In this document: positions 1 to 30,725 of the stretch, piece after piece
Layout: every line of letters starts with the position of its first letter
Numbering within the stretch: position 1 is the stretch's first letter
Virus record (IMG/VR): IMGVR_UViG_3300036816_000054
Location: 1-30,725 of that record
Source: a virus
DNA: 30,725 nucleotides
Reading direction: 5' to 3' (one strand)
Made by a program: the position numbers and the translations under genes
Notes under the pieces: generated by a model
The model's database searches: none
What the model was told of the DNA's origin: nothing
Seen by the model: only the letters and a program-made list of their open reading frames with translations

Positions 1-1173
1 TTAATCCTGATTTAATTCTTCACTCTCGTACTCCACGTCCGAAACCTTAACCTCAAGCTCTAAGCCCGTCGTGTAGCCGTTTCCGTTGAGGTTGTGCACC
101 ACCCGGCTGATTATCCACGCCTGCTCGTCTATCACGCGCTTAAAGCCTTTCACCGCCACCGGCGTTTCGGGAAATAAATCCGCACGGCCAAACGCCAGCG
201 AAATTGAAAACTCCGCGACTCCTCGCTGCAGCTTGTCCCACTTCGCCTGAGCGGCGCGCATGGCCTGTGCCTTTGTCGCGTAAATGGTCGTAAGCTCCAG
301 CACGTTGTCAGACTCACCGGCCATATACTCGCCTTCGTGCGCCTCCTGCTCCTTTTTGGCTTTGGCCTTCGTGGTGGCTTTGGTCGCTTTCGGGTGCTGC
401 AGCGCGCGCAGGTGCTGCACCTTCGGCTTTCGCTTGAGCTTCACCTTTTGCTTTTGCGGTTTCGGGTCTTTGGTATGCAGCCATTTTGCCGTCACGCCGG
501 TGTAGGCCTCGCGGTCAGCAATGGCGAACTGATGCCGGTCGCCGTCGCCCCGTTCGACGGTCATCAGGGGGACAGGCTTGCCGCTTGCCGTCAGACCGCT
601 ACCGGCTTTCAGGAATAACAGTTTCCCGTATTTTACCGAGACCGATCCGCCGTTGCGCTCCGCCAGCCGCGCCAGAAACGCCGCGTCGGATTCCTGCGAC
701 TGGTCGATATGGGGCACGGCGATCGCTTTCAGGATGTCAGCCACGCTTGCCGTCAGTTTGTTTCGCTGCGCGATGGTCTCAACAATGACCCCGAGCGTGG
801 TGTCATGCCATGACTGTTCGCGACGTGAGTTCAGTGTCCCGCGAAAATCCGCACTGCGCCCCCGGATGGTCAGCGTATCAGGCGCGCCCCGGTGCTCGAT
901 TTCATCGACCGTAAAGCTCCCCTTGTTCAGCAGAGCCGACCCCTCCCAGCCCAGCCACAGCGTCAGCAATGCACCGCGCGGGGGCAGCTCGACAAGCCCG
1001 TCAGTATCATCAAGCTCGATGTCGAGCTGGTCGGCCTCGAATCCGCGATTGTCCGTCATGGTCAGACTGATTAAGCGATCGCTAAAATTCTGCGTGATAT
1101 CCGCGCCATCGAGGGTGAGCATAAACGCCGGGGCGATTTTCGTACCGGCCTGAATATTCATACCCGTAATCAT
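1..1173 (-). CDS. D: Tail protein gpD (baseplate hub)
   Basis: The 390-residue product closely resembles P2 gpD, the hub-like protein at the tube-baseplate junction that is needed late in tail assembly (family knowledge; analogous to T4 gp27). Visible shared blocks include DNRGFEADQLDIELDD near residue 42, FRGTLNSRREQSWHDTTLG near 110, IPHIDQSQESD-like text near 150, and a lysine-rich stretch around 235-275 beginning KDPKPQKQKVKLKRK. P2 gpD is 387 residues, so length is normal. A second in-frame Met at residue 5 is an alternative start. The stop codon is the first three bases of the window, so the gene is complete. Its start overlaps the end of U by four bases, typical of translational coupling in the FI-D operon. 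Confidence 0.95.
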   Translation of the reverse strand: MITGMNIQAGTKIAPAFMLTLDGADITQNFSDRLISLTMTDNRGFEADQLDIELDDTDGLVELPPRGALLTLWLGWEGSALLNKGSFTVDEIEHRGAPDTLTIRGRSADFRGTLNSRREQSWHDTTLGVIVETIAQRNKLTASVADILKAIAVPHIDQSQESDAAFLARLAERNGGSVSVKYGKLLFLKAGSGLTASGKPVPLMTVERGDGDRHQFAIADREAYTGVTAKWLHTKDPKPQKQKVKLKRKPKVQHLRALQHPKATKATTKAKAKKEQEAHEGEYMAGESDNVLELTTIYATKAQAMRAAQAKWDKLQRGVAEFSISLAFGRADLFPETPVAVKGFKRVIDEQAWIISRVVHNLNGNGYTTGLELEVKVSDVEYESEELNQD

Positions 1174-1634
1174 CCTGCCAGCCCTCCCAGCCAGTTACCG
1201 GCAGACGTGACCAGATTGTCAGCCTGCGTATGCAGATCGCCATAAATCGACGCGAGCGATTCATCGACCCGTTTCAGCGACAGGCTAAATTCAATTTTTC
1301 TGGCCGCGCCATCGCTGAATAACTCACTGTGCGCATGGGTCACTTTCTCGATGATATACATCCCGTGGATCATGCCAGTTCCGTCAATCAGCGGCCACGC
1401 GCGCCCCTCATCAGCCATCAGCTCAATGGTCGTGAGTGACAGACGACCGCCGGTGATTTCAGGATAAAGCACTCCCGAAAGCGTGCGCGAGGTCTCCCCC
1501 TCCCCGAGAAACTGATAAGCCGGTGGTTTGCCGATGCGATCGTTTGATGCCCAGCGGTAATCCTTTGAATACTGCATCGACTGATGCGGCAGCGTGCGGC
1601 GCTCAAACACAAATAAACCCAGTACCATTAACAT
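1170..1634 (-). CDS. U: Tail protein gpU
   Basis: This 154-residue protein matches P2 gpU, a small tail protein required for tail completion. It shares the FVFxRxTLPHQ-like N-terminus, the RIGKxxAxQFLG block, the GVLYPEITGGRLS block and the GRAWPLIDGTGMIHGMYII block near the middle, and the FSLSLKRVDESLASIYGD block near the C-terminus. P2 gpU is about 159 residues, so the length agrees. It lies ten bases downstream of T and overlaps D by four bases. No membrane segment or signal peptide is apparent. The family assignment is secure; the precise biochemical role of gpU is poorly known. Confidence 0.95.
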   Translation of the reverse strand: MLMVLGLFVFERRTLPHQSMQYSKDYRWASNDRIGKPPAYQFLGEGETSRTLSGVLYPEITGGRLSLTTIELMADEGRAWPLIDGTGMIHGMYIIEKVTHAHSELFSDGAARKIEFSLSLKRVDESLASIYGDLHTQADNLVTSAGNWLGGLAG

Positions 1635-1644
1635 GCTTTAGCCC

Positions 1645-4095
1645 TCATCCGTCGTGGCGCAGACTTGAGCGCTGGCGCGCCCGTTCTTCGCGGTCGATTC
1701 TGTCGACAGCCTCACGCAACTGTCGGTCAAGGTCAGTACCCGTCCCGACGCCACCCGGCAGCGTGATGTTGTATTCCCGCTTGCTCTGGTCGATGTAAGA
1801 CCGGCCTGCAGGAGCCGTCACCGGCTGATAAGCCTGATACCCTCCATAACCTGACGTCGCCGGGACATAGGACCCGTTTTGCGCACCGGCTGCAGCACCT
1901 GTTTTCGCTGCGGTCTGGTCTATGTCACCTGACTCTTTTTTGAGGACGCCGAGTTTTTCCAGCAACCAGTCAACCTTTCCACCGAGGAAGTTAAACATTT
2001 TCACGGGACCCATGAGCGTATCCGCAAGGAGCCGACCGAACTCCACTCCGACATTTTTGCAGCTATTGAGCGACTCCTGCGTCGCCTTAACCGGCGCAAT
2101 CAGATTAGTAAACCACTGCCAGACATCGCGCAGTTTTCCCGCCACGGCGTCAAATACCGGTACGAGGGGCGAAAACATTTCATTCAACGGTGCAATGACG
2201 GCTTTCAGGCCCTCACCGACACCCGAGAAAAAAGCACCCAGCGGCTCCCAGTATTTACGAATGAGGATCGCACCGACCACCACGGCAGCGACCACAGCGA
2301 CCACCGGCAGACTGATTGCCCCGAGCGCGGTCACAATGGCCGTTCCGGCAGTAGTGAAAATCACACTCAGCAGACCTGCAGCGGCGATGATGCCGTTAAT
2401 CCCGGCGATGACCGGCCATGCAATGAGACCAATCCCGCCCAGCACGCCGACCAGCGCCAGCGCACCGGCGGTCACACTGAAAATGGTCTGCGTCAGCTCA
2501 GGATTCGCTTTCGCCCAGGCGGCAACCTTGCCGAGCATATCGGTCGCGGAAACCGTCAGACGACGCAGCGCAGAATTCTCTTTATCGAATACCTCAATCT
2601 GCAAATCTTCATAAGCCGACTGCAGGTTTTTTAAATCTCCGTCGAGGTTGTCGGTCTGGATTTTCGCGATCCGCTCCGTGGTTCCCTTTGAATCCCCGAT
2701 TTGCTGGCGCTTGCTGGCAAGCGAGCCATCACCGGCAGCGGCGACGAGTTTAATCGCCCCCTTCATTGCTTCCTCACCAAAGATGACTTTCAGGTATTCA
2801 CCCTGCTCAGCCGTCCCGAGCTTGTTTTTCGCAAAGGATTTATGAATATCCTTGAGGATTTTCTCGACCGGCAGCATGTTCCCTTTGCTGTCGCGGGTTT
2901 TCACGCCCAGCTCTGAGATAGCAGCAACCGCTTTGCCCATCGGTGCCTGCAGGCGGTTGAAAATGGCGCTCGCACCGGTCCCGGCCATCGAGCCTTTTAT
3001 CCCGTTATCAGCCAGAATGCCGAGCATGGCGGTCGTGTCTTCAATGCTCGCCCCTGCAGCCTCCGCGATAGGTGCGACATATTTCATCGCCTCGCCCAGC
3101 TCGACGAGGCCGGTGTTGGATGACGTAAAGCCTTTCGTCATCGCATCCGCGACGCGTTCAATCTCGGTGGTCGGCAGGTTAAATGCAGACTGCATGTTAG
3201 TAATGATGTCTGCGGCTTCTGCGATATCCACATCAGCCGCAAGGCTCAGATTGACCGTCGAGCCGGTCGCAGCCAGCACGTCATCAGCGTTATAACCCGA
3301 GCGCGCCAGTGTGGTCTGCGTGCGCGCCACGTCGCCCGGTGAAAAGGCCGTAGTAGCCCCGATGTCACGCGCCTGTTTACGGATGGCCGCGAGCTTATCA
3401 TCGCCATTGTCGAGACCGAGGATCGCCTGCGTGCCTGACATCTGTTTATCAAAACCAATACCCGGCGCGATAAAGCGTGACGCCCCGTAAAGGCCGGCAC
3501 TCGCCACCCCGACGCTCACCATCCCGGCATTTCGCGCACCGGCGGCGAGCTGTTGCCCGGATTCATAGCGTTTTTTTACCGCGCTCAGTTTCGCCTGTTG
3601 CTGACTGACCCGCGCCAGTGCCTCGCGCTGACGGTTAAGCTGTGTGGTCGTCTCGCTGATACTGCCTTTCAGGCGACGCTCATCGGCTGACAGGGTGCGG
3701 GTGTTTATCCCGGCCTGTGCGAGCTCGGTGCGCTGGCGCTGTACCGACTGCCTGAGCCCGTTATATTTGAGCTGCAGGTCAGCGGCGGATTTCTTTGCCG
3801 CTTCCATCGCGCGCGCCTGCGCCGTTGTGGGGTTTTGGGTATTTTTTAACTGGACAGCCAGCGCGGCGGCTTCCTGTTTCGCTTTAGTAAGCGACTGACC
3901 GGTCACGGCAAGCTGTGCGCTTGCTTTCCTGAATCCGTCAATTCGGGATGCCTGCGCATTCAGATCGCGCAGGCTGGTTTGTGAAGTGCGGATATCGCCT
4001 GCAAGGGATTTGCTGGCGTTCTGGATAGCTTTAAGCGGTCGGCTTGCCCGGTCTACTGCGTTCAGCAGCACCTCAAGTCTGACGTTATTGCTCAT
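1645..4095 (-). CDS. T: Tail tape measure protein gpT
   Basis: The 816-residue product is the tape measure protein, which sets tail length and probably passes through the tube during DNA ejection. The first 180 residues are rich in Ala, Gln, Lys and Ser and look helical or coiled coil. The TP901-type core follows at about 200-460, for example FDKQMSGTQAILGL and TTAFSPGDVARTQTTLARSG. A long hydrophobic region around 540-620 could form several membrane-spanning segments. The C-terminal tail is DR-rich (DRQLREAVDRIDREERARQR). P2 gpT is about the same length (815 residues). The ATG overlaps the end of the E' frame, as in P2. Long plus-strand ORFs here are shadows. Confidence 0.95.
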   Translation of the reverse strand: MSNNVRLEVLLNAVDRASRPLKAIQNASKSLAGDIRTSQTSLRDLNAQASRIDGFRKASAQLAVTGQSLTKAKQEAAALAVQLKNTQNPTTAQARAMEAAKKSAADLQLKYNGLRQSVQRQRTELAQAGINTRTLSADERRLKGSISETTTQLNRQREALARVSQQQAKLSAVKKRYESGQQLAAGARNAGMVSVGVASAGLYGASRFIAPGIGFDKQMSGTQAILGLDNGDDKLAAIRKQARDIGATTAFSPGDVARTQTTLARSGYNADDVLAATGSTVNLSLAADVDIAEAADIITNMQSAFNLPTTEIERVADAMTKGFTSSNTGLVELGEAMKYVAPIAEAAGASIEDTTAMLGILADNGIKGSMAGTGASAIFNRLQAPMGKAVAAISELGVKTRDSKGNMLPVEKILKDIHKSFAKNKLGTAEQGEYLKVIFGEEAMKGAIKLVAAAGDGSLASKRQQIGDSKGTTERIAKIQTDNLDGDLKNLQSAYEDLQIEVFDKENSALRRLTVSATDMLGKVAAWAKANPELTQTIFSVTAGALALVGVLGGIGLIAWPVIAGINGIIAAAGLLSVIFTTAGTAIVTALGAISLPVVAVVAAVVVGAILIRKYWEPLGAFFSGVGEGLKAVIAPLNEMFSPLVPVFDAVAGKLRDVWQWFTNLIAPVKATQESLNSCKNVGVEFGRLLADTLMGPVKMFNFLGGKVDWLLEKLGVLKKESGDIDQTAAKTGAAAGAQNGSYVPATSGYGGYQAYQPVTAPAGRSYIDQSKREYNITLPGGVGTGTDLDRQLREAVDRIDREERARQRSSLRHDG

Positions 4096-4548
4096 GGTGG
4101 TTTCCGCTTCGCTGTAGCGCCTTGTCTCGCCATGTAAGGAGCTCGGTCACGCTCAGGGAATTCAGCTCTGATGGCGGCCAGTGAAAAATCACCGCGATAT
4201 CCGCCATCAGGTCATCGACCGACAGGTTTTCGGGAAATTTCAGCGAGCCGAAGATGGTGACAAAAAACCGACCACCTGACCGGCAAACAAAATCAGGTCG
4301 GACGCTTCCAGACGCATGACCTCATGCTCGGTGAGTGCCGGGTAAGTCATACGCGGCAGCACTTTAATCAGGGCATCGACGTCCGAGTTTGCCAGCGAGG
4401 CCAGACTCACACCGCGCAGGGTTCCCGCGTTGGGTTTGAATACCGTCACCTTCTCGATTTTTTGCTCACCGCGCATGACAGGATTATCGAGGGTCACGAC
4501 GTTCGGGTTTTCGGTTTCGGTGGTGGTGCTTTCGTTAATGTTTTCCAT
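4085..4548 (-). CDS. E': Frameshifted tail chaperone gpE+E'
   Basis: Reading E and slipping by -1 at the T6G heptamer (complement of 4261-4267) continues for 58 codons to a TAA at 4085-4087, giving a fusion of about 154 residues. The shifted part reads VTIFGSLKFPENLS and ends in LQRSGNHHEQ. P2 makes E' by the same -1 frameshift on TTTTTTG, so this is known biology for the family, and the heptamer is seen here in the correct zero frame (T TTT TTG). The extended product is the analogue of lambda gpGT and is thought to bring the tape measure protein to the growing tail. The E' frame runs past the ATG of T (4093-4095), which couples E' and T translation. Confidence 0.88.
4240..4548 (-). CDS. E: Tail chaperone gpE
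   Basis: The 102-residue unshifted product corresponds to P2 gpE, an essential tail assembly protein, probably a tape measure chaperone (lambda gpG analogue). The conserved C-terminal half reads KVLPRMTYPALTEHEVMRLE and then a hydrophobic DLILFAGQVVGFL segment. The last ten or so residues are specific to the zero frame and are replaced when the ribosome slips. The N-terminus is variable and Thr/Glu-rich, and the protein is about ten residues longer than P2 gpE. The start is preceded by a GAGAGAAAC purine run. It lies between FII and T in the FI-D operon. Confidence 0.93.
   Translation of the reverse strand: MENINESTTTETENPNVVTLDNPVMRGEQKIEKVTVFKPNAGTLRGVSLASLANSDVDALIKVLPRMTYPALTEHEVMRLEASDLILFAGQVVGFLSPSSAR
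4261..4267 (-). other. Programmed -1 frameshift site T6G
   Basis: On the minus strand the sequence reads GGT TTT TTG in the E frame, the X XXY YYZ slippery heptamer T TTT TTG used by P2 to make E'. Slippage here opens a frame ending at 4085. The heptamer is visible directly; that it is used is inferred from P2. Confidence 0.85.
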
Positions 4549-4604
4549 GATGTTTCTCTCTTCAACGTTTAGTGACCGGCCAGCAACGCTGACCGGGTCA
4601 GGGG

Positions 4605-5123
4605 TTACAGGCCAATCGCCTTACGGTGCTCCGCCAGACGGTCGACGCCGTCGACTTTCAGCACCATGTTGATGACATCAATCTCGATGACTTCGCGGCC
4701 ATCGATCGTGAGCTGGTAATAGGCGCACTCGGTCGACATTTTGGTCGAGCCGCTTTCACCCTGTTTATTTTCGCCGCCGTCGTATTCTTTGTGACGGCCA
4801 CGCATGACCACTTCGACGGCTGAAATGGCGCCGGTGTCGTCACGCTGGTAAGAACCAGTAAAACGCAGCGGCACGCTGTCAGCACCCGGCGAGGCGTACT
4901 GCGCCCACAGCTCAATGTCAGGCAGACCGCCGAGAGTCCACTCAAGCGACAGCGCGTCGTCATCGAGACCGAGGTCAATCGAGACCGAGCCCGGCATCCC
5001 GCCGCCACGATATTTCTCAAGCTTGCGCGTCAGCTTTGGCAGGGTGACGGATTCCACAACGCCCATGTAGCTGAGGCCGTCGTTAAACATGTTCAGGTAT
5101 TTCAGTTTGCGTGGTAGTGCCAT
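4605..5123 (-). CDS. FII: Major tail tube protein gpFII
   Basis: The 172-residue protein is the tail tube subunit; stacked hexamers of it form the inner tube of the contractile tail. It matches P2 gpFII across its length (P2: 172 residues): MALPRKLKYLNMFNDGLSYMG at the N-terminus (split: MALPRKLKYLNMF, then NDGLSYMG), YRGGGMPGSVSIDLGLDD near residue 40, and EVVMRGRHKEYDGGENKQGE near 105. It sits just downstream of the sheath gene in the FI-FII-E order that is constant in P2-like phages. The spacing to FI (12 bases) contains an AGGAGC ribosome-binding sequence. Nothing unusual is seen. Confidence 0.96.
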   Translation of the reverse strand: MALPRKLKYLNMFNDGLSYMGVVESVTLPKLTRKLEKYRGGGMPGSVSIDLGLDDDALSLEWTLGGLPDIELWAQYASPGADSVPLRFTGSYQRDDTGAISAVEVVMRGRHKEYDGGENKQGESGSTKMSTECAYYQLTIDGREVIEIDVINMVLKVDGVDRLAEHRKAIGL

Positions 5124-5135
5124 GTTTGCAGCTCC

Positions 5136-6329
5136 TTAGCTGTTGACCGAGTCCGACAGGTTCGCCAGATAGGTATCGGTGATGCGCTGGCGCAGGGTCA
5201 GGTTTTCCAGCGGCGGGACGGGGGTGTAGTCGTAATCGATATACAGTTTCCCCGCCTTGAGCGTTTCCACGCTGTTTGAGTCCGGGTCGTACCAGCACGA
5301 ACCATCGACGATATAGCCGTTCGTTCTCAGTTCGCGGAATTTGGCATTGATACCGGCGACAATGTCGCGGATAAGCGTTGCGGTAATGGGTTTATCCATC
5401 GCCCACGCGTGCGCCTCCGCCATGGTGTCAGCCAGCACCTGCGCGGTGCGGGTGTAGTTCTCAAACAGGAAAAGCGGGTCATCAGAGCAGGTGCGGTTTC
5501 CCCAGAACTTAAAACCGTCGTTGCGAATAAGCGTGGTGACACCGGCCTGATTAAGCAGGTTGGCGTCGGTCGCCGGTTCCTGCAAATCCCATGACACCGA
5601 GGCACTGACGCCGGTGACGCCATTCACGCCGACGTTGGACAGCGTTTTATGCCAGCCGGTCGTCTGGTCGATTTTGGCACGCAGGCCGAGCGCGCGCGCC
5701 GTCGCCCAGGCGGTTGAGGTTTCATTCGCCGTGGTGTCCCATGCCAGAAAATCAGGGAAGATGACCATCAGCTCGCGCTGACTGAAATTCTCGCGATAAT
5801 CGATGGCCTCGGAAATGGTTTTGCAGCCCCACGCGCTGACGTAGCCAAACGCGCGCAGACTCTGACAGGTGGACGCAAGCGCGGTCGCGACTTCCTGCGA
5901 GTCCAGCCCCGGCACACCGAGAATGCGCGGCTTAACGCCGGTGACGGTCTTCGCCGTTAACAGCGCTTTCAGCCCGGTATATTTGCCGTTTTCGTCAGTG
6001 GTGCCAATGATGTTGGAAATGGTTTCTTTCTGAACCGCTTCGGGGTCTTCGGGGTCGTCGACACCCTCGGCCACGCGCACAACTACAATGACCGGTTTGC
6101 ACTGGTCAGCGATAGCCTGCAGGGAGTGTGAAAGCGTGCCTTTTTTACCGGCTTTACCGATAGCGCTTTGCACGCTGGTAATCAGTACCGGCTCATTCAG
6201 GGGGAAAGTCTTTTCGTCAGCATCGCTGGCCGTACAGACCATGCCGATGATGGCCGTCGAGACCGTGGAAATGGTGCGCGTGCCATCGTTAATCTCGATG
6301 ACCTCGACGCCGTGATGATAGTCGCTCAT
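5136..6329 (-). CDS. FI: Contractile tail sheath protein gpFI
   Basis: The product is the tail sheath subunit. The ATG at 6329 gives 397 residues, against 396 in P2, and begins MSDYHHGVEVIEINDGTRTI, the P2-like N-terminus. It follows GGAGTTAAACGG, a good ribosome-binding site. The open frame extends upstream to 6542 without a usable start signal and the extra residues are not sheath-like, so that longer start is rejected. Conserved sheath text includes SAWGCKTISEAIDYRENFSQ near 200, TTGWHKTLSNVGVNGVTGVS near 255 and RTCSDDPLFLFENYTRTAQV near 300. This is the first gene of the tail operon; a terminator and a probable Ogr-dependent promoter lie upstream. Confidence 0.96.
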   Translation of the reverse strand: MSDYHHGVEVIEINDGTRTISTVSTAIIGMVCTASDADEKTFPLNEPVLITSVQSAIGKAGKKGTLSHSLQAIADQCKPVIVVVRVAEGVDDPEDPEAVQKETISNIIGTTDENGKYTGLKALLTAKTVTGVKPRILGVPGLDSQEVATALASTCQSLRAFGYVSAWGCKTISEAIDYRENFSQRELMVIFPDFLAWDTTANETSTAWATARALGLRAKIDQTTGWHKTLSNVGVNGVTGVSASVSWDLQEPATDANLLNQAGVTTLIRNDGFKFWGNRTCSDDPLFLFENYTRTAQVLADTMAEAHAWAMDKPITATLIRDIVAGINAKFRELRTNGYIVDGSCWYDPDSNSVETLKAGKLYIDYDYTPVPPLENLTLRQRITDTYLANLSDSVNS

Positions 6330-6427
6330 CCGTTTAACTCCGTAGTGAAGTGGAGTTGCTATTTTCTGACGAGTACCACGCAGGCGCGATGCATTGCCGT
6401 TGGCAGAGGGATAACACAACCAACAAA
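6330..6427 (-). promoter_or_regulatory. Probable late promoter region for FI-D
   Basis: In P2 the FI-D operon starts from an Ogr-activated late promoter. This gene-free stretch between the terminator and FI is the only place for it. On the minus strand it has an imperfect dyad, GTTG-N14-CAAC within GGTTGTGTTATCCCTCTGCC, about 85 bases upstream of the FI start. It resembles but does not match the published TGT-N12-ACA activator consensus. Location by context; the exact site is a guess. Confidence 0.35.
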
Positions 6428-6449
6428 AAGCCCTCCTGCTGGAGGGCTT
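6428..6449 (-). terminator. Rho-independent terminator after tail fibre operon
   Basis: On the minus strand the sequence AAGCCCTCC-AGCA-GGAGGGCTT is followed by TTTG: a 9-bp GC-rich stem, four-base loop and T run. It lies just past the end of the tail fibre assembly gene and would end the V-to-fibre transcript before the FI promoter. Confidence 0.85.
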
Positions 6450-6453
6450 CGAA

Positions 6454-6876
6454 TTACTCAGGCACCGGCGGCCAGTCGACCTGACCCGCGACGGTTTCCG
6501 TTTTAATTTTTTCCACGATATCGATGTAATCAAGCACCACATTTAGCTTTTCAGTTTCGGCATCACTGAGCACGCGCCCGGCCTGCAGCTTGAGCTGAAT
6601 GACGCTGGCCGACTGCAGGGCGTTACTGATGAGTAACTCTTTTTGCGCCCTTGCGATGGCAGGATAATCAATTTTAACGGCCTGCAGAACGGGCTGACCG
6701 TACTCATTCGGGACAATCGAACTGCCTTTCGCCTGATTCTCAATTAAATACTGATACCAGCGTTCAGATATTGCGCTGGCATCCTCCGGCCACCCGGCAC
6801 CGGCAACGCACGCCGCTTTATCAGACTCAAAATAAAAACCCTGCCTGCCCGCACTGTAATAAATTTGATTGTCCAT
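6454..6876 (-). CDS. Tail fibre assembly chaperone
   Basis: The 140-residue protein belongs to the tail fibre assembly (Tfa) family, which folds or caps the trimeric fibre tip. It occupies the position of P2 gene G, directly downstream of the fibre gene with one-base spacing. The N-terminus MDNQIYYSAGRQGFYFES is typical of Tfa proteins, and the C-terminal half has the usual ISNALQSASVIQLKLQAGR and NVVLDYIDIVEKIKTE helices followed by a WPPVPE ending. It is more like the short lambda-type Tfa than P2 gpG (175 residues), consistent with its having travelled with the non-P2 fibre tip as a cassette. Confidence 0.88.
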   Translation of the reverse strand: MDNQIYYSAGRQGFYFESDKAACVAGAGWPEDASAISERWYQYLIENQAKGSSIVPNEYGQPVLQAVKIDYPAIARAQKELLISNALQSASVIQLKLQAGRVLSDAETEKLNVVLDYIDIVEKIKTETVAGQVDWPPVPE

Positions 6877-8940
6877 TTAATACCCCACAGCTCTTATCAA
6901 TGCGGCAACCTGACCGACACTGCCGTATGCCCTGTTAGCCATCACGACGCAGCCGGTGTTTGTTTTCGAAATGAGCTGGAACATCCCTTCCGTGTCTCTG
7001 TTGTTATTCACGTTTACCGTTCCCACGTCCACATGGAGACAGGCACTAGGGAACGCTTTCGGGAATGTGATGGTCTGCGTCGTTTCGCTGGTCATGGTCG
7101 CCCCCATACACCACTGGTCAATAATCCCGGTGCTCCCGTCCTGCCACCATCCATTGTCACCCTTTGAGGCTGCATTCGGCGCAGCAAATGAGCCTTTCGG
7201 CTGAAATCGACCGTCACTTTCACTTCTGGTGTATGCGTCACCGGCTTTGGCCATAACAACAACTGCATTACTGGCGGTATGACGCAGGTAAGGCTGTGCA
7301 GCGTTACCCGAAACGAACCCGCCAATATGCGAACCATCACGCTGTATGCAATTAACATCGTTCGATGTTGGTCTGTTGTTTGGTCCGTACATCTCTATCC
7401 AGCCCGCCCACGGGCCTGAGCCATTCCATGTGCCTGTTACCGAACGCAGGAAAATTCGCCCGGTGTAAGTGATATACATTTGCTGACAGCCGTAAGCGGA
7501 TTGCGTCACAAACAGCGTGCCAGCAATGGCTACCGGATAGTTATTAGCAGCCGTTGCGCCTGCATTGGACGGCTGATAATAAATTCCATGGTTATTCCTG
7601 TCGCCCAGAGTATTTAAGTTGACTGTCAGAGCATTTAGCGGTGCAGGCAGTGCGCCAATATCGTCAGGAGTGGGTTTGTTTAGTGGCCCCCAAAGCCTTT
7701 GCATGCGCTGTGAAGCAATTGTCCCATCAGCCTTTCTTACCGCAAGCCATTCAACAGATAAATTACCGGAAGAATCGACAAACAAATTGGCACTCATAGC
7801 CTGAGAGCCATCGCCACTACTGCCATAATTAAGATGAACGCCGCACCCGTAGCTCCCAAAGTGAATGCTGTTTGATCCTCCCCCCTGGTTAAACAACATC
7901 GAGCCGAGACCGTTTTTTTCAAGAAGATTGGCATCTGTCACTGAAAGCGCCTGACCTAATAATCCCCCGTCACCAACTTTAAGCACTCTTCCCGCTGTCG
8001 GGTCGCTTGTTGAAGTGGTGACATCTGCTTTTGCCGCCGTTCCCAGACTCTTTTTAAGGCCGGTCAGGTCATCATTGACGACTTTCACCGCTTTTGGCGT
8101 CGCGGCGTGCGTCTCAGACGTGCTGTCGGTCGCACTACTGAGCTGGACAATGCCTTTCTGCGTTGTGGAGGCGTCCTGTGCCGTATATTTACCTTTTGCA
8201 AGGTCATACGCCGCCTTAACCACTTTCGACGTCGCTGCGACGCTCTCAGACGCGCTGTCGGTCGCACTACTGAGCTGGACAATACCTTTTTGCTTTGTGG
8301 AGGCGTCTTGTGCCGTGTATTTCCCGTCGGCAAGGTCATATGCCACCTTAACCGCTTTCGGCGTCGCTGCGACGCTCTCAGACGTGCTGTCGGTCGCACT
8401 GCTTAACTGTGTAAACCCTTTTTCTTTCAGCGTGGCGTCAGGATGGCGGCGAGACTTCTCATGCTCCGCGAGCTTGTCGTCGACATAATCCTGCGTTGCC
8501 ATCACCAGCGTGGTATCGATGGACAGCTCGACCGATTCGATGTCGCTCACCATGATGACCATTCGCAGGGTTTGCGCGCGCCCCGAACCCTCCGCGAGTT
8601 CAGGTTTATAGCTTTCGGCCATGTTACCGACCGCAATCAGCGTGCCGGTGTCATCATAAAGCCCCATTTCACGCAGCCAGAATCCGCCGGTCTCAGGGGG
8701 AATGACCAGCTCCGCGACGACATAGTTTTTATGTTTATTGTCCTGGCTGATTTTGTTCAGCGCATGACGCCAGACCTCATTAACCAGTTTCGTCTGGCTG
8801 GCGTTCGGCTCGGGCAGTGTGCCGCCGCCATCACCGACGGCCATCGCCACGAAATTAACTTTTTTCCCGTTCGGGACGGTCGCCGCCGCCAGTTTCTCCG
8901 CACCGGCTTTGGTGATAACGGTTTTATATTTCACTGTCAT
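6877..8940 (-). CDS. H: Tail fibre protein (gpH-like, mosaic)
   Basis: The 687-residue protein forms the side tail fibre that binds the host surface. Residues 1-170 are clearly P2 gpH-like: VGDGGG near 40, VWRHALNKISQD near 53, and TLVMATQDYVDDKLAEHEKS near 145, which attach the fibre to the baseplate. Residues about 170-300 consist of tail fibre repeats of 44 residues (xKGIVQLSSATDS...YDLAxGKYTAQDAST). The distal half differs from P2: it lacks the collar-type His-rich tip and ends in a gp53-like tip (GNAAQPYLRH..., DNGWWQDGSTGIIDQWCMG, RAVGY). Such tips are trimeric receptor-binding domains in other enterobacterial phages. The receptor cannot be predicted from this sequence. Confidence 0.92.
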   Translation of the reverse strand: MTVKYKTVITKAGAEKLAAATVPNGKKVNFVAMAVGDGGGTLPEPNASQTKLVNEVWRHALNKISQDNKHKNYVVAELVIPPETGGFWLREMGLYDDTGTLIAVGNMAESYKPELAEGSGRAQTLRMVIMVSDIESVELSIDTTLVMATQDYVDDKLAEHEKSRRHPDATLKEKGFTQLSSATDSTSESVAATPKAVKVAYDLADGKYTAQDASTKQKGIVQLSSATDSASESVAATSKVVKAAYDLAKGKYTAQDASTTQKGIVQLSSATDSTSETHAATPKAVKVVNDDLTGLKKSLGTAAKADVTTSTSDPTAGRVLKVGDGGLLGQALSVTDANLLEKNGLGSMLFNQGGGSNSIHFGSYGCGVHLNYGSSGDGSQAMSANLFVDSSGNLSVEWLAVRKADGTIASQRMQRLWGPLNKPTPDDIGALPAPLNALTVNLNTLGDRNNHGIYYQPSNAGATAANNYPVAIAGTLFVTQSAYGCQQMYITYTGRIFLRSVTGTWNGSGPWAGWIEMYGPNNRPTSNDVNCIQRDGSHIGGFVSGNAAQPYLRHTASNAVVVMAKAGDAYTRSESDGRFQPKGSFAAPNAASKGDNGWWQDGSTGIIDQWCMGATMTSETTQTITFPKAFPSACLHVDVGTVNVNNNRDTEGMFQLISKTNTGCVVMANRAYGSVGQVAALIRAVGY
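8074..8411 (-). repeat. 132-bp tandem repeat in fibre gene
   Basis: The motif CTCAGACG plus its flanks recurs at 8113, 8245 and 8377, an exact 132-bp (44-codon) period, about 2.5 copies. Adjacent copies differ by few bases. They encode the tail fibre repeat and could change copy number by recombination without breaking the frame. Confidence 0.85.
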
Positions 8941-8951
8941 GTTGTTCTCAC

Positions 8952-9485
8952 TTATCCGGGGTAAACCGTGATGATGTCGCCGTCATAGGTCAGGGCCCCG
9001 AAATACAGATGGCCCGGAATGTTCTGAATGATATTGAGACCGATAAGATGGCGACTCGCGGGTTTGGCATCGGCGATCAGACGCTCCATTTCGTAGTACA
9101 TTTCCTCGGTGATGCCGGTCTCTAACACGCCGATATCGAGGCGAAATGTGCCGGGCGGGTCGTTGGTTTCCCACCACTCGGTCACATTAATCAGGTAGCC
9201 GAGCGGCTCGACCACCCGGCGCACCGCGCCTATCGTCCCTTTGTGCGCATGGATAAACCACGCCGCGCGGATCACTTCCCGTTTGGTCGACTCGGGCCAG
9301 CTTTCATCCCACCGGTCAACGGAAAACGCCCATGCCAGCCACGGCAGCAAATTTGCCGGGCAGGTGTCGGCGTTCCACAGACGGCGCAGCGGGACGGGGG
9401 TGTTTTCGATATCCGCGCAGGCCCTCGCCGCCGCCACCTCAAGCGGTGACGAGCCGACCGGCAGCAGTCGGTTATTACTCATCAT
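8952..9485 (-). CDS. I: Baseplate protein gpI
   Basis: The 177-residue protein matches P2 gpI (176 residues), a baseplate wedge component that also links the tail fibres. The conserved text includes NRLLPVGSSPLEVAAARACA at the N-terminus, CPANLLPWLAWAFSVDRWDE near residue 43, and KGTIGAVRRVVEPLG near 83. The start lies inside the end of J (ATGATGAGTAATAAC), with a second Met one codon later at 9482; either could be used. The C-terminus LYFGALTYDGDIITVYPG is also P2-like. It is translationally coupled to J and followed directly by the fibre gene. Confidence 0.95.
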   Translation of the reverse strand: MMSNNRLLPVGSSPLEVAAARACADIENTPVPLRRLWNADTCPANLLPWLAWAFSVDRWDESWPESTKREVIRAAWFIHAHKGTIGAVRRVVEPLGYLINVTEWWETNDPPGTFRLDIGVLETGITEEMYYEMERLIADAKPASRHLIGLNIIQNIPGHLYFGALTYDGDIITVYPG

Positions 9486-10386
9486 TCCCCCCGACCGTCA
9501 CGCTGTACGCGGTGCAGAAAGAGGCCTGTGTATCATCGAGCACGATGTCGGCCACAGGCGCAGCCAGTTCAACACGCTGCACACCCTCGACGTGTAACGC
9601 CGCGTAAATGGCTGACTTGCGGATATCCCGCCCGAGCCGGTGCTGTGCGCTGATATAGGTTTGCAGCTTCGCTTTTGCGGCACTGAGCACCGGCTCGCTC
9701 TCGGGGCCGGGGTAAAGGTAAAGCGCCGCGTCGATGGTGTAGTCAACAATCGCGGCTGACTGCACGGTCACGCGGTCAGCAACCGGCCTCACGTCCTCAT
9801 CATTGAGAGCCGCACGCACCACGGCGAGCAGCTCGTCGGACGCTGCGCCGTTATTCTCGCGGGACAATACCGAAATGGTCACGCAGGCCGGTTCCGGGCT
9901 GATGACGGAAATATCCGCGACCCGTCCGTCGGCACTGCGGCCATGAAACTGGTATGCGCCGGTCGCACCGGCGGTGCTCAGTCCTTCCGGGGCTTGCTGG
10001 ATGCGCAGGCGATAGTCGGTGTCCGATTCCATCACGGCAGGCGTCGGCGGCAGCGTGGTCTCATCAGCAGGCGTGATAACAAGTCGCCCGACGCTGGCGT
10101 TTGCCCCGAGCTGGTCGAGGTCTGCGCCGGTGGCATAGGCCAGCATGACCGCACGCGCGGCCTCGTTAACGCGCTGTCGCCAGATAACTTCCCGATAGGC
10201 GTTCTCCTGCAACAGCTTCACAATCGGCTCAGATTCGAGCGTCAGCGTGCGCGCGACCGCCTCCTGTTGGTCTTCGGGATAAAGCGAGACGAGCGTCGCC
10301 TTGCGTTCGGTCAGGATGGTTTCATAGTCCAGCGTTTCCACGACATCGGGCGCGGCGAGCTGGCTCAGGTCAACAATGGTCGCCAT
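9475..10386 (-). CDS. J: Baseplate wedge protein gpJ
   Basis: The 303-residue protein corresponds to P2 gpJ (302 residues), the main baseplate wedge subunit (gp47/JayE family, equivalent of T4 gp6). Supporting text includes DLSQLAAPDVVETLDYETIL near residue 5, VARTLTLESEPIVKLLQENA near 45, a YATGADLDQLGANASV block near 85 that is a hallmark of the family, and ESDTDYRLRIQQAPEGLSTAG near 120. The C-terminal part has LAAPVADIVLDDTQAS. The gene starts five bases after W and overlaps I, as in P2. No abnormality is seen. Confidence 0.96.
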   Translation of the reverse strand: MATIVDLSQLAAPDVVETLDYETILTERKATLVSLYPEDQQEAVARTLTLESEPIVKLLQENAYREVIWRQRVNEAARAVMLAYATGADLDQLGANASVGRLVITPADETTLPPTPAVMESDTDYRLRIQQAPEGLSTAGATGAYQFHGRSADGRVADISVISPEPACVTISVLSRENNGAASDELLAVVRAALNDEDVRPVADRVTVQSAAIVDYTIDAALYLYPGPESEPVLSAAKAKLQTYISAQHRLGRDIRKSAIYAALHVEGVQRVELAAPVADIVLDDTQASFCTAYSVTVGGNDE

Positions 10387-10391
10387 AGTGT

Positions 10392-10742
10392 TTAACTCAG
10401 TGGGATTGTCAGTGAAAAAGGCTGCGCAGACGTCGAGCGCGTCCCGGTGATATCGACATACATCGCCCCGTCAGCCTCACCGCGTTCAAAGGTGATGGTC
10501 GACAGGCTGACGCGCGGCTCCCACTTCTGGATCGCGGAATAGCACGCGGCCATAATCTGCAGGCGCAGCGCCGGTGTCTGCGGCTGGTCAATCAGCGCTG
10601 ACAGGAGCGAGCCATATTCACGGCGCATAACGCGCGACCCTACCGGCGTGACCAGAATGTCGCGCACGCTTTGCCTGATATGCTCGACCTCAGAAATACT
10701 GAACCCGGTGTGGCTGTTCATGCCCAGATAACGCACCGTCAT
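10392..10742 (-). CDS. W: Baseplate wedge protein gpW
   Basis: The 116-residue product matches P2 gpW (115 residues), the lysozyme-like fold of T4 gp25 that joins the sheath to the baseplate. The gp25-family signature is visible: SISEVEHIRQSVRDILVTPV near residue 16 followed by GSRVMRREYGSLLSALIDQP near 35. The ATG overlaps the V stop codon by four bases, indicating coupled translation. It is a small essential gene in the V-W-J-I operon, without unusual features. Confidence 0.96.
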   Translation of the reverse strand: MTVRYLGMNSHTGFSISEVEHIRQSVRDILVTPVGSRVMRREYGSLLSALIDQPQTPALRLQIMAACYSAIQKWEPRVSLSTITFERGEADGAMYVDITGTRSTSAQPFSLTIPLS

Positions 10743-11380
10743 TTCGTGTCCACCGTTCTGTCATCGCCGCGCTTGACGCCGCCGTGGTCGTGGTCATCAG
10801 CCTGCACGCCGTTTGAGATAAATTTCCCGCCGGTGTGCGTGATATCCCCTTTCATCGTTCCGCCTTTCTGCACTTCCAGTGAGCCGGTGATGAGCTTGTT
10901 GGTACAGACCACCTCGGGTGTGTCGAGCGTGATGCGCGTCGAGGCTTTCACCAGCACCACCGGCACGGTGGCGGTAAGGGAATCCGACGCGGTGACGTCG
11001 GCGGTTTTGATACCGGACACGGTGAGCGCTCCGCTGTTGGGGTCGTATTCGATAATCGCCCCGTCAGGAAAGGCAATATGAAACGCATCAGGCGAGGCAG
11101 ACGGCGCGGGATGGTCATCAGAGAAAATGGAGGGCAGCACAAAGGCGGTATCGAGCTCGCCACCGATAGCCAGTAAAAGCACCTGCTCACCGACCGAGGG
11201 AGCCCACCACACCCGCGAGCGACCGGCGCGGGAGGTGAGCCAGTTTAGCCACGTGGTTTGCATCCCGCCGGTCTGGACGCGACAAAGTCCCGCGTCGTGG
11301 TCGACGTCGGTCACAATGCCGGTGCGGATGAGGTTGCGGATCGCTCGGGCGATATCCTGCAGGGAAGTTAGATTGTTCAT
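10739..11380 (-). CDS. V: Baseplate spike protein gpV
   Basis: The 213-residue protein is the membrane-piercing tail spike, matching P2 gpV (211 residues). The OB-like N-terminal domain contains CRVQTGGMQTTWLNWLTSRA and RVWWAPSVGEQVLLLAIGGE; the C-terminal half is the beta-helix (TVSGIKTADVTASDSLTATV and following). The apex has a HxH pair in DDHDHGG, matching the iron-binding HxH motif that caps the P2 spike tip. The ATG at 11380 aligns with the P2 start (MNNLTSLQDIARAIRN); the frame is open to 11416 through a TTG, but those residues are not conserved. It is the first gene of its operon and is separated from S by the defence island. Confidence 0.95.
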   Translation of the reverse strand: MNNLTSLQDIARAIRNLIRTGIVTDVDHDAGLCRVQTGGMQTTWLNWLTSRAGRSRVWWAPSVGEQVLLLAIGGELDTAFVLPSIFSDDHPAPSASPDAFHIAFPDGAIIEYDPNSGALTVSGIKTADVTASDSLTATVPVVLVKASTRITLDTPEVVCTNKLITGSLEVQKGGTMKGDITHTGGKFISNGVQADDHDHGGVKRGDDRTVDTK

Positions 11381-11537
11381 GGAGGAAAGGATGCCGCCGG
11401 GCAAGGCCAGCGGCAATCGGGCAGAGTTTTATGAGCGATGAGACAACAATCACATACTAATATTAATCACTAAGGATATAGAAACTGAAAAAGTGATTAA
11501 GTACCTATCTTACAGATGTAAATCAAGATGCCTCTGC
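11381..11537. other. Gap between V and defence genes, with inverted repeat
   Basis: No gene is seen. The right part is AT-rich and foreign-looking, while the left part should contain the late promoter of V. A 9-bp perfect inverted repeat, TTAATCACT (11463-11471) and AGTGATTAA (11492-11500), has a 20-base spacer. It lies just past the TOPRIM gene and could act as a transcript-end structure or an operator; it has no T run. Confidence 0.5.
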
Positions 11538-12275
11538 TTAGGAAATTGCCTGTCTTATTTTTTCCCTAATCATGACGTAGCGTTCTCCTTTCCTGGATGC
11601 GCCAATCTCCATCAACTGATTTACGCCAAATTTTGTTCTTCGCTCAGGTCGCGATAATTGACGAACCATTAAAGCAAATAACGACTTCCCACGTAAAAAC
11701 CTACCAAAATCGTCATGAATCATGTTAAAAAACTGTTGCGGATATTGTTCCGCTTCTGCAAGTTCAACTGATGAGTTATAAAACTCATTATCATTGAGAA
11801 CCCTATGAGGGGTTTCTCGATAAGATAACTCATTTCCACTTTGCGATCTGGATACTGTTAATGCATACCAATGAACAAACTTTCTCAACTCAGAATTGAA
11901 TGTTTCAACTTCATCCCCAGACATTAGTTCGAGTAAACCTCCATCAATAAATATATCATTTTCTATTGAATACCCCTCCGTCATAATTACATCATCCAAC
12001 CCTTCCTCAGGGCCGTAGTATACCCAAAGATCTTTATCTACTACAAATGCCACTGGAGCGGATATAGGCTCATTTTTGATACGTTCTCTAAGTTGAAGAA
12101 CCGCCCACTTATTTCCTGCAGGCAGCATATCAATGCCAATATCATCGAGATCGCTTTCTATGCGTCTATAAAAAACAATATCATCCCTTCCTTCCACAAG
12201 TATCGTTGGAATACTTGTATTTTTCAGCAAAGCGAATAACTCATCCACAGTGGGTCTAGCTTTAGAAGTAGTCAT
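11538..12275 (-). CDS. DUF4435/TOPRIM nuclease, AriB-like PARIS effector
   Basis: The 245-residue protein has the TOPRIM pattern of DUF4435: a strand ending ILVEGRDDIVFYRR with the catalytic-type Glu at residue 28 and Asp at 31-32, then VAFVVDKDLW with Asp80-x-Asp82, then the family-typical GYSIENDIF near residue 100. In PARIS systems the AriB effector is a DUF4435 protein that is held by the ATPase AriA, released when a phage anti-restriction protein is sensed, and then cleaves host tRNA. Here it starts three bases after the ATPase stop, in the ariA-ariB order. At 245 residues it is shorter than the roughly 300-residue AriB I remember. AT content is much higher than in V or S, which suggests transfer. 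An OLD-like two-gene system is the alternative. Confidence 0.72.
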   Translation of the reverse strand: MTTSKARPTVDELFALLKNTSIPTILVEGRDDIVFYRRIESDLDDIGIDMLPAGNKWAVLQLRERIKNEPISAPVAFVVDKDLWVYYGPEEGLDDVIMTEGYSIENDIFIDGGLLELMSGDEVETFNSELRKFVHWYALTVSRSQSGNELSYRETPHRVLNDNEFYNSSVELAEAEQYPQQFFNMIHDDFGRFLRGKSLFALMVRQLSRPERRTKFGVNQLMEIGASRKGERYVMIREKIRQAIS

Positions 12276-12278
12276 CTT

Positions 12279-13385
12279 CTACTCACCCCTATCCATACCT
12301 ATGGCAACTTCTTTATCAGGATATTTCCCATAAATAAATGGCGAGTGCGTTGCAAATATAAATTGATTTGTTGGGTTTTGATTTTTTAAAATTTTATACA
12401 ACTGCCTTTGCCAATCGACATGTAAACTTAACTCAGGCTCATCAATAAATATTATTGCGTTTTGATGGAACGCATTGTAGCAAATGAAACTCAACATTTG
12501 TTTTTCACCAGCAGATAATACATCACTGGTTACTGCCTCTGCAGCATCACCAAAACTTAGACGCCTATCAAATGTTATACCAGCATGTTGAAATAATTTC
12601 TCAACCAGTAATCTTACTGCATCCAACGGCCTCATCGATTCAGTTCTGAACGTCTCGATTTTTTCAATTTCCTGTCTGGTTTCTGCTAAGAGAGTGTCTG
12701 CATCCCCCGCTTGTCCATTTGACTTCTGATGCTGTTTTATTTTTTCAATAACACTTCGAGAAACATCGGCCTGAAATATATTTATCTCTTCTGAAAGCGA
12801 GGCGAATTTTTTCAAAAGAATACTATTAATATCTTGACTTGAAATTGCCGCAACAAATAGATGAGCTTCGTTTGACATTTTATTCGAAAGTGAAGTTAAT
12901 ACATCATCAATATCACCACCTGAGCGATTACCTTGTCTTGGTTTTGTTTTTCGAGTTACATCTAGCGAAAATCCTCCCTCAATTCGTCTAAAGGTTGGGA
13001 AGAAAATAGAACTACCACAACTTATCAAGTACGAAGCTGCTTGATCTTCTGAAGATTCAATCCATTCATTATTTTCCTCTGGGCCGCCATCATCAAATAA
13101 ATAACTCTCACCAGTATTTGTATGAAGTTCAACGCGACAATATAAATGCGCCAATTTAGTAACAACGCAAGTATATTCACTGGTAACCAAAGTGCATGTT
13201 TTAAAATTAACCTCTTTCAAGGCCCAATAAATATTCCCACTAATTATGAACCAAGCTAATTTTAAAATAGTAGTCTTGCCAGAACCGTTGCGACCAGTGA
13301 TAATATTCAAATCCTGATGAAAATCATAACGCACGGGATTTGGATTACCAAACAAACCTATTACACTTATTGACTCCAATCTCAT
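12279..13385 (-). CDS. SMC/ABC-type ATPase, AriA-like PARIS sensor
   Basis: The 368-residue protein is an AAA_15/AAA_21-type ATPase. It has Walker A GRNGSGKTT (Lys37), an ABC-type signature LSAGEKQM near residue 290, Walker B AIIFIDEPELSLH (Asp315-Glu316) and a switch histidine in FATHSPF (His347). The middle, about residues 170-260, is Lys/Glu/Gln-rich and probably a short coiled coil. With the DUF4435 gene directly downstream, the pair has the PARIS (AriA-AriB) architecture. It ends about 20 residues after the H-loop, so it is compact compared with the roughly 450-residue AriA I recall. Retron- or OLD-associated ATPases look similar, so the system name rests on the partner gene. The start has a GGAG-containing leader (AAGGAGTCAAG). 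Confidence 0.72.
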   Translation of the reverse strand: MRLESISVIGLFGNPNPVRYDFHQDLNIITGRNGSGKTTILKLAWFIISGNIYWALKEVNFKTCTLVTSEYTCVVTKLAHLYCRVELHTNTGESYLFDDGGPEENNEWIESSEDQAASYLISCGSSIFFPTFRRIEGGFSLDVTRKTKPRQGNRSGGDIDDVLTSLSNKMSNEAHLFVAAISSQDINSILLKKFASLSEEINIFQADVSRSVIEKIKQHQKSNGQAGDADTLLAETRQEIEKIETFRTESMRPLDAVRLLVEKLFQHAGITFDRRLSFGDAAEAVTSDVLSAGEKQMLSFICYNAFHQNAIIFIDEPELSLHVDWQRQLYKILKNQNPTNQFIFATHSPFIYGKYPDKEVAIGMDRGE

Positions 13386-13455
13386 CTTGACTCCTTATCC
13401 GAACCTAGCAGTGTAAAACAACAGCATAATTTCACTTTAGTATCTTATACACACA

Positions 13456-13469
13456 GGCTAAACTTAGCC
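13456..13469. promoter_or_regulatory. Palindrome upstream of ATPase gene
   Basis: GGCTAA-AC-TTAGCC is a perfect 6-bp dyad with a two-base centre, about 70 bases upstream of the ATPase start. On the minus strand a TATAAG hexamer follows closely, so the palindrome would overlap the core promoter. It may be an operator; no regulator gene is seen in the island. Confidence 0.35.
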
Positions 13470-13470
13470 A

Positions 13471-13527
13471 CTAAAAACAATCTACATTAAATTCGCGCAA
13501 CTTCAAGCAGACCGCTATAATAAACAT
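13471..13527 (-). CDS. Possible 18-residue leader ORF
   Basis: An ATG at 13527 follows GGAAGGTGATAATT, a strong ribosome-binding sequence, and opens a frame of 18 codons (MFIIAVCLKLREFNVDCF) ending at TAG 13471. It lies between S and the ATPase gene, upstream of the palindrome. It could be a leader peptide, a remnant of the native gene of this locus or a chance frame. Only the Shine-Dalgarno sequence and its position support it. Confidence 0.25.
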   Translation of the reverse strand: MFIIAVCLKLREFNVDCF

Positions 13528-13573
13528 AATTATCACCTTCCTTAAACTTGTCTATCTCACCTCTCCTGAATAT

Positions 13574-14020
13574 TCACCGCCATAATCTTAACAAAATAGA
13601 CTCAATTCTGTCTTTATCATTCATAGTGAATCCAAGCAACTGGCGCTCAGCGTATTGCACGTCGCGACTGTGCGGGTTTGGCCGGTCTTTCAGGCCGAGC
13701 TGATGAATTCGGGCAATGCGTTGCACTTTGCCGGTGAATTCCACCACTGCACTGTTTTCGCGGCCACTGGCTTTCATGTACCGGCTTGTGCGTAATTTCT
13801 GAAACATCGCCCGTTTTATGCGGCCTTTCTTTGCCCTGAGCGGCTGACGCCTACGCGCCTGATAAGGTGAGCCGTCCGGGGCTTTTTGCTGTTTAATCCG
13901 TTGTTGTTGCGATTTGCAGAGCTCTTTCGCAATCTCAGCGGCGAGCTTACGCCGCCCCGGCGGTGACAGCGCACCAATCAGCCCGGCGAGCTTATCGTCA
14001 AAAGGTTTAAAGTCACTCAT
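13574..14020 (-). CDS. S: Tail completion protein gpS
   Basis: The 148-residue protein matches P2 gpS (150 residues), which with gpR completes the tail before joining to the head. Conserved text includes LSPPGRRKLAAEIAKELCKS near residue 18, QQRIKQQKAPDGSPYQAR near 38 and the VQRIARIHQLGLKDRP block near 98, followed by DVQYAERQLLGF. The last 15 residues (MNDKDRIESILLRLWR) differ from P2, and the adjacent downstream DNA is AT-rich, so the defence island begins close to this end. It overlaps R by eight bases. The family call is secure. Confidence 0.95.
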   Translation of the reverse strand: MSDFKPFDDKLAGLIGALSPPGRRKLAAEIAKELCKSQQQRIKQQKAPDGSPYQARRRQPLRAKKGRIKRAMFQKLRTSRYMKASGRENSAVVEFTGKVQRIARIHQLGLKDRPNPHSRDVQYAERQLLGFTMNDKDRIESILLRLWR

Positions 14021-14480
14021 CCCATTTGCTCACCAGCTCGCCATTGATATAAAGCTCGGTCGGACGTGTGACCAGCTCAGGCAATGGCGGCTCAGGCGCA
14101 TAGCTCACATGCAGCGCGCCGTTTTCCTCTTTGATAAGGGTTCGCTCGGTGAGCTGCAGACTGATACTGATATCAATGCTGTCGCCGTCGTTTAAATCCA
14201 TCTGGAATCTATAACCCTTTTTGCGCCCCTCATCCGTGGTGCAGATATCAGGCTGATTCTCACGCAGCCACGCGGCCACCGGCACAAAAATTAAATCAGG
14301 GTCGCCCACAAAGTCACACACGATCACATTCAGGGTGTAAATCTTCTCATGCGACAGCGAGGCCGCAAGCCGCGCATCGATATTCCCCTCATCGGCAAAG
14401 ATGCGCATCATTTCGGGATTCGTTTTTAACTGCGGTACGGCATCAATTAACGCTTCGCGCAGGCTGTGTGCTTTCTTCAT
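14013..14480 (-). CDS. R: Tail completion protein gpR
   Basis: From the ATG at 14480 the product has 155 residues, the same as P2 gpR. It begins MKKAHSLREALIDAVPQLKT after an AGGATAAACTCG ribosome-binding region. The frame is open further upstream to 14564, but that extension lies inside lysC and is not conserved. Shared text includes LNVIVCDFVGDPDLIFVPVA near residue 60 and PELVTRPTELYINGELVSKW at the end. gpR acts with gpS in tail completion. Its start overlaps the last codons of the outer spanin gene, and its end overlaps S, so lysC, R and S are tightly coupled. Confidence 0.95.
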   Translation of the reverse strand: MKKAHSLREALIDAVPQLKTNPEMMRIFADEGNIDARLAASLSHEKIYTLNVIVCDFVGDPDLIFVPVAAWLRENQPDICTTDEGRKKGYRFQMDLNDGDSIDISISLQLTERTLIKEENGALHVSYAPEPPLPELVTRPTELYINGELVSKWDE

Positions 14481-14733
14481 CGAGTTTATCCTGACAGTCT
14501 TTGACGGTTTCAACCTGCAGCGCGCAGGCGGCGAGCGCGTGCTCAAGCCTCCGAATGTCTGCACTCAGGTCGCCATTAGTGGCCGGGTCGCTGCCCGGCA
14601 TCGGGCAATAGCTCACCTTCGGGCAGGTGCTGTAAACAATGACCGGCGGAGGTGCAACCGGCGCGGGTGTGCAGCCTGCGCACAACATCAGGCAAGCGAG
14701 CGCCATACCAGCGGCGCAGCTCTTCATTTTCAT
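14443..14733 (-). CDS. lysC: Outer spanin subunit LysC (Rz1-like lipoprotein)
   Basis: The 96-residue protein is a small lipoprotein: a charged MKMKS start, a hydrophobic stretch, and a lipobox LCAGC with the lipidated Cys at residue 21. Proline-rich text (PAPVAPPPV) follows, as is usual for Rz1. It would sit in the outer membrane and join the inner spanin LysB to fuse the membranes in the last step of lysis. The gene starts inside lysB in a different frame and its 3' end overlaps R, the nested layout known for P2 lysB/lysC. The overlap with lysB is 158 bases. Confidence 0.88.
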   Translation of the reverse strand: MKMKSCAAGMALACLMLCAGCTPAPVAPPPVIVYSTCPKVSYCPMPGSDPATNGDLSADIRRLEHALAACALQVETVKDCQDKLDEESTQPARSVN

Positions 14734-15001
14734 TCATCAGCCTCGTAATGGTTTCTTCACGTTGCACGGCCATTGCACCGGCGGCGATTAACTCACCGCG
14801 TAAACTGACCTGCGCAATCTCATTCGTCCTGGCAATACGTTGCGACACGGTAAGCTGGTTTTTCAGCATTCCTGTCATCGTCTTTAGTTCGTTGGCGACC
14901 TTGTTCGCGTGTTCAAATGAGCGCGCCAGATTGCCGTTTTCATGGCGTTGCCAGAGCACAACCGCTACCAGCGCGGCCAGTAAAAACACCATCATTTTCA
15001 T
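14576..15001 (-). CDS. lysB: Inner spanin subunit LysB (Rz-like)
   Basis: The 141-residue product has an N-terminal membrane anchor (MVFLLAALVAVVLW, residues 4-17) followed by a long helical region with many Gln, Glu and Arg residues (ANKVANELKTMTGMLKNQLT, ITRLMNENEELRRWYG), the normal shape of an Rz-type i-spanin. P2 LysB is also 141 residues. LELRRWYGARLPDVVRRLHTR-like text is typical of the P2 group. It overlaps the endolysin gene by four bases upstream and contains most of lysC in another frame. P2 lysA, which lies between K and lysB in P2, is absent here. Confidence 0.9.
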   Translation of the reverse strand: MKMMVFLLAALVAVVLWQRHENGNLARSFEHANKVANELKTMTGMLKNQLTVSQRIARTNEIAQVSLRGELIAAGAMAVQREETITRLMNENEELRRWYGARLPDVVRRLHTRAGCTSAGHCLQHLPEGELLPDAGQRPGH

Positions 15002-15507
15002 GGCACCCCCTTGATGCAGTAAGCACGCTCACGCGCGCGGCGATTTTCCAGCCCTTTGTTAACAGTGCCATTCACATACACCCAGCGGGTGAGCTGGTCG
15101 CACGCTTGCCACCATTGCTGGCGCTTGATAAACGAGACCAGCGTCGACCGGCAGGCCGCGCCGGTTCCCACGTTGAATGAGAAACTGACCAGCGCGTCGT
15201 AAATATGCTGCGGCATTTTCACCGGCACACAGACCGCGAGCCGTTGCTCAGTATTCAGCACATCCGCGACGAGGTTCGCCGCCGCCTGACGCTCGGTGAT
15301 ACCCCCTTTCGGGACCACACCGGCAGTGTGGCCAATGCCTGACGTCCACACTCCCGCGCTGCACTGGTAAGGCGTCAGGCGACAACCTTCGAGGTCAGCA
15401 ATCAGCGCCAGCCCCTCGGGCGAGGTGTTAAGCAGACGAAAGTCAGGCATCAGCGCCGCCAGCGCCAGCACTACGGCCACACTGCATCGTTTAATGATTG
15501 AGCTCAC
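14998..15507 (-). CDS. SAR endolysin, GH24 lysozyme (gpK position)
   Basis: The 169-residue protein is a glycoside hydrolase 24 lysozyme, not the transglycosylase-like gpK of P2. The catalytic pattern is E-8-C-5-T: Glu40, Cys49, Thr55. A further Cys42 lies in EGC, and Cys8 is in the N-terminal segment (CSVAVVLALAALM). That arrangement matches P1 Lyz (Cys13, Glu42, Cys44, Cys51, Thr57), whose SAR domain keeps it tethered and inactive until the membrane potential falls; a thiol exchange then frees the catalytic cysteine. By analogy this enzyme would be exported by the host Sec system and activated when the holin triggers. It overlaps the holin gene upstream and lysB downstream. Confidence 0.88.
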   Translation of the reverse strand: MSSIIKRCSVAVVLALAALMPDFRLLNTSPEGLALIADLEGCRLTPYQCSAGVWTSGIGHTAGVVPKGGITERQAAANLVADVLNTEQRLAVCVPVKMPQHIYDALVSFSFNVGTGAACRSTLVSFIKRQQWWQACDQLTRWVYVNGTVNKGLENRRARERAYCIKGVP

Positions 15508-15712
15508 GAATGGCCCCCTTATCGAGTCCGAGTGATGTCAGATAGCGATAGGTTTTGCGCTTAAACCAGTAATTCGTCAGCGCGGTAAAAATGGCGCAAC
15601 CACCGCCGACATACAGCGCCAGCTTTTCGGGCGACATCGCCCCGAAATAAGCCACCCACACGGCCAGCCAGTAGGCGACAAACGTCGTGATTTTTTCCAT
15701 GCTCAGTCCCAT
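15491..15712 (-). CDS. Holin (HP1/phage_holin_2-like)
   Basis: The 73-residue protein has two hydrophobic segments, about residues 8-25 (TTFVAYWLAVWVAYFGAM) and 31-48 (LALYVGGGCAIFTALTNYWF), then a basic tail (KRKTYRYL). This is the shape of a small class II holin and its position between X and the endolysin is that of P2 gene Y. The sequence is unlike P2 gpY, which has three membrane segments, so holin and endolysin look like a replaced unit. The start could be residue 1 or Met5. It overlaps X by ten bases and the endolysin by seventeen. Confidence 0.82.
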   Translation of the reverse strand: MGLSMEKITTFVAYWLAVWVAYFGAMSPEKLALYVGGGCAIFTALTNYWFKRKTYRYLTSLGLDKGAIRELNH

Positions 15713-15906
15713 AGATTCACCGTTTCGGTTTTCGGTGCGCTGTCGGTTTCGGGCAGCTCGATAGCCGTGCCGTGCGGCAGAATGACGCCCAGCTCCGACA
15801 GTCCCGGATTCGCCTGCAGCACCGTCTCGACCACGCCCTCAGTGCGCCCGTAATACCGCGCACAAATCGCGTCGAGGGTGTCGCCCTGCATCGCAAAAAC
15901 CTTCAT
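15703..15906 (-). CDS. X: Tail protein gpX (LysM-like)
   Basis: From the ATG at 15906 the product is 67 residues, identical in length to P2 gpX, and begins MKVFAMQGDTLDAICARYYG, the LysM-like fold of the tail protein X family. The frame extends upstream to 15975 but that part lies within L. The C-terminal text is TAIELPETDS and VNLWD. gpX is an essential small tail protein, probably at the tube-baseplate hub (T4 gp53-like). The ATG shares one base with the L stop codon. Confidence 0.95.
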   Translation of the reverse strand: MKVFAMQGDTLDAICARYYGRTEGVVETVLQANPGLSELGVILPHGTAIELPETDSAPKTETVNLWD

Positions 15907-16412
15907 CAGATTTGACCCACGATGCAGCGCGCTTTGTCCTGGATGCGCGCCACTGACCAGCGCATATCCCGCCACATTTCATCGATAGTGCTGTCGATAC
16001 TGTCGGCCTTTTTGTCGCCCTTGCTGGTCGCATCCACGCCGCGATAACGCTCATATAGCGTGGCGGTCGTCATCGCGCATACGGCATTGAAATAGTGAAA
16101 ACAGCGCACGCTCTCGCCGTCGAGCTCGTCGGTCGGGACATCCGCGAGCGTGGCGTGACCGGCGTCGAACTGCAGGTCGCGCCAGTCGCGCAGCTCCGCA
16201 TTAGTCTCCGCAATGGCGGTCTTAATCGCCCGGCGCAGGCGCACAGGGGAAACGGTCTGCTCAAGGCGCATCTCTTCGCGCACGCGCTTCGGGTCAACAT
16301 CAGGAAAAAAGCCCGTATTTTTAATCACCGGCTCGCTCAAGCCTGGTGGGGGTATCACCACGCCCGGCACGTCCTGCGGCGTGGTTCTGGGCTCAATAAT
16401 CAGTGTCGTCAT
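15906..16412 (-). CDS. L: Head completion/stabilisation protein gpL
   Basis: The 168-residue protein matches P2 gpL (169 residues), which binds filled heads and stabilises the packaged DNA before tail joining. Shared text includes PDVDPKRVREEMRLEQTVSP near residue 37, RLRRAIKTAIAETNAELRDW near 58, and YRGVDATSKGDKKADSID near 120. It follows M after a 99-base gap in which no gene is seen. The final residue overlaps the X start by one base. No anomaly is visible. Confidence 0.95.
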   Translation of the reverse strand: MTTLIIEPRTTPQDVPGVVIPPPGLSEPVIKNTGFFPDVDPKRVREEMRLEQTVSPVRLRRAIKTAIAETNAELRDWRDLQFDAGHATLADVPTDELDGESVRCFHYFNAVCAMTTATLYERYRGVDATSKGDKKADSIDSTIDEMWRDMRWSVARIQDKARCIVGQI

Positions 16413-16511
16413 GACAACCTCAAAAAATAGGTGGGCGGTGGACGCCGGTCGCAGTCAGGGTAATTAATACCCGCGTTGACCGGCGTGCCGCCCGGCTCGG
16501 GGAGCGTTCGG

Positions 16512-17267
16512 TTAACCTGCGGCTTTTGCCGCTTTTGGTGGACGTCCGCGCCGTGCCGCCGGTTTAGCGGCAGGTTTACGCGTGCGTGGTTTAGTCGTTT
16601 TGGTTTTCGGTGCGGGTTCAGGCTTTGGCCTGAGCTGGCGCTCTAACTGCTCGATATCCTTTTTCACACCGATAGTGCTTTCTAACTGGATCGCACGCTG
16701 CAGGTGCGCCAGTGCCTCGGGCAGTTGTTCCGCCTCTCGCAATACATAGCCGGTGATTTTGTGCAGCTTCGCGCGCACGATATCGGGCATATCCGCACGC
16801 TCAGTCAGCGCGAGGGTGTCGAGCAGGTTCGCCAGTTCGACCGGCTGTTTCGCCGTGCGCAGGCGTTGTGCAGAAAGCGCGACCTCTTCGGCCAGCAGGC
16901 ATGGCACAGGACGGCGACCAACAGGCATCGTCAGGCCATACGTCAGTGCGTAACGGGCAATTTCCAGCGCCCCGGCGATGTCATCCGCATCGAGACGCCA
17001 CAGCATGACCGTCATAACAATGTCATCCTGCGCGCCCTTGCCACTGGCGAGGACACCCGCCACCCACGGCATATAGAACGGCAACAGCTCACGCTTTTTC
17101 GCGGCTTTTTGCTCTTTAGAACTGATTTGTTTTAACGTGCGGCAGTCTGCGGCCAGCTTTACCAGCATCTGCTCGTAGGCAGTTGCATTGCGCAGCGGAG
17201 CAGCAGCCCGCCGCGCGGTTTCAGAGGCCGAGACCCGCATCATGTGAAGCGCTGCGGGGCTCGTCAT
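16512..17267 (-). CDS. M: Terminase small subunit gpM
   Basis: The 251-residue protein is the terminase endonuclease subunit of P2 (gpM, 247 residues), which together with gpP cuts cos and starts packaging. The N-terminus MTSPAALHMMRVSASETA and the block DDIVMTVMLWRLDADDIAGA near residue 80 are diagnostic. The C-terminal 35 residues are Lys/Pro/Ala-rich and include ARRGRPPKAAKAAG with an AT-hook-like RGRP core, which may help bind DNA; P2 gpM has a similar basic tail. The gene starts three bases after N. The cos site it would recognise lies on the other side of Q, at 22417. Confidence 0.95.
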   Translation of the reverse strand: MTSPAALHMMRVSASETARRAAAPLRNATAYEQMLVKLAADCRTLKQISSKEQKAAKKRELLPFYMPWVAGVLASGKGAQDDIVMTVMLWRLDADDIAGALEIARYALTYGLTMPVGRRPVPCLLAEEVALSAQRLRTAKQPVELANLLDTLALTERADMPDIVRAKLHKITGYVLREAEQLPEALAHLQRAIQLESTIGVKKDIEQLERQLRPKPEPAPKTKTTKPRTRKPAAKPAARRGRPPKAAKAAG

Positions 17268-17270
17268 GGC

Positions 17271-18365
17271 TTACTCTCCGTCTTCCTGACCTGCAGGCGC
17301 AGCAGCCATTTCAGACTCAGCCGGTGCAGCAAATTTACCAAGGGTGATGTTTTCAATCAGGCAACCGGCGGCGTAAGCCTCGACCACATAATCGATGTTC
17401 ATCGATTCGTAGTTTTCGATACGGTCTTTCTTTGGCTCCTCAATGATGGCGCGGCGGTGCGCATCATCCATGAAGTAAATCGACAGGTTATCGAGGCGCG
17501 TCACCATCAGGGCATTGGCCGGGAAGTAAGGCACACGCACGGCAGGCAGATTGCCGATGCGCTTCTGGCTGATGATGATGTCAGCGGCCAGCGACTCGCT
17601 GTTTTCCTGCGTCTTGTTGACGATCGGGAAATATTTGTCAGCCAGCAGCTTGCGACCGGTAATAACCACGAGCTCCGGGTCATCCTGATAAATCTCGTCA
17701 ATCAGGTTGGTGGTGGTGTCCATTACCAGCGCATCGAGATTCGCATAGTCGCCGTTCTCACCCACACGGATCACATCAGAAATAACCTTGCCGTCTGCGT
17801 CGGTGACTTTTGACATCACGCGCGCTGGCGCTTCATTGCGGTACTTCTGCAGCCAGCCCACCGCGACATCCTGCAGCATCGGATTGTTTTTGCGGTTGGA
17901 GGTTTCCGCGCGCTCGATGCCGTTGAAACCGGCCATGATGAAGTCAAGCGACTGGCGCTTAATAATCGCGTCACGGATGCGGGTCTGGAAGTCCTGGAAT
18001 CGCGCCCACAGGTCGAGCTGTTTGTAACGAATATGGAAATCAAAGTTGATTTGCGCGCACTCGTATTTATTGGATTCGAGCGCCGTAAAATCGGCGGTCT
18101 TACGCTCGTCATCACCGGCAGTGTCGGCGGTGCTCGCGATGGTGCCGTTAACACCCACCCCGACCTTTTCGCCTTTCAGCTCGTCGACCGGCACGATGTT
18201 GATTTTGGTCAGAAACGCAGATGACACCTGCAGGGTGTTCATCAGGGTTTGCGTGACCGACGGCTCGACGGTGAATTTTTTCGCCACATCATCAGTGGAA
18301 ACGCCGTTCAGTTCCGCGACGCGGGACAGGTAGGCATTAAATTTAAAGCGGGTTTCTTTACGCAT
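17271..18365 (-). CDS. N: Major capsid protein gpN
   Basis: The 364-residue product is the HK97-fold major capsid protein, matching P2 gpN (357 residues) throughout: MRKETRFKFNAYLSRVAELN at the start, FTVEPSVTQTLMNTLQVSS near 30, NKYECAQINFDFHIRYKQLD near 96, KRQSLDFIMAGFNG near 138, and NYESMNIDYVVEAYAAGC near 318. The C-terminal tail (APAESEMAAAPAGQEDGE) is slightly longer than in P2. In P2 about 31 N-terminal residues are removed by the gpO protease to give mature capsid; the equivalent region is present here. It follows O after a 59-base gap. Confidence 0.97.
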   Translation of the reverse strand: MRKETRFKFNAYLSRVAELNGVSTDDVAKKFTVEPSVTQTLMNTLQVSSAFLTKINIVPVDELKGEKVGVGVNGTIASTADTAGDDERKTADFTALESNKYECAQINFDFHIRYKQLDLWARFQDFQTRIRDAIIKRQSLDFIMAGFNGIERAETSNRKNNPMLQDVAVGWLQKYRNEAPARVMSKVTDADGKVISDVIRVGENGDYANLDALVMDTTTNLIDEIYQDDPELVVITGRKLLADKYFPIVNKTQENSESLAADIIISQKRIGNLPAVRVPYFPANALMVTRLDNLSIYFMDDAHRRAIIEEPKKDRIENYESMNIDYVVEAYAAGCLIENITLGKFAAPAESEMAAAPAGQEDGE

Positions 18366-18424
18366 GGGTATTCCTGTTTTTCATTAAAAAGGGCATCAGA
18401 CCGGGCTATACGCCCGGCGCGTTA

Positions 18425-19282
18425 TCAGCAGTTCGTCAGCAGCTCGTCGCCCGTTCCACCTTTTGAAAGTTCACGGCGCGGCTGGCGCTGGCTTTCGGTG
18501 TTATCGAGGGAGCTTTTCAGGGAGGAAAGTGCCTGCGTGCTTTCTTCGGTCTGGCGGGTCACGTCCTGCTTAAGCTGCGCAAACGCGGTTTCCAGCTCGG
18601 TGACGCGGCTGTCGGTGGCGGTCAGGTTCGTTTGCACCAGTTCAGAGACTTCCGTCACCGCCTCATGCACATCAGCAAAACGCGCATCATCGCTGGCCTG
18701 TTTGCGGCTGAAAATGGCCTTAACCTTGTCGGTCAGACTGTTGAGCACGGTGTCGGGAACGTCCTCGAATTCCAGCTCAGCCAGAGAAGCCACCGAGAAG
18801 AGATCGCCCGGCTGGTCTTTTTTACCGGCCAGTGGGTTCTGCGTCGCACGGCTGCAGAATTCGAGGTATTCGGTGCCGAGGCTTGCCGGGTCATCGGTGA
18901 CGGCGAGGCCAATCAGATAGCATTTGCCGGTGTTGGAAAAATTCGGGCGAATTTCCATGGAGGTGTAAACCTTTTGCCCGGCACGAACCATGCTCACCAG
19001 CTCGTCGAGGGGGGCAATTTTGCCAAACAACGCTTTCTTGCCGTTCAGCGCAGAGTCATCACTGATGATTTCCGCTTTGACTTCGGTCACATCGCCGTAG
19101 CGTTTAAACGGACTGTCAGGCCAGACACTTTTGATATGTTCGAGGTTAATGCGGCAGCCATAGACACGCGGGTCGAAGGTGTCCGCCATATCCTGAATAT
19201 CATCGCCACTGATGACGCGGCCATCGCAGGTGTCACCCTCGACGCCGATTCGAAACCACTTAGAAACTACTTTTTTTGCCAT
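18425..19282 (-). CDS. O: Capsid scaffold and maturation protease gpO
   Basis: The 285-residue protein corresponds to P2 gpO (284 residues): a serine protease domain at the N-terminus and a scaffold domain at the C-terminus. The P2 catalytic triad Asp19-His48-Ser107 is present one residue later as Asp20, His49 (INLEHIKSV) and Ser108 (YTSMEIRPNF). Residues about 180-285 form a helical scaffold with heptad-like Leu/Gln spacing (SRVTELETAFAQLKQDVTRQ). It is the first gene of the rightward P2 late operon, here on the minus strand, divergent from P. The start follows a region with an AGGA-type ribosome-binding sequence. Confidence 0.96.
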   Translation of the reverse strand: MAKKVVSKWFRIGVEGDTCDGRVISGDDIQDMADTFDPRVYGCRINLEHIKSVWPDSPFKRYGDVTEVKAEIISDDSALNGKKALFGKIAPLDELVSMVRAGQKVYTSMEIRPNFSNTGKCYLIGLAVTDDPASLGTEYLEFCSRATQNPLAGKKDQPGDLFSVASLAELEFEDVPDTVLNSLTDKVKAIFSRKQASDDARFADVHEAVTEVSELVQTNLTATDSRVTELETAFAQLKQDVTRQTEESTQALSSLKSSLDNTESQRQPRRELSKGGTGDELLTNC

Positions 19283-19448
19283 TGTTCAGGTGTCCTGATG
19301 TTGGGTTTTCGGTTCGGGGTTAGTTTCCCGTCCCGGACCCGCATCATCCACCGTTTGCGGAAGTGCAACCCCTGAAACAACAGGGGTTTAGCGATTACAC
19401 ACGTCGATTTCCTTAGCCTTGCTTCGTACCAGTAAAAACGAGGTAACA
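19283..19448. promoter_or_regulatory. Divergent late promoter region of O and P
   Basis: O and P diverge here, as in P2, where both late promoters depend on Ogr. AGT-N12-ACA at 19362-19379 matches five of six fixed bases of the TGT-N12-ACA activator consensus. It overlaps a hairpin of AACCCCTG (19367-19374) and CAGGGGTT (19381-19388) with loop AAACAA. No gene is seen in the interval. Function is inferred from position. Confidence 0.45.
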
Positions 19449-21218
19449 ATGGCTATTTCAACCGACCTGTCACTCATGAATGACCCGCGACGACAGGCGC
19501 GACTGCTTTACTGGCAGGGATTCGCCGTGCCGCAGATTTGCGACATGCTGCAGGTGAAGCGCCCGACGGTGCAGAGCTGGAAACAGCGCGACGGATGGGA
19601 GGACACCGCGCCGATTAACCGTGTCGAATCGACGTTAGAAGCGCGGCTAATTCAGCTTTATGCAAAGCCTGACCTGACGCCGCATGATTTTAAGGTCGCT
19701 GATTTTCTGTCGCGCCAGATGGAGCGCCTCGCGCGCGTAAACCGTTACAGCCAGACCGGAAACGAGGCGGATTTAAACCCCAACATCGCCAGCCGTAACA
19801 AAGGGGATCGCAAAAAGCCGAAACGCAATTATTTCAGCGAGGAGGCTATCGAAAAGCTGGAAGAGATTTTCCTCGACCAGTCGTTTGAGTATCAGCTCAA
19901 CTGGCACAAGGCCGGGCTTGAGCACCGTATTCGCCACATCCTCAAATCGCGACAGATTGGCGCGACGTTCTACTTTGCGCGTGAGTCATTGCTGCGTGCG
20001 CTTAAGACCGGGCAAAACCAGATATTTTTGTCAGCCAGTAAGACGCAGGCGTATGTCTTTCGCAAATACATCATCGCCTTTGCGCGGCTCGTCGATGTCG
20101 ACCTGTCAGGCGACCCGATTGTCATCGGCAATAACGGCGCAGAGCTGATTTTCCTCGGGACCAATTCAAACACCGCTCAGAGCCACAACGGCGACCTGTA
20201 TGTCGATGAAATTTTCTGGATACCCAACTTTCAGCGCCTGCGCAAAGTCGCCTCGGGAATGGCCTCACAGTCGCACCTGCGCACGACCTATTTCTCGACC
20301 CCGTCCACGCTGGCGCATGGCGCTTATCCGTTCTGGTCAGGGGAACTGTTTAACCGGGGGCGCAGCAACCGCGACGAACGTGTCGACATCGATATCAGCC
20401 ACAAGGCGCTCGCCGGTGGCGTGCTGTGCCCGGATGGTCAGTGGCGGCAGATTGTCACTATCGAGGATGCGCTCGCCGGAGGATGCACCCTGTTTAACCT
20501 CGACCAGCTCAAACAGGAAAACAGCGCGGATGACTTCCGCAATCTCTTCATGTGCGAGTTCGTCGACGACAAGGCGTCGGTGTTTCCGTTCGAGGAGCTG
20601 CAGCGTTGCATGGTCGATGCGATGGAAGAATGGGAAGACTTCGAGCCGTTTGCTGACCGTCCGTTTAACTGGCGCCCGGTCTGGATTGGCTACGACCCGT
20701 CACACACAGGCGACAGCGCAGGCTGTGCGGTGCTGGCTCCGCCACTCGTCGCCGGGGGCAAGTTCCGCATCCTTGAGCGCCACCAGTGGAAAGGGATGGA
20801 CTTTGCCGCGCAGGCCGAGGCCATCCGATCACTCACTGAGAAATACACCGTCGACTATATCGGCATCGATGCGACCGGCATCGGTCAGGGGGTTTACCAA
20901 CTTGTGCGCTCATTCTTCCCGGCAGCGCGCGCCATCCGCTACACGCCTGAAATGAAAACAGCAATGGTGCTCAAAGCAAAAGACACCATCCGACGCGGGT
21001 GTCTGGAATACGACGCCGGTGCAACCGACATCACGCAGTCATTTATGGCTATCCGTAAAACCATGACCAGCAGCGGACGCAGCTCAACGTATGAGGCCAG
21101 CCGCAGCGAGGAGGCCAGTCATGCGGATATCGCCTGGGCAACCATGCACGCCCTGTTAAACGAACCGCTTTCAGCCGGTAGCGGGATGCACTCAACCTCA
21201 ATTCTGGATATTAACTAA
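19449..21218 (+). CDS. P: Terminase large subunit gpP
   Basis: The 589-residue product matches P2 gpP (590 residues), the packaging ATPase. The ATG at 19449 follows AGGTAAC and starts MAISTDLSLMNDPRRQARLL; the frame is open 30 bases further to a TTG, which is not needed. An N-terminal HTH-like part (YWQGFAVPQICDMLQVKRPT) precedes the ATPase, with a Walker A-like loop LKSRQIGATFYFARE near residue 165 and a Walker B-type DLYVDEIFWI near 255. The C-terminal nuclease-like domain has IGYDPSHTGDSAG near 415 and YIGIDATGIGQGV near 475. It is followed by Q with one base between. Confidence 0.96.
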   Translation: MAISTDLSLMNDPRRQARLLYWQGFAVPQICDMLQVKRPTVQSWKQRDGWEDTAPINRVESTLEARLIQLYAKPDLTPHDFKVADFLSRQMERLARVNRYSQTGNEADLNPNIASRNKGDRKKPKRNYFSEEAIEKLEEIFLDQSFEYQLNWHKAGLEHRIRHILKSRQIGATFYFARESLLRALKTGQNQIFLSASKTQAYVFRKYIIAFARLVDVDLSGDPIVIGNNGAELIFLGTNSNTAQSHNGDLYVDEIFWIPNFQRLRKVASGMASQSHLRTTYFSTPSTLAHGAYPFWSGELFNRGRSNRDERVDIDISHKALAGGVLCPDGQWRQIVTIEDALAGGCTLFNLDQLKQENSADDFRNLFMCEFVDDKASVFPFEELQRCMVDAMEEWEDFEPFADRPFNWRPVWIGYDPSHTGDSAGCAVLAPPLVAGGKFRILERHQWKGMDFAAQAEAIRSLTEKYTVDYIGIDATGIGQGVYQLVRSFFPAARAIRYTPEMKTAMVLKAKDTIRRGCLEYDAGATDITQSFMAIRKTMTSSGRSSTYEASRSEEASHADIAWATMHALLNEPLSAGSGMHSTSILDIN

Positions 21219-21219
21219 G

Positions 21220-22248
21220 ATGAAAAAACGCCAAAATAAACAGCCAAAACAGACAGCCACCCTGACCGCCAGCGCACCGCAAAAAATGGAGGCGTTCACT
21301 TTTGGTGAGCCGTCTCCCGTTCTGGATCGCCGCGATATCCTCGACTATGTCGAATGCATTAATAACGGCAAATGGTACGAGCCGCCGGTCAATTTCTCGG
21401 GACTGGCGAAAAGCCTGCGCGCCGCCGTCCATCACAGCTCACCGATTTACGTCAAACGTAACATTCTGACGAGCACCTACATTCCTCACCCGTTACTGTC
21501 ACGTCAGGATTTTAGTCGCCTTGTGCTCGATTATCTGGTCTTTGCGAACGGCTACCTTGAGAAACGAATGAGCGTCACCGGCCAGCTCATGAAACTGGAA
21601 ACCTCCCCGGCTAAATACACCCGCCGTGGCGTCGAGGAGGCCGTTTACTGGTACGTGTCCAACTACGCTCAGCCACACGAATTCGCGCCCGGCTCAGTGT
21701 TTCACCTGCTTGAGCCCGATATCAATCAGGAGCTTTACGGGATGCCGGAATACCTAAGCGCGCTCAATTCTGCCTGGCTGAATGAATCCGCCACGCTGTT
21801 TCGTCGCAAGTATTACCAGAACGGTGCGCACGCGGGTTACATCATGTATGTGACCGACGCAGCGCAAAGCAGCACCGACGTCGAGTCGTTACGCTCCGCG
21901 ATGCGGGATTCAAAAGGGCTCGGGAATTTCAAAAACCTGTTTTTCTATGCGCCCAACGGGAAACCGGACGGGATTAAGATCGTCCCATTGAGTGAGGTCG
22001 CCACGAAAGATGACTTTTTCAATATCAAAAAAGTGAGCGCCGCTGACCTGCTCGATGCGCACCGCGTGCCTTTCCAACTGATGGGCGGCAAACCCGAGAA
22101 TATTGGTTCAATGGGGGATGTCGAGAAGGTGGCAAAGGTGTTTGTCCGTAACGAGCTGTCACCACTGCAGGAGCGATTTAAAGAAATTAACGACTGGCTC
22201 GGGATGGAGGTGATCCGCTTTAAAGATTACAGCCTCGAATCAGAATAA
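21220..22248 (+). CDS. Q: Portal protein gpQ
   Basis: The 342-residue protein is the P2 gpQ-type portal (P2: 344 residues), the dodecameric ring through which DNA enters the head. Shared text includes FTFGEPSPVLDRRDILDYVE near residue 26, YVKRNILTSTYIPHPLLSRQ near 75, RRKYYQNGAHAGYIMYVTDA near 195 and LLDAHRVPFQLMGGKPENIG near 276. The Lys/Gln-rich first 20 residues are variable. The gene starts one base after P and ends 169 bases before cos, the same arrangement as the left end of P2 DNA. Confidence 0.96.
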   Translation: MKKRQNKQPKQTATLTASAPQKMEAFTFGEPSPVLDRRDILDYVECINNGKWYEPPVNFSGLAKSLRAAVHHSSPIYVKRNILTSTYIPHPLLSRQDFSRLVLDYLVFANGYLEKRMSVTGQLMKLETSPAKYTRRGVEEAVYWYVSNYAQPHEFAPGSVFHLLEPDINQELYGMPEYLSALNSAWLNESATLFRRKYYQNGAHAGYIMYVTDAAQSSTDVESLRSAMRDSKGLGNFKNLFFYAPNGKPDGIKIVPLSEVATKDDFFNIKKVSAADLLDAHRVPFQLMGGKPENIGSMGDVEKVAKVFVRNELSPLQERFKEINDWLGMEVIRFKDYSLESE

Positions 22249-22260
22249 ACCCCACCAAAA

Positions 22261-22280
22261 ATGCCGCCTCCGGGCGGCAT
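22261..22280 (-). terminator. Hairpin terminator between Q and cos
   Basis: ATGCCGCC-TCCG-GGCGGCAT is a perfect 8-bp stem with a tetraloop. On the minus strand it is followed by TTTTGG, so it works best against transcripts entering from the cos/methyltransferase side. On the plus strand, after Q, the stem lacks a T run and would be weak. Confidence 0.65.
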
Positions 22281-22612
22281 CATCATCGACCGCCTCAGAA
22301 GCCGCACACGCGACGCAACAATCGCCCCGACGTCATCACAGACCCGCGAGCCAGCAACGCCACCACGACGCGCTCAGGCGCATAAAATTAAATGCTGTTA
22401 CGCGTTCTGGCGCGCAATGCTTTCCCCGCCACGCCTGCCCGCTTAATGGGTCGCTTTTAATGCAGATGCATTTGAATTTCAAAGCCGCGCAGCCGCTGAC
22501 TTATCACTCAAAATTCGGGCGTTACAAATAGATGCAAACTCATTCAAATGAATGCACAAAAAGGGCATAAGTGGTTTCTGTTCTTAAATTTTGCCCATCT
22601 GTAAAAAAATCA
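22281..22612. other. Gene-free interval around cos
   Basis: About 330 bases without a convincing gene. It holds the cos site and then an AT-richer stretch with TGCATTTGAAT near 22466 and a partly complementary ATTCAAATGAATGCA near 22543. These may be terminase or packaging elements, since P2 needs about 125 bp around cos, or the join with the cargo island. The short frame at 22261-22446 is not gene-like. Confidence 0.6.
22417..22435 (-). other. cos: cos site (19-nt cohesive end)
   Basis: The minus strand reads GGCGTGGCGGGGAAAGCAT, differing at two positions from the P2 cohesive end GGCGAGGCGGGGAAAGCAC as remembered. The next bases (TGCGCGCCAGA) also resemble the P2 left end. Its place between Q and the tin/old-type locus is exactly that of P2 cos. 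Terminase gpP-gpM would cut here. Confidence 0.88.
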
Positions 22613-23698
22613 TTAGAAACTCAACTCTCTTTGAGCGCTTTCTGTGCACAAAACTGTTCCAGATAAGGTATCAAGAACTCCTGCAGCAACAGCTTGAGCC
22701 AATTTACAAGGAACGGCATTACCTATCTGCCGCCATACAGACGAGTTTTTACCTGCAAACTCATAGTTGCTTGGAAATGTTTGGATTAAAATCGCTTCAT
22801 CTATTGTCAACCGACGTAAGTTATTAGGTACGTCATGCATTGATTTCGGATCACCACCACTCATCAAATGATTATGATAAGTTTCAATATAGCTAATAGC
22901 GCCACTATATAGATGTTCTTCATCAATTATAGGGGTTCGGTTTCCACCCATTGATGCCGCTATAGTTGATGCAAATCCATCAGGATTAATTGGCCGTCCC
23001 TGACCATTAAACATCATTCCGGCGTACGGTGATTTTCTCAAAACCGGTTTTGCGGCATTTGTAATTCTTGCATTGCAAACCCGAGGGTTAGTTATAGTCC
23101 CAGCCCTTCCCAAAGGACGAATAACTTCACCAACTGTTGGAGATAAACATTTATAGTTCAGTATTGCTTGTTCAACTAATTTCGCGCTTTCTGCTGTTTT
23201 AAAACCTATAAAAAACATACGCTCACGATTTTGAGGAACACCAAAGTCTTTAGAGTTCAAGATCAATAATTTCGTAAAATAGCCTAGACTTTCTGCCGTT
23301 TTAAATAACTCTGTTCTTACTGCTTCAAACTTTGATAAAGAAGCTAGTGCTTTTACATTTTCCATAACGAAGCATTGCGGTCGAACAATTTCAACTGCTT
23401 GCATGAAAGACCATACTAATTTACTACGAGGATCATGGGCATCCATTTTTCCAGCAACTGAGAATCCCTGACATGGCGGTCCACCAAAGACACACGCCAC
23501 ATTCTTCATCTCCTCAAGATCTGACAAATACTCTTCAATACCACCACAGACTATGTGTGATTCGTGATTGAGCTTAAATGTTTCACAAGCGTCTTTATCT
23601 TTATCATTAGCCCATATGGTATCAAACCCAGCATTTCTGAAGCCTACATCCATACCTCCAGCTCCTGAAAAGAGACTAACTGCTGAGTATTTGTTCAT
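22613..23698 (-). CDS. DNA (cytosine-5)-methyltransferase
   Basis: The 361-residue protein has all main C5-methyltransferase motifs: SAM-binding LFSGAGGMDVGF (motif I, residues 9-20), GGPPCQGFS with catalytic Cys76 (IV), FVMENVKAL with Glu113-Asn114-Val115 (VI), PQNRERMFFIGF (VIII, Arg158/Arg160) and RQIGNAVPCKLAQAVA near the end (X). The target recognition region lies at about 185-285. It is divergent from a small HTH gene and an endonuclease gene, so it should protect the host and prophage DNA from that enzyme. Base composition is clearly AT-richer than in Q or A, indicating acquisition. It lies in the locus that holds tin/old in P2. The recognition sequence cannot be read from the protein. 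Confidence 0.93.
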   Translation of the reverse strand: MNKYSAVSLFSGAGGMDVGFRNAGFDTIWANDKDKDACETFKLNHESHIVCGGIEEYLSDLEEMKNVACVFGGPPCQGFSVAGKMDAHDPRSKLVWSFMQAVEIVRPQCFVMENVKALASLSKFEAVRTELFKTAESLGYFTKLLILNSKDFGVPQNRERMFFIGFKTAESAKLVEQAILNYKCLSPTVGEVIRPLGRAGTITNPRVCNARITNAAKPVLRKSPYAGMMFNGQGRPINPDGFASTIAASMGGNRTPIIDEEHLYSGAISYIETYHNHLMSGGDPKSMHDVPNNLRRLTIDEAILIQTFPSNYEFAGKNSSVWRQIGNAVPCKLAQAVAAGVLDTLSGTVLCTESAQRELSF

Positions 23699-23793
23699 TA
23701 ATTCAACACCTAAATTATTCGATTTTGGAATAAAACACCATGATAGGTAACGATAGACCAGGATGCAAGTTGCGCAGGGTCAAATCAACCAAC
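23699..23793. promoter_or_regulatory. Divergent promoter region of the R-M module
   Basis: The methyltransferase gene and the HTH-endonuclease pair diverge from this 95-base AT-rich interval, so both promoters and any controller-protein boxes should be here. No clear C-box dyad or strong -35/-10 pair could be picked by eye. Confidence 0.45.
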
Positions 23794-24075
23794 ATGGCAA
23801 AACGAAAACCAACTATACATGATCATCGATACAGGTGCCTAGTCCAGCATCTCCTCAAATTACGTAAAGACGCGAACCTTTCTCAATCAGAATTGGCGGT
23901 TGTTCTCGGTCTCTCTCAATCAGATATCTCGAAAATTGAAAGTTTTGAAAGACGATTGGATGCATTGGAGCTATTCGAGATATTGGAAGTTCTAGCGAAT
24001 CGGCTAGATCTTTCGATGGATATATTATGGAAGGATATCTATGAAAGTATCAGTGAACCACGACAAGGCTTATGA
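23794..24075 (+). CDS. HTH regulator, probable R-M controller protein
   Basis: From the ATG at 23794 the product has 93 residues, MAKRKPTIHDHRYRCLVQHL onward. An XRE-type helix-turn-helix is visible at about residues 31-55: LSQSELAVVLGLSQSDISKI. The frame continues upstream to an ATG at 23740 (111 residues), but the shorter form fits the usual 80-100-residue size of controller proteins. It overlaps the endonuclease gene by 35 bases and diverges from the methyltransferase, the standard C-R/M layout in which a C protein delays endonuclease expression until the DNA is methylated. The role is inferred from context; a general XRE repressor is the alternative. Confidence 0.78.
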   Translation: MAKRKPTIHDHRYRCLVQHLLKLRKDANLSQSELAVVLGLSQSDISKIESFERRLDALELFEILEVLANRLDLSMDILWKDIYESISEPRQGL

Positions 24076-25093
24076 AGTAATTATTTCGGCAATAGATGAA
24101 GCTAAAAATCTTACGAGTTGTCACACGGCTCATTCGGCTTTAATAAGTAGCGTAATATTAGGCTCACATCTGACTTATCGTTACATTCTAGTCACAGGCT
24201 TACTAGCAAAAGCAACAAATAGTGATGTTAACCCATTGGTTTTACAAGCAAAAGCCGAAGTGGATGGCGCATATGATGCAAGAAGTCTATGCCATTCAGT
24301 TGTCGTTGGCAGAGTTGAAACTAAATTTCTAGAAGGTAAATTAGGTGCATCCAATGAACCCTTCCTCAATAAACCAGCAAGATATACTGTGCATTCTCCT
24401 GATAATCCTGTTCGCGGTGGTAATGATAAAGAAATCCAGCTTAAATCCATTGAGATCCTACAAGACGCAAAAACCAGTTCCCAAGCGTATGAAATGCTTG
24501 TTGCCGCAATGTATTATACTCTGCAAAGACCAAATAGAGTAATATTACCCACTGCTAATGACTTCAATTTCCAAGAAACCATTCATGCTATGGTAGAAAA
24601 TGCATGTGATGGTGAGAGTTGTGCAATAGTTTCAGCTTTAGCTCTCTTTTTATTGGCAGAAAAAAATGAATGGCAAATTAAAGCTCATCCAGTTAACCAA
24701 GCTGGCAGTTCCTCAAATGAAGTTTTAGATATTGATGTCTACTGCCATGATACTATTTTTCTTTCAATAGAAGTTAAAGACAAAATATTCAGTTCCCATG
24801 ACGTTCATCACGCTATTACCAAAGCAGCAGCTAATGGTGTTTCAAAAGTAATTTTTCTCAAAGGCCCGAGAGCAATAGCATTTAACACTACTGAGTATGA
24901 TGCAATTATCAGTGCTGCAAGACATGGTGTTTCACTAACTTTCAGTAATGTTACAACGTTCGCTATGACATGCTACTCTCTCGCAAATGAAACTAGCAAT
25001 TCAATGATAATAGCATATATCAATCAGATAGTTAAAGACGTAAGAGCAAAGGATAGTACCGTCGAATATCTCACAGGGTTGTTCAGCGAGTAA
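24041..25093 (+). CDS. Type II restriction endonuclease, SacI-like
   Basis: The 350-residue protein resembles, from memory, the SacI restriction endonuclease family (RE_SacI): TYRYILVTGLLAKAT-like text near residue 46, EVDGAYDARSLCHSVVV near 73, LGASNEPFLNKPARYTV near 102 and NPVRGGNDKEIQL near 123. A PD-(D/E)xK-type site is visible as LDIDVY (Asp230/Asp232) followed by IEVKDK (Glu244-x-Lys246). The ATG has a good AAGGATATCT leader and lies inside the HTH gene, so translation is coupled. With the methyltransferase it forms a complete type II system. SacI cuts GAGCTC; whether this enzyme shares that site is not known. Low GC sets it apart from phage genes. Confidence 0.78.
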   Translation: MKVSVNHDKAYEVIISAIDEAKNLTSCHTAHSALISSVILGSHLTYRYILVTGLLAKATNSDVNPLVLQAKAEVDGAYDARSLCHSVVVGRVETKFLEGKLGASNEPFLNKPARYTVHSPDNPVRGGNDKEIQLKSIEILQDAKTSSQAYEMLVAAMYYTLQRPNRVILPTANDFNFQETIHAMVENACDGESCAIVSALALFLLAEKNEWQIKAHPVNQAGSSSNEVLDIDVYCHDTIFLSIEVKDKIFSSHDVHHAITKAAANGVSKVIFLKGPRAIAFNTTEYDAIISAARHGVSLTFSNVTTFAMTCYSLANETSNSMIIAYINQIVKDVRAKDSTVEYLTGLFSE

Positions 25094-25101
25094 ACATGTT
25101 G

Positions 25102-25123
25102 GAGCGGATAAAAAGATCCGCTC
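25102..25123 (+). terminator. Hairpin after the endonuclease gene
   Basis: GAGCGGAT-AAAAAG-ATCCGCTC is a perfect 8-bp stem with a six-base loop nine bases after the endonuclease stop. It lies between the convergent endonuclease and A genes. No T run follows on either strand, so it is a weak or atypical terminator or an RNA 3'-end stabiliser. Confidence 0.5.
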
Positions 25124-25175
25124 TCACACGCGCGTCAATGTTGAATCATAAATATTTAGTTCTCCTCAACCTTAT

Positions 25176-27161
25176 TTATATCCAAACCATCTTCTCGGAG
25201 AGAGATTCCAAATGTATATCAGCGAGTTTTTGGGGTAACTCAACTATTGATAATTCCCCATTGACTCCGCCCAACCCACAGTTATTGACAGGACTCCGAG
25301 GCGCGGCAATGCCGCTTTTTAAAGTCAAAGGCTCAACGGCTAAAAGCTTTGGAACGATGCGCCATTCGGCTGTGCGTGTAACGTGTACCAGCTCAGAGCC
25401 CAAGTGCGGCGCGTAGATGCCCACGACTCTCTCTATGTCCTCTTCGTAGGCGTTAACCTCGTCAGTCACGTTGCGAGCCACACGGACGGTCTGGCTATCG
25501 CGTGGAACATTCGCCCCACCCTGCGCTGCGATATACAGGTCAAATTCACCTTCATCAGCTGCAGCCCTCGCCGCCTCGACACGCTCATCGAATTCATCAG
25601 CAATGCTTACGCCGCGAGGCAGTTTGCGCAGCTCGCGATATGCTCCCATCGTTGGCAGGCCAATAGATTTGAATTGCGGGATGCGCCACGTTGACGCCCA
25701 TGCGGTTACAGCAGCGGCCGTATCAGTCAGAGGCTTGCCTGTGTCGTGATCAACCTGACCATCGAGCGCGTAACCATCGATATTCTTAGCAATGTATTTT
25801 GCGATGTAACCGGCTGCGCCACCTTGATTGAGGTGTTTCGCTTCAAAGCGCTGTGTTGCAGCGCCCTTTTCATCGCCATCTTCTTTTAAGGCATAACGGC
25901 GCATGATTTCGGTGATGTGTTTACGTTGTTCTGGTTTGCAAAAAAGCATCATGTGCCAGTGCGGCGTTCCGTCATGATGCGGCTCGACAACGCGCATCCC
26001 GTAGACCTGCAAATCGTTATCTTTAAAAGCTGTACGCATCAGGCTCCAGATACGGCACAAATACCGCTGTCCATCCTTCGGCGTAAAGGCGGTTTCATTC
26101 CAGCCGTGATTAAGTTGCACTGTCTTTTTATCGCCCTTTCCTACCTGACGCGTCGGGTGATACTTCGATGGCGTGGTGATAGTGATAAACATCCCGACGT
26201 CACCATGACCGGCCGCATAGCGTTCAATGCCTGCAATAGTGTTCATCAGTTCCATACGACGGATTTCTGGGTTTGAAATACTTCCCATGACTTTGCTGAT
26301 GAGATCGATGCGCTCACCAGTCACTTTGTTTTCCAGTTCGCACGATTTGAGGTATTCGAGGTTAGCCAGGCGGCGAGAATGCACGTCGCGGATCGCCGTT
26401 CTGCTGGCGTATGGAGAACGGTCTTTATTTACCTCGCCGGCTGCAATCAGCAATGCCTCGTGCCAGCGCATACGCTGCGCCTTAAACTGGTTAATCCACC
26501 ATTCATCGTTAATCAGACGAGCAATAGCGGAAAATGCCTGGCGAATTGTGATCTGTCCTTTGCGGTATTTTTTCCAGAACATCGGGGTGATATTGAATGC
26601 ACGCGCTGCACCAGCAACGTGACCATATAAATGCGCCTGTGCCTCATCGGTGAAAAGAGTCTCTTTATCGCCGTGAGCATCTGCCCAAGCGTCGCTTAAT
26701 TCTTCATAAGCAACATAGAGCTGCGAAGCGACACGAGCTGCAAACTTTTTGAGCGCCTTGTCACTCATACCAGGTAAACGCGAATAGCTTTCTCGCTCGC
26801 TCATGAAGAGTAGCGATGCGGTCTCGTTCATTCCATTAAGCTGATTGACCCGCTCAAGACGCGGCACCACCCTTTGCTCGACGGTGTTCTTAAGGAAATA
26901 GAAACCATGAAGTGGGCTTTTAGTACGACGGATAAAGTCATACCGAGAGTTGAACAATGTTTTTAAGACGTATGGCAGGCGATTAATTTTACCTAAAACA
27001 CCTTGCACCTGACGGAATTCGCCACGTGTAAGGGGTCTGTCACGGCCAATTGCAGAGCGTGGAGCATTCCAGGGATAAGCACCGACGAATGTATCATCGG
27101 TGCGCTTCGGGAAAGGAGGCGGTGGCGAGGGGGCAATACGCCCCCGAGGTTCAACGGCCAT
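25176..27161 (-). CDS. A: Replication initiator gpA (HUH endonuclease), altered C-terminus
   Basis: The 661-residue protein is the rolling-circle initiator of P2-type phages. It nicks the origin, which in P2 lies inside gene A. It follows P2 gpA closely up to PLTLKSGIAAPRSPVNNCG at about residue 629. Visible motifs are the metal-binding HUH-type HWHMMLF in VEPHHDGTPHWHMM and the paired tyrosines of AAGYIAKYIAKNIDGY at about 450/454. P2 gpA is 761 residues: after NNCG it has about 105 more, replaced here by 32 unrelated ones ending EKMVWI. The DNA becomes AT-rich at the same point, so the cargo insertion seems to have replaced the C-terminus. The catalytic core is intact. The start overlaps the DUF5405 gene by 11 bases. 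Confidence 0.95.
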   Translation of the reverse strand: MAVEPRGRIAPSPPPPFPKRTDDTFVGAYPWNAPRSAIGRDRPLTRGEFRQVQGVLGKINRLPYVLKTLFNSRYDFIRRTKSPLHGFYFLKNTVEQRVVPRLERVNQLNGMNETASLLFMSERESYSRLPGMSDKALKKFAARVASQLYVAYEELSDAWADAHGDKETLFTDEAQAHLYGHVAGAARAFNITPMFWKKYRKGQITIRQAFSAIARLINDEWWINQFKAQRMRWHEALLIAAGEVNKDRSPYASRTAIRDVHSRRLANLEYLKSCELENKVTGERIDLISKVMGSISNPEIRRMELMNTIAGIERYAAGHGDVGMFITITTPSKYHPTRQVGKGDKKTVQLNHGWNETAFTPKDGQRYLCRIWSLMRTAFKDNDLQVYGMRVVEPHHDGTPHWHMMLFCKPEQRKHITEIMRRYALKEDGDEKGAATQRFEAKHLNQGGAAGYIAKYIAKNIDGYALDGQVDHDTGKPLTDTAAAVTAWASTWRIPQFKSIGLPTMGAYRELRKLPRGVSIADEFDERVEAARAAADEGEFDLYIAAQGGANVPRDSQTVRVARNVTDEVNAYEEDIERVVGIYAPHLGSELVHVTRTAEWRIVPKLLAVEPLTLKSGIAAPRSPVNNCGLGGVNGELSIVELPQKLADIHLESLSEKMVWI

Positions 27162-27426
27162 TTGAAGTGAAGGCGTCCAGACATTGCTTCGCTACGCGCT
27201 CAATCTGAGTTTCAAGCGCCGAGAAACGAGTGGCGTCTCCCGTTAAAAGGTCATGCAAAACAAGACCGGAAACGAGCTTAGAAATTGTCGGGTAGTAACC
27301 CACTACATCCACCCATTCCTTACCTTCATTCTTGCCGGATGTAGCGGTTTTCTTTTCCTGCAAAATAAATTGATAGCGGTCGCTGGTAATAACGTACTGG
27401 TTATTTATCTCGATGCGTATGCTCAT
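27151..27426 (-). CDS. DUF5405-like early protein
   Basis: The 91-residue protein resembles the small DUF5405 proteins encoded just upstream of gene A in P2-like phages. The N-terminus MSIRIEINNQYVITSDRYQF and the central VDVVGYYPTISKLVSGLVLH are the recognisable parts. It is the last gene before A in the early operon and overlaps its start by 11 bases. No catalytic motif, membrane segment or signal peptide is seen. Its function is unknown. Confidence 0.8.
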   Translation of the reverse strand: MSIRIEINNQYVITSDRYQFILQEKKTATSGKNEGKEWVDVVGYYPTISKLVSGLVLHDLLTGDATRFSALETQIERVAKQCLDAFTSNGR

Positions 27427-27448
27427 TTTTACTTCCTGTTAAAAGTGG

Positions 27449-27667
27449 TTAATCCGCTCTACCAAAAATCGAGTTGTGTAACTTTTCCGACTCCTGACCT
27501 AATAACTCGATAATCTCGGTGCGGTTTAGTTCTGACTTACTGATATGCGCGATAAGACCGTCAAACTGAGAAGAGAAACGGGTCGCTGTGTCGCGCTGCG
27601 CTTCGCTTACTGCCTGCGCCAGAAGTACCGAATGCATGCCCCGCTGCGCTGTATTTTGTTTTTGCAT
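27449..27667 (-). CDS. DUF2732-like early protein
   Basis: From the ATG at 27667 the protein has 72 residues (MQKQNTAQRGMHSVLLAQAV onward) and a GGAG sequence nine bases upstream. The frame is open to a TTG at 27685, which would place the start over the ribosome-binding site and is rejected. The text SEAQRDTATRFSSQFDGLIA and IIELLGQESEKLHN resembles the DUF2732 family of P2-like early regions (P2 orf80-82 area). It appears helical and soluble. Its function is unknown. It lies between B and the DUF5405 gene on the early transcript. Confidence 0.75.
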   Translation of the reverse strand: MQKQNTAQRGMHSVLLAQAVSEAQRDTATRFSSQFDGLIAHISKSELNRTEIIELLGQESEKLHNSIFGRAD

Positions 27668-27733
27668 TTGCCTATCTCCAGACAAAAGGAGTCCCCACGC
27701 TGTAAGGCGCGTAATAAAACGAATACAGATTAA

Positions 27734-28234
27734 TTAATGTAAATACTGCTCAGGTTTTACCGAGGTTAAGACCGTTGGTGCGTATTCAAAAAGGCTAAAC
27801 AGTTCTCGCAGCGCGCGGAAAAGTTTGTCGCGCCAGTAGCAGTCTTCATCATTTAAACGCCAGTGAGGCATATTGAATTCCTGCTCTGTAAGCCCGGCAT
27901 GAAGAAAAAGCGATCGCCTTTGGCTTACTGTGAGGCGGCTTATGAAGGTCGCCTTAGTTGCGCCATGCTGGCGAAACCGGCTAAATGCGAATCTCAATTC
28001 ATCAAGCGCACAGACGAGACGCTCGCGATCTGCTTCATCCATTTCCTCTAACCGCATGACTGAGTGACGTTGCTTTAACTGAGCGTGAAAACAAACGGTC
28101 AGTCTTTCCCGCTCCATCATCTGATTGTAAAAATCGCATGTATCTTGCCAGCGAGGTTGAGCCAGGTACTTACAGACTAAGCCACGAAGCGCAGTCGGTT
28201 GTTTCTGGATTACATCAATAGTCATGACGGTCAT
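27734..28234 (-). CDS. B: Replication protein gpB (helicase loader)
   Basis: The ATG at 28234 gives 166 residues, the same as P2 gpB, and overlaps the preceding stop codon by four bases (ATGA). The frame opens further upstream to a GTG at 28240. The protein is nearly colinear with P2 gpB: PRWQDTCDFYNQMMERERLT near residue 27, CFHAQLKQRHSVMRLEEMDE next, and the C-terminus LFRALRELFSLFEYAPTVLT then VKPEQYLH. P2 gpB interacts with DnaB and is needed for lagging-strand synthesis. Several in-frame ATG codons lie near the start, so the exact residue is slightly uncertain. Confidence 0.95.
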   Translation of the reverse strand: MTVMTIDVIQKQPTALRGLVCKYLAQPRWQDTCDFYNQMMERERLTVCFHAQLKQRHSVMRLEEMDEADRERLVCALDELRFAFSRFRQHGATKATFISRLTVSQRRSLFLHAGLTEQEFNMPHWRLNDEDCYWRDKLFRALRELFSLFEYAPTVLTSVKPEQYLH

Positions 28235-28401
28235 AACCACAGCCCTCTCTTTTTGACCAGGCGACTGAGCTTCTCGATAAAACCTGCCTTACGGGTACGA
28301 ATGATGATGCCTTTACGACCGCGCCCGTGGGTGATGGTGAAGTTAATCCGGTTAGGGCTTTCTTTTCTTAGCAACTGAGCAATACATCTAGGTTCCTGCA
28401 T
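28231..28401 (-). CDS. Small basic early protein, Fil-like
   Basis: The ATG at 28401 follows a consensus AGGAGG with four bases between, giving 56 residues: MQEPRCIAQLLRKESPNRIN onward. The longer frame to 28419 is rejected on this basis. The protein is very basic, with THGRGRKGIIIRTRK in the middle and IEKLSRLVKKRGLWL at the end. Its pattern and place beside B recall the short Fil (phage 186 filamentation) family common in P2-like early regions, but the match is loose and from memory. Its stop overlaps the start of B. Expressed with the early genes. Confidence 0.6.
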   Translation of the reverse strand: MQEPRCIAQLLRKESPNRINFTITHGRGRKGIIIRTRKAGFIEKLSRLVKKRGLWL

Positions 28402-28428
28402 TAATCCTCCTACTGCCAACTTAACAAC

Positions 28429-28458
28429 TTAACCATAACGTTCTAACGGTCTTATGAT
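28429..28458 (+). promoter_or_regulatory. Candidate promoter for plus-strand gene
   Basis: TTAACC (28429-28434) and TATGAT (28453-28458) match the sigma-70 -35 and -10 hexamers at four and five of six positions with an 18-base spacer. A ribosome-binding site and ATG follow about 35 bases later. It faces against the early operon. Confidence 0.4.
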
Positions 28459-28502
28459 AGGATTAGTTCGCCAAAACAAGTACCTATCAACATGGAGAAG
28501 AT

Positions 28503-28778
28503 ATGGAAAAGCAAAAAATCAAAACTTTCCTCAACCAGGCGAAAGAATCACGTACTGAACATTCAGCTGAAGATCGCCTTTTCGCACTCGAAGTTATGGC
28601 TTGCGCTCTTGGTGCATCCCTTGAGGGAGAAAGCAGAGATAAATTTCTGACGATGATGAATTCAATTTCAGAAAACATTAATCCGATGTCTGATACCGCG
28701 ATTAAAGCAATCGCCGATCTGAACGTACTCAGCGCTGACTTCAAGACAATTTCCAATCAGCTTGCAGCTGGGAAATAA
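28503..28778 (+). CDS. Unrecognised small protein, opposite strand in early operon
   Basis: I do not recognise this 91-residue protein. It is acidic, predicted helical and lacks membrane segments: MEKQKIKTFLNQAKESRTEH, then AEDRLFALEVMACALGASLE, then MSDTAIKAIADLNVLSADFK. The start has an excellent GGAGAAGAT ribosome-binding site, and a plausible promoter lies upstream. It runs against the surrounding early genes, fills the 340-base gap between the Fil-like and orf78-like genes, and overlaps the 3' end of the latter by 38 bases. That is the layout of a gene expressed from the prophage (moron). A minus-strand frame over the same bases looks less protein-like. Lysogenic conversion or defence roles are only speculation. 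Confidence 0.65.
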   Translation: MEKQKIKTFLNQAKESRTEHSAEDRLFALEVMACALGASLEGESRDKFLTMMNSISENINPMSDTAIKAIADLNVLSADFKTISNQLAAGK

Positions 28779-28929
28779 AATCTTCTAAGCGACGTTCCAC
28801 CTCAGCCTCATTTTTGAGGCTGTTCATTCCCCAAATGTCTATCTGGTAGCGAACATTTCCTACATGAGCACCGTTCTGATAAAGCGGTTTCGGGACAAGG
28901 ATTACTTCAGATTTTTGCTGTTTCATCAT
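28741..28929 (-). CDS. Early protein, P2 orf78-like
   Basis: The 62-residue protein directly follows cox (TAA-ATG) in the position of P2 orf78. It begins MMKQQKSEVILVPKPLYQNG; a second Met one codon on is an alternative start. It has a strand-rich first half and a helical end (NEAEVERRLEDFISQLQADW). I base the name on position and a loose likeness, not on a known motif. The last 38 bases are shared with the opposing plus-strand gene. Its function is unknown. Confidence 0.65.
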   Translation of the reverse strand: MMKQQKSEVILVPKPLYQNGAHVGNVRYQIDIWGMNSLKNEAEVERRLEDFISQLQADWKLS

Positions 28930-29199
28930 TTAACCGCCTAATCCGAGCCACATCAGCCAACCTTCTCGAATTGCTTTCGGGCGGCTCTCATAAGCCATCT
29001 TCATGCCGTTGTTCCATGCGGGAAGATAAACCCAATATTCTCCAGCTCTACCAGTTGCAGACTGAGGATCGGTCATTTCAACAACCGGTAATTTACCCTT
29101 CTCAATCATCCCTTTAACGGCTGCAGGGCTTTTACCTATCAGACGTGCAAACTCTTGATATGGCACTGCGTCAGTCGCGCTCTCTAATGGCTTCTTCAT
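28930..29199 (-). CDS. cox: Cox: excisionase and Pc repressor
   Basis: The ATG at 29199, with GGAG ten bases upstream, gives 89 residues (P2 Cox: 91). A GTG three codons earlier is too close to the ribosome-binding sequence. The body is clearly P2 Cox: DAVPYQEFARLIGKSPAAVK (winged-helix DNA-binding segment), then TDPQSATGRAGEYWVYLPAW and SRPKAIREGWLMWLGLG. Cox represses the lysogenic promoter and acts with integrase in excision by binding tandem Cox boxes as an oligomer. It is the first early gene, divergent from C, and the intervening DNA carries a phased repeat that resembles Cox boxes. Confidence 0.95.
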   Translation of the reverse strand: MKKPLESATDAVPYQEFARLIGKSPAAVKGMIEKGKLPVVEMTDPQSATGRAGEYWVYLPAWNNGMKMAYESRPKAIREGWLMWLGLGG

Positions 29200-29243
29200 C
29201 TGGTACACTTCTCCGTTAGCGTTTTAATTGCTCTTAATGGCTT
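29182..29243. repeat. Direct repeats flanking the early promoter
   Basis: CTCTAATGGCTT (29182-29193) and CTCTTAATGGCTT (29231-29243) are near-identical direct repeats 49 bases apart, one in the first codons of cox and one in the cox-C interval. P2 C repressor binds two directly repeated half-sites at Pe, so these are candidate operators, though the spacing is larger than in P2. Confidence 0.35.
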
Positions 29244-29258
29244 ATAACTGCCTTTAAT
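29219..29258. promoter_or_regulatory. Phased 10-bp repeats, candidate Cox-box array
   Basis: Four consecutive 10-mers read GCGTTTTAAT, TGCTCTTAAT, GGCTTATAAC, TGCCTTTAAT. The last, on the minus strand, contains TTAAAGGCA, an exact fit to the P2 Cox-box consensus TTAAAG/CNCA; the others are degenerate. One box per helical turn suits a Cox oligomer. The array lies between cox and C, over the early and lysogenic promoters. Confidence 0.6.
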
Positions 29259-29318
29259 GTGACTACGAATGCAAAACATGAACTACGATGAACATAAAAT
29301 TACGCAATAGGAGTAAAT

Positions 29319-29618
29319 ATGTCAATACACGTTTCAGAGAAGCTAAAGCTTATGAGGGAGTCGGAAAGATTAAACCGTAGGGAAGTCAGTGATTTAACTG
29401 GTGTTCCTTATAGCTCACTTTCGAGCTATGAAAGCCGTTCCAAAAACGCAGGTGTAGAATCCATCATGAAAATTCTCCAACACCCTCGTTTCACGAAATA
29501 CACCATGTGGTTTATGACTGACCAAATAGCACCTGAAGCTGGGCAAATTGCACCGGCTCTCGCGCACTTTGGGCAGCAGACAACAACGTCACCCCACTCA
29601 GATCAGAAAACTGGCTAA
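29319..29618 (+). CDS. C: Immunity repressor C
   Basis: The 99-residue protein has the same length as the P2 C repressor and shares its ends: SEKLKLMRESERLNRREVSD at the start with an HTH (REVSDLTGVPYSSLSSYES), and FTKYTMWFMTDQIAPEAGQI then APALAHFGQQTTTSPHS at the C-terminus. The DNA-recognition helix differs from P2, so immunity specificity is probably different. The ATG follows AGGAG with a seven-base spacer. C represses the early promoter in the lysogen and is co-transcribed with int. It is divergent from cox across a 119-base control region. Confidence 0.95.
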   Translation: MSIHVSEKLKLMRESERLNRREVSDLTGVPYSSLSSYESRSKNAGVESIMKILQHPRFTKYTMWFMTDQIAPEAGQIAPALAHFGQQTTTSPHSDQKTG

Positions 29619-29714
29619 CCATTTACGGCGCTTATTTGTGCAGTCAATGCACGGTGAGTTTTTGTTATTTAAATCAGGAAATTGAAGTACGCAGTAACAT
29701 CATCGGGAGGCTTT

Positions 29715-30725
29715 ATGTCTATTAAAAAGCTCGATGATGGTCGATATGAAGTGGACATTAGACCGACCGGGCGTAACGGAAAACGCATCCGTCGGAAGTT
29801 CGACAAGAAAAGCGAGGCGATGGCTTTTGAAAAGCATACTCAATATAACCATCACTCAAAGGAATGGCTTTCAAAACCAACGGACAAACGCCATCTGTCC
29901 GAACTGAAAGAGTTGTGGTGGAAACTAAAAGGTCAGCATGAGGAACACGGCCAATCGTATCTCAATAAAATTGAGCGATTTGAAAAGATGACCGGCAACC
30001 CATGCGCCTTTCAGATCACCAAAAGTCTAATAACGCAGTATTGCGCACAGCGACGGGGTGATGGCATTAAGCCAACCACCATAAACCGTGATCTCATCAC
30101 GCTGGGCGGTATGTTCACCACCCTGATTGAGTCAGAGCTGTATAACGGTGAGCATCCGTTCAGAGGGTTTAAAAAACTGAAAGAGCAGACTGCCGAAACA
30201 GGCTATCTCACTCTTGATGAGATTGACGCACTTCTTGCGGCGTTATCGGGTGGAAATCGAAAGATCGCGGTTTTGTGCCTGAGCACCGGCGCGAGATGGG
30301 GCGAAGCAGCTCGACTGAAAGCAGAGAACGTGATTCATAACCGGGTGACTTTCGTGAAGACGAAAACCAACACCCCACGCACGGTTCCGATCTCCGAAGA
30401 AGTTACGGCTTACATTGTCGGTAAAACGCGAGGATTTCTGTTCCCTGATGCCAGCTATAAAGTATTCAGGAAAATCCTCAAAGCAGTTAAACCTGACTTA
30501 CCCGCTGGGCAAGCAACGCACGCGCTGCGACACTCTTTTGCTACGCATTTTATGATTAACGGGGGCAACATCATCACACTGCAGAAGATCTTAGGTCATA
30601 CGAAAATCGCACAGACAATGGTCTATGCGCACTTCGCTCCGCAGTACCTGCAGGATGCGATTTTGCTCAATCCGTTGAAGGGTGAAAGCGGTGGACAGAG
30701 TGTCCACATAACGTCCACACCCTAG
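29715..30725 (+). CDS. int: Tyrosine integrase
   Basis: The ATG at 29715, after GGGAGGCTTT, gives 336 residues (P2 Int: 337) starting MSIKKLDDGRYEVDIRPTGR. The frame is open to 29682 but without a comparable ribosome-binding site. Catalytic residues of the tyrosine recombinase fold are all present: Arg194 (STGARWGEAARL), His269 and Arg272 (HALRHSFATH), His295 (LGHT) and Tyr304 (MVYAHFAP). The N-terminal arm-binding part is also P2-like. It is downstream of C, which allows co-transcription from the lysogenic promoter. The stop codon is the last three bases of the window; the phage attachment site should lie just beyond. Confidence 0.97.
   Translation: MSIKKLDDGRYEVDIRPTGRNGKRIRRKFDKKSEAMAFEKHTQYNHHSKEWLSKPTDKRHLSELKELWWKLKGQHEEHGQSYLNKIERFEKMTGNPCAFQITKSLITQYCAQRRGDGIKPTTINRDLITLGGMFTTLIESELYNGEHPFRGFKKLKEQTAETGYLTLDEIDALLAALSGGNRKIAVLCLSTGARWGEAARLKAENVIHNRVTFVKTKTNTPRTVPISEEVTAYIVGKTRGFLFPDASYKVFRKILKAVKPDLPAGQATHALRHSFATHFMINGGNIITLQKILGHTKIAQTMVYAHFAPQYLQDAILLNPLKGESGGQSVHITSTP

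Follow-up and report, generated by a model that had tools for sequence, protein, structure and literature searches.

A probable EcoT38I-type restriction-modification system in the cos-ori cargo slot of an enterobacterial P2-like prophage

What does a P2-like prophage carry between its portal gene and its replication gene, how might such cargo be brought into operation in a new cell, and what allows it to be exchanged? The locus considered here lies in a virus record of 30,725 nucleotides (IMG/VR IMGVR_UViG_3300036816_000054), which was analysed over its whole length and is called the window below. These 30.7 kb constitute a P2-like genome, with integrase, repressor, gene A, terminase and portal; the left two thirds match P2-like phages of Salmonella, Klebsiella and Enterobacter at 77-86%. 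Three genes with a GC content of 39%, as against 54% for the rest of the window (a difference that is consistent with import), are flanked by the portal gene Q and cos on one side and by gene A on the other. They thus occupy the cos-proximal hotspot of P2-like phages (between genes A and Q, adjoining cos), and the P2 annotation puts tin and old at the same place, as the preliminary description had said. Our reading, to which we give about 90% probability, is that these genes make up a complete type IIP restriction-modification system of the EcoT38I kind that is probably active, and that an enterobacterial P2-like prophage carries it as lysogenic-conversion cargo in a variable slot between cos and ori.

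The first of the three, M (22613..23698, minus strand), encodes a C5-cytosine DNA methyltransferase of 361 aa (Pfam PF00145, DNA_methylase, 6e-66) of the EcoT38I type. C (23794..24075, plus strand) encodes an HTH controller protein of 93 aa (HTH_3, 9e-9; PADLOC Control_protein, a weak match), and R (24041..25093, plus strand) a PD-(D/E)xK endonuclease of 350 aa that belongs to the SacI family and, within it, to the EcoT38I type. The Pfam RE_SacI profile (PF09566) is matched by R at 6e-75 from position 2 to position 276 of its 276 positions, with 253 bits against a curated cut-off of 19.3. All three frames are open and of full length, those of C and R overlap by 35 bp (24041-24075), and the catalytic motifs are retained: PCQ and ENV in M, and E-x-K (IEVKDK) in R. 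The preliminary description had proposed a complete type II module in which a methyltransferase gene diverges from an HTH gene overlapping a SacI-like endonuclease, and had held that inactivating mutations in the endonuclease would tell against it; the arrangement and the family assignment are borne out, and R, open and with its E-x-K in place, shows no such damage. A mechanical call had put the start of C at 23740. It was dropped in favour of the ATG at 23794 (MAKR...), because the frame that runs from the upstream ATG hits a TGA in the related phage L001 (IMG/VR phage 2751185922) and because the RefSeq start in E. coli lies at the same point. Whole-length family matches, together with an identical order of the three genes in relatives, put the module far beyond chance. 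A novel endonuclease family for R, also considered, is ruled out by the matches to PF09566 and to the structure 7e8r.

The prophage holds other genes worth recording. A PARIS-like gene pair lies beside the baseplate spike gene (11538-13385, minus strand): an AriA-like AAA ATPase (12279-13385, minus strand; PADLOC, 7e-29) and an AriB-like DUF4435 protein (11538-12275, minus strand; 4e-9). With a restriction-modification system in the same prophage, this may join to it a guard against anti-restriction proteins. Amid the minus-strand early genes, a 91-aa ORF on the plus strand (28503-28778) matches phrog_32592, of unknown function, in full.

To which system is the module related? A PDB search with R returned 7e8r (EcoT38I) as the sole match, at E 1e-139, with residues 1-349 aligned and 63% identity. 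The neighbours of R tell the same story: the divergent methyltransferase, encoded on the opposite strand to R, is 78% identical to its E. coli counterpart (WP_071791628), and the C gene in the gap between M and R, overlapping R by its 35 bp, is 75% identical to the E. coli HTH protein. For gene A, which serves as a yardstick for the phage backbone, the corresponding identity is 76%. Wherever the printed alignments allow a visual comparison, E. coli R (WP_000866882) and 7e8r do not differ, and in E. coli prophages that encode this R the module genes stand in the matching place, beside Q and A. The module is present in about 20 of 5426 E. coli genomes (79-85% query coverage, the next records dropping to 12%). 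EcoT38I reportedly recognises GRGCYC, lies between A and Q of a P2 prophage and has a gap of 330 nt between its divergent genes; the gap agrees with that of the locus L003, provided that M starts there at GTG 7328. The module is therefore of an already known type, published from a P2 prophage in 2003, and much less surprising than the preliminary description suggested.

The comparison with L001 is instructive: its gene A is 91% identical to that of the window, but R, M and C only 62%, 79% and 69%, so the cargo has diverged further than the phage backbone. Probably, to judge by these identities, the module has been exchanged, or has evolved faster, since the two phages parted. Farther afield, the order M-C-R recurs at four non-enterobacterial genome loci and on one viral contig. 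Among plasmid and phage records no close homologue of R was found; scanning genome contigs with R alone found nothing, and alignment gave only relatives of 36-49% identity. One EcoT38I-type module (L029, IMGVR_UViG_2740892449_000008) has both M and R split by frame changes, through decay or sequencing error. No C is detectable in the M-R gap of the distant SacI-family modules L005, L006, L007, L013, L025-L028 and L031, in some of which R and M are convergent, not divergent; the gaps of L005, L006, L007 and L013 suggest that C is part of only some of the family.

The sharp edges of the cargo matter more than the module that it happens to contain. On the Q side the edge is the end of the conserved cos region (cos core and end, 22419..22471), which matches the annotated cos of PSP3; ATGCAGATGCAT ends at 22471, and right after ATGCANNTGCAT, at the same nucleotide, 24 unrelated groups of cargo diverge. 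On the A side it is a conserved ori block within gene A (25276..25325, minus strand). P2 has its annotated replication nick site (29892) inside gene A, in the corresponding block; the equivalent position in the window is about 25297, and the edge at 25276 lies 21 nt past it. The fetched loci yield 132 occurrences of the block GCGCCTCGGAGTCCTGTCAATAACTGTGG, of which 129 are identical. Its codons are constrained as well: across 97 distinct sequences, usage is 99% fixed over the ten codons that immediately precede the edge and 56-76% fixed over most of the sequence farther upstream, which indicates that a DNA site is conserved and not the protein alone. Past the block, 102 sequences fall into 19 mutually unrelated continuations that start at one nucleotide. 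In most of the loci, all retrieved through their likeness in A or portal (some contigs being counted twice), similarity to the window ends at 22470-22473 and at 25276; the cargo of the window is accordingly 22472-25275. A few junctions retain remnants of the A tail, so that not every one is flush. Judged by these edges, the place reads as an exchange slot framed by cos and ori.

Gene A itself (25176..27161, minus strand; Phage_GPA, 2e-113) may bear the mark of such exchange. It encodes a replication nickase of 661 aa whose conserved part stops at the ori edge; the last 32 residues, after NNCG, come from the cargo side (25176-25275) and form a private tail. Past NNCG, the protein of most relatives runs on for 119-150 residues, values of 123-129 aa among them, and the window protein is short by about 125 C-terminal residues. 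The normal tail follows the block in 83 of the 102 sequences; in the 18 other continuations, that of the window included, A ends after a private tail. With at least 18 unrelated short tails on record, the C-terminus of A seems dispensable. How, then, does the cargo change? We regard as evenly poised the proposal that the slot is framed to the nucleotide by two essential cis sites, the cos end ATGCANNTGCAT and the rolling-circle ori in A, and that these near-invariant sites serve as homology arms (or that gpA takes part) in swapping whole defence cassettes, the price being a replaced, dispensable C-terminus of A. The data are compatible with homologous recombination and with a process mediated by gpA; the near-invariance of the blocks prevents crossovers within them from being mapped from sequence. 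What makes the exchange of defence genes at this locus so rapid is a question raised by Rousset et al. (2022; PMC9122126), who propose the cos ends together with a further homologous recombination at a place that they leave unspecified. For that second place, gene A offers a concrete candidate in its invariant ori block.

What DNA would the enzymes act on? Over the variable-domain region that determines specificity (residues 185-262), M is 91% identical to the E. coli EcoT38I-type methyltransferase (78% overall) and 94% identical to that of L001, from which the predicted site is GRGCYC. R is less uniform: across residues 131-210 and 279-350 it is about 49% identical to EcoT38I, which leaves room for drift in specificity, and the SacI family also includes SacI itself, whose site is GAGCTC. 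A system of the same type with another site (SacI-like GAGCTC only, or a changed one) is nonetheless quite unlikely, given the conservation of the M specificity region and three blocks of R that are unaltered from the EcoT38I type (HLTYRYIL, GASNEPFLNKPARY and KAHPVNQAGSSS). GRGCYC occurs 16 times in the window and not at all in the module. Its density of 0.57 per kb is no lower than that of module-free kin (0.54 per kb), so the sequence bears no sign of past restriction. That the module is inactive baggage is very unlikely: the split genes of L029 suggest that decay occurs, but here three full-length frames are open and both the catalytic motifs and the candidate operator are retained.

That candidate operator for the C protein, TTATTC-GATTTTG-GAATAA (23715..23733), lies about 60 bp upstream of C and 16 bp before the start of M, a position from which C, once bound, could block M. 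It has exact matches in L001 and in the E. coli modules; its core ATTCGATTTTGGAAT is identical in six close modules (L019, L021 and L023 among them), and at the corresponding place in four distant ones, from Enterovibrio, Nitrospinaceae, Legionellales and Thalassospira (L008, L009, L011, L012), stands ATGC-(G/T)A(T/A)TTTG-GCAT. Ten distinct modules thus keep the inverted repeat, AT(T/G)C-GATTTTG-G(A/C)AT, subject to a change of T:A to G:C that affects both sides in step; arms that change jointly around a nearly fixed spacer are what one expects of a dimer-binding site. In every operator-bearing module the genes run M-C-R and C overlaps R. A small HTH protein encoded upstream of R and a candidate operator with dyad symmetry place the module among C-controlled type II systems. 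A scan of the intergenic stretch for sigma-70 promoters, compared with shuffled sequence, gave none above chance. C.EcoT38I reportedly activates R directly and represses M, and for the window module we infer a similar dual role and the following order of expression. On entry, M would be transcribed first, from its own promoter, and the GRGCYC sites would be methylated; C would then build up, bind at 23715-23733, repress M and raise transcription of C and R, so that R would appear late; in the established state R would cut unmodified GRGCYC DNA of incoming phages. Timed expression, already suggested in the preliminary description, is plausible in view of the C-R overlap, the conserved candidate operator and known C proteins, and it is reasonable for C systems generally (PMC12707154).

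Could the circuit be simpler? C might solely repress M, with R rising as promoter competition ends and without direct activation. A single candidate operator, so close to M and so much farther from C, would suit that arrangement, and Kpn2I follows logic of this kind; the C site of Kpn2I, however, is inside the C gene and its R is transcribed separately, unlike the window module (PMC6237814). Repression alone, which also runs against the direct activation of R ascribed to C.EcoT38I, seems possible but doubtful. A different question is what the module is for. The preliminary description supposed that it would make the prophage addictive, and type II systems can indeed stabilise elements, and prophages have more than their share of them (PMC4176335). 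Yet loss of integrated prophages is rare, and the many unrelated kinds of cargo in the slot are in keeping with an exchange of defence genes; it is unlikely that the module is chiefly an addiction device, killing cells that lose the prophage, and post-segregational killing would be a conjecture on top of the protective role.

Placed among known systems, the module is closest to EcoT38I, described from a P2 prophage of E. coli TH38 (Kita et al. 2003; R structures 7e8r/7edb): the three genes, the divergent M, the C gene overlapping R, the Q-A locus and the whole-length homology are common to both, at 63-78% identity and in different P2-like phages. The title of a 2003 paper cited in PMC4176335 already speaks of horizontal transfer of EcoT38I by P2; the window module extends the system to another phage and adds a corrected C start, a candidate operator and a predicted site. 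In the E. coli EcoT38I-type loci gene A is of full length, whereas in the window it is cut at the ori edge. L001 shares gene order, operator and locus with the window but has the full A tail. R, compared with the SacI family through its profile (PF09566), matches the whole of it and is closer to EcoT38I. Kpn2I (Klimuk et al. 2018, PMC6237814) resembles the module in its divergent M and C and in a C site that controls the M promoter, and differs in the placement of that site within C and in transcribing C and R separately. Finally, the P2 old-tin hotspot (PMC9122126) is the same locus, between A and Q and adjoining cos; the passages of that paper on P2-hotspot examples list retrons and type III nucleases and neither name EcoT38I nor mention an ori edge, the edge that in the window coincides with a nearly invariant block of gene A.
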